Source of the DNA: Deltaproteobacteria bacterium
GTDB taxonomy: Bacteria > Desulfobacterota > Desulfobulbia > Desulfobulbales > Desulfurivibrionaceae
Direction of reading: 5' to 3'
DNA: 64,000 nt
Assembly (NCBI GenBank): GCA_026388695.1
Contig: JAPLJH010000019.1
Span: 1 to 64,000, forward strand
The translations under genes were made by a program, and so were the position numbers. Of this stretch, positions 1 to 64,000 are shown piece by piece. The notes beneath the pieces were generated by a model. It saw only the letters and a program-made list of their open reading frames with translations. It did not search any database and was not told where the DNA came from. Position 1 is the stretch's first letter. Every line of letters starts with the position of its first letter.

Positions 1-417
<417 letters not shown>

Positions 418-469
418 CTAATCTCAAAAAATTACACAACTTGTCGGAGTAACGAGTTACAAACGTCGG

Positions 470-763
470 TTATTTTCCCTCAAGAACCCCGAGAACATCG
501 TCCTCACGCATGATGAGGTAATCCTCGCCATCGATCTTGATTTCGTTGCCGCCATACTTGGAAAACAGAACCCTGTCGCCGACCTTGAGATCAACGGCAA
601 CCCGCTCACCTTTCTCGTTGAGGCGACCCTTGCCCACGGCGACAACCTTGCCCTCGGCTGGTTTTTCCTTGGCGCTGTCGGGGATAAAAAGCCCACCCTT
701 GGTCTTCAGCTCTTCCTCCAGTCTTTTGATCAGGATACGATCATTTAACGGACGAATTTTCAT
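470..763 (-). CDS. groES: Co-chaperonin GroES
   Basis: [46 protein letters not shown]...; start trimmed from the longer ORF to the canonical Met. Confidence 0.97.
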
Positions 764-1024
764 GTAATGCCTCCAGTTGTTTTTGGTAATATATTGTGTA
801 ACCATGAAACGAAACAGCGAGCAACAGGTGCCCAAAGCGTTCCCGACCCGTAAATGAAGCGGCAGGGAAGACCGCTTATACGCGACACTTTCCTGCCTTG
901 ATGGCCACACAATATGTATCGGGCCTTAAAAAATCAAGAGCTGCTCTTTACTTTTTTTATAAAACAATATCAATCTGTTAGATTGTTTTCCAGACGAAAA
1001 CCTCTTTCCATTCTGCAAAACACC

Positions 1025-2092
1025 TTAGAGCTGTACCACCCAACCATAGGGATCTTCCTTAGCCCCATACTGGATGGCCTGTATTTCATCAAAGAGCTTT
1101 TGGGACAAGGCGCCGGTTTCCCCATTGTTGATCAGGCAGTCCCGGCCCTGGTAGTGCAGGGAGCCCACCGGCGAGATCACTGCGGCAGTACCGGTCCCGA
1201 AAATCTCCTTGAGCGAGCCGTTTTCCTGGGCCGCCAGAACCTCGTCAATGGAAATCCTGCGCTCCACCACGGTAAGGCCCCAGCCCTTGGCCATCTGGAT
1301 CACCGAGTCGCGGGTAACCCCAGGCAGGATGCTGCCGCCCAACGGCGGGGTGATGATCTCGTCGCCGATCACAAAGAAGATATTCATGGTGCCGACTTCT
1401 TCGATGTAGCGCCGCTCTGCGGCATCGAGCCAGAGCACCTGGGTAAAGCCTTTCTTCTTGGCTTCCTCCGCCGCCATGATGCTGGCCGCGTAGTTGCCCG
1501 CCGCCTTGATATGGCCTACCCCTCCGGGCACGGCGCGGACATAGGCATCGGTGACATAGATCTTGACCGGGTTGAAGCCTTCCGGGTAGTAGGCGCCCAC
1601 CGGACTCATGATGACAAAAAACAGATATTCCTTGGCTGGCCGCACACCCAGAGCCGCCTCGGTGGAGATCATGGTGGGGCGAATGTAGAGGGTTGCACCT
1701 TGGGCCGAGGGAATCCAGTCCTGATCGAGACGAAGCAGTTCCTTGAGCGCGGCGAGCACATCCTCCACCGGCAATTGCGGCATACAGAGCCGCGCCGCCG
1801 AGATGTTCATCCGCTCGATATTGGCCGCCGGACGAAAGAGATAGATGCCGCCGTCCTTACCCCGGTAGGCCTTCATCCCCTCAAAAATGGCCTGGCCGTA
1901 ATGGAAAACCATGGCCGCTGGGTCCAGAGAAAAATTCCGGTATGGCTGGATCGTCAGGTCACGCCAACCCTGGCCCTCGGTGTAGGGCATGACCAGCATA
2001 TGATCGGTAAAATATTTGCCAAAACCCAGGGCGTTTTGATCCGGCTTGGGCTTTGCTTCGTTTTCCGTAACTTTTTCCAGATGAAATTCCAT
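1025..2092 (-). CDS. ilvE: Branched-chain amino acid aminotransferase
   Basis: MEFHLEKVTENEAKPKPDQNALGFGKYFTDHMLVMPYTEGQGWRD...; class IV aminotransferase (EVGTMNIFFV, LPGVTRDSV motifs). Upstream Met in the ORF is unlikely to be the start. Confidence 0.93.
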   Translation of the reverse strand: MEFHLEKVTENEAKPKPDQNALGFGKYFTDHMLVMPYTEGQGWRDLTIQPYRNFSLDPAAMVFHYGQAIFEGMKAYRGKDGGIYLFRPAANIERMNISAARLCMPQLPVEDVLAALKELLRLDQDWIPSAQGATLYIRPTMISTEAALGVRPAKEYLFFVIMSPVGAYYPEGFNPVKIYVTDAYVRAVPGGVGHIKAAGNYAASIMAAEEAKKKGFTQVLWLDAAERRYIEEVGTMNIFFVIGDEIITPPLGGSILPGVTRDSVIQMAKGWGLTVVERRISIDEVLAAQENGSLKEIFGTGTAAVISPVGSLHYQGRDCLINNGETGALSQKLFDEIQAIQYGAKEDPYGWVVQL

Positions 2093-2310
2093 GCTCTCTT
2101 CCTCAGACAAAAATGCTCCATTTCGACGCGGCATCGCCGTGTTTCCCGGCCTTCCAAGCCCCTGTCGGATGAAAAACCAAAATCAAGGACAACAAATATA
2201 AATGATAATCCGCTTCGCTGAAACAACTTATTGATGCCGCCACGGTAACCGAGTGCAGAAAAAGGTCACAGCGGGGATGGCCAGGAGGAGTGCTGGGGGA
2301 AAAAGATGGT

Positions 2311-2384
2311 CGGGGCGAGAGGATTCGAACCTCCGGCCTCCTGCTCCCAAGGCAGGCGCGCTAACCAGACTGCGCTACGCCCCG
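2311..2384 (-). tRNA. tRNA-Pro (anticodon TGG)
   Basis: Reverse strand CGGGGCG...CCTGC CTTGGGA GCAGG...GGTTCGAATCC...CGCCCCG folds as a cloverleaf; anticodon loop CTTGGGA. Confidence 0.95.
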
Positions 2385-2616
2385 ACGGACGATAATGGGA
2401 AGTTGCTTTATTAGCACTCTGCCCGTGGCCGGTCAAGAGAATTGTTTTTGGAATGGGGGGATTTTGTCTGCTAAACGATTGTACAGAAACGCATCCCTAA
2501 AGGCACAAGGAGCTGTAACGAAAGGGACACAGAAATAGTTATTTCGCAACAGCTCCTAAAAATGTTGACGCCCCGATACGCACTTGCTATATTGCCCGCG
2601 TTCAGTTGAATAGCAT

Positions 2617-2692
2617 TCCTGGGTAGCTCAGTCGGTAGAGCAGGTGACTGTTAATCACCCTGTCGGGGGTTCGAATCCCTCCCCGGGAGCCA
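2617..2692 (+). tRNA. tRNA-Asn (anticodon GTT), CCA encoded
   Basis: TCCTGGG TA GCTC...GGTGA CTGTTAA TCACC...GGGGGTTCGAATCCCTC CCCGGGA G CCA. Confidence 0.95.
2670..2687 (+). repeat. att core, tRNA-proximal copy
   Basis: TTCGAATCCCTCCCCGGG within tRNA-Asn; repeated with one mismatch at 5753-5770. Confidence 0.8.
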
Positions 2693-2726
2693 AAAAGTAA
2701 TCCGGCACCGTCCGTTAAGATACATT

Positions 2727-2760
2727 AAGCCCACGCCCCATAAAGGTTGTGGGCTTTTTT
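2727..2760 (+). terminator. Rho-independent terminator
   Basis: AAGCCCAC...GTGGGCTT stem followed by TTTT, shortly downstream of tRNA-Asn. Confidence 0.7.
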
Positions 2761-2870
2761 GCGTCCGGCAAGGTCCAAGGAAAAACGTTGCGATACGGGT
2801 AATGACATGGGTAAAATCATGGGTAAAGGTCTTACCCCATTAAATCTTTTACCCATATCGAGGTTTACCC

Positions 2871-4105
2871 ATGCCAAAAACCGCCAAGAATCTGCTATCA
2901 GCAGCTTGCCGTCAAGGGGGCGAAGCCGGAAAGACAAGGCCTACAAGCTGCGGGATGGAGCGGGCCTCTTCCTGGTCATTGAGCCCAGCGGAAAAAAATG
3001 GTGGAAGCTGCGGGTAATCTTTGCCAAAAAAGAAACCTTTTTTTCCTTTGGCGAATATCCCTCGGTCACACTCTCGCAGGCAAGGGTAGAACGCGACAAG
3101 GCCAACAGCCAGATTGCAAACAGCATTGACCCAGCCACCGTCCGCAAGGTAGCGAAAGCCACCCTGTCAGGAGAAGGGAGCTTTGGGGCTGTGGCCCGTG
3201 AATGGGCACGCCCGGTTTTTGCCGAAATGGTCCGTGGTTCACGCCACATCAATCATAGCCCGCCTTGAGAAAGACGTTTTTCCGTACATCGGTGCACGGC
3301 CCATTGGCGAAATCACCCCGCCGGAACTGCTGGCCGTCCTTCGCCGCATTGAATCACGGACGCTGGAAACAGCACACAGGATCAAGATTGTTTTCGGGCA
3401 GGTATGTCGATATGCTGTAGCAACCGGACACGCCACCAGCGACCCGGTAAGCGCCTTGCGCGGCGCACTTCTCCGGTCCAGCCAAAGCACATGGCAGCCC
3501 CTACCGATCCAAAGGCAGTGGCCCCCTTACTTCGAATACTGGCCGGGTATCAGGGGTCTTTCGTGGTGGCCTGCGCTCTCCGTCTTGCCACGCTGGTCTT
3601 TGTCCGACCCGGCGAATTACGTCAAGCCGAATGGGAGACGATTGATCTGGACAATGCCGAATGGCGTTACCTTGTTTTCAAGACCAAGACAGAACACCTT
3701 GTTCCGCTCTCAAGTCAGGCTGTGGCGATCCTGCGAGAGCTGCACCCGCTTACAGGGAAAGGCCGGTATGTGTTTCCCTCTTCCCGGTCGGCTTCGCGCC
3801 CAATGAGCAACAATACCGTCAATGCGGCCATGCGGCGCATGGGAATCGACACACAGAACGAACTGACCGGGCACGGCTTCCGGGCAATGGCCCGCACTAT
3901 CCTTGACGAGGTACTGGACTTCCGTCCTGATTTCATAGAACACCAGTTGGCCCATGCTGTGCGCGATCCCTTGGGCAGAGCATACAACCGGACGGCGCAT
4001 CTGCCAGAGCGGCGAAAGATGATGCAGACTTGGGCAGATTACCTTGAACAACTGGCGAAGAACGGGGAGAATAAAATTATTCCCTTGCGAATCGGCAGTA
4101 GATAA
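2871..4105 (+). pseudogene. P4-type tyrosine recombinase/integrase, multiply frameshifted
   Basis: Starts MPKTAKNLLSAAC; N-terminal domain (DKAYKLRDGAGLFLVIEPSGKKWWKLR), core-binding domain (ARLEKDVFPYIGARPIGEITPPELLAVLRRIE) and catalytic domain (VRPGELRQAEW, GHGFRAMARTIL, RAYNRTAHLPERRKMMQTWADYL) lie in different frames (ORFs 2747-3268, 3183-3806, 3404-4105). Confidence 0.88.
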
Positions 4106-4300
4106 CGGCCATTTTAAGGGGCCGGGCTACAAAAAATTCGTCCTTTCAGGCACATTAATTTCTAAAACCAGCAAATCGACTCTGGACGCCTGTATTGATG
4201 CGGGCTAAGCAGGAATACGGTCTACTTTTGAAGGGGGGCTGAGTAGTTCGCCCCCCATTGCCAACTCGGCAAAATCTCGAGACGGGACGATACGGCCATT

Positions 4301-4334
4301 GCCCCGCCCCCTCCCCATTCGGAGGGGGCGGGGC
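4301..4334. repeat. Perfect 14-bp GC-rich inverted repeat
   Basis: GCCCCGCCCCCTCC-CCATTC-GGAGGGGGCGGGGC; inside the integrative element. Confidence 0.8.
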
Positions 4335-4612
4335 AAGCAAAGGCCGCACCGCCGGGAATATATGCGGGGAGAGACTTGCCGAAATTTGAGCCTTTAACAA
4401 GCCAACCCCTGAAACGCGCCGCTTCCCTGCCCATACGGGCAAGGAAACTGTCACACTTTGGGGCCGCCTAACGCCCCATTGCCCTATTCCGGTATTGACT
4501 TGGGCTGTATTTGCACGATATATATTACGTACAGACGGAATATGAATAACTATGATGCGGTGCTGTGGGATCAAGAATCATTTAACAATGAAATCAACAG
4601 AATGAGTTGAGT

Positions 4613-5539
4613 ATGCGAAATCATAAAATGATTTATGGCCTTAGTTTTTTTTATTCTGCCTTAACGGCATTTTTATTTATTACTTTCTTTTATAAACAAA
4701 ACGGTTCAGCATTATCATCATTTATAGTTCCTGTAATTTTGCTTGCGCCAATACTTTTTGTGGCTGTTCAGGATGTGTCTCTTTTATTCGTCAGTTTTAT
4801 CACATTGCTCGGACTGGTTTCAGGGCTATTAATTGATCTGCAAATTAAAAATATAGTTACATGGAAAATGACTGTTTTTGCATGGATAATTCTTTCTATC
4901 CCTGCCATCGTGATATTAAATGTTTCTTCGATATTAATAAGAATAATTAATAAAAGAAATAAACAAGATTTTTCAAAAATTTATGATAGTCATCAAATTG
5001 ATAATAATAAAATTAAATTGTCAAAAAAAATATTTACCACTATCTTTCTAGTTCTCTGCTGTTTTTCTGGATTGTTGATTTATTCTGGGACCCAAAAAAG
5101 CAATTCTGAAGTAGGAAGATTTGCCAAAAAAGAAGAAATAGTTGGATATTGGAAGTTGGTAACACTCCCTCATGATTTATCGCAAAAAATTAATAAAGTT
5201 AATCCTTGGCCTTTACCTTATCAATGGTTCGCCATCTATAATGATGGGAAAATATTTTCGTTCATGTCCTCGAAGGATCAAGTGTTAACCGCGATAGAGT
5301 TAGATAAATTATGTAAAAGTATCCCACCAAACACGACATATGAGTTTAATTCAGGATTTTTGACTGTCTCTTATAGTGATATGAAAAATATTAAGGAACT
5401 CTGGGGCGTCAATATTATAAAGAAAGAAATTAAAATTCGAGGGGTTGCTCCTGCTTTACCGGGGGACATAGTGATGTCAATACAAGGCGGCCCAAAAGAC
5501 GGGATCATCTACTTTCGTCATTTAAGAAAGATAATATAA
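4613..5539 (+). CDS. Hypothetical membrane protein (N-terminal TM helices plus C-terminal soluble domain)
   Basis: ORF with several hydrophobic segments (LSFFYSALTAFLFITFF, SFIVPVILLAPILFVAV, FAWIILSIPAIVILNVSSIL, IFLVLCCFSGLLIYSG); markedly AT-rich relative to flanks. Confidence 0.7.
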   Translation: MRNHKMIYGLSFFYSALTAFLFITFFYKQNGSALSSFIVPVILLAPILFVAVQDVSLLFVSFITLLGLVSGLLIDLQIKNIVTWKMTVFAWIILSIPAIVILNVSSILIRIINKRNKQDFSKIYDSHQIDNNKIKLSKKIFTTIFLVLCCFSGLLIYSGTQKSNSEVGRFAKKEEIVGYWKLVTLPHDLSQKINKVNPWPLPYQWFAIYNDGKIFSFMSSKDQVLTAIELDKLCKSIPPNTTYEFNSGFLTVSYSDMKNIKELWGVNIIKKEIKIRGVAPALPGDIVMSIQGGPKDGIIYFRHLRKII

Positions 5540-5752
5540 TTAGTGACCCATTTTCTTTGGGGGTAGAGTTGGGGGTATTACAAATAATAAGTTTGTAATA
5601 AAAATATTTATATCAAATTGTTACAGCTACAACTTGTGTCCTGGTCCCTCAAAAAAAGGATGCGCCGATTTTCCCGAAGCACTTCTCTGATATGGGTAAA
5701 CAAAAAAATATAAAACACAAAATGTCGAATTATCAACTTGATAAGAATACAA

Positions 5753-5770
5753 TTTGAATCCCTCCCCGGG
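5753..5770 (+). repeat. att core, distal copy
   Basis: TTTGAATCCCTCCCCGGG, 17/18 match to the tRNA-Asn 3' region. Confidence 0.8.
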
Positions 5771-5771
5771 G

Positions 5772-5807
5772 AAAAAGGGTTACGACAATTGTCGTAACCC
5801 TTTTTTT
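5772..5807. terminator. Strong terminator hairpin, probably bidirectional
   Basis: AAAAAGGGTTACGAC-AATT-GTCGTAACCCTTTTTTT; immediately outside the distal att repeat. Confidence 0.85.
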
Positions 5808-5880
5808 GTTTCCACTTCTCCCGACGGGATGGCCCGCCGCCTACCTTACCAAAACTTCTGTTAACCAGCGGATACTCTAT

Positions 5881-7098
5881 TCAACCAAACAACTCCCCAA
5901 CCAACTGGGTCAAACCCGCCAAGGTCGTATCATCGAGAATAGTGCGCTGGGCCGTCAGCTCAGTCTGTCCGACAGGGAAAAGAGCCCCGTGAGGATTGGT
6001 GAGCACCAAAGAAAAAATCTCGTTTCCCTCTATCAGATTGTCTGCTAAGGTTTGCACCCACACATTGGCCCACCGTTCACCCAGCCCAAGGGTAAGGACA
6101 CCGTGGGTAGAGATATAATCTTGTCCTGCGATGGCGCTCCCATCCCGGGTTGAAAAATCCACCGTGGCTATCTGGGTTGCCGGCCCCGGCAATTGCACCA
6201 AAAACCACACCCCCTGCCCTTCCTGCACCTGGCGGGGAACAGCATTGATGGCTGGAGGGGCGGTGATATTGGCTCCGGGCGTCTGGAGCTGACCGGTGCG
6301 GGTCTCGATCCACTCCGCATAACTGCTCACCCGGGTCGCCGCCCCTATGTCGCCCAGCGATCCGTCCGCCTCCGTGTTGAGATCTGTCATCGGCCAGCGG
6401 GTGACAAAGCTGTTAATCCCTGCCAATTGCCAATCGCCATCATGTTGAACAAACAGGCCACCGCCGGAATCTCCCGGCGTAATCATAGCCTCAGTACTCC
6501 CAAGCCCACGGTTTGAAATCCCGAGCAGATCACCAAGGGCGTCCCGGAAGATGGTACCATCATCGTAATCATAGAACAATTGGTCGGCAAGGCTTCCCTG
6601 CCAGCCATAGCGCGCAAGCGAGGTGCCGATGGCATCAATGGTGTTCTCTCCGGCTCGGCGGGTAGCCCCAGCCTCTGGCAGGATAACTCCGGAGGTGCTC
6701 TGAGCCTGACCATATCCAACCAGGGTAGCGGTCTGGCCTAGTTCGTCTACCCCAGCATACAGACCATATCGATCAGCGGTCAGAGGAGCCGCCTGTTCGA
6801 GGGTGATCAGCGCTAAATCATGCCAAACACCCAGACTATTAAGCACTACATCCGGATAATCCTCCACTGCCTGAATCCGACGAGAAACAGAACCACTTGC
6901 CGTCTCGAAAACCACCACGCTATTGGCCAGAATCAAGTCATCAACCAGATGGGCGGCGGTAAGAAGATGCAGACCAGACGCCAACAGCACCCCGGAACCG
7001 GAGATCAGCCCGTCATGGATACGGGCCACCCCTGGCCATTCAGTATCATTAGCTACTCCATCACCATCATAACGGCTGATAAGAGATGTGAAAATCAT
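5881..7098 (-). CDS. Trypsin-like (S1) serine protease with Calx-beta domain; predicted type I secretion substrate
   Basis: Catalytic motifs LLTAAHL, HDLALITL, TPGDSGGGLF; Calx-beta-like VDFSTRDGSAIAGQDYISTHGVLTLGLGE...NEIFSLVLTNPHGA; no Sec signal peptide; next to T1SS genes. Confidence 0.82.
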   Translation of the reverse strand: MIFTSLISRYDGDGVANDTEWPGVARIHDGLISGSGVLLASGLHLLTAAHLVDDLILANSVVVFETASGSVSRRIQAVEDYPDVVLNSLGVWHDLALITLEQAAPLTADRYGLYAGVDELGQTATLVGYGQAQSTSGVILPEAGATRRAGENTIDAIGTSLARYGWQGSLADQLFYDYDDGTIFRDALGDLLGISNRGLGSTEAMITPGDSGGGLFVQHDGDWQLAGINSFVTRWPMTDLNTEADGSLGDIGAATRVSSYAEWIETRTGQLQTPGANITAPPAINAVPRQVQEGQGVWFLVQLPGPATQIATVDFSTRDGSAIAGQDYISTHGVLTLGLGERWANVWVQTLADNLIEGNEIFSLVLTNPHGALFPVGQTELTAQRTILDDTTLAGLTQLVGELFG

Positions 7099-7473
7099 TG
7101 GCCGGACCGTAAAAAGGCGAGGGGGTAAATTGGTTCAAAATTTCTATCTTGCGAGAAAAATTGCCTGCGCTATACTCCCGACTTGGAACCACCCTTTTTC
7201 CAAGGAGAAATCAAGGCCGCCCGGCGGTTACAGAAGCTCCTGACGCACTGCCAAGAATTTCTCAAGTACATTTTGATGACAGGAGAGGAAGCCACCCTGG
7301 CTTCCGGAGAGATCTTACCAAAGAGTCTCTGTTGTTGGGTATTATTTCTGTGGATCAAACTTGGATTTTTCCCAATTTATTTCAGACATTTAAAACCTAT
7401 ATGCAGAAATTAGTCTATCTCACCTCTGTCAAACAAATGGCACCAGCTCCTGTAGTAACCCCACTTGACACCG

Positions 7474-8907
7474 CTATTCCGTGACTGCCGATCTCCCTAT
7501 CTGGCCTGCACTAGCCAGTAACCGCAAGCGCGCAGAACGCCAGTCGGCCAAACAGCGAATGCGCTGATTTTGTGCATCGGACAGGGCTCCTTGCGTATTC
7601 AGGAGTTCGATGATATCCGCAGCTCCTTTATCGTACTTGCGCTGGGAAACAACCAGCGCTTTTTGGGCGGCCTCAAGCAGAATCGCGGAAGCGTCCAGAT
7701 TCTGGAGGGCGGAGGTGGCATCGGCGTGCGCTTTGATTAATTCCATGGCAATCTGGTGTTCGGTGTCGGCGAGGGCCGCTTCTTTTTGCTCGACCTGGGC
7801 CTGGGCGCCTCTAACCTTATAGGTGGTAGAAAATCCCTCAAAAATTGGAATCGACAGCGCAAGCCCCATGGTGGTTTCCTGTGCTTCGATCGAGGTCACT
7901 GCTTCACCTGGACGGGTATTCTGATAATAGTTGGTGGAAAAGTTCAGGGTAGGCATCCCGGCGGAGCGGGCAACGGTTACCCGCTTTTTCGCTGCCTCAA
8001 GTTGGTTTTTTGCCGCAAGAATGGCGGGATGATTTTTCTGGGTTTCTTCCAGCCACTGGCTCAAGGCCTTGCCATTCTCTCCCGCACTCTCACCCAGATC
8101 TTCCGGCAGTGATACTACAGTATTTGCCGGTATGCCGAGGATATATCCCAGCACTGACCGTGCCTTTTCGTATTCACCCAGGGCACGATTCTTTTCCAGT
8201 GAAGATTTGGCCAGGGCGGTTGTCGCCTGCAGCGTATCCGACTGGCTGCTCGCCCCTTTTTCTTCACGCAGTTTAGCGGAATGCAGGGTATTGCCAGCGA
8301 TTTCCTCGCTGGTCGTTTTGGCCTTGAGAGTTGCGCCTGCGGTTACCGCATCAAAATAGGCCTGGATTACCGAAGACAAGGCCTTTTGCAAGGTGCCGTT
8401 ATGGGTGGCCATGGCCGCCGCCAGCAAACTTTCGGCAGCCTGATGGTTGGCCGCTCGGCCGCCAAAATCAAAGATCCGCCAGGTCAAGCCCCCTTGGGCG
8501 GTATTTCGGTTGATGTTGCTGGATGGATATCGGGAATCCGAATACCGGATCCGATCACTGGTCCGGCTCAACGAACCGGTCAGAGCAGGCAGATATGTGG
8601 CGCGTGCTTCCCCCACCGCACCTGCTTGAATTTTGATGTCTGCCCAGGTGGATCTGATTTGCGGATTGTTGCATAGCGCCAGATCCACCGCCTCGCCCAA
8701 GGCGAGAGGGTGGGAAAAATCTTTCTGTATCGAGCATGGAATCGGGGCGGTGTCCCCCGGCAGGATCACGCCTTGCTCAACCACCTCGGGCATGGTGAGC
8801 AAGGGGTCGGTAAAGGGATAGATGGGGTCGAAAGCCAGGGCGAAGTTTGGCCAGCTCAAACCAGCGACAAGGATTACGGCGCCTGTTCGGAGGAGTTTAG
8901 CGCTCAT
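7474..8907 (-). CDS. TolC-family outer membrane protein (type I secretion)
   Basis: Signal peptide, paired helical repeats (ALGEAVDLALCNNPQIRSTWADIKIQAGAVGEARATYLPAL...), overlaps the HlyD-like gene. Confidence 0.9.
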   Translation of the reverse strand: MSAKLLRTGAVILVAGLSWPNFALAFDPIYPFTDPLLTMPEVVEQGVILPGDTAPIPCSIQKDFSHPLALGEAVDLALCNNPQIRSTWADIKIQAGAVGEARATYLPALTGSLSRTSDRIRYSDSRYPSSNINRNTAQGGLTWRIFDFGGRAANHQAAESLLAAAMATHNGTLQKALSSVIQAYFDAVTAGATLKAKTTSEEIAGNTLHSAKLREEKGASSQSDTLQATTALAKSSLEKNRALGEYEKARSVLGYILGIPANTVVSLPEDLGESAGENGKALSQWLEETQKNHPAILAAKNQLEAAKKRVTVARSAGMPTLNFSTNYYQNTRPGEAVTSIEAQETTMGLALSIPIFEGFSTTYKVRGAQAQVEQKEAALADTEHQIAMELIKAHADATSALQNLDASAILLEAAQKALVVSQRKYDKGAADIIELLNTQGALSDAQNQRIRCLADWRSARLRLLASAGQIGRSAVTE

Positions 8908-10240
8908 TGAGACTCTCTTTTGCGTGCTGGAGGAGCGGACTCAAAACGTATTCAATCACTCGGCGCGTACCTGTTTTGATTTCCACATTGACGGACATGC
9001 CCGCACTCAACGGCATATCCTCGCCCTTAACAGAAATTGAGGATTTATCCAGGGCAATGATGACCGAATAGAGCAAACCTTTTTTCTCATCCTTGATGGC
9101 ATCGCGCGACACATGCAAGACGCGGGCGGGAATGGTGCCGTACTTGGTGTACTCAAAGGCCGCAATCTTGACGGCTGCGGTTTGACCTTCCTCCACAAAG
9201 CCAATATCCTTGTTTTCCAACATGGCTTCGACGATGAGATGATCCTCGTTGGGGACAATCTTCATCAACGGTTGCGCCGCAGGCACAACCCCGCCAACGG
9301 TAAAGACAGTCAACTGCTGTACCGTGCCATCCACCGGCGAGGTAAGTTTGAGCAGTTTACTGCGGGTTTCTGTCCGCATGGCATCCTGCCTGCCAGCTCC
9401 TACAATCCTGTCACCTTCTGCCTGAGCGTCAAAGGCGGCGCGCCTGGTTTCGGCAATCAAGGCAGCCCGCGTATTTTTCGCCTCGGTCAATTGCCCTTCA
9501 AGATCAACCCGCGCTTGCTCTTTTTCAAGATATGCATGCATGGAAACGTCATGATTTTGGGCAAGCTCCCTGTAATCCGAAGCCCGTTGGGTCGCCAGCG
9601 GCAAGGCAGAGGAATACCTGGTTATCGCCCCTTCGAGGCGTTGAAGTTTCGTCATAAAATCCTGGTATTGACCATTCAGGTGCCCTTGAGCCTCCTGAAG
9701 TTTTTCCACCGGAACACCGTCAATGGGCGCGAGTTTTGGTGGCTTACGGCTGTCAACCGCCTCGATCATCGCTCGCGATCGGGCGATTTGGAGAGTCGCT
9801 TCCGTGACACTGCTCATCGCCTTGCCGTACTCTGCATCTGCTGCGCTGGCATCCAGCTCGATCAACACCTCGCCTTCTTTGACCGCCTGTCCTTCCTCAA
9901 CGTACAGCGCCTTGACGCTGGCCACTTCAACCGAGGCAATGGTTTTGGTGCGTTCGCTGGGGATAATTTCACCGGTGGCGTTGACCACGATATCCATGCG
10001 GCCAAAGATCGCCCAGAGCAGCACAAAGGCAACCAACGCCATCAGAATCTTCGCGGTTATCCGCAGGCTAGGCGAAACCGGTCTTTCCTGCAAGGAGAGA
10101 GCGGCGGGCAAGAATTCCGCCTCGTCCTCCTTGAAGAGATTCCCTCCCAGTTGATCCCGCTCTTTCCAGAAACGGCCAAAAACTTGCCGATAATGACGCA
10201 GCAAGAACGCATAGGCCTCCAGCTTGTGTTTGAGACTCAT
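8897..10240 (-). CDS. HlyD-family periplasmic adaptor subunit (type I secretion)
   Basis: Single N-terminal TM, TGEIIPSERTKTIASVEVASVKALYVEEGQAVKEGEVLIELDAS, C-terminal GMSVNVEIKTGTRRVIEYVLSPLLQHAKESLNER. Confidence 0.93.
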   Translation of the reverse strand: MSLKHKLEAYAFLLRHYRQVFGRFWKERDQLGGNLFKEDEAEFLPAALSLQERPVSPSLRITAKILMALVAFVLLWAIFGRMDIVVNATGEIIPSERTKTIASVEVASVKALYVEEGQAVKEGEVLIELDASAADAEYGKAMSSVTEATLQIARSRAMIEAVDSRKPPKLAPIDGVPVEKLQEAQGHLNGQYQDFMTKLQRLEGAITRYSSALPLATQRASDYRELAQNHDVSMHAYLEKEQARVDLEGQLTEAKNTRAALIAETRRAAFDAQAEGDRIVGAGRQDAMRTETRSKLLKLTSPVDGTVQQLTVFTVGGVVPAAQPLMKIVPNEDHLIVEAMLENKDIGFVEEGQTAAVKIAAFEYTKYGTIPARVLHVSRDAIKDEKKGLLYSVIIALDKSSISVKGEDMPLSAGMSVNVEIKTGTRRVIEYVLSPLLQHAKESLNER

Positions 10241-12378
10241 CCTTCCACCACCTGTGCTGTACTTGCGCCAAGTTGCAATTGGTTCAAGTGTGCATAAATT
10301 CCGTTCGGTATCGCAAGCAATTCGTCATGCGAGCCTTCCTCAACAATTTGCCCCCGATCCATAACAAAGATGCGGTTGGCATCCCGCACCGCAGAAAGAC
10401 GATGGGCAATAATCAGCACCGTCCTACCCGCACAAATTTTGCGCATATTCTCCTGGATGATTCTTTCCGATTCATAGTCCAGGGCACTGGTGGCTTCGTC
10501 AAAGATCAGGATCCGCGGGTTGGAGATGAGCGCCCGGGCAATGGCGATCCTTTGCCGTTGCCCGCCGGAGAGCCCGGTGCCATGCTCTCCCACCTTGGAA
10601 TCATACCCTTCCGGCAACTCGCAGATGAACTCATGCGCGCCGGCCAGTTTCGCTGCTTCGATAATAACCTCAATGGGCAAGGCGGGATTGGCCAAGGCGA
10701 TGTTGTCGCGGATGGTGCCGGTGAAAAGCACATTTTCCTGCAAAACTATACCCAATTGGTGGCGCAGCGAGGTGGTATCGATAATGGAAATATCCTGGCC
10801 ATCAATGAGAACCCGGCCTCGATCCGGGACATACAACCGTTGCATGAGCCGGGTCAGGGTGCTCTTGCCTGAGCCGGAGCGGCCGACAATGCCGATCACT
10901 TCACCGGGGGCGATCTTGAGATTGACCTCCCGAATGACGTCTGGATTATCGGGCCGGTAGCGGAAGGAGACCTGGTCGAACTCGATGGCGCCTTCCAACC
11001 GGGGAATCCTCGTTTTTTGGCCCACTACTTCCATCGGTGCGTTGAGGATGTCCCCCAGGCGCTCCATGGAAACCCCTACCTGCTGGAAACTATTCCATAA
11101 CTGGGCAATGCGCAAAATTGGCTCGGTGAGCCGACCCGAGAGCATGTTAAAGGCTATCAACTGCCCCACCGTCAAATTACCCTCCACAACGAGACCTGCA
11201 CCAACCCAGAGAAGGGCCACGGTCACAAGCTTACTCACCATGGTTACCCCACTATTGGCAATGGTGCCGACGTTGGTTGCGTCCAACCCTGCGGAGACAT
11301 AGGTGGAGAGTTGTTTTTCCCAGTTATCGATCCAGCGCGGTTCCACGGCCATAGATTTGACCGTGTCGATGCCACTGATCGATTCCACCAGGAAGGCCTG
11401 ATTTTTAGCGCCGGTGTCGAATTTTTCTTTCAAGCGGGAGCGCAGGATCGGCGTAATTCCCACGGCTAAAAGGACATAGAGGGGGATGGAGATTACGACG
11501 ATGAGGGTAAGCAGCTTGCTGTACCAGAGCATGACGAAGATAAAGACAAACGAGAAGAACAGATCCAGGACCAGGGTGAGTGCATTGCCGGTGAGGAAGG
11601 AGCGGATATTTTCCAGCTCCCGGATGCGGGCCACCGAGTCACCAACCCGCCGGGCCTGAAAATAGGCAATCGGCAGGGCGAGCAGATGTCGAAAGAGTCT
11701 TGCCCCGAGTTCGACATCGATCTTGCTGCTGGTTCTGGCAAAAACCCAGGTACGAATGGCCGTAAGAATGACTTCAAAGAGGGTTGCCGCTAATAGCCCA
11801 ATGGCAATGACATTGAGTGTTTTCATGGCATGGTTGACCAAAACCTTGTCCATTACCACCTGAAAGGCCAGGGGGGTCGCCAGGCCGATGAGCTGGAGGA
11901 CAAAGGAGATCACCAGGATTTCGCCAAACAGTTTCCGGTATTTGACGATGGCCGGAATAAACCAGCTGAAGTCGAACTTGGTGAGGTCTCTCAGGTAGGT
12001 TGCCTTGGAAGTACAGAAAATAAATTGCCCGGACCATTGCTTCATGAATTCCTGCAGGTCCAAGACCTGGGGGGTAGGGTTGCCGGGCTGCTGGGTGATC
12101 ATTTTGGGCCGAGTTTTATCGCCGCCTTCATAGCCGAACTTGACGGCGATAAAATAATTTCCCTGTTTATCGATGGCAATGGCCGGCAGAGGCGCGCGGT
12201 CCAGACGTTCTTCCTCCTGCTCAACGACCTTGGCTGTCATACCAAGGCGCTTAGCAGCCAAGAGAATGGTTTCCGTCGTAAAAGGCTTTAGCCCGAACTC
12301 ATGCCGCAATTGCGCTTCATCAGCGGCAATGCCATGGTGCCTGGCAATCATCAACAACGACAGTAGTCCTAAATCCAT
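10237..12378 (-). CDS. Type I secretion permease/ATPase (HlyB-like, N-terminal C39-like domain lacking the catalytic Cys)
   Basis: MDLGLLSLLMIARHHGIAADEAQLRHEFG...; ABC TM domain; Walker A GRSGSGKST, signature LSGGQRQRIAIARAL, Walker B ILIFDEATSALD. Confidence 0.94.
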   Translation of the reverse strand: MDLGLLSLLMIARHHGIAADEAQLRHEFGLKPFTTETILLAAKRLGMTAKVVEQEEERLDRAPLPAIAIDKQGNYFIAVKFGYEGGDKTRPKMITQQPGNPTPQVLDLQEFMKQWSGQFIFCTSKATYLRDLTKFDFSWFIPAIVKYRKLFGEILVISFVLQLIGLATPLAFQVVMDKVLVNHAMKTLNVIAIGLLAATLFEVILTAIRTWVFARTSSKIDVELGARLFRHLLALPIAYFQARRVGDSVARIRELENIRSFLTGNALTLVLDLFFSFVFIFVMLWYSKLLTLIVVISIPLYVLLAVGITPILRSRLKEKFDTGAKNQAFLVESISGIDTVKSMAVEPRWIDNWEKQLSTYVSAGLDATNVGTIANSGVTMVSKLVTVALLWVGAGLVVEGNLTVGQLIAFNMLSGRLTEPILRIAQLWNSFQQVGVSMERLGDILNAPMEVVGQKTRIPRLEGAIEFDQVSFRYRPDNPDVIREVNLKIAPGEVIGIVGRSGSGKSTLTRLMQRLYVPDRGRVLIDGQDISIIDTTSLRHQLGIVLQENVLFTGTIRDNIALANPALPIEVIIEAAKLAGAHEFICELPEGYDSKVGEHGTGLSGGQRQRIAIARALISNPRILIFDEATSALDYESERIIQENMRKICAGRTVLIIAHRLSAVRDANRIFVMDRGQIVEEGSHDELLAIPNGIYAHLNQLQLGASTAQVVEG

Positions 12379-12578
12379 TTATCCCTCACTCCCCGTATCT
12401 GCTCGATTTCCCGTTGTTCAAATTCCCGCAACACCTTAAAAATCCCCAAAAAGCTTGTCATGGGGATAACCGCCTGAAACAGGCCGAAAAATTTATCTTC
12501 TTTTTATCCTCTTGGGGGCATACAATAAACACATTCTTTTTCTCTGCCACATTTTTTTTTCACCCCCGAGGAGGACTC

Positions 12579-13724
12579 ATGTTTGATTTCACCTTTCACA
12601 ACCCGACCAAGATCATCTTCGGTGCAGACAAGGAATCCTTAATCGGCGCGGAACTAAAAGCCGCCGGAATCACCAAGGTGCTGTTGGTCTATGGCCGAAA
12701 CTCGGTGATCACAAGCGGTCTGCTGGACCGGGTCATGGCCAGCCTCAAAGCCAGCGATATCGGTTGCATCCAGTTTGGCGGGGTGGATTCCAACCCACTC
12801 CTATCGCACACCAGGGAAGGCGTGGCCCTGGCCAAGCAAGACAAGGTCGAGGCGATCCTGGCGGTGGGCGGCGGTTCGGTGCTGGACGAGGCCAAGGCCA
12901 TCGCGGTGGGCGCTTTGTGCGACGAGGATGTCTGGCAGTTCTTCGTCGGCAAGGAGGTGGAGCGCGCCCTGCCCATTTTCACCATCCTGACCCTGGCCGC
13001 CACCGGTAGCGAGATGAACGGCAACTCGGTGGTCACCAATGCGGAAACCAAGCAGAAATACAACATCGGCTCCGCCCACGTCTACCCAAGGGTCTCCATC
13101 CTCAACCCGAAGCTGACCCATTCCGTGCCCCTGAATTACACGGCCTACAGCGCGGTGGACGCCATCGCCCATGTGCTTGAGGGCTATTTTACCAAGCAGC
13201 CAGGCACCCATCTCCAGGACCGGCTGGTGGAAGGGATCGTCAAAACGGTGATCGAAACCACCGACCTGATCATGGCCGAACCCACTCATGCCAAGGCCCG
13301 CGCCTCCTTTATGTGGACCGCCACCCTGGCCCTCAACGGCCTGACCCCGGCCGGCATCGGCCCATACAGCTTTCCCAACCACATGATCGAGCATGCCATG
13401 AGCGCCATCTACAACATCCCGCACGGGGCCGGGCTGTCCATTGTCATGCCGGCCTGGATGAAGTGGTATCTGCCAAAAAATCCCAGCCAGTTTGCAAGGT
13501 TTGCCAAGGAGATTTTCGGGCTGAATTCCGGCGAGGCTGGGATTGCGGCTTTGGAGCAGTGGTTTGTTGCGATCAAGTCGCCGGTGCGCTTGGCTGAGGT
13601 GGGGATTCCCGCCACGGACATCGGGGCCATCGCGGAAAACGCCGAGGGGTTGGCCAGACAATGGGGGATTGGTGGGCTCTACCCCAAGGAAACCATTACC
13701 GAGATTTTGCGGCTGGCGGTGTAA
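12579..13724 (+). CDS. Iron-containing alcohol dehydrogenase
   Basis: MFDFTFHNPTKIIFGADKESLIG...GGGSVLDEAKAIAVG...FPNHMIEHAMSAIYNIPHGAGLSIVMPAW; GGAGG RBS upstream of the chosen start. Confidence 0.93.
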   Translation: MFDFTFHNPTKIIFGADKESLIGAELKAAGITKVLLVYGRNSVITSGLLDRVMASLKASDIGCIQFGGVDSNPLLSHTREGVALAKQDKVEAILAVGGGSVLDEAKAIAVGALCDEDVWQFFVGKEVERALPIFTILTLAATGSEMNGNSVVTNAETKQKYNIGSAHVYPRVSILNPKLTHSVPLNYTAYSAVDAIAHVLEGYFTKQPGTHLQDRLVEGIVKTVIETTDLIMAEPTHAKARASFMWTATLALNGLTPAGIGPYSFPNHMIEHAMSAIYNIPHGAGLSIVMPAWMKWYLPKNPSQFARFAKEIFGLNSGEAGIAALEQWFVAIKSPVRLAEVGIPATDIGAIAENAEGLARQWGIGGLYPKETITEILRLAV

Positions 13725-13733
13725 TTCCCGCCC

Positions 13734-15419
13734 CTAGATAAAAAACACGGCGTGCTGCTGGCGTTGATGCCCGGCAATGTGCTCCTGTTCCGGAAGAAAG
13801 CAGACATAGCCACTCATGGGCGACTCACCTTCGGGCAGGCCCTCCGCCAAGCCCACGGTCTTGAGCAGCGGACCAGAGAACCGAGCAAAGATTCCCCGCT
13901 TGAAAAATTCATTCCTGGTCAGCCGAGTATAATGCGGCGGGTTCCCTTCGGGCAGATGGTGCCAAAGATAATCCCTGATCTCCTTGGACGGTTCCGCAAC
14001 AAGACAGGGCGGTAGCAGCCGCTGTCCGCTCACCAGCCAGTCAAATCGCACCAACTCACAAAACAGCTCCCGGTCCGGCCGTGTCTGGGCCAGTTCCACC
14101 AGCATCCGGGTCATCAGCTCCTGGGTTTTCGCCAAGCTGAAAAAATCCGCCCCCTGGCAGATGCTGAGCAATTGCGCGAAAAAAGCAAAGGGCTCTTCCC
14201 CTGTTTTCCTGACGTACTCCAAGGTATTACGAAAAAACCGGTTGTTGTAAAAAGCCTCCAGGCACTCGCCCAGCCAGTACAAACGGCGCAGGTTCGCATG
14301 GTCCAGCCAGCGGGTGGCCAACACCGAATAAGGCGGCGTGTTTGAACTGACAAGGCCAAACTCGTCTGCGGCCCGACTGATCGCGGTGCCGGGCAGAACC
14401 TTGAGCAACCCCATCTGGAGATGGTGGGGCGCCATACCATATGCCTCGTTCAGCGAGACACGGAAGGTCTCCTCCGTTTCGCAGGGAAGCCCGAGAATTA
14501 GGTCAAGATGCAGGTGGATATTGCCCAAAGCCACCAGCCGGCGGATGCTCTCCCCGGCCTTGGCCAGATCCATCTTCCTATTTACCGCAGCCAGGGTGGC
14601 TGGGTTGGTGGATTGTAGGCCGATCTCGAACTGGAAGCGGCCCTGAGGAACATCGGCCAGGAAGACCAATATCTCTTCGCTGAACAGATCCGGGGCGATC
14701 TCGAAATGAAAGAGGGTCTCCCCCGGTTGAGCGAGGAGCCAGCGCCAGATGGCCAGGGAGCGCTCGGGCAAGGCATTGAAGGTCCGGTCCACAAAACGGA
14801 TGATCTTGGGGCCATGGCTAATGATTTGGGCCAGCTCCCGCTCCACCTCGGCCAACTCCCGGTAGCGCACCCCCTGCCCCACCGAGGAGAGGCAGTAGCT
14901 GCACGAAAACGGGCAGCCCCGGGATGATTCGTAGTAGATATTGCGGTTTTCCAAGTGGGCCGCGAAATCGGGTTCCCGGTACGGCATGGCAAACGGAGGG
15001 GCGCTGGCGGCCAGATACTCGGCCTGTAGGCTTCCCGCAGCCAGATCGCGAAAGAAATCATCCCCCAACCCCTCCACCTCGCCCCGAACCACGGTGCAGC
15101 CCGCGGGCAGGCTATCCATCGCCATGAAGGTTGCCTCCGGCCCGCCCAGGATGATCGGCACCTGGGGCAAAGCCAGCCGCAGGTCGGCCACCAGCCGCAT
15201 GGTGTACTCGGCATTCCAGATGTACACGGAAAAGCAGATGGCCTGAGGCTGATCGCCGGTGATCCGCACCAGGGTCTGGTAATAGGGATCGTTGATGGTG
15301 AACTGGTGCAGCACCAGGCGGCTTTCCGGCATGGCCTGAGCCAAGACATTGCGCACATGAAACAACGCCGGGCAGGAATGGGAGTAACGGGCATTGAGGG
15401 TGATCAGGCTGATTTGCAT
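13734..15419 (-). CDS. B12-binding domain radical SAM protein (DUF4080-like)
   Basis: N-terminal B12-binding-like region (YSHSCPALFHVRNVL...IILGGPEATF) and radical SAM CPFSCSYCLS motif. Confidence 0.88.
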   Translation of the reverse strand: MQISLITLNARYSHSCPALFHVRNVLAQAMPESRLVLHQFTINDPYYQTLVRITGDQPQAICFSVYIWNAEYTMRLVADLRLALPQVPIILGGPEATFMAMDSLPAGCTVVRGEVEGLGDDFFRDLAAGSLQAEYLAASAPPFAMPYREPDFAAHLENRNIYYESSRGCPFSCSYCLSSVGQGVRYRELAEVERELAQIISHGPKIIRFVDRTFNALPERSLAIWRWLLAQPGETLFHFEIAPDLFSEEILVFLADVPQGRFQFEIGLQSTNPATLAAVNRKMDLAKAGESIRRLVALGNIHLHLDLILGLPCETEETFRVSLNEAYGMAPHHLQMGLLKVLPGTAISRAADEFGLVSSNTPPYSVLATRWLDHANLRRLYWLGECLEAFYNNRFFRNTLEYVRKTGEEPFAFFAQLLSICQGADFFSLAKTQELMTRMLVELAQTRPDRELFCELVRFDWLVSGQRLLPPCLVAEPSKEIRDYLWHHLPEGNPPHYTRLTRNEFFKRGIFARFSGPLLKTVGLAEGLPEGESPMSGYVCFLPEQEHIAGHQRQQHAVFFI

Positions 15420-15539
15420 TGTCTCACCTGCCGGGAGCGGTTAGAGTAGCGGGACACGGACGGTGCCATACTACTGCCTTTTTGCGCTCCCGTCACTGGC
15501 CTGTTTTTTCCTTATCCCTTTAATTGTGCGCCGCCCATT

Positions 15540-16337
15540 ATGCTCCCCTACCCTGAGATCGACCCTGTCCTCCTCCACCTTGGCCCCCTCCAGGTCCGCT
15601 GGTACGGCCTCATGTATGTCCTGGGCTTTATCGCCTCCTATCAGCTGGTCCGCCATCAGATCAAGCGATACAACCTCACCGTACTGGCCAGGCATTTTGA
15701 AAATCTCAACCTGGTGCTGATCCTCAGCCTGGTGCTGGGCGCCCGCTTGGGCTATGTCCTGTTCTACAATCCAAGCTACTATCTGGCAAACCCCCAGGAT
15801 ATCCTGGCCACCTGGCAGGGCGGCATGTCTTTTCACGGGGCGCTGGCCGGCATGCTGCTGGGAGGGCTCATCTTCTGCCGGGTCACCGGCCTACCCTTCT
15901 GGCAAAACGCGGATGTCTATATCATCACCACCCCCATCGGCCTTGGGTTGGGCCGAATCGGCAACTTCATCAACGGCGAGCTCTATGGCCGGATGAGCGA
16001 TGCCCCATGGGCCATGGTCTTTCCCTTGGGCGGGCCGATCCCGCGCCACCCGTCCCAGCTTTACGAAGCGTTTCTCGAAGGGGTCGTGCTCTTCTCCCTG
16101 CTCTGGCTGCTGAAAAACCAATACTGGCAACGGCGCTGGCCCACCGGCTCGCTTCTGGCCCTGTTTCTCCTTTTTTACGGGATATTCCGCACCGTGGTCG
16201 AGCTGTTCCGCCAGCCCGATGCCCAGCTTGGCTTTTTGTTCAATGTGCTGACCATGGGCCAGCTGTTGAGCGGCTTGATGATTGCCACCGCCCTGCTCAT
16301 CCTGCTTCTACGACGAAAATGCGCTGGACCGGCCTGA
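15540..16337 (+). CDS. lgt: Prolipoprotein diacylglyceryl transferase
   Basis: MLPYPEIDPVLLHLGPLQVRWYGLMYVLGF...GRIGNFINGELYGRMSDAPWAMVFPLGGPIPRHPSQLYEAFLEG. Confidence 0.96.
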   Translation: MLPYPEIDPVLLHLGPLQVRWYGLMYVLGFIASYQLVRHQIKRYNLTVLARHFENLNLVLILSLVLGARLGYVLFYNPSYYLANPQDILATWQGGMSFHGALAGMLLGGLIFCRVTGLPFWQNADVYIITTPIGLGLGRIGNFINGELYGRMSDAPWAMVFPLGGPIPRHPSQLYEAFLEGVVLFSLLWLLKNQYWQRRWPTGSLLALFLLFYGIFRTVVELFRQPDAQLGFLFNVLTMGQLLSGLMIATALLILLLRRKCAGPA

Positions 16338-16455
16338 TCTCTTGACGCATAATCTGTAGACGTTTACAGTGCTCGGGAGACGAAAAACAACCGATGGAGC
16401 GAGCAAGATAAAATTACGCTTCCAACGCTTGTTACAGCCCCATCGGCCAAAGACC

Positions 16456-19260
16456 ATGACCAGCACCACAACTCAGTCAGACGCGCGGCGCACAACCGGC
16501 ACCAGCCCCCGGTTGCACCGACTCTTTTTCTCCCTTCTTCTCCTGTGTATAACCATGACCCCCACCTATGTCGAAGCCATCGAACTCGCTCCCCACCTGC
16601 ATAAAAACAAACTCGCCAACGGCCTGACCGTTCTGGTCAAGGAGACCCCCGGCACCAAGGTGGCCACGGTCCAGATCTGGGTCAAGGCGGGGAGCATCTA
16701 CGAAGAAAAGCATGAGGCGGGTATCACCCATCTCATCGAGCACATGATCTTCAAGGGCACCCCCACCCGGGCGCCTGGCGAGGTGGCCGGGGCCATCGAA
16801 GCGGTGGGCGGCCAGATCAACGCCTACACCTCCTACGAGTACACGGTCTACCACGCCACCCTCTCTTCCCGGAACTGGGGCGAGGCGTTGGAGGTGCTCA
16901 CCGATGCGGTGCTGCACTCGAATTTCGACGCCGAAGAGCTGACGCGGGAAAAAAAGGTGGTGCTGGAAGAGATCCGCATGCGCAAGGACCGGGCCAATAT
17001 CGCTCTTTTCCAGGAGCTGATGGCCAAGGCCTACACGGTGCATCCCTACCGGTTGCCCATCAGCGGTACCGCAGAGAGTGTCACCGCCATCAGCCGCGAC
17101 GACATCCTCCGCTACATGAAAAACCATTATCACCCCGATAACTTCACCGTGGTGGTGGTGGGCGATGTCCGAATCCAGCAGGTGCTGGATTCGGTGAACA
17201 GCCTGATGGCGGACTTGCCCCGCAGCGATGCCCAGCCGCCCACCATCCCAAGGGAACCGGCCCAAACGGCAACCCGCCTCTTCGCCCTGAGCGAGGATGT
17301 CAACCAGACCCAGCTGGCCCTGGCCTTTCCCGGTTCCGCCTTCAAGGGGCAGGATGCGGCTATTTTGGATGTGATGACCACCATCCTCGCCAGCGGCGAG
17401 ACCTCCCGCCTCTACACCAAGCTGCGCAACGACAAGGGCCTGGTCTACCGCATCGACGGCTCGGCCTTTACCCCCAAAGATCCGGGGTTGCTGGAGTTCA
17501 CCGCCACCCTGGATGCGGACAAGGTTGCCCCAGCCCTGGAAGAGACGCTCACCGAGATCTTTCGGATGAAACACTCCAAGGTGAGCAACGAGGAACTTGA
17601 ACGGGCCAAAAGCAATCTGGAGAGCGATTTCATTTTCAACCTGGAACGGGCCGAAGGCCAGGCCCGAGTCTTGGGCTCCTTCGAGTTTCTGACCGGAGAC
17701 CCACGCGAAGACAAATATCTGGAACGGGTCCGGGCGGTGAGCAAGGAGGATATCCAGCGGGTTGCCGCCTTTTATCTCAGGGGGGAGCATCTCACTGTAG
17801 GCACCATTGCCCCGTTCGGTACGCCAAAGGGGCTGACCCCGGCGCAATTGGCCCAGATCATCGCCAAGGCCGAGGCCGCAGCCAAGCTGGGCCAGCCCGC
17901 CTCCAAGGTGAACGGCGCCTTTCTCACCGGAGTGCACAGCTTTGTCCTGAAAAACGGCATCCGGCTCCTGGTCCGGGAGAATCATGATGTGCCCACCGTT
18001 TCCATCCGGGCCGTCTTGCCCGGCGGGCTGCGTAGCGAGACCGAGACCACCAACGGCGCCTTCGCCTTTATCAGCGAACTCCTGCCCAAGGGCACCCAAC
18101 GGCAGAGCGCCGAAGAGCTGGCCAAGGTGGTGGCCAACATGGCCGGATCGCTCGGTGGCTTCAACGGCAAAAATACCTTCGGGGTCAAGGCAGACTTCTT
18201 GTCCCGCTACACCAACGAGGGCCTGGCCCTGGTCCGCGACGTGCTCCTCACCCCGGCCTTTGCTCCTTCAGAGGCCGAGAAGATCCGGCCCGAGCTGCTC
18301 TCCCAGCTCAAAAATCAGGAAGATTCCCTGCCCAGTCTGGCCTTCAAGGAATTCAATAAACGGCTGTTCATGGGCCATCCCTATGGCCTCAACACCCAAG
18401 GCAACGAAACCGTCATCAGCAACGTCACCGTGGCCGAACTGAAACGGTTGTACGAAGAGCACGCCCGACCCGAGGCCCTGGTTATCGCGGTGGCAGGCGA
18501 TGTCGATGCCGAAAAGGTTCGGGATACGGTGGAGCAGCTTTTCTCTGGCTGGAGCAAGCCTGCGGCAGAAAAAGCGTCGGGCGGTGAAAGCGCTCTGCCC
18601 CCGGATGTGCCGGCCGGCCCGGATGTGATCAGCATCCCTCGGGACAAGCAGCAAGTGCATATCATCATCGGCTTTGTCGGCACCACCCTAAGCAGTGAAG
18701 ACCGTTACGGCCTTGAGGTGCTGGACACGGCCCTTTCCGGCCAGAGCGGCCGGTTGTTCACCGAGCTGCGCGACAAGCAGAGCCTGGCCTACAGCCTCTC
18801 TTCTTTTTCGCTGCTGGGCCTGGACACCGGCTCCTTTGGCATCTACATCGGCACCAGCCCGGACAAAAAAGACGAGGCCATCAAGGCTGTCTGGCAGCAG
18901 CTCTACCGGGTAATGGAAGAGCCGCTCAGTGAAGAGGAACTGGCCAAGGCCAAGAACGTCCTTATCAGCAACTACGAGCTGGGTCTGCAAACCCGCGGCA
19001 ATCAGGCCCTGGAAATGGCCTTGAACGAAACCTACGGCCTGGGCCAGGATTTCGGCAACCGCTATGTCCACGCCATTGAGCAGGTCGATGCCCAAACCGT
19101 GCTGACCATGGCCCGAAAATACATCCGTCCCTCCAACTATGTACAGGTCACGGTAGGAGCAGACCCCCTCCAGGCAGAAGCCCAGGAGCCGGAGACAGCG
19201 CCGCAAGCCAAGCCCTCGACCACCCCCCCCGCCATTCCTTCAGAAAAGATCGGTGAATAA
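16456..19260 (+). CDS. M16 (insulinase/pitrilysin) family metallopeptidase, two-domain, secreted
   Basis: Hydrophobic signal region ([19 protein letters not shown]), zinc motif HLIEHMIF (HxxEH), second M16 domain without the zinc motif. Start is one of several Met candidates. Confidence 0.9.
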
Positions 19261-19918
19261 GATGCTCAAAACCATGATCGCCCCCTCCATCCTCTCCGCT
19301 GATTTCGCCCGACTGGGAGAAGAAATATCCGCCGTGGCCAAGGCTGGCGCGGACGTGATCCACATCGACGTGATGGACGGGCATTTCGTGCCCAACATCA
19401 CCATCGGCCCCCTGGTGGTGAAGGCGGTGCGCAGGATCACCGACCTGCCCCTGGATGTCCACCTGATGATCGAAAACGCCGACGCCTATCTGGAAAATTT
19501 TGCCAATGCCGGGGCGGACTGGATCACGGTGCATGTGGAAACCGGCTATCACCTGCACCGGACCATCCACCGCATCAAGGAACTGGGCAAGAAGGCAGGG
19601 GCGGTGCTCAATCCGGCCACCCCGCTGGCGAGTCTAGAAGAAATCCTGCCCGATCTGGATCTGGTCATGCTGATGACCGTCAATCCCGGCTTTGGCGGGC
19701 AGTCGTTCATCGAAAGCTCGCTTACCAAGATCAGGCAGCTCAAAAAGATGATCGACGATCGGGGGCTACAGGTGGGCATCGAGGTGGACGGCGGGGTGAG
19801 TCCGAAGACCATCGGCCCCATTGCCGCAGCCGGGGCCAACATCTTCGTGGCAGGATCCGCCGTGTTCGGTCAGGCTGACTACGCAAAGGTCATCGCTGAA
19901 CTCAAGGGCACCTGCTGA
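19253..19918 (+). CDS. rpe: Ribulose-phosphate 3-epimerase
   Basis: [46 protein letters not shown]...; overlaps the upstream stop (GTG 19253 or ATG 19262 start). Confidence 0.95.
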
Positions 19919-19933
19919 TAAAACTATTAGCTG

Positions 19934-20344
19934 TCACGCATGCACTTTGATATACCATTTTGGTTTCATTCTACCAAAATCTGTTCTTACATTGCTTTTG
20001 AGGCCTTTTTTAGAATCAAGCACGTACTGCTTGTTCTCCTCGCGAATAAAAACGGCCCAGTGCCAGAAGAGCTTTCCACTTTTAATCTGCCATTTAATTG
20101 AAATTAACGCGCAATCTGGCAAAGACCCCCACTTTTTGAAAGGGGTTTCTTCTTTGTCTGTTCTGAAACCTAATTCAGCCAAAAGGCGACGAACATATTG
20201 GGTGTCTGACCATAGCGATTGATCTTCAGCATAGATTCCCATGCCATTAGCTATTTTTTTGGCTTCGTTGTAAGGAATACCAGCTATAGCAGCCGAACTG
20301 GCTATCCCGCACCCCGTTTTTTCTTCTTGCACAACTGGCTTCAT
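19934..20344 (-). CDS. Stand-alone C39/papain-like cysteine peptidase-fold protein
   Basis: MKPVVQEEKTGCGIASSAAIAGIPYNEAKKIA...FWHWAVFIREENKQYVLDSKKG: Cys, His and Asp in the C39-like order; ATGA overlap with hslO. Confidence 0.65.
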   Translation of the reverse strand: MKPVVQEEKTGCGIASSAAIAGIPYNEAKKIANGMGIYAEDQSLWSDTQYVRRLLAELGFRTDKEETPFKKWGSLPDCALISIKWQIKSGKLFWHWAVFIREENKQYVLDSKKGLKSNVRTDFGRMKPKWYIKVHA

Positions 20345-21234
20345 CTCTTTGTCCGTTCCTGCCAAAGCGCTTCCATGTCCTGCCTCTCAAAGAGATAGTT
20401 GGTGTTGCAGTAATGGCAGCAGGTCTCCACGGGAAAAGGGCCGCTGCACAGCTCATCGAGGTCTTTTTCCGGAAGGGTGAGAAGACGGGCGCTGATTGCA
20501 TCCCTGGAGCAGGGGCAGGCAAAGGCGACCGGCGTGGTGGTGAGGATTTCCGGCTGAAACGCGCCGAACTGTGCCGCAAGCAAACCCTCCGATTCGCCAC
20601 CCTCGGCAAAATACCTCCCCAGGGACGGCAGCCCTGCCAAACATTCCTCCAATTCCCCCATCAAAACAGGCTCAACCCCGGGCATGGCCTGCAACAGCAG
20701 ACCGCCAGCCCCCACCGGCAAGCCATCGTTGTCGAACTGGATGCTCAGCGCTATGGCGGTGGGGGTCTGCTCCGAGGTCTGAAAATACTGGCTGAGATCC
20801 AGGGCCAGGCTGCCGTGCTCCAACATGACGGTGCCGGTGAACGGCTGGCTGGCGCCTTCCAGATGGGTGCTCGCCGAGAGAAAACCTGCGCCGAAAAACG
20901 GTGACAGGTCAAAGGATTCCAGGGGCTTTTCCAGGGGGATCGGATTCTGCCGCAGGTAGCCGCGCACCTCGCCCGCAGCGTTACCCTCGGCCACCAGCCC
21001 CTTGATCGGGCCGGAACACTCGATCCGCAGCGCCAGCCGGTCCTTGTCCCCCTTGAGGCTTGTGGCCAGCAGGGCCGCAGCCAGATAGGCATGGCCCAGC
21101 ACCAGGGTCTCCAGCAGGCCAAGCCCATGCCGGGCGCGCATCTCGTTGACCAGAGCGGTGCCTCGCACCAGCACCCCGCGCACCGCTTTGTCGCCCAGGA
21201 GAAACCGGGTGCGTCCGTCAGCCAACTGCTTCAC
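20341..21234 (-). CDS. hslO: Redox-regulated chaperone Hsp33
   Basis: MKQLADGRTRFLLGDKAVRGVLVRGTALVNEMRARHG...FACPCSRD...ETCCHYCNTNYLF (CxC...CxxC zinc/redox switch). Confidence 0.95.
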   Translation of the reverse strand: MKQLADGRTRFLLGDKAVRGVLVRGTALVNEMRARHGLGLLETLVLGHAYLAAALLATSLKGDKDRLALRIECSGPIKGLVAEGNAAGEVRGYLRQNPIPLEKPLESFDLSPFFGAGFLSASTHLEGASQPFTGTVMLEHGSLALDLSQYFQTSEQTPTAIALSIQFDNDGLPVGAGGLLLQAMPGVEPVLMGELEECLAGLPSLGRYFAEGGESEGLLAAQFGAFQPEILTTTPVAFACPCSRDAISARLLTLPEKDLDELCSGPFPVETCCHYCNTNYLFERQDMEALWQERTKR

Positions 21235-22409
21235 AGGCCCCCCATATACTGGCCAAACTCCGTCTTGACCTCCTGAAAGGGCACGGCAAAGCCGATTCCC
21301 TGGGCGTCGCGCAGCACCATGGTGTTGATACCGATGAGGCCGCCCTGCTCGTCAATCAGCGGCCCGCCGCTATTTCCGGGGTTGATCGGGGCATCGGTCT
21401 GGATGAATTTCCGACCCTTGTGCTCACGGTATCCGGAGATGATTCCGCTGGTCATGGTGTGCCGCAAGCCCATGGGATTGCCGATGGAATAGACCTTCTG
21501 GCCCTGGCCGAGATGGCGGTTGTCCGTCACTGGCCGGATAAAAGGCGCATTGTAGCAATCCACCGAGAGCAGGGCCAGGTCGGTGCGGTCGCTCATCTTG
21601 AGGGTTTGCACAGGCAGTTCACTGCCGTCGATGAGGACAACCTTAATGTCGGCGCTCCACGATGACCGCTCGATGCGCTGCAACTGCTCTATTTTCTGCT
21701 GGTGCAAGGCTCTGTATTTTTCACGCGCCTCCTGTCCCCTCTGCAACGATTCTTCTACCTGCCGCCGCACCCCTGGGTCGCGGATGCTGGCAAGCTGCCG
21801 TTCTAAAATCTCCCGGTTCCGCTGGTCCCGCTCCAACTCGGCGGCCATCTTGTCCACATCGTCCTTCAGGGCCTTCCGTTGGCTGGCGTCAACCTCCACC
21901 ACATGCCGGTTGGTAACGATGTAGCCATTGGCGGTGACAAAAAAACCCGAGCCGCTTCCCCAGGGGGTCTTGATAAAAACCGTGGCATTCCTGGCCTGCT
22001 CCAGAGGGGTTCCCGCCGGATAGGCGGCGGCCAATTTTCCCGCTAGCCCATCGGCACCTTGCGGCTGATCCGCCCCCACTTGTCGCGGTATTGCTGGCAA
22101 GGCGCTACTTCGCGCCTGCTCAGGCTTTGCGGAAGAGACAACCGCAGGCTGGCTGGCATCGCGCGCTGGTTGCTGCGGCTTCGGCGCAAACAGATACCAA
22201 CCCGCCAACAGCCCAATCACCACGGCAAACATCCAGCCCGCCAGCCCAGATGACGCCTTCGGCGCTACAATGGGGGCGGCCTCCATTTCGCCTTGAGGCG
22301 GCAGGGTCTTGCCCTCTTCTTCCTTTTTCTGAAGTCGGGCAAAAATCACCCCGCAGCGCTCGCATTCCTTGTCGCCAGCTTGCACATGGCCGCATTTTGG
22401 ACAGTCCAC
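21231..22409 (-). CDS. Trypsin-like (HtrA/DegP-type) serine protease with N-terminal zinc ribbon and TM anchor
   Basis: CPKCGHVQAGDKECERCG zinc ribbon, TM WMFAVVIGLLAGWYLF, triad motifs TNRHVVEV, DLALLSV, NPGNSGGPL. Confidence 0.88.
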   Translation of the reverse strand: MDCPKCGHVQAGDKECERCGVIFARLQKKEEEGKTLPPQGEMEAAPIVAPKASSGLAGWMFAVVIGLLAGWYLFAPKPQQPARDASQPAVVSSAKPEQARSSALPAIPRQVGADQPQGADGLAGKLAAAYPAGTPLEQARNATVFIKTPWGSGSGFFVTANGYIVTNRHVVEVDASQRKALKDDVDKMAAELERDQRNREILERQLASIRDPGVRRQVEESLQRGQEAREKYRALHQQKIEQLQRIERSSWSADIKVVLIDGSELPVQTLKMSDRTDLALLSVDCYNAPFIRPVTDNRHLGQGQKVYSIGNPMGLRHTMTSGIISGYREHKGRKFIQTDAPINPGNSGGPLIDEQGGLIGINTMVLRDAQGIGFAVPFQEVKTEFGQYMGGL

Positions 22410-22507
22410 ACTCCCCCTCCCATGGTCAACTGCCGGGCAACAGAGTATTGCCCCGATGAAAGTTTATACACCATTGGCCGGGGTCTTGACAAACTCTTGC
22501 CACAAAA

Positions 22508-22538
22508 AAAAGGCCCGCTTTATCCAAGCGGGCCTTTT
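22508..22538 (-). terminator. Intrinsic terminator
   Basis: AAAAGGCCCGCTT-TATCC-AAGCGGGCCTTTT with flanking A/T runs; downstream of the minus-strand gene at 22560. Confidence 0.8.
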
Positions 22539-22559
22539 GCAATCTCGATAGGGACAAAA

Positions 22560-24566
22560 CTATTCGGAAATCCCCCACAGAGCTGTTTGCCGCTTGGAGA
22601 CAGGGGTAATGCCGATCTCTTTGCTTGCCCGCTGGCCGCCTGGGTCCGTGGCAGTCACCCGAACGATGATCCTTGTTTTCTGCTCCGATCGGAAAGAAGA
22701 GGGCACCACAAAGGAAACCGCCGAATCTTCCCCGTGGAACTTCTCCATGTGTACCGGCGGACCGGCCACTTGTTCCCAGCTGTAGCGCACGCCGCCGGGA
22801 GAATCATCCCTGGTGAGCCCGGCATCAAGCACCACGCTTTCCCCCACCTTATACGAATCGCCCACCGGCCTCAACCCCAGCACGGGCGGCTTGTCATTGG
22901 GTTTGACCGTGATGGTCAGCTTCGCAGCCTTGGAGTATACCCCGGCCGCCTTGAAGCGGTAGCGGACCTCCTCCTTGCCGCCGAAATATCTGTCCGGCTC
23001 GTAGCGATGGCTGCCGCGGTCAACGCGATGCAACGCGCCTCGCAGGGGCGGGCCGCCGAGAATCTCCACCGATACCTTGGCGTCAAAAGGCAACTCCGTG
23101 TTGGCGCCAGCCCAGATCTTTTTCCAGTTGATGGTGAGCGGCGCGGTGCTCAGGGTCTTAAGCCGCACATTCTGCGCCATCACCACCGGTTTCTCTTCCG
23201 CTGGGACTTCTGTCGACGCTTCCGCCACCACCACCGGCTTGACTTCCTCCGGCCCCATGACCACGGCCTTGGCTGGGGCGCTGGTCAACTGCCCGTCGGA
23301 AACGCGGAACTCGAAGCTGTCTTCCTTGGGGAAATCCTTATTGGGCAGATAGGTGATCTTGGGCAGCTCACCGGAGAGCCTGCCAAACTTGGGAGGGGTC
23401 ACGATTTCAAACTTCAGAGGGTCGTTGTTTTCATCCGTTCCAGAAAGCTCGATGGGCAGAGCCTCGTTGGGCTTTGTCATCCGCCAGCGGGATTCGCTGG
23501 CCACAGGGGCCACATTGGGGGGAGCAACGGGAGCGCCCACAGCAACCGGTGGCGGCCCTTCCCCCACCGCCGGAGCGACGGCCTTTTCCTGGGCGACCGG
23601 CGGCACCGGAACCGGCATCACGCCTTTCTTGTTTTTCATGAAAAAATACCCGCCGCCCCCTGCCAGCAAGAGAATACAAAATACCGCGACCGCCATGCCC
23701 TTTTTCTTCCCGGCTTTAGGCGGTGGGGCAAAAGGGTGATCATCATGCCTGCCCGAAGCAGAGGGCTTGTCCCGGCTGTTGTCCATAGTAGCCTCCGCAA
23801 GAAAATCCGGCACAGCGGCAGCAGGAGAGGCCGTGGCAAAAATATCTTCTTCGCCCATCCCTCCCTGCGGCGCTTTGCCACCAGCATTTGTTTCTTCATC
23901 AGGAATATCCGGCAGGTCGCCAAAATCAAATTCATCGTCATCAAACCCGCCATCATCCGGTAACCCGAAACTATCTTCTCCAGGGGCCTTTGCCCCCGCT
24001 TTTCCACCACCATTTTGGGCCACTTCGGCAAAATTCACCGTTTCCGGTTGCGCTGCGTCATCGCCACCGAGATCGGAAAAGAGACTGTCCAGATCATCCT
24101 TACTCGGGGCGCCCATGCCTTCGGCTATGGCTGGTTCGCTGGCACCCTTTTTCTCTTCTGCACTGGAAAAAAGGCCATCGATATCCGATTGGTCCAGATC
24201 AAATTCATCACCGACTGCGGGTGCCGACGCAACCGTAGGCCCTTCCCCACCGCCAAGCAATGAATCGATATCCGACTGGTCAAGCTCGGAGAAACCATCG
24301 CCGCCTCCACCCGCAACGGAAGCAGGCGCGGCAGTGCTACCGCCTCCCAGGAGAGCGTCAATATCAGACTGGTCCAACTCCCCGCCATCATCCGCGGGCA
24401 CGGGGGGGCTGGCTGCCGCTCCTCCGCCCAGCAGGGAGTCGATGTCGGACTGATCCAGCTCCCCCGGAGCTTCTTGCGCCGGAGCGGGCTTGTCTTCCGC
24501 CAAGTCGGTAAGCCAATCGTCTATTTCAAGGCCTGCTTTTTCTTCTGCCATACCTTCACCCGACAC
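22560..24566 (-). CDS. Single-TM protein with N-terminal tandem DQSDIDxLLGGG motifs and Ig/cadherin-like repeats
   Basis: ELDQSDIDSLLGGG, ELDQSDIDALLGGG, ELDQSDIDSLLGGG, DLDQSDIDGLFSS, SKDDLDSLFSD; TM GMAVAVFCILLLAGGGGYFFM; C-terminal PNEALPIELSGTDENNDPLKFEIVTPPKFG and GDSYKVGESVVLDAGLTRDDSPGGVRYSWEQVAGPPV domains. Confidence 0.75.
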   Translation of the reverse strand: MSGEGMAEEKAGLEIDDWLTDLAEDKPAPAQEAPGELDQSDIDSLLGGGAAASPPVPADDGGELDQSDIDALLGGGSTAAPASVAGGGGDGFSELDQSDIDSLLGGGEGPTVASAPAVGDEFDLDQSDIDGLFSSAEEKKGASEPAIAEGMGAPSKDDLDSLFSDLGGDDAAQPETVNFAEVAQNGGGKAGAKAPGEDSFGLPDDGGFDDDEFDFGDLPDIPDEETNAGGKAPQGGMGEEDIFATASPAAAVPDFLAEATMDNSRDKPSASGRHDDHPFAPPPKAGKKKGMAVAVFCILLLAGGGGYFFMKNKKGVMPVPVPPVAQEKAVAPAVGEGPPPVAVGAPVAPPNVAPVASESRWRMTKPNEALPIELSGTDENNDPLKFEIVTPPKFGRLSGELPKITYLPNKDFPKEDSFEFRVSDGQLTSAPAKAVVMGPEEVKPVVVAEASTEVPAEEKPVVMAQNVRLKTLSTAPLTINWKKIWAGANTELPFDAKVSVEILGGPPLRGALHRVDRGSHRYEPDRYFGGKEEVRYRFKAAGVYSKAAKLTITVKPNDKPPVLGLRPVGDSYKVGESVVLDAGLTRDDSPGGVRYSWEQVAGPPVHMEKFHGEDSAVSFVVPSSFRSEQKTRIIVRVTATDPGGQRASKEIGITPVSKRQTALWGISE

Positions 24567-24586
24567 TCGACCGCTCCTTCAATCGC

Positions 24587-25129
24587 TTACTGCATATAAA
24601 CATAGCTATGAAGCGCCCGATAAATAGGTTCCGACATCTCGACATTCACCACATAGGAACGACGGTCACCCCTGGTATTAGCTGCGAGAATATGAATCCG
24701 CAGATGTCCGTCCACTTCCTGAAGCACCCCGGAAACCTTCTGTTCATTCTCACCTGCTGCGGCAGGCCGCCACACGGCCAGCGACTCATTGCTGATCACC
24801 GCAGCCATTTGCTCAGCCAGGGTCGCGCCAAGCAGGGAAATCCTCTGCCGGGTGGAAAATTCACTGAGCACGATAAAGGGCTCGATGGTCACCGGCTCGG
24901 CGGCAAAAAAACCGTGCAGATGCTCCATGGCGTCAGCGCCAACCATGGCCACCAGGCTGGTAAGCGAGGAATAATTTTTCGGGCCGACCACGCCTTCGGT
25001 TGCCGAGCCCCGTCCCTCATCCTCTTTTTCTGCAGCCCAGGCCCCGGTTGTCCACAAGGCACAGAGCAGAACAAGCAGAACAAGCTGGGTCGGAAAACCG
25101 ATTCTTTTCACGATTCCGGATATCTTCAT
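24587..25129 (-). CDS. Secreted protein, FlgO-like fold (tentative)
   Basis: Signal peptide LVLLVLLCALWTTGAWA; LGATLAEQMAAVISNESLAVW... reminiscent of the two neighbouring FlgO-like proteins. Confidence 0.5.
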   Translation of the reverse strand: MKISGIVKRIGFPTQLVLLVLLCALWTTGAWAAEKEDEGRGSATEGVVGPKNYSSLTSLVAMVGADAMEHLHGFFAAEPVTIEPFIVLSEFSTRQRISLLGATLAEQMAAVISNESLAVWRPAAAGENEQKVSGVLQEVDGHLRIHILAANTRGDRRSYVVNVEMSEPIYRALHSYVYMQ

Positions 25130-25143
25130 GCGCGGTGCTCCTC

Positions 25144-25911
25144 TTACCGGCCAACGCCTTTTACGGCAATTTTATAAGGCGCTTCAGCCGGCTGGAACAG
25201 GCCCAGCAGTTCCCGGTTGAGCGGCATCGAATAACGCCAGGAGGTCTTGACCGCCCCATCAATGAGGCGCACCAAACGGCCTTGCACGATCAGGGTCTTG
25301 CGGGTATTGGCAAAGGTGGTCACTACGACATATTCAAGTTCCGGGGTTTTGTTGGCCAGCTCGCCGATATTCTGGGAGAGGATGAATTCGCCGGTCTGGG
25401 GCAGGATGGTGATATCCTTGCCCAGGCGCAGCTCTGTTACCTTGAGGCCGCGGTCCGCCAAATCGGTGAGCAGGTATTCTCCCATGACCCGGCCAAACTC
25501 GGTGTCGCGCTTAAGATCGGAAAGAGGCACGGCATTGACCACCGCGATCCTGGCGGTGAAATTCTTTTCGCCCTCCTCCTGCATCTCATAGAACACCTTG
25601 CCGGCCACTTCCTTGGACATTTCCGAGAGGAGAATCTCCGTACCCAGGGTTTTCGAGGTGTCCGGCATGTACTGGTAGACATTGTATTTGGTCGGCACCC
25701 TGCGCACTTCCGCGGAAGGTTGGGCTCCGCCCTTATCTTTCGACGCATTGGCCGCCGGGCTGGCGGCAGCCTTGCCCGGAGCAATTTCTGGCGCTGGCGT
25801 ATAGGTGGCGTCAGCCGTCTTGCTTTCAGACTTGGCACTTACACACGCCGTACCGGCAAACAAAACCAGCCCGAGGCAACAGACTATCGCTTTGCTCCTT
25901 CCCTTTTTCAT
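25144..25911 (-). CDS. FlgO-family secreted/lipoprotein
   Basis: N-terminal hydrophobic signal with Cys (LVLFAGTACVSA); RIAVVNAVPLSDLKRDTEFGRVMGEYLLTDLADRGLKVTELRLGKDITILPQTGEFILSQNIGEL... FlgO-type pattern. Confidence 0.65.
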   Translation of the reverse strand: MKKGRSKAIVCCLGLVLFAGTACVSAKSESKTADATYTPAPEIAPGKAAASPAANASKDKGGAQPSAEVRRVPTKYNVYQYMPDTSKTLGTEILLSEMSKEVAGKVFYEMQEEGEKNFTARIAVVNAVPLSDLKRDTEFGRVMGEYLLTDLADRGLKVTELRLGKDITILPQTGEFILSQNIGELANKTPELEYVVVTTFANTRKTLIVQGRLVRLIDGAVKTSWRYSMPLNRELLGLFQPAEAPYKIAVKGVGR

Positions 25912-26096
25912 CCTGTCCTCCCTGAACCTTTGTGCTTTCTTTCCACGAAAAGCCCCATTTCTGTGCAGGCCTACAAATATCCTATCACAATTGTTGTAAT
26001 CGCAGAAAGCCGCGATTACAACGGTTCCCGCTTCGCTGCTGTACCATTTAATGGTGTGTCACGGACATGTGGGTTTTTTCCTTTTTTACCCGCCCA

Positions 26097-26798
26097 TCAT
26101 AATTCCAGTTTTTTCAGATACAACGGCTCCGGTTTGGCCTCCCGGACCGAGGCGGTATCTGCCAGCAACTGCTCGGCCAGTTGATTTCTCGGGATGATCG
26201 CGGTGGCCGAGGAGAGCAGCTTGGCGCTCCGGTTGTCGACGATCCTGGCGTTGATGACGATGCTGTCTTTGCTGGGAGTGTAGGTGCCGGTGAGCATGGC
26301 CCCGGCGGCCACGTTCTGGTTGACCTCGGCGGGATTACGGGAAAGGCCGAACTCGCCGCGCTTCTCCTGCATCATGACCGCCTGGCTTTTCCGGATCTCC
26401 ACCACCTCGTAATGGCGCTGCTGCATCTCGTTCATAAGCTGTTCCGCCACATAGCGCCCAAGAGACGAGGTGCGGGACAATTTTTTCAGCTCAACAAAGG
26501 TGCAGACCAGAACGCCCTTGCCCAAATCGCCGTTTTCCGGGTCGGCATCGGCCAGATTACGGAACAGCTCGTTGGCCAGACCCTGTATCTCGATGCGCAA
26601 GGCTGCGGCTTCGTTCACCGTGAGCCCTGGTGGCACAACCGGTGCAACGGCTTCCACCTGGGCTTTCTTGGGCGTATCCTGGCTAAAGGGCCAGAAGGCC
26701 ATGGCCTGCCTCGGAAAAACGAGCAGGGCCAAGACCGCTATTTTCAGAAGGGAAGAAGGGGTCGGCCAGCCAGGGTATCGCTTCCTTGGGAATTGCAT
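26097..26798 (-). CDS. FlgO-family secreted protein
   Basis: Signal peptide; GVLVCTFVELKKLSRTSSLGRYVAEQLMNEMQQRHYEVVEIRKSQAVMMQEKRGEFGLSRNPAEVNQNVAAGAMLTGTYTPSKDSIVINARIVDNRSAKLLSSA. Confidence 0.7.
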   Translation of the reverse strand: MQFPRKRYPGWPTPSSLLKIAVLALLVFPRQAMAFWPFSQDTPKKAQVEAVAPVVPPGLTVNEAAALRIEIQGLANELFRNLADADPENGDLGKGVLVCTFVELKKLSRTSSLGRYVAEQLMNEMQQRHYEVVEIRKSQAVMMQEKRGEFGLSRNPAEVNQNVAAGAMLTGTYTPSKDSIVINARIVDNRSAKLLSSATAIIPRNQLAEQLLADTASVREAKPEPLYLKKLEL

Positions 26799-27104
26799 AT
26801 GTCGCCGTTCTCCTTTATTATGTGACGTCGGAAAGCCGCCCCGCGCGCCGTCAGAGGCCTTGCGCGGAAAAGAGTTCCCGGTTTGTCTTTAATCATCGGC
26901 TGGCTGGCGGTTTGTCTTTAACAAAAAATGCGTTGCAGATTGAGAGGATAGGGACTTTGCGGCTCTCTGAATATTGCCGCTCGCAGCCCGCGAGGTTCTT
27001 TGGCAACAACATGTGGTATGCCGGTTGCCAGCAGAGCCCATATCTTGCGAAAATAAAAACATCGCGTGGCATAATTTTTTTTCTTTCACCCTGGGGCTGA
27101 GGTC

Positions 27105-27605
27105 ATGAGCGAAACAGAAAATTTACTCGCCGAAGAGCTTCTCATTGTCCGCCATTCCGGGGAGATTCCAGAAATCGCCTTCCACGGCTCCCTGTATTAT
27201 CTCTGCGAAGACCCGGCAGGGCCGCAACTCACCTTGAGCCAAGAGGAACTGAATCTCCTGCGCCAGCAGGCAGTGGCCCGTTACCGGGAGATTCTGCTCC
27301 GGGATCTCAACCCAGAAAACCGGGATGCCCGCATCTACCGGGGCCTGAAACGGTGCATCTTCAATTGGGAGCGGCTGGGGAAATTCTGCGTTCGGCAGGA
27401 AATGACCGTTGAGGATGTGCGCCAAGAGATTGCCGAGGCCCTGCGCGGCTTCCTGCGTCAGGAGGCAGACGAGGTCCGGGCCGGACTAAGGCAGTCCTGC
27501 CTCAACTGCACCAGGGAGGAGCTCGACGCCTTTGCCAGGGAGATAGGGGTCTTGCCTGAAGAGCTGCCGGAAGGTGTTGAGATGCTGTTCTGCGCGGAAA
27601 ACTAG
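27105..27605 (+). CDS. Conserved hypothetical protein
   Basis: 166-aa ORF with coding-like composition; no recognised family. Confidence 0.55.
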   Translation: MSETENLLAEELLIVRHSGEIPEIAFHGSLYYLCEDPAGPQLTLSQEELNLLRQQAVARYREILLRDLNPENRDARIYRGLKRCIFNWERLGKFCVRQEMTVEDVRQEIAEALRGFLRQEADEVRAGLRQSCLNCTREELDAFAREIGVLPEELPEGVEMLFCAEN

Positions 27606-27621
27606 AGGTTGCCAACAGCGG

Positions 27622-27699
27622 CCCTTCGCCAAGGCTCAGGGCGAGCGGTTGTCTCATAAGGTATAAAAAAATCCGCTCGTGCTGAGCCTGTCGAAGCAC
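27622..27699. repeat. Pair of inverted REP-like intergenic repeats
   Basis: CCCTTCGCCAAGGCTCAGGGCGAGCGG (27622-27648) and CCGCTCGTGCTGAGCCTGTCGAAGCAC (27673-27699) are reverse-complement variants; outer AAAAAAATCCGCTC pairs with GAGCGGATTTTTTT at 27728-27741. Confidence 0.65.
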
Positions 27700-27723
27700 C
27701 TGTCCGAGCCAAATGCTGACTTG

Positions 27724-29007
27724 TTAGGAGCGGATTTTTTTAAGCAACGAGGTTGTGGAGTAATTTTCCACCAGGGGAATGGAGAGCACCCGGCCGCCTG
27801 CACCCAGCACCTCCGGGGCGCCAACGATTTTCTCCACCGGCCAATCGCCGCCCTTGACCAGCACCTCCGGCATCAAGGTGGTGATCAACCTGTGGGGCGT
27901 TTCCTCGGCAAAAATCACCACATGGTCCACACATCCTAGGGCGGCAATAATTCTGGCCCGGCTCTGCTCATGGTTCACCGGCCGATCATCCCCCTTGCCC
28001 AAAGCCCGTACCGAGGCATCACTGTTGACCCCGACCACCAAGCAATCGCCTTCCCGGCGGGCCTGCTCCAGATAGGTGACATGCCCCTGGTGCAGGATAT
28101 CGAAACAGCCGTTGGTGAACACCACCTTGCGGCCCACCGCCCGGTAGCGGGCGGTCAGGTCGGCCAGCTCCTCAAGCTCAACAATCTTGTCCTCATCGGC
28201 AAACCGGTACGGCGCAGGCCCCACCGTGTTGAAGCGCTGCCGCAGCTCCTGCATCCGGGCCGGCTCGATCCCGACCCACGCCTCCCCCGGTTTCGATCCA
28301 ACCTCGGCCAAGACCGTGCCGTCCGGCCCGATGATCAGGGAGTGGCCGCCAAACTCGGTTTTCCCCGTAACGCCGCAGCGGTTGCAGGCCACCACGAAAA
28401 TCTGATTTTCGATGGCCCGCGCCATGGCCAGAGTCCGCCACTGCTCCCGCCGGGCCTCGGGCCACTGGGCACTTATCACCAGCAAGTCAGCGCCTTGGGC
28501 TGCTTGACTCTTGGCCAGCTCGGGGAAGCGAAGATCGTAGCACACCAGCCCGGCCACCAGACCAAGCCCGGTATCCACCGGCTGAGGATTATCCCCAGGG
28601 GTAAAATGCCGATCCTCATCCATGGGCGCGAACAACTGCTGCTTGCGGATCGACCCGCAAACCCCATCCGGCCCGACAATGTACAGGGTATTATAGATGA
28701 CGCCCCCCACCTCGGTGAGCACCTCTTCGGGCAGGGAGCCGGCCAGATAAATGCCGTACTGCCCGGCCAGCCGTTGCATCTCCTCCAACACCTCCACGGT
28801 CTGTAAAGCGAAATGCTGGAGCCGCTCATAGGCAAAGCCGCAGCTCCACAGCTCGGGCAGAACGATGATGCCAGGCCCCTTGGGCGCCAGACGGGCCAAG
28901 CCAGCTTGCACCGCAACGAGATTCGCCGCAGGATCGGCCAGCTTCACGTCAAACTGCAAAAACCCGGCATGATACCGGGCAGGTGTGGTGTCGGTGTTGT
29001 TTTTCAT
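27724..29007 (-). CDS. Fusion: nitrilase-family carbon-nitrogen hydrolase + RfaE2/HldE-C nucleotidyltransferase
   Basis: N-terminal nitrilase superfamily (GPGIIVLPELWSCGF, GLVCYDLRFPELA); C-terminal VVFTNGCFDILHQGHVTYLEQARREGDCLVVGVNSDASVRALGKGDDRPVN...LVENYSTTSLLKKIRS. Confidence 0.92.
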   Translation of the reverse strand: MKNNTDTTPARYHAGFLQFDVKLADPAANLVAVQAGLARLAPKGPGIIVLPELWSCGFAYERLQHFALQTVEVLEEMQRLAGQYGIYLAGSLPEEVLTEVGGVIYNTLYIVGPDGVCGSIRKQQLFAPMDEDRHFTPGDNPQPVDTGLGLVAGLVCYDLRFPELAKSQAAQGADLLVISAQWPEARREQWRTLAMARAIENQIFVVACNRCGVTGKTEFGGHSLIIGPDGTVLAEVGSKPGEAWVGIEPARMQELRQRFNTVGPAPYRFADEDKIVELEELADLTARYRAVGRKVVFTNGCFDILHQGHVTYLEQARREGDCLVVGVNSDASVRALGKGDDRPVNHEQSRARIIAALGCVDHVVIFAEETPHRLITTLMPEVLVKGGDWPVEKIVGAPEVLGAGGRVLSIPLVENYSTTSLLKKIRS

Positions 29008-29159
29008 GGGGTCAGAATGACCCGGTCTGGTGGTTTTGTCAATAATGAGGTGCTCCCCCCTGTAAAGGGCCTGCCAATTTTCAATTGCAACCCGTCCGGA
29101 ATTCTGTCAAGCTCTCTAACACATGAATGCTTAATCCTCTACTTTTTATGGATCCCGAT

Positions 29160-30581
29160 ATGGCCAAACCTGCTTTTTTGTACAATCTACGCCCAGAAAC
29201 ATATAATCCCACTGTCAGCCAGCATCTTTCACCAAAAGGCTACCTATTAAGCCCTGCATATGCGACGCGCAAGGCCAAAGAGCTTGCGCAGCAAGTAAGA
29301 GCCCAAGAGTATCGCCTTATGGCCGATAACGGAAATTTCTCCCATATCCAGAAACTTCGCGCTCAGTTTGAGACAACCGCGCAATCCTTACTCCTTGAAG
29401 TCGCCAAGGTCGAGCATCAGTTAGGCCGCTCTTTACGAGCCTCCGACGCATTCGATTCATTGCAAAACAAATATCGTGCGCTTGCCACGGATGTGCAAAA
29501 CGCCGCGAAACAGCTTGTTGGCAATGGAGAAGAAAATTTACAGGCTCAACTTGAACTCAACCCAACATCGCTTATCGGCGTTGAGGACATCACCCTCGGA
29601 GCCTGGCTAAGCCTCAACATCGAACCCGCTTATTTGGATTTTCCTCCGGCCACCTACCGTGCCTTAAACCGCTCGGTTGCAGAACGAGCGGTCAAACGGA
29701 AAAAGCAACTTCCCGAAGCCCTCGCCCAGGGATACTACCCGGTTGCCTCGGCCAGTTCTTACAACACAGCCTTCGATGTCGGCACGGAGTTTGCCCGCAA
29801 AGGCCTGGAGAAAATCTCCATGGGTTTCGGAGCGTTCATGGCCGATGATAACTGGACCGATCATGTTGAGATCGGCACCCGCACCATTGCGCTCAAAGAA
29901 CGATTTCCCAACCGCTACATTCGGACAGCCGCCGTTGCCAAGGGTTTTTGGGATGGATATATGCGTCAAGCTGGCCACCCTCCAAAGGCCTTTCATTTTC
30001 TAGGACTCGGGGCGCTGATCATGTTGCCGCTCGTGACTCTGGCGGCCTGGGACACGCCAGATCTTACCTTTGACGCAACGAGCCCTATCAAAGACGCGCT
30101 GCAAGGAGGGACATTGTACGTTGCAAAACCCGCATATCTAAAATTGCGCACGCAAGGCATCGCCTATCGACTTGCTTCTGATCCGACGGCTGAGTGGGAT
30201 TGCCCGTGCCCCTTCTGCTGTGAATTCATCGCCAACCACCCGTTTCAGCGGGAGCTCGGTTTTAAATGGCTCAAAAAAACGGGTGCGCGGGAGGTTCGCT
30301 CCCAGGATCTTCGCTCCACTGGGGCGCTGTTTTCCGCTTTTCCGCTGCTGTCCGAGCCAGGTGCGGGAACGCTTCGCAAAGCTGTGGATCAAGCACGGAT
30401 CGGACACAATCATTGGGTTTTGGAAGAGATTATGACAGACCTCGGGAAGGCCACGGACCGCCAAGATTTTCAGGCAAGAGTCGAAACCATCCTAAAGCGC
30501 TACGAAGAAAATACCAAGGCGGACCGCTACGGCCGCGCCATCCGCTTCGCTTATAACCTTATCACCTCTCTGGAAGAATGA
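29160..30581 (+). CDS. TGT/DpdA-like (tRNA-guanine transglycosylase superfamily) protein
   Basis: Ordered motifs matching TGT: DNGNF (cf. DSGGF), FHFLGLG (cf. HYLMGVG), TFDATSPIKDAL.GG (cf. FDCVLPTRxxRxG), CPCPFC (CxCxxC zinc site), GHNHWVLEEIMTDL (cf. EHNIAFYQQLMQKI). Alternative starts 29127/29148. Confidence 0.75.
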   Translation: MAKPAFLYNLRPETYNPTVSQHLSPKGYLLSPAYATRKAKELAQQVRAQEYRLMADNGNFSHIQKLRAQFETTAQSLLLEVAKVEHQLGRSLRASDAFDSLQNKYRALATDVQNAAKQLVGNGEENLQAQLELNPTSLIGVEDITLGAWLSLNIEPAYLDFPPATYRALNRSVAERAVKRKKQLPEALAQGYYPVASASSYNTAFDVGTEFARKGLEKISMGFGAFMADDNWTDHVEIGTRTIALKERFPNRYIRTAAVAKGFWDGYMRQAGHPPKAFHFLGLGALIMLPLVTLAAWDTPDLTFDATSPIKDALQGGTLYVAKPAYLKLRTQGIAYRLASDPTAEWDCPCPFCCEFIANHPFQRELGFKWLKKTGAREVRSQDLRSTGALFSAFPLLSEPGAGTLRKAVDQARIGHNHWVLEEIMTDLGKATDRQDFQARVETILKRYEENTKADRYGRAIRFAYNLITSLEE

Positions 30582-30734
30582 CTCCAGAAGGGTGTGCAAC
30601 ACTAAACAGTACAAGCCGTGAAAGCGTCATTCAACACAACGAGGGAGGAACAAGCCACCATTCGCAAACACCATCTAAATCTGAAGTCGAACAACTAGTA
30701 CAATCTTTCACTATTTATCGGGGGGGTCTATTCA

Positions 30735-32087
30735 ATGACACTTATCAATGTTGCAGGACGCCGCGCCGAACGCTTGCGTGCATATCAAGCCGCAGCGCAA
30801 GCCGTTCGGGCGGCCAACAAAACGATCAAAAATATGGAGGATGAGGAAATTGCCGCGCCTCTTGTACAGGCAGCCTCCACTGGCAAATGGAGTACGAAGG
30901 TACTTTCATCGATTAAAGATCAACAAACAGCACTGCGAGTTTTGTCCCATGGCGAGCTTGCCCAGGCATCGGAACAACTGGAAAATGTCTGGCGCTTTCT
31001 GCCTGATCTCGGCCTTGCGCGGGCTGTACCCTTTTCCAAAACTATTTCGAAAGAAACCGTAGAAACGCAGCTGCGAGAAAAGGGACTTGATCCAAAAATC
31101 TCTAAATTTGTTTTTGGTGCGCGGAGCAAAAAACTCCCTGGCATCGACACAGGGCTACAAACCGCGACGAACACTTGCAAGGACAACTGGGAAGCGATTA
31201 TCCGACGGGATTCCCAGCTAAGCCTTGCCCTAGCGGTGACTGGCTTCAATGCGGCAGTTTCAGGAAGCCAACCAAGCACCCAACCAGAAATTTCGGAGAC
31301 CTTATCAAAAGAAATTCTGGAAAATGTCCGCAAGGTCTTAGGTACCGAAGGCCCGGCCGGAGCGGCAAACACCGCAGAATGGGGCCTCCTCCAGATTTCC
31401 AAAGAACTCTCTACCAAAGCCATTCCTGCTGCGGCACAGCTGTTCCGCAGCGAATACCCCGATGCGAAAACCGCTGCTGCTGCCGTGAAAATATCCAGCC
31501 ATCTCCGCGAGTTATTGTGGCTTTCCGCCACACTCAAGCTTATTTCCTGGAAATGCGCCTGGCCGCAATCCGGCGAAGCTGCTGCTCTTGTCAAGGCGGC
31601 AAGCTTTCCCCTCGCCAAAAAAGAAACCGCAACGCCCAGAGTTACCGTGGCTGCAATTGCCAAAAACACTTGCGGCTCAGGCAAAGAAGTGGAGGTTCTT
31701 GCCATTGTCGAAAAGGTTGAGATCCGCCACGAAACAAAAAATAAGCCGGTTACCACCTTCACCTTGCGCGAGCCGGGCAAGCAAGACCTGGTCGTGGCCA
31801 CTGTCCCTGGGTTTAAAGCCGATGTTACAGGGGCGGTTGCAGGCACAGCCGTGCTGCTGACTGGCTCCTGTAAGGCTGGCGCTGCGGGAAAACCTGGCAC
31901 GCTTCAGGTTACCCGCGAGTCCATCATGAAACAACGCGACGTGTCCTTTACGGATTATCTCAAGGCCGAAACCTATCGCGTCTATTCCGCTGTCCCGCAT
32001 GCGCTGTGCATCCAGAGCAGTTGGATCACAGGTGTCGACGGACCACTCAACCCATTTCGATACGGCGTTACCGCGCAAGGGAGATAA
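30735..32087 (+). CDS. Uncharacterised protein with C-terminal OB-fold-like segment
   Basis: 450-aa ORF, upstream GGGGGG SD; KEVEVLAIVEKVEIRHETKNKPVTTFTLREPGKQDLVVATVPGFKADVTGAVAGTAVLLTGSCKAG...GTLQVTRESI resembles an OB barrel. Confidence 0.65.
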   Translation: MTLINVAGRRAERLRAYQAAAQAVRAANKTIKNMEDEEIAAPLVQAASTGKWSTKVLSSIKDQQTALRVLSHGELAQASEQLENVWRFLPDLGLARAVPFSKTISKETVETQLREKGLDPKISKFVFGARSKKLPGIDTGLQTATNTCKDNWEAIIRRDSQLSLALAVTGFNAAVSGSQPSTQPEISETLSKEILENVRKVLGTEGPAGAANTAEWGLLQISKELSTKAIPAAAQLFRSEYPDAKTAAAAVKISSHLRELLWLSATLKLISWKCAWPQSGEAAALVKAASFPLAKKETATPRVTVAAIAKNTCGSGKEVEVLAIVEKVEIRHETKNKPVTTFTLREPGKQDLVVATVPGFKADVTGAVAGTAVLLTGSCKAGAAGKPGTLQVTRESIMKQRDVSFTDYLKAETYRVYSAVPHALCIQSSWITGVDGPLNPFRYGVTAQGR

Positions 32088-32090
32088 CAT

Positions 32091-32591
32091 ATGCCAGCCG
32101 ATTGCGGAGTTCTTTTTGGTATTCGCGAAGGAATCGTGGACAAAATACAAGATATTAACAGCTCTATTGAAGGCATAACCCAAAATATCATAGGGGCGGA
32201 GATCGCTCTGGCCGGCGCAGAAGCAGGCGCAGCTGTCTGCCTGTTCATGGGGCCGACTCCTGCTGCGGCCGCATGCGGAGCAGCGGTTGTCATTGCAGTT
32301 GCTGCGGCAGCCGCAGCGGTTGCATATTATCAAAGCGAGCTTGAAAAGGCTGAAGAAGCCCTTCAGGAAGCACAACATGCGCTCGACGAAGTCGATGGTC
32401 TGCTTTCCCATTGTCAGGCGCTTCAGAGCTGGCAACAGGAAGCAGCCGACGCGCTGGCAAGTGAAGCTCCGACTGCTGACGGAATTCCCGACCCGCCTGA
32501 TGCCGATGACTCCTCTGCGCTTGACGAAGCAGAAGAAGCATTGGCGGAACTCGAAGCTCTTGGCGAGGACCGCGACGACTCCTACGCATAA
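32091..32591 (+). CDS. Small protein with Ala-rich transmembrane segment flanked by helical/acidic regions
   Basis: GAEIALAGAEAGAAVCLFMGPTPAAAACGAAVVIAVAAAAAAVAYY hydrophobic stretch, then coiled-coil-like ELEKAEEALQEAQHALDEVDGLL and an acidic tail; starts 4 nt after the previous stop. Confidence 0.65.
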   Translation: MPADCGVLFGIREGIVDKIQDINSSIEGITQNIIGAEIALAGAEAGAAVCLFMGPTPAAAACGAAVVIAVAAAAAAVAYYQSELEKAEEALQEAQHALDEVDGLLSHCQALQSWQQEAADALASEAPTADGIPDPPDADDSSALDEAEEALAELEALGEDRDDSYA

Positions 32592-32613
32592 ACAGATTGC
32601 TAATCTCAGCCTT

Positions 32614-32656
32614 ACGACCGAATCAACGGGTGGCCGCTGTTGATTCGGTCGTTTTT
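32614..32656 (+). terminator. Rho-independent terminator of the TGT-like cassette
   Basis: ACGACCGAATCAAC-(GGGTGGCCGCT)-GTTGATTCGGTCGT followed by TTTT; perfect 14-bp stem. Confidence 0.88.
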
Positions 32657-32788
32657 CACAGACGTATACGATGTTTTCAGACTGTTTTAAAAAACAGGTC
32701 GCGTTTTCCTGCGGCGTCAAAGAGAACAAGACATCCTTGTGGTCAATAACAATATCTTGCGCCGTCTCCGCTGCTATGCCTTTGATTT

Positions 32789-32975
32789 TAACGATGCCCA
32801 GATGGGTGCGCTCTTCGGCTTGGCCAAGCCAGCCTGCACCGAAGCGAGATTCGCCGCAGAATCCCGACCAGCTTTACGTCAAACTGGAGAAACCCGGCCT
32901 GATAGAGGGTGGTGTCGGTGGTATTTTTCATGGGATCATGAATGACCGGGTATGCTGCTTTTGTCAATATGGGGT
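32789..32975 (-). pseudogene. Degraded duplicate of the nitrilase-rfaE2 5' end and its upstream region
   Basis: Reverse strand MKNTTDTTLYQAGFLQFDVKL... versus MKNNTDTTPARYHAGFLQFDVKL...; nucleotide similarity to about 28865-29052 on both sides of the start codon. Confidence 0.85.
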
Positions 32976-33133
32976 TGCCATGGTCAGTGGCCGGAAGCAA
33001 ATTTATCCCCGTGGCGAACCCCGTTTTTTTCAGCATTGACATTCTGTTAGGCAAATGAGATTATTGCGCAAAATATTGGTGGATCGCCTTGATTGCCCCA
33101 CTTTTTCTCAAAAAACAAGAAAATCAATAAACA

Positions 33134-33628
33134 ATGAAAACCTCTATCAAATATATGCTCTTGACTTGCGTTGTTGTGTTCACCGTGGGGTGTACTGCGA
33201 ACTATCGCCCTGCAGATGGTGCGCCTGTTGCAAAACTGCTATTCACAACGAATAAAGGGCCGGGAATGTTCGTTGGACTTTGGACGATTCAAACGGAAAA
33301 ATGCCCCACCATAAGTAAGGTTTGTCTACTTACCGATGGTCAGACTAACAAGAAAGATGCCTTGGTCGAAATTGACGCGGGAAAACCTTTTGTAGTTAAG
33401 GCACAACTAGTGAATATCCTCACTGGAACGAAATGCAACGATGCCGGCGTGTTTACCCCAATGCCTGGGGCAACGTATCGTCTAAAACACACAATCACCC
33501 CCCAGGGGTGTTGGCTCGAATTATTTAAGGGAGACTCAGCGATAAAAGACCCTTCATTCAGGCAACTCGTCAGTGTCGAAGAAAAAGATATATGCTCTGA
33601 ATTTATTACAATGAAACCGCGCTCCTAA
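33134..33628 (+). CDS. Hypothetical lipoprotein
   Basis: MKTSIKYMLLTCVVVFTVGCTANYRP: signal with lipobox-like VGC. Confidence 0.6.
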   Translation: MKTSIKYMLLTCVVVFTVGCTANYRPADGAPVAKLLFTTNKGPGMFVGLWTIQTEKCPTISKVCLLTDGQTNKKDALVEIDAGKPFVVKAQLVNILTGTKCNDAGVFTPMPGATYRLKHTITPQGCWLELFKGDSAIKDPSFRQLVSVEEKDICSEFITMKPRS

Positions 33629-33670
33629 CCAAGCTTTGTTGATATAATATTGAGTGAAAGGAAGAGAAAA

Positions 33671-34390
33671 ATGACTAAACCAATTAAGATATTTATAGCT
33701 CTTTCGATAGGGCTTCTTTGTCTTTGCGGCAACGCCTTAGGGGCAGGATTCACTATCGATAAAAACACCTGGAAGGCCGTTAGCCCTGATGAAAAAATAT
33801 TTGGTTACTTCTACGGTCCAGCATACTACCTCCTGCACCAGACTGGTGATTCAGTAATCCTTCACTTGGATAAAAGAGATCCTATACTTTCTGATGATTT
33901 TCGAAATATTATTACTCTTTATCTAGAAAGTAGCTCAGCGGCAAACATGAAAAAGTTACTTGAGCAACAAAAAGGCCATAATACCGTATTAAAACAAGCA
34001 CCGATGTCCGTAATTTTCGCACAGCAGTACAAAACTGTTGGGACACCAATTAAAGATAATCCGAACGTTCCTGATTTCATTGTTTTCCTAACGAATTCGG
34101 ATAAAATTGTTACCGTTGAATTTTTAATGTCCCCGGACAAAATGAGTGTTTTTACTGTTGCATCTGGGAACAAAAAATATTCGCCAGCATTCTTATTTCG
34201 AGCAGATGCGATCAAATATCAAGATAAATTGCTGAAGGAAACCGGACAGAAATTTGATCGCATCGAATTAGATATAGATACCTTTGTTAATAAATTTATG
34301 CGCCCGAATTCAAAAACAGACGTCCCCTTTGCGGTGTTTGGAGAAAATGCGGAAAACTTAATACCTGCTTTTGAGAAGCAGTATCACTAA
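33671..34390 (+). CDS. Hypothetical secreted protein
   Basis: MTKPIKIFIALSIGLLCLCGNALGAGF signal peptide; no recognised domain. Confidence 0.6.
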   Translation: MTKPIKIFIALSIGLLCLCGNALGAGFTIDKNTWKAVSPDEKIFGYFYGPAYYLLHQTGDSVILHLDKRDPILSDDFRNIITLYLESSSAANMKKLLEQQKGHNTVLKQAPMSVIFAQQYKTVGTPIKDNPNVPDFIVFLTNSDKIVTVEFLMSPDKMSVFTVASGNKKYSPAFLFRADAIKYQDKLLKETGQKFDRIELDIDTFVNKFMRPNSKTDVPFAVFGENAENLIPAFEKQYH

Positions 34391-34415
34391 CTCTGAGAAG
34401 CAACATCGTGTGTGA

Positions 34416-34469
34416 GCGGCCATATCGCGTCAGCCCCTCCATCAGCAGGGGCTGACGCGATATGGCCGC
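34416..34469. repeat. 23-bp perfect inverted repeat, 8-nt loop, no T-tract
   Basis: GCGGCCATATCGCGTCAGCCCCT-CCATCAGC-AGGGGCTGACGCGATATGGCCGC. Confidence 0.95.
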
Positions 34470-34664
34470 ACTAGGATACTGCTCGTCATAGTCCTCTCGG
34501 GTCAGGGCTTGAATATTATCAACCTCCCTTCATCTCCCCGTTCTTCCGCAAAAGCCACGCTACTTTCCCCTCAAGTTTTCCACCCGCCCTCCCGAAAAGC
34601 ACAGTAGCACGGCTACGCCTTCCGCCCAACGTGCCACACCGTAAACCAGCACCGGGAGCGCACC

Positions 34665-35651
34665 ATGAACATTCCAGCCCAGTCCGGCCAGGGACCAGTC
34701 GCAAGCAACGACTACCAAGCCCTTTATTCCGCCCCATCCGGCAAGAGCACCTTCGAGCAGACCCTTGCCCAGGTCCAGTCGACCTCTTTCTCCCTGACCA
34801 CCGCGGAAGGCGATCAGGTCACCCTCTCGGGCCTGAGCCAAAATTACCAATACACCCAGGCAGTCGGCTGGTTCAATCCCGCCTCCTCTGGGGTGAATTA
34901 TGCCAGCAGCTCCACAAGCGCCCAAGCCATGGGCATCTCGGTGCATGGCGACCTCAATGAGCAGGAGCTGGCCGACATCACTAAGCTGGTGGGCGAACTG
35001 ACCTCCATTGCCTCCACCTTTTTTTCCGGCGATCAGCAGGGTGCCATAACCAGGGCCATGGATTTCGGCCAAATGTCCATGGGCTCGGTCTCCTCGCTAT
35101 CCGCCTCATTCAGCAGACAAACCGTTGCCCAGACCCAGATCACCAGCTACTCGCCCCTGCCGGCCATGGCAGATCTCAAAGACCTGAAGCTCAAGGATAT
35201 CTACGATACATTGGGAACCAACACGAGCGGAGAGCCGGACTACGCCACCGTGCTTGAAGCGCGCTGGCAGCAGATCCTCAAGGCCCTGGATGAAATGAAA
35301 GCGAAAGAGCTGGATGGGCTATTTGCCCGGAGAATGGACCCTAAGCCGTTACCGGCCACAGGGGTGAATGCCGAAACTCCTGCCCTGCCAGTCGTCCCGC
35401 CCGAGGAGCGTGCGGCCCGAAAGATGGTGTCCCACATGGAGCAGCTCCTCACCGACCACCCGCAACTGACCCCCTTTGCCAAAGCGCTAGGCGCCACCGC
35501 CATGGATACAGCCGCACGTCAAGCCGAACAGGGTCTGCCGGACACCGCCAGGGCGCTGGGCGATCTGAAAACCGCCTTTCTCAACCAACTGCACCAGTGG
35601 TTTCTGCCGTCGGAACCACCGACAACCAGCAGACCGGGGACGGCAGTATAA
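34665..35651 (+). CDS. Hypothetical protein
   Basis: 328-aa ORF, Ser/Thr-rich N-terminus (STFEQTLAQVQSTSFSLTTAEGDQVTLSGLSQ); coding composition. Confidence 0.6.
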   Translation: MNIPAQSGQGPVASNDYQALYSAPSGKSTFEQTLAQVQSTSFSLTTAEGDQVTLSGLSQNYQYTQAVGWFNPASSGVNYASSSTSAQAMGISVHGDLNEQELADITKLVGELTSIASTFFSGDQQGAITRAMDFGQMSMGSVSSLSASFSRQTVAQTQITSYSPLPAMADLKDLKLKDIYDTLGTNTSGEPDYATVLEARWQQILKALDEMKAKELDGLFARRMDPKPLPATGVNAETPALPVVPPEERAARKMVSHMEQLLTDHPQLTPFAKALGATAMDTAARQAEQGLPDTARALGDLKTAFLNQLHQWFLPSEPPTTSRPGTAV

Positions 35652-35676
35652 CCTTATCCCCGCCCCACTCCGCAGC

Positions 35677-36498
35677 TTACCACTTAACCACATTCACCAA
35701 CGCCGGACCCCGCTGCACGGTCCGCTGGTATTCCACCGCCGGTTCACCAAAAGCCATGGCATACCCAAGGGTATGATTTTCCGGGATGCCCAACTTGCCG
35801 ACCACCTCCGGGCAGACACCAAGGGCCATCATGCAGATGCCGTCCCAGACCGTGCCGACCCCATGGGCATGGGCGATGAGTTGGAAGGTGGTCAAGGCGA
35901 TGTGGGTGTCCTGGACCGGGCAGGGGGCATCTGCCGGGGCGCTGGTGATGAGCAGGTGCGGCGCGCCCCGAAACAGGATATCCGTGCCCTTCTCCTGCCA
36001 GGCATTGACCGTCCAGCCGAGGTACTTGCCAGCCAGGCCTTCCGGCAGCTTGCCAGACTCTTTTAATTTGGCGAGGCGGTCCATGAGATGCTCCCGCAAT
36101 CGGTTCATCACGGCCCGCTCCCGAACCACGGTGAAGAGCACCGAGCGGGCATTGACCCCGGTGGGCGCATGGCAGGAAACCTCCAGCAACACATCGATCA
36201 GCTCCGGGGCCAAATCCTGGTCGCGGTAGCGGCGCACCGCCCTCCTGCCCTTGATCAGGGTCGCAAGCTGTGCCGGGTCCGGCAGGTTACCTTTAAGCTC
36301 CGTGCTCGCATCAGGGTCCTTGCCGAGGATCGAAACCGCTGCCGTGGGACAAACAGCAAGGCAATGCTGACACTGGAAACACCCATCCTCGTTGGTCATT
36401 TCCGGATAAGCGTCCATGGCGATGACGCCCGCCGGGCACTCAAGCACACATTCGCCGCACTGGATGCAGCGCTTCTCATCGATGCGAAATTGCAGCAT
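35677..36498 (-). CDS. Nitroreductase family protein with N-terminal 2[4Fe-4S] ferredoxin domain
   Basis: MLQFRIDEKRCIQCGECVLECPAGVIAM...CFQCQHCLAVCPTAAVSI, then RRAVRRYRDQDLAPELIDVLLEVSCHAPTGVNA. Confidence 0.9.
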   Translation of the reverse strand: MLQFRIDEKRCIQCGECVLECPAGVIAMDAYPEMTNEDGCFQCQHCLAVCPTAAVSILGKDPDASTELKGNLPDPAQLATLIKGRRAVRRYRDQDLAPELIDVLLEVSCHAPTGVNARSVLFTVVRERAVMNRLREHLMDRLAKLKESGKLPEGLAGKYLGWTVNAWQEKGTDILFRGAPHLLITSAPADAPCPVQDTHIALTTFQLIAHAHGVGTVWDGICMMALGVCPEVVGKLGIPENHTLGYAMAFGEPAVEYQRTVQRGPALVNVVKW

Positions 36499-36748
36499 GG
36501 TAGACCTCCTCTCAGATTCAGGACGTTTTCGCCACGGCCTTGCACAGGCCCGAAGCATAGATTTTTTTAACACATTTTTCCACTCTGTACCAAGCGACTT
36601 GCGCAGGCTTCTCTGCCAATGGGCCGCCGGTGGCAATATCAAGCCCTTCTTCCTCTGTCCCGTAATTTTTCCGTATTGCATCCTGCCGGACAATCGGCCA
36701 TATATTCCAATTCATAATCCCCCCAGCAGATTACAATCGGGTGCGCCC

Positions 36749-37144
36749 ATGCATTTCCTTATCATTGACGACGACGTTGTTGCCCGCACCACCCTTAAAA
36801 ACCACCTGACCGCCATGTTCGCGGGCTGCAAGATCAGCGAGGCGCCCAACGGAGCCCAGGGGTTGTTCCAGTTCTTCAAGAAAAAGCCGGACCTCGTCTT
36901 TTTGGACATGCTGATGCCGATCATGGATGGCCGGGCCGTGCTGGACGCCCTATACGAATGCTACCGCTGCGGCCAGCTCGTTAAAAAACCGAAGGTGATC
37001 CTGGTCTCCATGCTCGACACCATGCAGATCGACCAGATGCATACCCTGGCCGACAGCTCACTGGTGGCGACGGTGGTAAAAAAACCGTTTACCCGCAATC
37101 TCCTCCAACAAATCGAAAATTTTCTGCCCCACCCCACGGCCTGA
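36749..37144 (+). CDS. Response regulator receiver domain protein
   Basis: MHFLIIDDDVVARTTLKNHLTAMF...DLVFLDMLMPIMDGRAVLDAL...TVVKKPFT. Confidence 0.93.
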   Translation: MHFLIIDDDVVARTTLKNHLTAMFAGCKISEAPNGAQGLFQFFKKKPDLVFLDMLMPIMDGRAVLDALYECYRCGQLVKKPKVILVSMLDTMQIDQMHTLADSSLVATVVKKPFTRNLLQQIENFLPHPTA

Positions 37145-37333
37145 TCTTCGCCACGCCCCTCTTTTTACCCAGAAACGGGGCGCAAAAAATTTCCCTCCAT
37201 CCCGAAGCCCCCCGCAACATATCCCCGCCCAATGGCGCCTCTTCCCGGAAAGGATACTTGACAAGCCCCGCCGTCCTGCTATCTTTGTGGCAATAATCTA
37301 AACTATTGCCAATATTTCCCCGGAGACCGGAGA

Positions 37334-39265
37334 TTGATGAAAAATACCGTAACCTTCCTGCCCGACAACGTCACCATCGAGGTGGATAACGGCGAAAACC
37401 TGCTCAGCGCCGCAGCAAAGGCCGGACTCTATATCCAGGCCTCCTGCGGCGGCGACGGGGTTTGCGGCAAGTGCAAGGTCAAGATCGAACAGGGCGAGGT
37501 GGCCGCCAACAAGGCCATGCAACTCAAGGACGAGGAACACGCCGAGGGCTTCCGTCTGGCCTGCCAATCCACAATCATTCAGGATCTGGTGGTCTTCATC
37601 CCCGCCGCCACCAGCAAGGACGGCAAGGCCCTCAAGGCCAAACCCAAGACCACCCGCTCCATCTCCGCCCGCTCGCTGGACCACCTCATCGGCACTTGGC
37701 AGGTGGCGCCGCCGGTGGAGAAACGCTTCCTTTCCCTTGACCCGCCGACCCTGGAAGACAATGTCCCCGATCTCCAGCGCTTGATGCGGGCCATCAAGAA
37801 AAAATGCCACGACTGCTCCGAGCCCACCTACGACCACCCGGAATTGTTGATGGAACTGCCCGTCGTCCTGCGGGAGGCCAACTGGCAGGTGACGGCGATC
37901 ATGCTGCGCGGCAAGCGGGCCGAGGAGCCGGATCGAATCATCGCCCTGGAACCGGGCGATACCACGGGCAACCTCTACGGCCTGGCCGTGGACATCGGCA
38001 CCACCACGGTCTGCGGGGTTTTGATCGACCTCAATTCCGGCGAGGTGATCGCCGAGGCCTCGGCCTACAACGACCAGATCGGCTGCGGCGAGGATGTCAT
38101 CTCCCGGATCATTTACTCCCAGCGACCCGGCGGCCTCAAGGGGCTGCAAGAAAAAGTGGTCCGCACCATCAACTCGGTGATCGAAACGGTCTGCAAAAAG
38201 GTGATGATCAGCCCCAGCAACATCAGCTACATCATGGCTGCGGGCAACACCATCATGAGCCATCTGCTCCTGGGCTTAAACCCAAAGTACCTGCGCGAGT
38301 CGCCCTATGTACCAACCTGCAGCCATTTCCCCCTGACCCGCGCCGCAGCCCTGGGCATCCACGCCCATCCTTCGGTGCGCCTCTTTCTCTACCCATCGGT
38401 TGCCAGCTACGTGGGCGGTGACATCATCGCCGGGGTACACGCCTGTCAGATGTATAAGAGCCCGTTGCTCACCTTATTCATCGACATCGGCACCAACGGC
38501 GAGATCGTGGTGGGCAACGAGGAGTGGATGGTCTGCGCCGCTTGCTCCGCCGGACCTGCCTTCGAAGGTGGCGGTATCCGCCACGGAATGCGGGCCAATG
38601 CCGGGGCCATCGAGAACTTCCATATCCATCCCGAAACGCTTGAACCGATGATCATCACCATCGACCGCATCAAGCCCTGCGGCATCTGCGGCTCCGGGCT
38701 CATCGCCATCGTGGCCGAGCTGCTGGAAGCCGGGGTTATCGACCAGCAGGGCAAGTTCAACCGAGGCCTCGACCATCCCCGCATCCGCCAGGGGATAGAC
38801 GGCTACGAGTACGTGCTGGCCTGGTCCAAGGACACCCTCATGGGTGAAGACATCGCCATCACCGAGGTGGATTTCGACAACCTGACCCGGGCCAAGGGCG
38901 CCATGTACGCGGGCTACGTCACCCTGCTGGAATCGGTGGGCATGACCTTCGCTGATCTCGACCGGGTGATCATGGCTGGCAACTTCGGGGCCTACATCGA
39001 CCTGGAACAGGCGATCTGCATCGGTCTGCTGCCGGACATCGACCGCGACAAGTTCTACTACCTGGGCAACGCCTCCATGCTGGGCTGCCAAATCAGCCTC
39101 ACCGACCATGTCCGCTTCCGGGAACGGATGATGGTCAGCTCGCTGATGACCAATCTGGAGCTCTCGGAGAGCGCCCAGTTCATGAACCACTACATGGCCT
39201 CGCTCTTCCTGCCCCACACCGATATGGCGCTTTTTCCCACAGTGCGGGATAAATTGCCGCGGTAA
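37334..39265 (+). CDS. acsV: 2Fe-2S ferredoxin/ASKHA (DUF4445) corrinoid protein reductive activator, RACo-like
   Basis: CGGDGVCGKCKVKIEQG 2Fe-2S site; ASKHA LAVDIGTTTVCGVLIDL, TLFIDIGTNGEIV, AGNFGAYID. Confidence 0.85.
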   Translation: MMKNTVTFLPDNVTIEVDNGENLLSAAAKAGLYIQASCGGDGVCGKCKVKIEQGEVAANKAMQLKDEEHAEGFRLACQSTIIQDLVVFIPAATSKDGKALKAKPKTTRSISARSLDHLIGTWQVAPPVEKRFLSLDPPTLEDNVPDLQRLMRAIKKKCHDCSEPTYDHPELLMELPVVLREANWQVTAIMLRGKRAEEPDRIIALEPGDTTGNLYGLAVDIGTTTVCGVLIDLNSGEVIAEASAYNDQIGCGEDVISRIIYSQRPGGLKGLQEKVVRTINSVIETVCKKVMISPSNISYIMAAGNTIMSHLLLGLNPKYLRESPYVPTCSHFPLTRAAALGIHAHPSVRLFLYPSVASYVGGDIIAGVHACQMYKSPLLTLFIDIGTNGEIVVGNEEWMVCAACSAGPAFEGGGIRHGMRANAGAIENFHIHPETLEPMIITIDRIKPCGICGSGLIAIVAELLEAGVIDQQGKFNRGLDHPRIRQGIDGYEYVLAWSKDTLMGEDIAITEVDFDNLTRAKGAMYAGYVTLLESVGMTFADLDRVIMAGNFGAYIDLEQAICIGLLPDIDRDKFYYLGNASMLGCQISLTDHVRFRERMMVSSLMTNLELSESAQFMNHYMASLFLPHTDMALFPTVRDKLPR

Positions 39266-39349
39266 AAGTCAGCGGCACTGCTGACTTTTACCTGCCATGC
39301 CGATGGATAGTGCTCATCCCAAGACCTTTTGGCGAGTCCAACAACAACT

Positions 39350-40168
39350 ATGGAAGACATTGAACCCGACCTGGCAGTCTGCCTGATCCACAACCCAACC
39401 AATCCCGAAGGGCTTTTCCCCTTCCTGGACACGCTCCTGGCCCATGCCGACCCGGTGGCCCTGGAGATCATCGTGGTGGCAAGCCAGCCGGAACATCCCG
39501 CCCTGGTCCGACTGGAACGGGCTTTCCCGGAGATCACCATCCTGGAAAACAGCGGGGCCTATCATCCGACCAAAGCCCGAAACCATGCCTGCCGCCTGGC
39601 CGCAGCCCGCTATCTCTCCTTCTGGGATGAAAATCTCCGACCACAACCAGGTTGCCTGGCCACCCTGATCCGCTTTCTCGATGAAACCCCGGAAGCCGGG
39701 CTGGCCGCGCCCCGGATCGTTGACGCCCAGGGCATGGTCCAGCCCACGGTGCGCTCCGCCCCTTCGTTAGCCACTATCCTCTGCCTGCACACTCCCCTGG
39801 CGCGGCTGCTCGCGGCCGCGCCCCTGATCCTCAAACAGCATCTCCTTTTGGAGCAGGACCACCTACGCTCCTTCGAGGCCCAGTGGCTGCTGGATACCTG
39901 CCTGGTGGTCCGCCGGGAGGTGGTGGAAGACATCGGCCTGTTGGACGAGGGCTTTGCCGAGCACTACGCCGATACCGATTATTGCCTGCGGGCACGGCAG
40001 GCGGGCTGGCATCTCCACTATCTGGCTGAAGCCGTGGCAATCCTGAACGGAGCGGAATCCTCCCCGGCGCCCAACAGGCTCTCTGCCAGTGATACCCCAC
40101 GCCTGGTGAGCGACTGCACCCGTCTGCTGCTGAAAAAATGGCTGCGCCCCGCCCAATTACCCGCTTGA
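39350..40168 (+). CDS. Family 2 glycosyltransferase
   Basis: DLAVCLIHNPTNPEGLFPFLDTLL...HPTKARNHACRLAAARYLSFWDENLRPQPGCLATL...DIGLLDEGFAEHYADTDYCLRARQAGW. Confidence 0.88.
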   Translation: MEDIEPDLAVCLIHNPTNPEGLFPFLDTLLAHADPVALEIIVVASQPEHPALVRLERAFPEITILENSGAYHPTKARNHACRLAAARYLSFWDENLRPQPGCLATLIRFLDETPEAGLAAPRIVDAQGMVQPTVRSAPSLATILCLHTPLARLLAAAPLILKQHLLLEQDHLRSFEAQWLLDTCLVVRREVVEDIGLLDEGFAEHYADTDYCLRARQAGWHLHYLAEAVAILNGAESSPAPNRLSASDTPRLVSDCTRLLLKKWLRPAQLPA

Positions 40169-40615
40169 TTCGCCCCCAAAAGAGCTGTTGAAAACGTGTT
40201 CATTTTTTGTTGGTCGCCGGTTGAAATCCTGTTGATATCCTAAAAGCTCTCCCCACAAACCCATGACAGCTCTTGGGTTCAGGCTCCTTGGCCTCATGTC
40301 GGCAACCGTTAGCTTCCTGTTGATTTCTTTTACGTTTCACGTGAAACCCTAAGATCTCTCCCCGCGACAAAGTGCCACGCTGCGCAAAAAATATCCGCAT
40401 GCTACTGTACGTATGGATACATTTTACCCAGCTTTCCTAATGGTCCGGACAGCTCTCCTCTGGCCTGGCCTGAAATTATCCACGCTGATTCAGGGGAATA
40501 ACTCCATGGCCGCAGACAATGGCATGATTCGTGATATAACTTTTGTCCACAGAGTTTTGCTTACCCTTTTTCACCCACCACGTTACGTTTTTATATAATC
40601 AGAGGAGGATTACAC

Positions 40616-40975
40616 ATGAAGAAAACCACGATGTTACGGATCAGCACCATCCTGGCAGGCTCCCTGCTCAGCGCCACCCTTGCCTGGGCAGTTACCGACT
40701 ACAGCTCCATGACCAACGAGGAGCTGGCGGCAAAGCGCGGCAGCCTGCAACAGGCAACAATGGAAGAACGGAACGCCTTCCAAAATGAGTGGCAGAGCCG
40801 GGTCCAAAAGATGAGTCCGGAGGAAAAACAAAAAGTCATGGGCCAGCCGGAAAACGCCCAGCGTGACGGCTCGGGTCAGAAAAATGGGCAGGGCAAGAGC
40901 ATGGGCAGCGGTTCTGGCACAGGCGGAGGGATGGGCTCCGGTTCTGGCGGCATGGGCGGCGGCGGACGGCGTTAA
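40616..40975 (+). CDS. Secreted DUF1104-like protein with Gly/Ser-rich tail
   Basis: Signal peptide; TDYSSMTNEELAAKRGSLQQATMEERNAFQNEWQSRVQKMSPEEKQ. Confidence 0.65.
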   Translation: MKKTTMLRISTILAGSLLSATLAWAVTDYSSMTNEELAAKRGSLQQATMEERNAFQNEWQSRVQKMSPEEKQKVMGQPENAQRDGSGQKNGQGKSMGSGSGTGGGMGSGSGGMGGGGRR

Positions 40976-41071
40976 CCCGCTTTTCCAAAACATTTTTCAG
41001 CACACCATGGCCAGGCAGCTACCAAAACGCCTGGCCATGGTTCATTCTGCGCAACCACCCGGAGACGCCCC

Positions 41072-41902
41072 ATGAACATCCGTAAAATCACCTCTCTCAC
41101 CGCCCTGCTCTCTTTTGTCCTGGAGATGCTGACCAGCGTCATTCTCTACATCGTGCCCCAGGGGCGTGTGGCTTACTGGTCTGACTGGCGGTTGTGGGGC
41201 TTGAGCAAAACCCAATGGAGCAGCCTGCATGTGAATCTAGGCGTTCTTTTCCTGATCGCTATCTGCCTGCATACCTACTACAACTGGAGCCCCATTGTCG
41301 CCTATCTGAAAAACCGGACTGCACAACTGCGCATCTTCACCACGGATTTCACCGTCGCCCTCATCCTCTGCCTGATTTTTTCCCTGGGGACCTATTGGGA
41401 GCTGGTACCATTTTCAACAATCATTGCCATCGGCGACCAGGTCAAGGACGCTGCCGCCAAAAAATATGGGGAGCCGCCTTACGGCCATGCCGAACTCTCC
41501 TCCCTTGCCACCTTTAGCAAAAAGGTGGAGCTGGATTTAGATGTCAGCCTAACCCGCCTGGCCACAGCCAAGATCCGCATCACCGGTCCGGGCCAGTCCA
41601 TTGCCGAGATCGCCAAAATGAATAACCTGACCCCGAAGGCGGTGTATGAGGCCATGTTACCCCCGGAACAACCCGGACAGCGCAAAACCCTGCCCGCCAA
41701 TCCCCCCGGCGGTTTCGGCAAAAGACCCCTGGCAGATATCTGCCAGGAATATCAAATGGACATCACCGCTGTCATCCAGGGGCTTGCCGACCGCAAGATC
41801 ACAGCCACCCCGACCATGAGCATCAAGGAGATCGCCGCAGCCAACAACACCTCGCCCATGGATATCTTTGAAGCGCTCAGGCAAGCAGCATACCAAAATT
41901 AA
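41072..41902 (+). CDS. DUF4405-type membrane protein with three C-terminal helix-turn-helix-like repeats
   Basis: TM/His pattern SLHVNLGVLFLIAICLHTYYNW; repeats SIAEIAKMNNLTPKAVYEAM, PLADICQEYQMDITAVIQGL, SIKEIAAANNTSPMDIFEAL. Confidence 0.7.
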   Translation: MNIRKITSLTALLSFVLEMLTSVILYIVPQGRVAYWSDWRLWGLSKTQWSSLHVNLGVLFLIAICLHTYYNWSPIVAYLKNRTAQLRIFTTDFTVALILCLIFSLGTYWELVPFSTIIAIGDQVKDAAAKKYGEPPYGHAELSSLATFSKKVELDLDVSLTRLATAKIRITGPGQSIAEIAKMNNLTPKAVYEAMLPPEQPGQRKTLPANPPGGFGKRPLADICQEYQMDITAVIQGLADRKITATPTMSIKEIAAANNTSPMDIFEALRQAAYQN

Positions 41903-42104
41903 ATCAGGCCGGTCGCTTAGGTATATCCACCGATTTCCGCGCCAATAGGATATTTTTTTACACCACTTCGCCCTGTTGTCTGTTGACATCCTTTTTGTAA
42001 AACGCTATTTTCCCACGTTACCATGCACTCTTACACTCGGGAAAACCGCCGCTTCCGTCGGGAGCGGTAAAATATAGATTGAAACCACAGCACGGGAGAA
42101 AACA

Positions 42105-42998
42105 ATGATCAAGGTAGCAGCCATCGCGGAAAGCATCAACATCATGGGCAAAAGAAGCGGCACCGCCATGAAGGAACGGAACCAGGCCCCGGTTCAGGAG
42201 ATGGCCAAGGAAGAGTCCGCCGCTGGCGCCTCCTACCTGGATCTCAACATCGGACCGGCACGGAAGGACGGGATCGAGTTGATGCCTTGGGTTGTGCAAA
42301 CCGTGGAAGCGGCCAGCTCCGTGCCCCTTTGTCTGGACACCACCAACACCGACGCCATGGCTGCTGGTTTTAAGGTGGTTAAAAACCGCGAAGCTGCGAT
42401 CATGAACTCCATCTCCGCCCAGCCTGAGCGGATGGAAAAGCTCATCCCCGTTGCCGCCGAAGCAGGCTGCAACGTTATCGCCCTGCTCTGGGGTCCGGAC
42501 GGCATGCCCCGCGACTCCAACGAGCGCTGCGCCATGGCCGTTGACCTGATGATGGCCCTTGCCGAGGCAGGCATCCCCAACGAAAAAATGCTCTTCGACC
42601 CGATCGGCACCCCCATCACCCTGGGCGCCGACCAGCTCGCCTCAGGGCTTGAGTTCATGAGCATGCTGCAGGAAATCGCCCCTGGCGCTGGCTCCACCGT
42701 GGGTCTCTCCAACGTTAGTAACGGCGTGGCCGAGCACCTGCGCAAGTACCTCGACCGCACCTACCTCATCATGCTGATGAAGTACGGGATCACCACCGCC
42801 ATCGTCAACTCCTACGATACCGAGCTCATGGCGATCTGCAAGGGCGAGCGTCAGGATCTGGTGGACATGGTCCACAACATGATGGACGGCAACGATCCCG
42901 ATCCCGCAGGCCTCACCGGCACCGCCATTGAGCACTATAAAACCTATAAGGTGTTGTCCGGCCAGAACGTATTCAGCGAGTCCTGGCTGACTCTGTAA
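42105..42998 (+). CDS. acsE: Methyltetrahydrofolate:corrinoid/iron-sulfur protein methyltransferase (AcsE-like)
   Basis: Pterin-binding family: IAESINIMGKRSG...ASYLDLNIGPARKDG...VPLCLDTTN...NSISAQPERMEKLIPVAAEAGCNVIALLWG. Confidence 0.85.
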   Translation: MIKVAAIAESINIMGKRSGTAMKERNQAPVQEMAKEESAAGASYLDLNIGPARKDGIELMPWVVQTVEAASSVPLCLDTTNTDAMAAGFKVVKNREAAIMNSISAQPERMEKLIPVAAEAGCNVIALLWGPDGMPRDSNERCAMAVDLMMALAEAGIPNEKMLFDPIGTPITLGADQLASGLEFMSMLQEIAPGAGSTVGLSNVSNGVAEHLRKYLDRTYLIMLMKYGITTAIVNSYDTELMAICKGERQDLVDMVHNMMDGNDPDPAGLTGTAIEHYKTYKVLSGQNVFSESWLTL

Positions 42999-43089
42999 AA
43001 AAGCGGTAGTATATAGAGGCCGCTTTCTCGATTTCGGGACGGCCTTTCTCAAAGAGGGGGCTGCGGCCTCCTCTTTTTTTATTTGGGGT

Positions 43090-43674
43090 ATGAACGTTAT
43101 GGCAGACATCCCTTCGCACCACATGATCTACGGCAGCCTGGTCGATTACGTCACCGGCGAACCGCTGGTTGACACCGACGACGAGCGCTACCGCCAGAAA
43201 CTGGCCAGATTGCTGGTGGAAGAACGGGGCTTTGCCAAGGACGAACTGACCATGCGGCGCAGGATTGAAACCCTGTTCGCCCACCAGTTCGTGGCCTCGA
43301 AGATCGACATCGTGGTGAGCATCGCAAACCAGCGGGTCATGGTGCTCCGCTACGGCCCCGGCTCGCTGGTAACCCGGGAACGTCCGGCCATTGCGGCGGC
43401 CAGGGTGCTGGAAGAGAACCAAATGATCCCCCTTGTGGTGGTCACCAACGGCGAAGACGCCGAGCTGTTGGACGCAAGAACCGGCAAGGTGCTGGCAACC
43501 GGGCTTGGGGCCATCCCCACCAGGGAGGCGGTTATCGCCATGCTGCCCAGTCTGGACTTCAGCCCAGTGCCGCCGGAACGCAGAGAGCCGGAGTTACGAA
43601 TATTGAATGCCTTTGATGTGGAATCCTGCTGCGCAGGCGGTCCCTGCGCGTTGCCCAATGCGAAGGAAGGATGA
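43090..43674 (+). CDS. Type I restriction R-protein N-terminal (HSDR_N)-like nuclease-fold protein, stand-alone
   Basis: YRQKLARLLVEERGFAKDELTMRRRIETLF...SKIDIVVSIANQRVMVLRYGPGSLVTRERPAIAAARVLEENQMIPLVVVTNGEDAELLDARTGK. Confidence 0.75.
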   Translation: MNVMADIPSHHMIYGSLVDYVTGEPLVDTDDERYRQKLARLLVEERGFAKDELTMRRRIETLFAHQFVASKIDIVVSIANQRVMVLRYGPGSLVTRERPAIAAARVLEENQMIPLVVVTNGEDAELLDARTGKVLATGLGAIPTREAVIAMLPSLDFSPVPPERREPELRILNAFDVESCCAGGPCALPNAKEG

Positions 43675-44210
43675 AAGTGAAGACACACGCCATACTCAAA
43701 TTGTTATGGTCAGTCATCGTTACGACTTTGTTTTTTGGGCATGCCATACCTTGCTTTGCTGATGAAGAGAATAATAAGCCGAGGCTTGCAATCCAATATG
43801 AGCAACTCCCCACACAAAAGATATTCAAAGGGAATCCGGTAACTCCGAAACTGAAAAATGCGACCACGAGGCGGTATCGCACCGTGATTCTGGAGGGGGC
43901 TAAGAAAGGCCCAAACTTTGCGGGAGAATACACTATTGTTGAATATGGCTGCGGGAGCTGTTGTAACGCTTTTTTCATAGTAAACGCACGAACAGGAAAA
44001 GTGTTTATTCCTCCATTTTTCACAACCTGTCACTACGAGGAAGGCGTCCCTGGATATGGAAATACCGGACTCGGTTTTCATATCAATAGCAACCTTCTTG
44101 TTGCAACAGGTGCGCGCAACGAGCGAGGTGGCGGCGAATATTACTATATATGGAAAAATGATCGGTTGAGCCTGCTAAAGGCCCTTGAGGAGCGATCAAA
44201 CAACAAATGA
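43671..44210 (+). CDS. Hypothetical secreted protein
   Basis: Signal-like LLWSVIVTTLFFGHAIPCFA; start overlaps the previous stop (ATGA). Confidence 0.55.
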   Translation: MKVKTHAILKLLWSVIVTTLFFGHAIPCFADEENNKPRLAIQYEQLPTQKIFKGNPVTPKLKNATTRRYRTVILEGAKKGPNFAGEYTIVEYGCGSCCNAFFIVNARTGKVFIPPFFTTCHYEEGVPGYGNTGLGFHINSNLLVATGARNERGGGEYYYIWKNDRLSLLKALEERSNNK

Positions 44211-44273
44211 GCCTATTCTTCTGAGCTTTTCGTGGTGTTTATAGCTTAAGAGAATTCAAACGGAGACAGCACC

Positions 44274-45620
44274 ATGACACAGCACCCTTGGAGCAAGACA
44301 AGCTGGCAGCAATTCAACGCCCTGCAACAGCCCAACTGGCCCGACAAACAAGAATTTGCCGAGACGGTGCAGACCATTTCCAAGCTGCCCCCCCTGGTTT
44401 TTGCCGGAGAGATCCGCACCCTGAAGAAGCAGCTGGCCATGGCCGCCGAGGGCAATGCCTTTCTGCTCCAGGGCGGCGACTGCGCCGAAGAGTTTTCCAT
44501 GTGCACCGCCCCTTCCATCCGGGAGCTGCTCAAGGTTATCCTCCAAATGGCGGTGATCATGAGCTACGCGGGCGGTAAGCCGGTGATCAAGGTGGGCCGC
44601 ATGGCCGGGCAGTACGCCAAGCCCCGCTCCGCCGATACGGAAATGGTAAATGGCATCGAGCTATCCAGCTACCGCGGTGACATGGTCAACGGGATCGATC
44701 CCACCCCCGAGGCCCGGCGGCCCGATCCGCAACGGATGCTCAAGGGCTACCATCTGGCCTGCGCCACCATGAACATCCTGCGCGCTTTCACCATGGGCGG
44801 CTATGCCTCTTTGGAACGGGTCCACTCCTGGAACAACGAGTTCGTGGGCCGCTCCCCCCAGGGGCAGCTCTATGAAAAACTGGCCCGCCAGATTGACCAG
44901 GCCATCAACTTCATGCGCATCGTGGGCATCTCCACTGATATTCCCCAGCTCAACCAAGCCAGCTTCTACACCTCCCACGAGGCGTTGCTTCTGGGCTACG
45001 AACAGGCCCTGACCCGCCAGGATTCAACCTCCGGCGACTGGTACGACTGCTCGGCCCACATGTTGTGGATCGGCGAACGCACGCGGCAGATCGACGGGGC
45101 GCATGTGGAATTCTTTCGGGGGGTGCATAACCCAATCGGGGTTAAGATCGGGCCCAGCCACAAGATTGACGACGTGAAAAAGCTGGTCCGTATTCTCAAC
45201 CCGGACAACGAACCGGGCCGCTTGACCCTGATCACCCGCTTCGGCGCAAAAAAAATCGCTGACGGTCTGCCGAATCTGGCCAGGGAGATGAAAAAAGAGG
45301 GCTTCAAACTGGTCTGGAGCTGCGACCCCATGCACGGCAACACTTACACCGCAGAGAGCGGCCACAAAACCCGGAATTTTGACGAGATCATGAGCGAGAT
45401 CCGCTCCTTCTTCGAGATCCATTGGGCCGAGGGCACGGTGCCCGGCGGGATTCATTTTGAAATGACCGGGGAAAACGTCACCGAATGCACCGGCGGCGGC
45501 AGAAAAATCCTCGACCACCATCTGGCCGAGAACTACCTGACCAATTGCGACCCGCGCCTCAATGCGGAACAGAGCCTGGAACTCGCCTTCCAGATTGCCG
45601 AGTTGATGCGGGAAAAATAA
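44274..45620 (+). CDS. Class II 3-deoxy-7-phosphoheptulonate (DAHP) synthase
   Basis: WSKTSWQQFNALQQPNWPDK...LQGGDCAEEFSMCTAPSIRELLKVILQMAVIMSYAGGKPVIKVGRMAGQYAKPRS...DPMHGNT...GGIHFEMTGENVTECTGG. Confidence 0.95.
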   Translation: MTQHPWSKTSWQQFNALQQPNWPDKQEFAETVQTISKLPPLVFAGEIRTLKKQLAMAAEGNAFLLQGGDCAEEFSMCTAPSIRELLKVILQMAVIMSYAGGKPVIKVGRMAGQYAKPRSADTEMVNGIELSSYRGDMVNGIDPTPEARRPDPQRMLKGYHLACATMNILRAFTMGGYASLERVHSWNNEFVGRSPQGQLYEKLARQIDQAINFMRIVGISTDIPQLNQASFYTSHEALLLGYEQALTRQDSTSGDWYDCSAHMLWIGERTRQIDGAHVEFFRGVHNPIGVKIGPSHKIDDVKKLVRILNPDNEPGRLTLITRFGAKKIADGLPNLAREMKKEGFKLVWSCDPMHGNTYTAESGHKTRNFDEIMSEIRSFFEIHWAEGTVPGGIHFEMTGENVTECTGGGRKILDHHLAENYLTNCDPRLNAEQSLELAFQIAELMREK

Positions 45621-45699
45621 AAAGAGGTTGCCCGCAGACGCAGGACTTGCTAAACACTCTTTTTCGCCAAGCACGACACTTCGGCGAAAAAGAAAAACA

Positions 45700-45885
45700 T
45701 AACCAGACTGGTGCCTGCCCCTTCCTCGGAAGCGGCGGGAGAATAGGGAAGACGGTGTAATTCCGTCACGTTGGGCCAACGCTGTAAGCGGGGACCGACG
45801 CCGCAAATGCCACTGCCGCAAGGTGGGAAGGCGCGGCGAAGGGTGGAGCCGCAAGTCAGAAGACCTGCCAGCCTGGAAAAAAAGG
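45700..45885 (+). promoter_or_regulatory. Cobalamin (B12) riboswitch
   Basis: Conserved elements in order: GGGAAGACGGTGTAATTCCGTCACG, GCTGTAAGCGG, GCCGCAAATGCCACTG, GTGGGAAGGCG, GCCGCAAGTCAGAAGACCTGCC (B12 box). Boundaries approximate. Confidence 0.9.
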
Positions 45886-45901
45886 AACCATCTGTCCAGA
45901 T

Positions 45902-45943
45902 AATTCCGCATCGCCGTTACCGGTGGTGCGGAATTTTTTTTTT
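45902..45943 (+). terminator. Intrinsic terminator, likely the riboswitch expression platform
   Basis: AATTCCGCATCGCC-(GTTACC)-GGTGGTGCGGAATT followed by a T-tract, between the riboswitch and the start codon at 45978. Confidence 0.88.
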
Positions 45944-45977
45944 GCCCGCGGACGGAGAACAGAAAAGGAGCATCACC

Positions 45978-47297
45978 ATGAAAACCCAACTGGAACTGGC
46001 CCGTGACGGTATCATCACCGAACCTATGCAACAGGTGGCAGCAAACGAAGGCTTCAGCGGCGAGGCGATCCGCGGTCTGGTGGCGAAAGGGGAGATCGTC
46101 ATCCCTTGCAACCCCAACCGTCCCGGGCAAAAGGCGGTGGGCATCGGCACCGGTCTGCGGGCCAAGGTCAACGCCTCCATCGGCACCTCCTCAGACATCG
46201 CCGACCTCGACCTTGAAATCCGCAAGGCCTGCGTAGCGGAGGAAGAGCAGGCCGACACCCTGATGGAGCTTTCCACCGGCGGCGATCTTAACCGCATCCG
46301 CAAAGAGATCCTCGCCGCCACCACCCTGCCGGTGGGCAATGTCCCGCTCTACCAGGCCTTTTCCGAGGCGAGCAAGAAATACCACAACCCAAACAAGCTC
46401 GACCCGGAATATCTCTTTGAGCTCATCGAACGGCAGCTTGCCGACGGCCTCTCCTTCATGGCCATCCACTGCGGCATCAACCGCTTCAGCATCGAACGGC
46501 TCCGCAAACAGGGCTACCGCTACGGCGGGTTGGTCTCGAAAGGCGGCACCTTCATGGTCTCCTGGATGGAGCACCACCACAAAGAAAATCCGCTTTACGA
46601 GCAGTTCGACCGGGTCTGCGCCCTGATGAAAAAGTATGATTCGGTGCTGTCGCTGGGTAACGGCATCCGGGCAGGGGCCATCCACGACAGCCATGACCGC
46701 GCCCAGATGGCGGAGATGATCATCAACTGCGAACTGGCCGAGATTGCCCGCGACCTGGGCTGTCAGGTGATGGTGGAGGGGCCAGGCCATGTGCCGCTGG
46801 ATGAGATTGAGGGCAACATCATGCTGGAAAAACGGATGAGCGGCAAGGCGCCCTACTATATACTGGGGCCGCTGCCCGCCGATACCGGCGCCGGTTACGA
46901 CCACATCACCGCCGCCATCGGCGCGGCCCATGCGGTACGCTACGGCGCGGACCTGATCTGCTACATCACCCCGGCCGAGCATCTGGCCCTGCCCAATGAG
47001 GCCGATGTGCGGGAAGGGGTGCGGGCCACAAGACTGGCTGCCCGAATCGGCGACCTGGCCCGCTACCCGGAACGGCGTGAGCAGGAGAAGCAGATGGCTA
47101 TCGCCCGCCGCGATACCAACTGGGACCGGCAGATGGAGCTGATGATGTTCCCGGAGGCAGCCCGAAAAATCCGGGAGAGCCGCACCCCGGAAAACAGCCG
47201 GACTTGTACGATGTGTGGGGATTTCTGCGCCATGGAGCGCGGCATCTCACTCTTCAAAGATGATATCCGTGGCGACAAGTGTGGCTGCCAGGAGTAA
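45978..47297 (+). CDS. bzaF: ThiC-family radical SAM enzyme; probable 5-hydroxybenzimidazole synthase BzaF
   Basis: ThiC-family MKTQLELARDGIITEPMQQVAANEG...C-terminal CTMCGDFCAM cluster motif; SLGNGIRAGAI in place of ThiC SLGDGLRPG; preceded by a cobalamin riboswitch. Confidence 0.75.
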   Translation: MKTQLELARDGIITEPMQQVAANEGFSGEAIRGLVAKGEIVIPCNPNRPGQKAVGIGTGLRAKVNASIGTSSDIADLDLEIRKACVAEEEQADTLMELSTGGDLNRIRKEILAATTLPVGNVPLYQAFSEASKKYHNPNKLDPEYLFELIERQLADGLSFMAIHCGINRFSIERLRKQGYRYGGLVSKGGTFMVSWMEHHHKENPLYEQFDRVCALMKKYDSVLSLGNGIRAGAIHDSHDRAQMAEMIINCELAEIARDLGCQVMVEGPGHVPLDEIEGNIMLEKRMSGKAPYYILGPLPADTGAGYDHITAAIGAAHAVRYGADLICYITPAEHLALPNEADVREGVRATRLAARIGDLARYPERREQEKQMAIARRDTNWDRQMELMMFPEAARKIRESRTPENSRTCTMCGDFCAMERGISLFKDDIRGDKCGCQE

Positions 47298-47372
47298 CCA
47301 CGTTTTGCTTTTCTTTCTCCCGCCTTCTTGTGTCCTGCAGAGGAGACAAGAAGGCGTTTTCAAGCCATCTTC

Positions 47373-47966
47373 TTACAATCTGGGCGGGCCCAACAGGATC
47401 ATATCGGCGATGGTCTTTTTGACCTTGGGCAACTCGCCCTGAAGCGGACCCAACAGCTCCTGCTCCAGTGCGGCGAGCTCCCGGAACAGTGGCGCCCGCT
47501 CCACCATGGGCACCACCTGCCGATCCCCCACGATCTCCTGGCAACGGAAGCAGCCGGGAAATTTTTTTATCTGGCCATTGGGATAGGTGAGGCTGGACGG
47601 CACCCCATGCATCCGGCAGATCATCAGCCGATGCAAATAGAGACCGCAACGCCCTTCTTCGTTGAGCGGGCACATGACTTGCGGACGTTCGCCCCTGGCC
47701 AGCGCCCTCTCGCAGGCGGCGGCATACTCGGCTGCCCGATTTTCCATGCCCTTGCGACGTTCCGGCTCTAGCTCCTGCAACCCCACCCAGAGATAAGACC
47801 ACTCCACATAGGTATGGTGCTGAAAATAGGAGTCGCAGCAGTTGTCCGGGCAGCCGTCGCAGGTAAAGTCCAGCTGTTTGGCCACGATGTCGTAGGCCTG
47901 TTCCATACGGTCGTACAGATCGGCTATTTTCGCGGCAAGTTCCGGTTGCAGAATCGAGGCTTCCAT
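47373..47966 (-). CDS. YkgJ-like cysteine-cluster protein
   Basis: FTCDGCPDNCCDSYF...MCPLNEEGRCGLYLHRLMICRMHG...FPGCFRC. Confidence 0.7.
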   Translation of the reverse strand: MEASILQPELAAKIADLYDRMEQAYDIVAKQLDFTCDGCPDNCCDSYFQHHTYVEWSYLWVGLQELEPERRKGMENRAAEYAAACERALARGERPQVMCPLNEEGRCGLYLHRLMICRMHGVPSSLTYPNGQIKKFPGCFRCQEIVGDRQVVPMVERAPLFRELAALEQELLGPLQGELPKVKKTIADMILLGPPRL

Positions 47967-48038
47967 GATCAATTGTCCTTGTTGTGTTGAAAAAAACAAT
48001 CTACCCGAAAATAATCATTCCTTCAAAGACATCCGCCC

Positions 48039-49391
48039 ATGACCTCTCTTCTTCCCTGCTTCAAGGCCTACGACATCCGGGGCCGAGTGCCAGATGAACT
48101 GAACGTTGCCCTGGCCTTTAACATCGGCCAGGCATACAGCGCCCAATTTGCCCCGAAAAAAGTGGCCATCGGCCACGACATCCGCCTCTCCAGCCCTGCC
48201 CTGGCTAAGGCGTTGACCGATGGCTTTCTCGCGGCCGGGGTAGATGTGGTGGACTTAGGGCTTTGCGGCACCGAGGAGATCTACTTCGCCGCCTTCCATC
48301 TTGAGGTGGACGGCGGGGTTATTGTCACCGCCAGCCATAATCCGGCGGATTACAATGGCATGAAGCTGGTGCGCCAGGGGGCCAGGCCCATCTCCGGGGA
48401 CACCGGCCTGAGGGAGATCGAGCGGTTGGCCACGGCAGGCCATCGCCTCACCGCCGACAAACCTGGTGTTCTGACCCAGATGGACAACAAGCCCGCCTAC
48501 CTTGAACACCTGCTGGGCTATATCAACAAAAAAACTCTGAAACCGCTCAAGATCGTGGCCAACCCCGGCAACGGCTGCGCCGGCGCGGTGATCGATCGCC
48601 TGGCCGCGCACCTGCCCTTTGAATTTATTAAATTACAGTGGGAGCCGGACGGCTCCTTCCCCAACGGGGTGCCCAATCCGTTGCTTCCGGAAAACCGAGA
48701 GGTCACGGCCAACGCGGTTCGGGAACATGGCGCAGATTTCGGCCTTGCCTGGGACGGCGATTTTGACCGCTGCTTTTTCTTTGACGAACAGGGCGGCTTT
48801 ATCGAGGGCTACTACCTGGTCGGCCTGTTGGCCCAGGCCATGCTGTCCAAGCATCCGGGGGCGAAGATCATCCACGACCCACGTTTGGTGTGGAACACCC
48901 AGGAGATCGTCCGGCAGGCGGGCGGTATCCCCGTGCTGAGCAAGACCGGCCACGCCTTCATCAAGGAGCGGATGCGCGCCGAGGATGCGGTATACGGCGG
49001 CGAGATGAGCGCCCACCATTACTTCCGCGATTTTGCCTACTGCGACTCTGGCATGATCCCCTGGCTGCTGGTCGCCCAGATTTTGAGCACGTCCGGCCTG
49101 CCCCTTTCGCAACTGGTACGGGAACGCCAGGCTGCCTTTCCGGTGAGCGGTGAAATCAACAACCGGGTGGAGGATTCGGCGGCGGTGATTGCCAGGGTGG
49201 AGGCATTTTATGCCGAAACAACGGGGGAAAAAGATTACACCGATGGCCTGAGCTTTACCGCAGAGAACTTCCGTTTCAACATCCGCAGCTCGAACACCGA
49301 GACGGTCCTGCGGCTCAATGTGGAAAGCAAGGGGGATGCCGCGCTCTTGGCAGCAAAAACCACGGAGCTTCTGTCCCTGATCCGGGGTTGA
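48039..49391 (+). CDS. Phosphomannomutase/phosphoglucomutase
   Basis: [16 protein letters not shown]...[20 protein letters not shown]...[15 protein letters not shown]...[16 protein letters not shown]. Confidence 0.94.
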
Positions 49392-49630
49392 GGCGGATTT
49401 GCCAGGAAGGTGAGGTCTGTGAAACCGGTGTCCAGTTTTTTAGAGCCTCCCGGAATTACTGGATACCGGCTTCCCCCGGTATGACGGAAAACATATTCGA
49501 CACGATTTTTTCAAGGTTCCCTCAAGAATATAAGTTCATACGCAGCCATATATTGGCTATAATGTTTGATAGGCTCATTGTTGTGCTGAAAAATTGCCGC
49601 TGTGAAACTAAAAAACTAGAGGGGGGAAAA

Positions 49631-50032
49631 ATGAAAACGAAATTGTATCTGATCTTCGGTGTGTTGGTGCTCTTTTTCGGAAATGCAACTTTCTCTTTTG
49701 CCACAGCCCCCAAACGCCTGGATATGGGGACAGGGATGTGCCGGGAGCTGAATTTTAACAACAGCGGCTGGGTGAGCGAGGGTCATGCCATCTTCAAAAA
49801 TAATTGCAAATCTTGCCACCGCCGTGGAAATGACAAGGGAGCGCGTTTTTTGGAAGCGGAGTCCACAACTTCGGAAGGATGGAACCGGGTTTTTTACCGG
49901 AGAGTTGCCAAGTGCGCCAAGGACGGCTCCTGGGGAACGTTGACCACGGAGCAGATTCTGAAGTTGAATGACTACCTCTTCTGGAATGCTTACGGCACCT
50001 ATGATGCCCGCACAGCTGAACGCTGTGGTTGA
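49631..50032 (+). CDS. Small periplasmic c-type cytochrome (single heme)
   Basis: Signal peptide; GHAIFKNNCKSCHRRGNDKGARFL (CxxCH); start trimmed to an ATG after GGGGGGAAAA. Confidence 0.82.
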   Translation: MKTKLYLIFGVLVLFFGNATFSFATAPKRLDMGTGMCRELNFNNSGWVSEGHAIFKNNCKSCHRRGNDKGARFLEAESTTSEGWNRVFYRRVAKCAKDGSWGTLTTEQILKLNDYLFWNAYGTYDARTAERCG

Positions 50033-50085
50033 TGATCTCTTCTTTCCCCGGTCGGGGAAAATGAACTCGGACGCTGCCTGAAAAT

Positions 50086-50113
50086 GAAAAGCCCTCCTTT
50101 TGGAGGGCTTTTC
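50086..50113. terminator. Intrinsic terminator hairpin
   Basis: GAAAAGCCCTCC-TTTT-GGAGGGCTTTTC. Confidence 0.8.
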
Positions 50114-50177
50114 ATTTCGCTACTAATTTATTTTTTTAAAATAACCCCGTCCCATCTCTTGCTGACCCTGCCATTTT

Positions 50178-50369
50178 TCAATTGGCGGTCACCATCGCCA
50201 AAAAGCCATGCACGCTTGCCGTGACCACAAGCACCATGCCAACCTTGCGGTGGATGCCACTTTTCACCTGGATCCAATGTCGGCCGGAAAACAGCTGGAA
50301 CATGAGCAGCATGAAATTGATCGCCCCAAGAATCTGCACCAGGGACATTCCGCCTATCCGCATAATCAC
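50178..50369 (-). CDS. Small two-TM hypothetical protein
   Basis: SLVQILGAINFMLLMFQLFSG...VGMVLVVTASVHGFLAMV; directly downstream of the 50385-50753 gene. Confidence 0.5.
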   Translation of the reverse strand: MIMRIGGMSLVQILGAINFMLLMFQLFSGRHWIQVKSGIHRKVGMVLVVTASVHGFLAMVTAN

Positions 50370-50384
50370 CCCCCCTCCCTCAAC

Positions 50385-50753
50385 CTATTGCAGGCCCACC
50401 GTCGCCGTTGCTGTATTGCTGCTGCCGTGCATATTACAGAAGGCTGCCGATTCAAGAGTGATCGGTCCGGTCAGCACGTACTCAAAGGTGCGGCTGAACT
50501 CGGCCCCCTCCGGAAGATTCATCCCGCTGAACTCCCAGCGGGCCGCTTCCTGACCATTGATGATGAGGTTCACCATTTTGGTGTGATGGAAAAAATTGTT
50601 GGCGCTATGCGTGACAAAAAGGGTGATTTTGATCTTCTCCCCTTGCGCCGCATTCGCCGGAGCTTCCAGACGGACAGCCGACTTGTTGGCCAAGGCCGAA
50701 CCCGCGCTCAGAAAAAGCAGAGCGATTACCATCAGCAGCACAATTTTTTTCAT
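50385..50753 (-). CDS. Secreted desulfoferrodoxin/superoxide reductase-like domain protein
   Basis: Signal peptide; KIKITLFVTHSANNFFHHTKMVNLIINGQ...ITLESAAFCNMHGSS, resembling the SOR ...YCNxHG... pattern. Confidence 0.5.
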   Translation of the reverse strand: MKKIVLLMVIALLFLSAGSALANKSAVRLEAPANAAQGEKIKITLFVTHSANNFFHHTKMVNLIINGQEAARWEFSGMNLPEGAEFSRTFEYVLTGPITLESAAFCNMHGSSNTATATVGLQ

Positions 50754-50812
50754 GGTGCTTCCTCCTGTATGCCTTGTTGAAAAAAAGCCCTTACCGTTTC
50801 ATTTTCAGTATA

Positions 50813-53044
<2,232 letters not shown>

Positions 53045-53305
53045 ATTTTTTCCTTCGTTTTTTTATGCCTGAATCGACAATGCTGTGTTTTCTTAAAAAA
53101 GGCCCCTTGGGAGCGAGGAAACAGGTGCGCAAACAGCGCCAGAAAGTCCAAAGGATTAGCACATACCGGTTGGGATTGCAAATAGCATCTTGTCTGGCTC
53201 CAGCCCATTTTCCCCCGCAGCCCCATGATTTTACTGGTTGCTTTTCCTTGTCTCACCACCATACAATGGGGCATCTCATCCACCAAAATTTGGGAGACCA
53301 TCTTC

Positions 53306-53755
53306 ATGGGCGAATTTGCCTGGAGCGCCAAATACAGCATCGACAATGCGCAGATCGACGCTGAGCACCAGAGGCTGATCGAGCTGGCCAACGATGTCGC
53401 CACCTTTGCCGGGAGCGGAGAAAAACTTCCTCGGATCAAGGGGGCTATCATCGCGCTCTACGACTATGTGAAAACCCATTTCCAGCACGAAGAAGAATAC
53501 ATGCTCCAACTTGGCTACCTACAGTATGAAGAACACAAAAAGCTGCACGAAGGGATCATCGCCGAGATGAACGCCATCATGAAACACAGCGGCAATCTGG
53601 ATACGCTGGTGTACAAATTCAAACGGCTCATGAACGCCTGGGTGCTGGAACATATCCTGACCGAGGATTCCCGCATAGCCCCAGCCAAAAAGCCGGAAGA
53701 AACCACGGATCAAAAACCGAGCGAAGCCAACGGCACCGCAGTCAAAACGGAGTAG
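53306..53755 (+). CDS. Bacteriohemerythrin
   Basis: FAWSAKYSIDNAQIDAEHQRLIELAND...THFQHEEEYMLQLGYLQYEEHKKLHEGI...WVLEHILTEDSRIA. Confidence 0.95.
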   Translation: MGEFAWSAKYSIDNAQIDAEHQRLIELANDVATFAGSGEKLPRIKGAIIALYDYVKTHFQHEEEYMLQLGYLQYEEHKKLHEGIIAEMNAIMKHSGNLDTLVYKFKRLMNAWVLEHILTEDSRIAPAKKPEETTDQKPSEANGTAVKTE

Positions 53756-53796
53756 ATTTCCCGCTTCCTTACAACACAAAATCGGAACATCCAACC

Positions 53797-54192
53797 ATGA
53801 GCAACCTGCCCAAAACCGTATCCCCCTTTGTCATTTACCTGTTTCTGGTGATCGGCCTGTTGTCCGCCGTCTCCTTCCGGCTGCTGAACATCATCAACAC
53901 CTTCACCCCCTCCCTGTTCCGGCCGGTCTGGTATTTCGGGGTCATCGGCTACATCTTCTTTTTCGCCTACCGCTACCATATCTCTGAGAAACGCAAAAAC
54001 GCCATCCGCACCAACCGACTCCTGGAAAAGATTCAGGGCACCGGCGAGATCAGCAGCGAAGACCGGGCGCTCATCACCTATGTGCTCACCTCCATCATCA
54101 AATCCAAGGAAAACCTCAACTACCTGTTCATCTTCGTCCTGTCCATTGCCGCGGTGGCCGTGGACATCCTACTCGCCCTTCAGGGACATTGA
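53797..54192 (+). CDS. Hypothetical membrane protein
   Basis: Three hydrophobic segments; 131 aa. Confidence 0.65.
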   Translation: MSNLPKTVSPFVIYLFLVIGLLSAVSFRLLNIINTFTPSLFRPVWYFGVIGYIFFFAYRYHISEKRKNAIRTNRLLEKIQGTGEISSEDRALITYVLTSIIKSKENLNYLFIFVLSIAAVAVDILLALQGH

Positions 54193-54330
54193 CGGAATAC
54201 CGAGTACTCTGTATTCTATCCCCAGATCGGGACGCAAGCGCCAAACATCTTGATGTTTACGCTTTTTCCATTATAAAAAGGCGTTGCTGCCCAGTAGATC
54301 AATCTTACGGATATTGGATACCGAAACGCC

Positions 54331-56034
54331 ATGAAAACGATTCTGGTGGTGGACAACCACCCTGTTGTCTTGAAACTGTTGGTGGAATTCCTGAAAAGGC
54401 AGGGCCACGGGGTGATCACCGCCGAGGATGGGCTTGCGGCCCTGGAAATTCTCAAAAAGGTGAAGCCGGACATCATTTTTACCGACCTGATCATGCCCAA
54501 CATCAATGGGGAAAAACTCTGCCAGGTTATCCGCAGCCGACCCGAGCTGAAAAATCTCCACATCATCATCTACTCGGCCACGGTGCTTGAGGATGAAACC
54601 AATATCCTCCGCCTCGGGGCCGATGTCTGCATCGCCAAGGGTCCGTTCAAGAACACCGAGGAGCATATCACCCGGGTCATCGAGCATATCGACAACGGCA
54701 CCATCCATGAACTGAAGGGCAAGATCCTCGGCGGCGAAGACCTGTACAAGCGGCATGTCACCTCGGAGCTGCTGTTTTCCAAACGGCATTATGAGGTTAT
54801 CTTCAACAGCATGCCCGAGGGGGTGGTGGAATTCACCCTAGACGGCAAGATTTTTCATGTCAACGCCGCCGCCCTTGCTTTGTGCGGCCTGCGGGAAGAA
54901 CACCTGCTGGCCTCCAGCTTTTTTGATCTTTTCAGCGGGGAAGACCGGGAACGGTTGCGCGCCCTGCTACACACCCCTGACCCCAGCACGGCAATCATCG
55001 ACGAAACCGCACCCATCCTGCTCAACGGCAAAATGGTCACCATCCATTTTCTCCCCAGCAACGATGACGCCCACGCCTTTGTCATCGCCATCATGCGGGA
55101 TCTTACCGATAAGATCACAACGGCACGGGAGCTTGAAATGCTCCGTCGCCAGCAGGAACGCATCCTCAATGCGGTTGGCGAAGGAATCTTCGGCCTGAAT
55201 CCCGGCGGGCACATCACCTTTGTCAACCCCGCCGCCCTTACCATGCTTGGCTATGAACACCATGAACTGGTGGGCTCTAGCCTGCAGGAGATCGTCCACG
55301 GCTGCAAGCCGGAGGGAGACTCGTGCCCCGAAAATGAGTGTCCGATCTGCGCGGCCGGCCAGGACGGCATTGTTCGGAAAGGCACCGAAACCTTCTGGCG
55401 GAAAAATGGCAGCAGTTTTCCGGTCCGCTACACCTCCACCCCGATTCAGGAAGACTATGAAATCCTGGGCTCGGTGGTCGCCTTCGCCGATATCACCGAA
55501 CGCAAAAAAATGGAAGAAAAGCTGCGGGAATCGGCCATGACCGACGAGCTCACCACCCTTTTCAACCGCCGAGGCTTCATGACCCTGGCCGACAAGCTGA
55601 TCAAAATCAGCGTGCGGGACAAGACTGATCTCCTACTGGTCTATGTGGATTTTGACAACATGAAATGGATCAACGACACCCTGGGACACAGCGTCGGTGA
55701 CCAAGCTCTGGTCGAGGCCGCCACCCTGCTTCAGGATACCTTCCGGCTGGCAGATATTGTTGCCCGGTTGGGCGGGGATGAATTTGTCATCCTCTGTACC
55801 GACAACTCGGCGCTGGGCAACGAGGAAACCATTCTCAACCGCCTGAGCGAAAGTATCGAGCAAACCAACCGACTGGCATCCCGGCAATACCCGTTGTCCC
55901 TCAGTGTCGGTGTGGGCCGCTACGAGCATATGTCCCCCTGCTCCATCGACGAACTACTCCGTCGGGCAGACCTCGCCATGTATGAAAACAAGGAAGAGAA
56001 GAAGTCCCGTCACCAAGACGGCTATAGAATATAG
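54331..56034 (+). CDS. REC-PAS-PAS-GGDEF diguanylate cyclase
   Basis: REC (TILVVDNHPVVLKLL, IIFTDLIMPN), two PAS regions, GGDEF active site RLGGDEFVIL. Confidence 0.92.
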   Translation: MKTILVVDNHPVVLKLLVEFLKRQGHGVITAEDGLAALEILKKVKPDIIFTDLIMPNINGEKLCQVIRSRPELKNLHIIIYSATVLEDETNILRLGADVCIAKGPFKNTEEHITRVIEHIDNGTIHELKGKILGGEDLYKRHVTSELLFSKRHYEVIFNSMPEGVVEFTLDGKIFHVNAAALALCGLREEHLLASSFFDLFSGEDRERLRALLHTPDPSTAIIDETAPILLNGKMVTIHFLPSNDDAHAFVIAIMRDLTDKITTARELEMLRRQQERILNAVGEGIFGLNPGGHITFVNPAALTMLGYEHHELVGSSLQEIVHGCKPEGDSCPENECPICAAGQDGIVRKGTETFWRKNGSSFPVRYTSTPIQEDYEILGSVVAFADITERKKMEEKLRESAMTDELTTLFNRRGFMTLADKLIKISVRDKTDLLLVYVDFDNMKWINDTLGHSVGDQALVEAATLLQDTFRLADIVARLGGDEFVILCTDNSALGNEETILNRLSESIEQTNRLASRQYPLSLSVGVGRYEHMSPCSIDELLRRADLAMYENKEEKKSRHQDGYRI

Positions 56035-56196
56035 CACCAGTAATTATAGTTCCGAGTAGGCCCTCACACCGGTTTCCCCCCGATGTGAGGGCTTATTGCA
56101 AAACCAGCATAAAAAAATCCCAGCTCACTTTTTCCGTTGATTTTCCCCCACGACTCATTATAGTAACAATTATCATTAACCCATTCAAGGTGACTT

Positions 56197-56523
56197 ATGG
56201 ATATTAGTGTTGATAGAAATGTCGTTGAATTCAAGCCGGGCAATGCCCAGGAAACCGCAGCCATGGAACTTCTCTGGCGGGTCATCGTGGATTGCATGCG
56301 GGAGAACAAAAAGCTGGTGCCCATCGGCGAGTACATCCCCACCAAGGAAAATCTGGCCCGCTTTGTCATCGAAGGAATTCCCGGCGGCAAAACCCAGTGG
56401 TCAGACCTCAAAGCGGCAGCGGACGAAACCTATTATTGTTCCGTCTGCAACAAGTACATGGCGGTGAAAAAGGACAGCGAGATCCCGAAATGCTGCGGCA
56501 GAGACATGGAAACCATGGACTGA
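56197..56523 (+). CDS. Hypothetical protein with C-terminal CxxC...CC zinc-ribbon-like site
   Basis: [30 protein letters not shown]; upstream of rubredoxin. Confidence 0.6.
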
Positions 56524-56567
56524 TTCGCCCCCCAGAAGGTCTTTTAATCAAAAAGGAGGTCCACATC

Positions 56568-56723
56568 ATGGACAAGTATGAATGCCCCTGCGGTTATGTC
56601 TACGACCCAGAGGAGGGTGATTACGAACACGGCATCGAGGCGGGCACCGCCTTTGGAGATCTGCCAGACGACTGGGTCTGCCCCAAGTGTGGGGCGGAAA
56701 AAGAAAGTTTTTATATGGTGTAA
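56568..56723 (+). CDS. Rubredoxin
   Basis: [61 protein letters not shown]. First Cys motif is CPCGY. Confidence 0.95.
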
Positions 56724-56898
56724 CCACCCCGAGGTGCTTTTCCCCGTCTCACCCCGCCCCCTGGAAACCTCCTCCTCCCTGGTTTTCAGGGGGTATTTTT
56801 TTGCTCGCCTCGTTCCCATGGGGCCGGACTGCTGACAGACGCCCCGGTGTTTTTTAGGATTCCCGCAACCAGCAAAAAACTGTACAATGCGGGGCACC

Positions 56899-57114
56899 AT
56901 GAATATCAACAACGAAGACCAGGCAAAAGAAACGATCATTCTCTGGCAGGCAGACTCCCCACGGGCCCAGCTCAAAAACCTGCGGCTTGCCCGGGAATCC
57001 CTGGAACTCAGCCAGATGTACTATGAGCAGAAAGGCAACGAGCCAGGCATGGCCAGGGCTACCGCCTGCCTGAGCATCATCACCGCCCGCATCAGCGAAA
57101 TTGAAGCCGAGTAG
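56899..57114 (+). CDS. Hypothetical small protein
   Basis: MNINNEDQAKETIILWQADSPRAQLKNLRLARESLELSQMYYEQKG... Confidence 0.5.
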   Translation: MNINNEDQAKETIILWQADSPRAQLKNLRLARESLELSQMYYEQKGNEPGMARATACLSIITARISEIEAE

Positions 57115-57129
57115 GCCGGAGAACGCGCC

Positions 57130-57336
57130 ATGCACACCATTTTTCCCAGCATCGGTCTCATCCTTGCCATTGTCGGGCTTGCCATCTCCGTGGCCTTCTG
57201 GATTCCCAGGCTCTGCAACCGGACCCGGCTTAGGGAGATGCTCGGCTCCAGATACCCCGTGGTCTATGTGGTCTATATTGCCAACGGCCCTCTGCTTTTG
57301 CTGCTTGGCACCATTTTGCTGATCACCTTCCGCTAA
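57130..57336 (+). CDS. Hypothetical small membrane protein
   Basis: Two hydrophobic helices; closely follows the preceding ORF. Confidence 0.5.
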   Translation: MHTIFPSIGLILAIVGLAISVAFWIPRLCNRTRLREMLGSRYPVVYVVYIANGPLLLLLGTILLITFR

Positions 57337-57364
57337 GCCTCACCAACCAAACAAGGATAAAATA

Positions 57365-57859
57365 ATGAGCACCGAAACACCATACGGCTGGAACGCGGCC
57401 TTGGGCATGACCCTACTGGCCAAATTGAAGAGCGACCTCAAGGCTGCCATGCTGAGTAAAAATGAGACGGTGAAGGGCGCCCTACGCATCATCATCAGCG
57501 AATTCCCCACCAAGATCACCGCACCCATCACCCTGGAAAGCGGCAAAAAAAGCACCCGGGCCAAGCGCGACGACGAGATCACCGACGATGACATCATTAG
57601 CTTGATCATGGGGTTGTGCAAATCGGAAAAACAGACCCTGGAGTACAAAAAAGAGGCCAGCTCGGAGTATCTGGAGATCCTGGAATCATACCTGCCCCAG
57701 ATGGCCACGGAAGCGGAGATCACCGCCTGGGCCAAGGAAAACATCGACCTCTCCCAGTTCAAGAGCGCCATGCAGGCCATGGGCCCGATCATGAAGCATT
57801 TCGGCAAGAGTGCGGACGGCAATGTGGTGAAAAAGGTGCTGGCTGGTATGGCGGGGTAA
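57365..57859 (+). CDS. GatB/YqeY domain protein
   Basis: LLAKLKSDLKAAMLSKNETVKGALRIIISEF...YLEILESYLPQMATEAEITAW...MGPIMKHFGKSADGNVVKKVL. Confidence 0.9.
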   Translation: MSTETPYGWNAALGMTLLAKLKSDLKAAMLSKNETVKGALRIIISEFPTKITAPITLESGKKSTRAKRDDEITDDDIISLIMGLCKSEKQTLEYKKEASSEYLEILESYLPQMATEAEITAWAKENIDLSQFKSAMQAMGPIMKHFGKSADGNVVKKVLAGMAG

Positions 57860-57870
57860 GGGTGCGCTGA

Positions 57871-59682
57871 TCAGGCCCCTGCCCCCAGCAACGCCTTGAA
57901 CTCCTCATCATCCAGGGCCTCTTTTTCAAGCAGCACTTTCGCGATCTTTTCCAGAAGCGGCCGCTGTTCGACCAGGGTCTTTTCCGCCAGCACCATGCGC
58001 GCCTCGATGATCTTACGCACCTCCTCGTCGATGAGCAGGGCCGTCTGATCGCTGAACTCCTTCTGCTGGAACAACCCCTGCTGCAGGAACTGATTTGCCT
58101 GTTGCAGATAGGTGACCTGGCCGAGTTTTTCGTTCATCCCGTACATGGTCACCATACTACGGGCGATGTCCGTGGCCCGTTGCAGATCGTTCTGGGCACC
58201 GGTGGTGATCTCGTCGAAGATGATCTTTTCCGCAGCCCTGCCCCCAAGGAGCACATCGATCTTCTCCAGCAACTCGGTCTTGGACATCAGAAAGCGGTCC
58301 TCGGTGGGCAGCTGCATGGTGTAGCCCAAAGCGCCGATGCCTCGCGGCACGATGCTGATCTTGTGCACCTTTTCTGCGGTCTTGCGGAAGGTGGCCACCA
58401 GGGCGTGCCCGGTTTCGTGATAGGCCACGGTCTTCTTCTCCGTCTCATTGAGCACCCGATTTTTCTTCTCCAAGCCAGCCACAATCCGGTCGATGGCCTC
58501 TTCAAACTCCGTGGCTTCCACCTGCTCCTTGCCCTTGCGCACCGCGAGCAAGGTGGCCTCGTTGACCAGATTGGCCAGGTCCGCCCCGGTAAAACCAGGG
58601 GTTCGGCGGGCGATGATCTCCAGATCAACCGCCGGGGAAAGCTTGATCCCCTTGGCATGCACCACCAGGATGGCCACCCGCTCCTTGAGGTCAGGCCGGT
58701 CCACCAGAATATGCCGGTCGAAGCGGCCCGGCCTGAGCAAGGCCGGATCCAAGATCTCGGGCCGGTTGGTGGCGGCGAGGATCACCACCCCCTTGTTCAC
58801 CTCAAAGCCGTCCATCTCGGCGAGCAACTGGTTCAGGGTCTGCTCCCGCTCATCATGCCCGCCCATCATGCCGCTGCCCCTGGCCTTGCCCAACGAGTCC
58901 AGCTCATCGATGAACACGATGCAGGGCGCCTTGGCGTTGGCCTGCTCGAAAAGGTCGCGCACCCTGGCCGCGCCGAGGCCCACAAACATCTCGATAAAAT
59001 CCGAACCGCTAATCGAGAAAAACGGCACCCCGGACTCCCCGGCCACCGCCTTGGCCAGCAGGGTCTTGCCCGTACCCGGAGGGCCAACCAGGAGGATGCC
59101 CTTGGGAATCTTGGCGCCCAACCGGGTAAATTTTTCCGGGGTTTTCAGAAACTCGATCACCTCGGCCAGCTCCACCTTGGCCTCATCCTGACCCGCCACC
59201 GACTTAAAATCCACCCCCAGATCGGTCTGGGCGATGATCTTGGCCTTGGACTTGCCCAGGGTCATCATGCCGCCTGCACCGCCTTGGCCCATGCGTTTCA
59301 TCATGAACATCCAGATCCCGACGAAGAACAGGGTGGGCAGTATCCAGGACAACAGGGTGCGGAGAAAAGTGTTCTCGTTGGCCGCGATAATGTCCACCCC
59401 GTATTTTTCCAGAAATTCCACCAGATTTTTGTCATCGATGCGCGGGGTCACATAGAGGGCCTTGGGAAACATCGGCTCCTTCTTGTCGCTCTCGACCTTT
59501 TCATACCCCTTGAGCAGGGTGGAGGAAATAACCACGGAATTGATCTTTTTTTCCGCCACGTGCGTCTTGAACTGGCTGTAGGAAACACTGTTGATATCCG
59601 GCGAAAGCCAGTTTTGGAGAAGGATAAAGATGGCCAGGGCGATGAACAGATAGCTGAGAGAAAACTGGAATTTTTTTTCCAT
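57871..59682 (-). CDS. ftsH: ATP-dependent zinc metalloprotease FtsH
   Basis: Walker [33 protein letters not shown], zinc site HETGHALV. Confidence 0.97.
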
Positions 59683-59815
59683 GAGCACATTATCCTTTGA
59701 ATTATGGCCTGTTCCGGCAGCGGGAAAGATTCTTCTTCCCTGCCCCTAGGCTCGCCTTTCATGGTATAAGAGTTTCAGTTTTTTTGCAAAGCAGCAGACC
59801 GGAGCCCTTGAAAAA

Positions 59816-60328
59816 ATGAATCCCGCAGATGAAATAGTCCAGATCGTTGACGAGCAGAACCAGGAGGTGGCCCAGGTTTCCCGACGGGTGATGCGGGAAG
59901 GCTGCCTCATCCACCGGGCCTGCTACATCTTGGTCTTTAACCGGAGCCAAGAAATCTTTGTCCAGAAACGGACCATGAGCAAGGATATCTATCCCGGCTA
60001 CCTGGATGTAGCCACCGGCGGCGTGGTCCTGGCTGGGGAATCCTACGAGCTTTCCGCAAAACGCGAACTGGCCGAAGAACTTGGCGTGCGCAAGACCGCC
60101 CTCAGCCGCCATTTCGATTTTTATCATGAAGCCGACAACAACCGGGTTTGGGGCAGGGTCTTTTCCTGCATCGCCGAGGGTCCGTTTGTCCTTCAGCCGG
60201 AAGAGGTGGAGGATGGGTTTTTCCTCGGGCTGGATACGGTGCAGGCCCTGGCCGCCACGGAACGGTTTACCCCGGATGGCCTGATGGTGCTAAAGCGATT
60301 TATGGCCGACCATGCGCACTTTCCTTAA
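59816..60328 (+). CDS. NUDIX hydrolase
   Basis: GGVVLAGESYELSAKRELAEELGV Nudix box. Confidence 0.92.
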   Translation: MNPADEIVQIVDEQNQEVAQVSRRVMREGCLIHRACYILVFNRSQEIFVQKRTMSKDIYPGYLDVATGGVVLAGESYELSAKRELAEELGVRKTALSRHFDFYHEADNNRVWGRVFSCIAEGPFVLQPEEVEDGFFLGLDTVQALAATERFTPDGLMVLKRFMADHAHFP

Positions 60329-61037
60329 AGCCCTCCTTGATCTCCTGCTGCCCTCGTTCTGTCTTGCCTGCGAAAAGCCGCTGGGCTCGGCGCCCGACCT
60401 ATTGTTCTGCCTGGATTGCCAGGAAGAACTCCATTACATCAAAAGCCCCCTCTGTCCTTGTTGCGGCAGGGCCTATCTCGTAGCACCGGGCGGCGATCAT
60501 CACTGTGGGGCCTGCCTCGCTAAACCAAGACATTTCAGTCGAGCCAGGGCACTCTTTCTCTACGAAGAGCCGCTGAAAAAGGTAGTCCACCGCTTCAAGT
60601 ACCAGGGAAAGACCGCCTGCCTACCGAGCTTTGCCAGGCTGGCCAATAATCTGCCCCACCTGGCCGAGATGGAGGGAGTGGATTGGATCGTGCCCGTGCC
60701 GCTGCACCCAACCCGCCTGCGGGAGCGCGGCTTTAACCAGGCCCTACTCCTGGCCCGTGCTTTCTTTCCGAAAGACCGGCGGGTTGTGCCCAGCCTCCTG
60801 GTCCGTCTGCGGCCCACCGAGCCGCAGACCAGTTTCAATGGCGCAGCCCGCCGCACCAATCTCAAAAACGCCTTTGGTGTTATAAAACCGCACCGGCTTG
60901 TCGGGAAAAAGATCCTCCTCATCGATGATGTGTTCACCACCGGCACCACGGTGAACGAATGCGCCAGGGTGTTGAAAAAGGCCGGGGCGGACGAGGTGCT
61001 GGTGCTAACACTGGCCAGGGTAAAGGAGGATTACTAA
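60312..61037 (+). CDS. ComF-family phosphoribosyltransferase-like protein
   Basis: CLACEKPLG...CPCCGRAY zinc region; PRTase motif KKILLIDDVFTTGTTVNECARVL. Confidence 0.93.
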   Translation: MRTFLKALLDLLLPSFCLACEKPLGSAPDLLFCLDCQEELHYIKSPLCPCCGRAYLVAPGGDHHCGACLAKPRHFSRARALFLYEEPLKKVVHRFKYQGKTACLPSFARLANNLPHLAEMEGVDWIVPVPLHPTRLRERGFNQALLLARAFFPKDRRVVPSLLVRLRPTEPQTSFNGAARRTNLKNAFGVIKPHRLVGKKILLIDDVFTTGTTVNECARVLKKAGADEVLVLTLARVKEDY

Positions 61038-61101
61038 ATCCTTGGCAGCGGAAAAAATCCGGTTTACCCTGTCGTCATCATAACCATAAGGAAACACACC
61101 C

Positions 61102-61203
61102 ATGAACCCACATGCCCTTGCCAGCCTCGCTGCCCTTATTGTTGCCGGCCTGACCTTTGCCTTTATGCTCAAAAAACTACAGGGGAGCGACTGCCCGTCC
61201 TGA
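61102..61203 (+). CDS. Possible 33-aa single-TM protein
   Basis: ATG...TGA encodes MNPHALASLAALIVAGLTFAFMLKKLQGSDCPS in the gap between comF-like and mtnA; not in the supplied ORF track. Confidence 0.35.
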   Translation: MNPHALASLAALIVAGLTFAFMLKKLQGSDCPS

Positions 61204-61284
61204 CTGGTTATCTACGCTACCATTGGTATGGGTCTCATATCATATTATCTTTTCACCTTTTTTCTCTAATTAGCCGAGGCAGAT

Positions 61285-62403
<1,119 letters not shown>

Positions 62404-62404
62404 A

Positions 62405-63517
62405 TCAGACTAGGCCCAGGCTCTCCATAACCGTCTCATGAAAAAGAGGGCGGAACTGTTTGATCTGTATATTCTCCCGGCTGGGGTGGACCCGGTTGCT
62501 CAAGAGAACCATAACCAGATCGCGGGTTGGGTCTATCCAGAATGATGTGCCGGTAAAGCCGAGATGGCCCACGCTGGTCGGCGCCAGATATCTGCCCCCG
62601 CTAGAGCCGATGTGTGACGGCGTATCAAAGCCAAGGGCCCAGGTGGAGCCGGGGATATCCTGCCTTGTTAAAAATCGGCGCAGATCGCTGGCAAGGTAGT
62701 TGGGGTGTTCCTCCCTCCCCTGCCATTGATCCAACAGGTGCACCCCCATATCCAACACCCCCTCAATGGTGCCGAACAAACCTGCATGCCCGGCCACCCC
62801 GCCCAAGGCATGGGCGTTTTCATCACTCACCTCGCCACAGAGAATCCTCTGGCGAAGGGGACAATCTTCCGTGGGGGCACATTTTTCCATATCCTCTGAC
62901 CCGTCCGGGCCATAGAATATTCCTTCCGTAAGCCCCAGCGGCTCCGTGATTTTTTCTCGGAAAAATTCGGCGAGTTCCTGGCCGCTTTTCTTTTCCACAA
63001 TCAGGCCAAGCAACATGAAGCCCAAATCGCTGTAGATGGATGTACTGCCTGGCTCATAGGCCTTGGGTTCCGCAGCCAACAGGCTGAGCAGCACGTCCTT
63101 TCTTTTTTCCTCTGCCAGCTTGCAAAGCTCGAGATAATAGGGCTGATGCGCTGGAAACCCTGCACTATGGCAAAGAATATCCTTGATGGAGATCAAGCGC
63201 ATGGGCGTTCCTAATTGGGGAAATATATCCGCGATCAGGTCGGATAGTTGCAGCAGCCGCTCTTTCAACAACACAAGAATGGCCAAGGTTGTCGCCAGCG
63301 GCTTGGTCAGGGAGGCAAGATCGTACACCGTGCCTTTGTGAACCGGATTTTCCTGGCTGTATGTGGTGTGTCCGTAGGTCTGGATTATCCGCTTTCTCTT
63401 CTCTGGAGGTCCGCATAAAACAGCCATGACCGCCCCAGGAAAAGTCCGACTGTGGATCGCCGCTGAAAATATTTCGTAACATCTTGATATTAATATATTA
63501 TTTTTATTGTCTTCCAT
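62405..63517 (-). CDS. Serine hydrolase (class C beta-lactamase/esterase-like)
   Basis: YDLASLTKPLATTLA (SxxK), YSDLGFMLLG (YxN-like YSD), C-terminal VGHLGFTGTSFWIDP. Confidence 0.9.
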   Translation of the reverse strand: MEDNKNNILISRCYEIFSAAIHSRTFPGAVMAVLCGPPEKRKRIIQTYGHTTYSQENPVHKGTVYDLASLTKPLATTLAILVLLKERLLQLSDLIADIFPQLGTPMRLISIKDILCHSAGFPAHQPYYLELCKLAEEKRKDVLLSLLAAEPKAYEPGSTSIYSDLGFMLLGLIVEKKSGQELAEFFREKITEPLGLTEGIFYGPDGSEDMEKCAPTEDCPLRQRILCGEVSDENAHALGGVAGHAGLFGTIEGVLDMGVHLLDQWQGREEHPNYLASDLRRFLTRQDIPGSTWALGFDTPSHIGSSGGRYLAPTSVGHLGFTGTSFWIDPTRDLVMVLLSNRVHPSRENIQIKQFRPLFHETVMESLGLV

Positions 63518-63585
63518 TGAATTGAAATTTATCCTTCTCTCTTAAGGATGACCCTCGAAAAAGGCCTGTTCGGGCAGCTCGAAAA

Positions 63586-64000
63586 TTGCCATATTACAGC
63601 ATCTTTTTATTTATTATCATTGAATTTTTTTTGATTTTACACTATCTTTTTGTAGTTCTTTTTGCAAAAGACAGACCGGTCGCTTTATTTTTAATATTTT
63701 ATAATAATATCAATATATTAATAGGGTTTTATTCTCTTGATTCGCCAAACGCCAGTATATTCTTTTTTCAACACCTTCTCAACCCTGCGTGCCACTGATC
63801 TGTTTACTCTGTTTTTAAAACCTGTTGATAACTTGTTTTTTTGTCTTTTCCTTTTTTTCTCAATCCTGGGTGTTTTAAAAAAATATAATTTAATCAATAA
63901 GTTGCTTTACTTGTTAACATATCAACAACCCTAATAACCATAATCTTTTAAAAACTAAAAAAACAACTACTACTGTGTGGGGTGCCCATTATGTCCCTGA
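63586..64000. other. Very AT-rich intergenic region up to the window end, possibly replication-origin-like
   Basis: Long T/A tracts, TGTTGATAA and ATATCAACA near-DnaA-box words, and a possible start ATGTCCCTGA at the window edge. Confidence 0.35.

What the first reader, a model, noticed from the sequence alone, without database searches (positions are those of the whole stretch)
29052..32800. Three-gene insertion built around a divergent TGT/DpdA-like enzyme: candidate undescribed system
Seen in sequence: ORFs at 29160-30581, 30735-32087 and 32091-32591 run in one direction, the last two 3 nt apart, and close with a perfect-stem terminator (32614-32656). The block sits between the intact nitrilase-rfaE2 gene and a decayed copy of that gene's 5' end. 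Established knowledge: TGT-superfamily enzymes exchange guanine for 7-deazaguanines in tRNA, and DpdA paralogues do so in DNA within dpd islands and some phages. Inference: a base-exchange enzyme, an OB-like (possibly nucleic-acid-binding) protein and a small membrane/helical protein form a compact module, possibly for modification or defence. No preQ0 synthesis gene (queC/D/E) or recognisable dpdB-K gene is in this window, so this is not a standard dpd island.
Basis: partly seen in the sequence, partly recalled or inferred. Interest (0 to 1): 0.88.

Follow-up and report, generated by a model that had tools for sequence, protein, structure and literature searches.

The report
Unnamed three-gene base-exchange-enzyme cassette, probably antiphage
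A rare, horizontally moving set of three genes, built around a distant zinc-site relative of the enzyme that swaps guanine bases in tRNA, sits where related bacteria keep antiphage systems, and it looks like an undescribed defence module.

Summary
ORF1 (29160-30581), ORF2 (30735-32087), ORF3 (32091-32591) and the terminator (32614-32652) are real and sit in a variable site next to the nitrilase-rfaE2 gene. ORF1 matches no Pfam, NCBIfam, PADLOC or PHROGs family, but it belongs to the TGT superfamily by two independent lines. Foldseek's top hit is DpdA in both libraries searched (PDB 7UI4; phage nt-1 DpdA2), and a profile comparison with TGT beats every decoy. It keeps the nucleophile-Asp motif (FDATSP) and a TGT-type zinc site (CxCxxC...H), which the phage DpdAs compared here lack. 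ORF2 is a helical protein with a C-terminal OB fold. ORF3 is a small cysteine-bearing helical protein. I found five more loci, all actinobacterial; all six carry the three genes together, in three arrangements. The family is very rare. In related genomes the same site carries PD-T4-2/NsnA-like and PD-Lambda-5-like antiphage genes. The five actinobacterial hosts lack canonical TGT and mostly lack QueC, so a plain dpd or queuosine role is unlikely there. Best reading: an undescribed mobile conflict/defence module that acts on guanine in nucleic acid. The target and the donor base are not known.

The parts
29160..30581 (+). ORF1, 473 aa: TGT-superfamily (base-exchange) enzyme, new clade
   Evidence: Fold: #1 PDB hit 7UI4 DpdA, #1 viral hit nt-1 DpdA2. 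hhalign profile score versus TGT 37.4 against 25.8 for the best of 76 decoys and 29.8 for the best of 300 column shuffles. No family-library match.
29325..29333 (+). DNG of the ADNGNF motif (counterpart of TDSGGFQ in TGT, catalytic Asp)
   Evidence: Invariant in 6/6 members; aligned with TDSGGF of the host TGT.
30072..30074 (+). Asp codon of FDATSP (counterpart of the TGT nucleophile Asp in FDCVMPT)
   Evidence: Invariant in 6/6; aligned in register by hhalign.
30201..30218 (+). CPCPFC: the three Cys of a TGT-type zinc site
   Evidence: Invariant Cys in 6/6; in register with CDCYTC of TGT; absent from the phage DpdA1 and DpdA2 compared.
30405..30416 (+). HNHW: the His of the zinc site (counterpart of the IHN motif of TGT)
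   Evidence: Invariant in 6/6; in register with TGT.
30735..32087 (+). ORF2, 450 aa: helical N-terminal region plus OB fold
   Evidence: Conserved in 6/6 loci; leave-one-out profile E from 1.6e-8 to 2.1e-6, over the C-terminal 128-145 columns.
31632..31934 (+). OB-fold domain of ORF2 (about residues 300-400)
   Evidence: pLDDT mostly 70-85 in this stretch only. Foldseek hits are MCM N-domain, PriB, SSB and CST OB folds.
32091..32591 (+). ORF3, 166 aa: helix / hydrophobic segment 42-80 / helix, Cys at 5, 50, 62, 108, acidic tail
   Evidence: A small Cys-bearing helical gene follows ORF2 in 6/6 loci. Sequence support is significant for the window, L005 and L003 versions only.
32614..32652 (+). 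Intrinsic terminator closing the block
   Evidence: -26.6 kcal/mol, z -4.7; T run follows.
27724..29007 (-). Nitrilase-rfaE2 fusion gene, left border of the insertion site (native)
   Evidence: Near full-length match in 17/17 genus genomes, 81-90% identity outside the own genome.
32722..32969 (.). Right junction: remnant of a DUF1456 gene 5' end fused to a diverged copy of the nitrilase gene 5' end
34665..35651 (+). Native gene bordering the variable site on the right
   Evidence: Found in 8 of 13 neighbourhoods fetched (51-90% identity); the stretch between it and the nitrilase gene varies in content and length.

Best explanation
The block is a mobile three-gene module, most likely an antiphage or other conflict system. 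ORF1 is a TGT-superfamily enzyme: a conserved Asp attacks the glycosidic carbon of a guanine nucleotide, releases guanine, and the covalent intermediate is resolved by another base or by water. ORF2 binds single-stranded or distorted nucleic acid through its OB domain and brings it to ORF1. ORF3, a small cysteine-bearing helical protein with a hydrophobic middle in five of six members, is the partner or effector, perhaps membrane-attached. Shown here: the three-gene linkage, the barrel fold and TGT motifs, the OB fold, the variable insertion site with defence-type cargo in relatives, and the absence of canonical TGT in the actinobacterial hosts. Inferred: activity, nucleic acid target, donor base, ORF3's role and the defence outcome.
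For: TGT superfamily. OB fold. Three genes together in 6/6 loci from two phyla, in orders 1-2-3, 2-3-1 and split. Purifying selection. Rare and patchy, which fits horizontal transfer: 0 of 96 relatives; 1 of 396, the seed itself; 1 of 395, itself; one new member each. Same site in related genomes holds NsnA/PD-T4-2-like (E 1e-63, 1e-43) and PD-Lambda-5-like A and B genes (E 2e-17, 5e-96). Mobile or defence-like surroundings elsewhere: transposase-like fragment inside L065; transposase-associated RNA beside L005; SMC-like ATPase, DNA methylases.
Against: No direct test of activity or of phage resistance. Only 2 of the 12 genus neighbourhoods listed show known defence-type cargo at the site; others hold a diguanylate cyclase, a PAS protein or DUF1456, so it is a general variable site. 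No PADLOC model matches ORF1 or ORF2, and ORF3 has only weak composition-type hits. The base-binding Gln of TGT (GIVQGG) has no obvious counterpart in ORF1. The match to TGT is weak in absolute terms (pairwise E 5e-4; Foldseek TM about 0.3).
Confidence: 0.5

Rival explanations
1. A self-marking DNA modification system of the Dpd type: ORF1 inserts preQ0 or another 7-deazaguanine into host DNA, with ORF2 as DNA-handling partner, as DpdA does.
For: Best fold matches are DpdA and DpdA2; ORF2's OB fold resembles DNA-binding OB folds; the window's host has QueC.
Against: No dpd partner and no restriction gene in the module. Three actinobacterial hosts have no QueC above cut-off, and those three genomes and the window's host lack the Vut_1/YhhQ importer. 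A divergent QueC-like gene exists in one host, 234 kb away. Zinc site unlike the phage DpdAs.
Confidence: 0.17
2. ORF1 acts on a protein, like Cap10 of type IV CBASS, a TGT-family enzyme that binds the deazaguanylated N-terminus of a partner protein; the partner here would be ORF3 or ORF2.
For: Precedent: PMC11996544. A small partner gene (ORF3) is always next to ORF2.
Against: No QueC-like (Cap9) gene recognised beside any of the six loci; ORF3 N-termini (MPADC, MPCT, MSDDC) are not the MGGS/MGTS acceptor motif described for CBASS/Qat; no PADLOC match.
Confidence: 0.1
3. An RNA-modifying enzyme for tRNA or another RNA, with ORF2 as RNA-binding subunit; not defence.
For: The TGT-type zinc site is shared with tRNA-acting TGT; OB folds also bind RNA (established knowledge).
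Against: Rare and patchy distribution, variable-site location and rapid divergence of ORF2/ORF3 do not fit housekeeping; the window's host already has a canonical TGT.
Confidence: 0.15
4. Remnant or cargo of a mobile element with no selected function in this host.
For: Rearranged right junction; one actinobacterial copy has a transposase-like fragment within it.
Against: All three genes intact here; purifying selection in the one close pair; terminator and gene coupling intact.
Confidence: 0.08

Closest known systems
Bacterial tRNA-guanine transglycosylase (TGT, PF01702)
   Same: Barrel fold; D-x-G motif, FDATSP/FDCVMP nucleophile motif and CxCxxC...H zinc site in register
   Different: No Pfam match; 431-473 aa with a helical insertion after the first motif; about 62 instead of about 25 residues between the last Cys and the His; base-binding Gln motif not recognisable; linked to ORF2/ORF3
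DpdA / DpdA2 (7-deazaguanine inserted into DNA; PDB 7UI4, Vibrio phage nt-1)
   Same: Top structural matches; DpdA2 profile score 31.3, above decoys
   Different: No dpd or preQ0 genes nearby; zinc site present here, absent from the phage DpdAs compared; hosts mostly lack preQ0 synthesis
Type IV CBASS Cap10 (TGT-family, PMC11996544)
   Same: TGT-family enzyme used in antiphage defence with partner genes
   Different: No CD-NTase, Cap9/QueC or effector gene recognised; no PADLOC match; no Cap10 among the fold hits listed or the sequence hits
TGT of BREX-Related Capture systems (PMC12839542)
   Same: TGT homologue recruited to a defence context
   Different: No PglZ, HerA, DUF6079, DUF4007 or GNAT gene recognised among the genes examined at the six loci

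Membership tests
TGT superfamily | alpha/beta (TIM-type) barrel related to TGT/DpdA | tested here: met
   AlphaFold2 pLDDT 71.6, pTM 0.72; DpdA top in PDB and viral libraries. Scores moderate: E 9.9e-3 and 4.2e-4, TM about 0.3.
TGT superfamily | Catalytic Asp pair (DSGG-type motif; FDxxxP nucleophile motif) | tested here: met
   DNG and FDATSP Asp invariant in 6/6 members and aligned with TGT
Canonical tRNA-guanine transglycosylase | Match to PF01702 / NCBIfam TGT models | tested here: not met
   No match for any of the four members scanned
Canonical tRNA-guanine transglycosylase | Zn site CxCxxC...H | tested here: met
   CPCPFC/CPCQFC...HNHW in 6/6, by sequence only
Canonical tRNA-guanine transglycosylase | Exchanges G34 of tRNA for preQ1 | not testable with these tools
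   Needs biochemistry; the host has a separate canonical TGT
Dpd system | dpdB-K partners and preQ0 synthesis genes in the cluster | tested here: not met
   No such gene recognised beside the module in the loci examined; QueC elsewhere in the window's host
Dpd system | 7-deazaguanine in DNA | not testable with these tools
   Needs LC-MS/MS
Type IV CBASS | CD-NTase, Cap9 (QueC-like) and Cap10 in one operon | tested here: not met
   Module has only the three genes; no PADLOC match for ORF1 or ORF2
Antiphage defence system (any) | Located in a defence hot spot or with defence genes | tested here: met
   Same site in L049 and L054 holds NsnA/PD-T4-2-like and PD-Lambda-5-like genes; 2 of 12 neighbourhoods only
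Antiphage defence system (any) | Protects against phage | not testable with these tools
   Needs plaque assays

The most novel reading that the evidence does not exclude
A new class of immune module in which a zinc-bearing TGT-fold enzyme, guided by an OB-fold protein, attacks guanine (or a phage's modified guanine) in invading nucleic acid without any host 7-deazaguanine supply. It would swap in ordinary bases, strip the phage's protective base, or leave covalent or abasic lesions, with the small cysteine-bearing helical protein as effector.
Probability: 0.27. Interest if true: 0.87.

Novelty: new variant of a known kind. Interest (0 to 1): 0.68.

Why it matters
TGT-fold enzymes are known to modify tRNA, to mark DNA, and, through Cap10, to act in type IV CBASS immunity. 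This would be a further and separately built use, defined by a conserved three-gene set with no described partner genes, carried mostly by hosts without canonical TGT. It gives a specific, testable question: what does a base-exchange enzyme do in a cell with no known base to exchange?

Tried and rejected
Phages, plasmids and viral contigs hold no detectable ORF1 relative, nor do plasmids hold a relative of an ORF2 homologue, so a phage or plasmid origin is not shown. PDB sequence search with the ORF1 profile gave only noise. Weak family hits of ORF3 (TrbK, LeoBC, tape-measure proteins) were rejected as composition effects. hhalign with the first four-member alignment against single TGT or DpdA sequences was not significant; only the six-member profile against multi-sequence profiles rose above decoys. 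A preQ1 riboswitch near any locus was looked for and not found. The N-terminal region of ORF2 did not model confidently. The host's name could not be determined.
Full report
Observation. The three ORFs, their strand, the 3-nt gap and the terminator are as described. The start at 29160 rather than 29127 is supported by alignment with homologues. The left border is the intact nitrilase-rfaE2 gene. The right border is a diverged copy of that gene's 5' end (32822-32969, 82% identity) joined to a remnant of a DUF1456 gene. The host genome is incomplete (114 contigs, 87% complete). Both flanking genes are native to the genus (17/17 genomes for the nitrilase gene), so mis-binning is not the explanation.

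What ORF1 is. No library names it. With a four-member alignment AlphaFold2 gave a barrel of moderate confidence. Foldseek's first PDB hit is 7UI4, the DNA preQ0 insertase DpdA (E 9.9e-3, probability 0.90). Its first viral hit is R9TGF0 of Vibrio phage nt-1 (E 4.2e-4, probability 1.00). I take this to be DpdA2: the 464-aa gene of that length lies between GTP cyclohydrolase I and QueC in the nt-1 genome, and Hutinet et al. (PMC6884629) found nt-1 DpdA2 among the genes flanking the preQ0 cluster. The link between R9TGF0 and this gene rests on phage and length, not on an accession match.

Sequence test. A profile of six ORF1 homologues against a TGT profile scored 37.4 (pairwise E 5e-4), and against DpdA2 31.3. 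The best of 76 unrelated proteins scored 25.8 and the best of 300 column-shuffled profiles 29.8. The experimentally established DpdA1 family scored only 21.4 against the same TGT profile. The alignment puts FHFLGLG on RYLMGVG, FDATSP on FDCVMP, CPCPFC on CDCYTC and GHNHW on IHNLHY; an earlier alignment puts ADNGNF on TDSGGF. The key Asp, Cys and His residues are invariant in six members. The zinc motif is found in TGT and in this family but not in the phage DpdA1 and DpdA2 proteins compared. The GIVQGG glutamine of TGT has no clear counterpart.

The module. One genome scan gave three homologues, all actinobacterial (Propionibacteriales MAG, Cellulomonas endophytica, Micromonospora chaiyaphumensis; 36-49% identity). 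Searches of the families of the last two gave one more each. In all six loci an ORF2 homologue is present (leave-one-out E from 1.6e-8 to 2.1e-6) and is followed directly by a small helical, cysteine-bearing gene. Order varies: 1-2-3 in the window and both cellulomonad loci; 2-3-1 in the MAG and M. chaiyaphumensis; in the relative of the latter, 2-3 lie opposite to 1 with a transposase-like fragment between. Linkage kept while the order changes argues for a functional unit. For ORF3 the sequence evidence is significant only for the window, L005 and L003 versions; for the others the case rests on place, size and cysteine pattern. Between the two cellulomonad copies dN/dS is about 0.17, 0.28 and 0.40 for ORF1, 2 and 3.

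ORF2. Only residues about 300-400 model with confidence; they form an OB fold resembling MCM N-domain, PriB, SSB and CST OB folds, mostly proteins that bind DNA. ORF3 has a hydrophobic segment (mean hydropathy 2.4 over 19 residues) between helices; the L065 version lacks it, so membrane insertion cannot be taken as the common function.

Distribution and site. No relative among 96 genomes from the same genus to the same order, none besides itself in 395 of its phylum, and one of 396 sampled from the phylum of Cellulomonas, which is the query's own source. No copy was detected in phages, plasmids or viral contigs. GC of the block is 0.53 against 0.56 for the window and 0.62 for the nitrilase gene. 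The interval between the nitrilase gene and g34665 varies in content and length within the genus. In two relatives it holds genes matching antiphage models: NsnA/PD-T4-2_A in L049 and PD-Lambda-5 A and B in L054. Others carry a diguanylate cyclase, a PAS protein or DUF1456. So this is a variable site that includes defence cargo. This is positional evidence, not proof.

Base supply. The window's host has QueC and TGT. The five actinobacterial hosts have no canonical TGT. Of four tested for QueC, two have none, one has a sub-threshold match and one has a divergent QueC-like gene 234 kb away; the fifth was not tested. The three tested, and the window's host, lack the Vut_1/YhhQ importer family. 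Strong QueC is rare in the family of Cellulomonas as a whole (2 of 222 above 250 bits), so the lack is background rather than selected loss. It still means the enzyme has no known de novo preQ0 supply there.

Mechanism. Given the retained Asp and zinc-site motifs, base exchange or base removal at guanine is the most likely chemistry. Given the OB partner, a nucleic acid is the most likely substrate. Given rarity, mobility and site, conflict is the most likely purpose. Cap10 (PMC11996544) shows that the same fold can instead bind a nucleobase-modified protein, so a protein target stays open.

Novelty. TGT-family enzymes in defence are known (Dpd, type IV CBASS, BREX-Related Capture; PMC12839542). 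The three-gene set, and this zinc-retaining clade outside PF01702, were not found in any library or paper searched. I file it as a new variant of a known kind.

Noticed in passing
L049 (6536-7612, 5872-6543, - strand): At the same nitrilase site a relative carries a GmrSD_N gene matching NsnA and PD-T4-2_A plus a HEPN-like neighbour.
   Followed up: partly
L054 (1871-4902): At the same site another relative carries PD-Lambda-5-like A and B genes (B = D12 adenine methylase) and a third gene with no match in Pfam or PADLOC.
   Followed up: partly
window 33134-34390: Two ORFs right of the block, an apparent lipoprotein and a signal-peptide-bearing protein, have no Pfam match and no hit in the 13 related neighbourhoods; they may be further variable cargo.
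   Followed up: partly
window 45692-45886 (+): Strong cobalamin riboswitch (110 bits).
   Followed up: no
L078 4521-5309 (about 234 kb from the module in G849): A divergent stand-alone QueC-like gene in a cellulomonad that lacks TGT; its role is unclear.
   Followed up: no
L065 10501-11059: Transposase-like fragment between ORF1 and the ORF2/ORF3 pair, which may have split an original operon.
   Followed up: no
L005 1786-4284 (+): SMC/RecF-like AAA ATPase gene upstream of the module, with weak matches to many defence ATPase models.
   Followed up: partly
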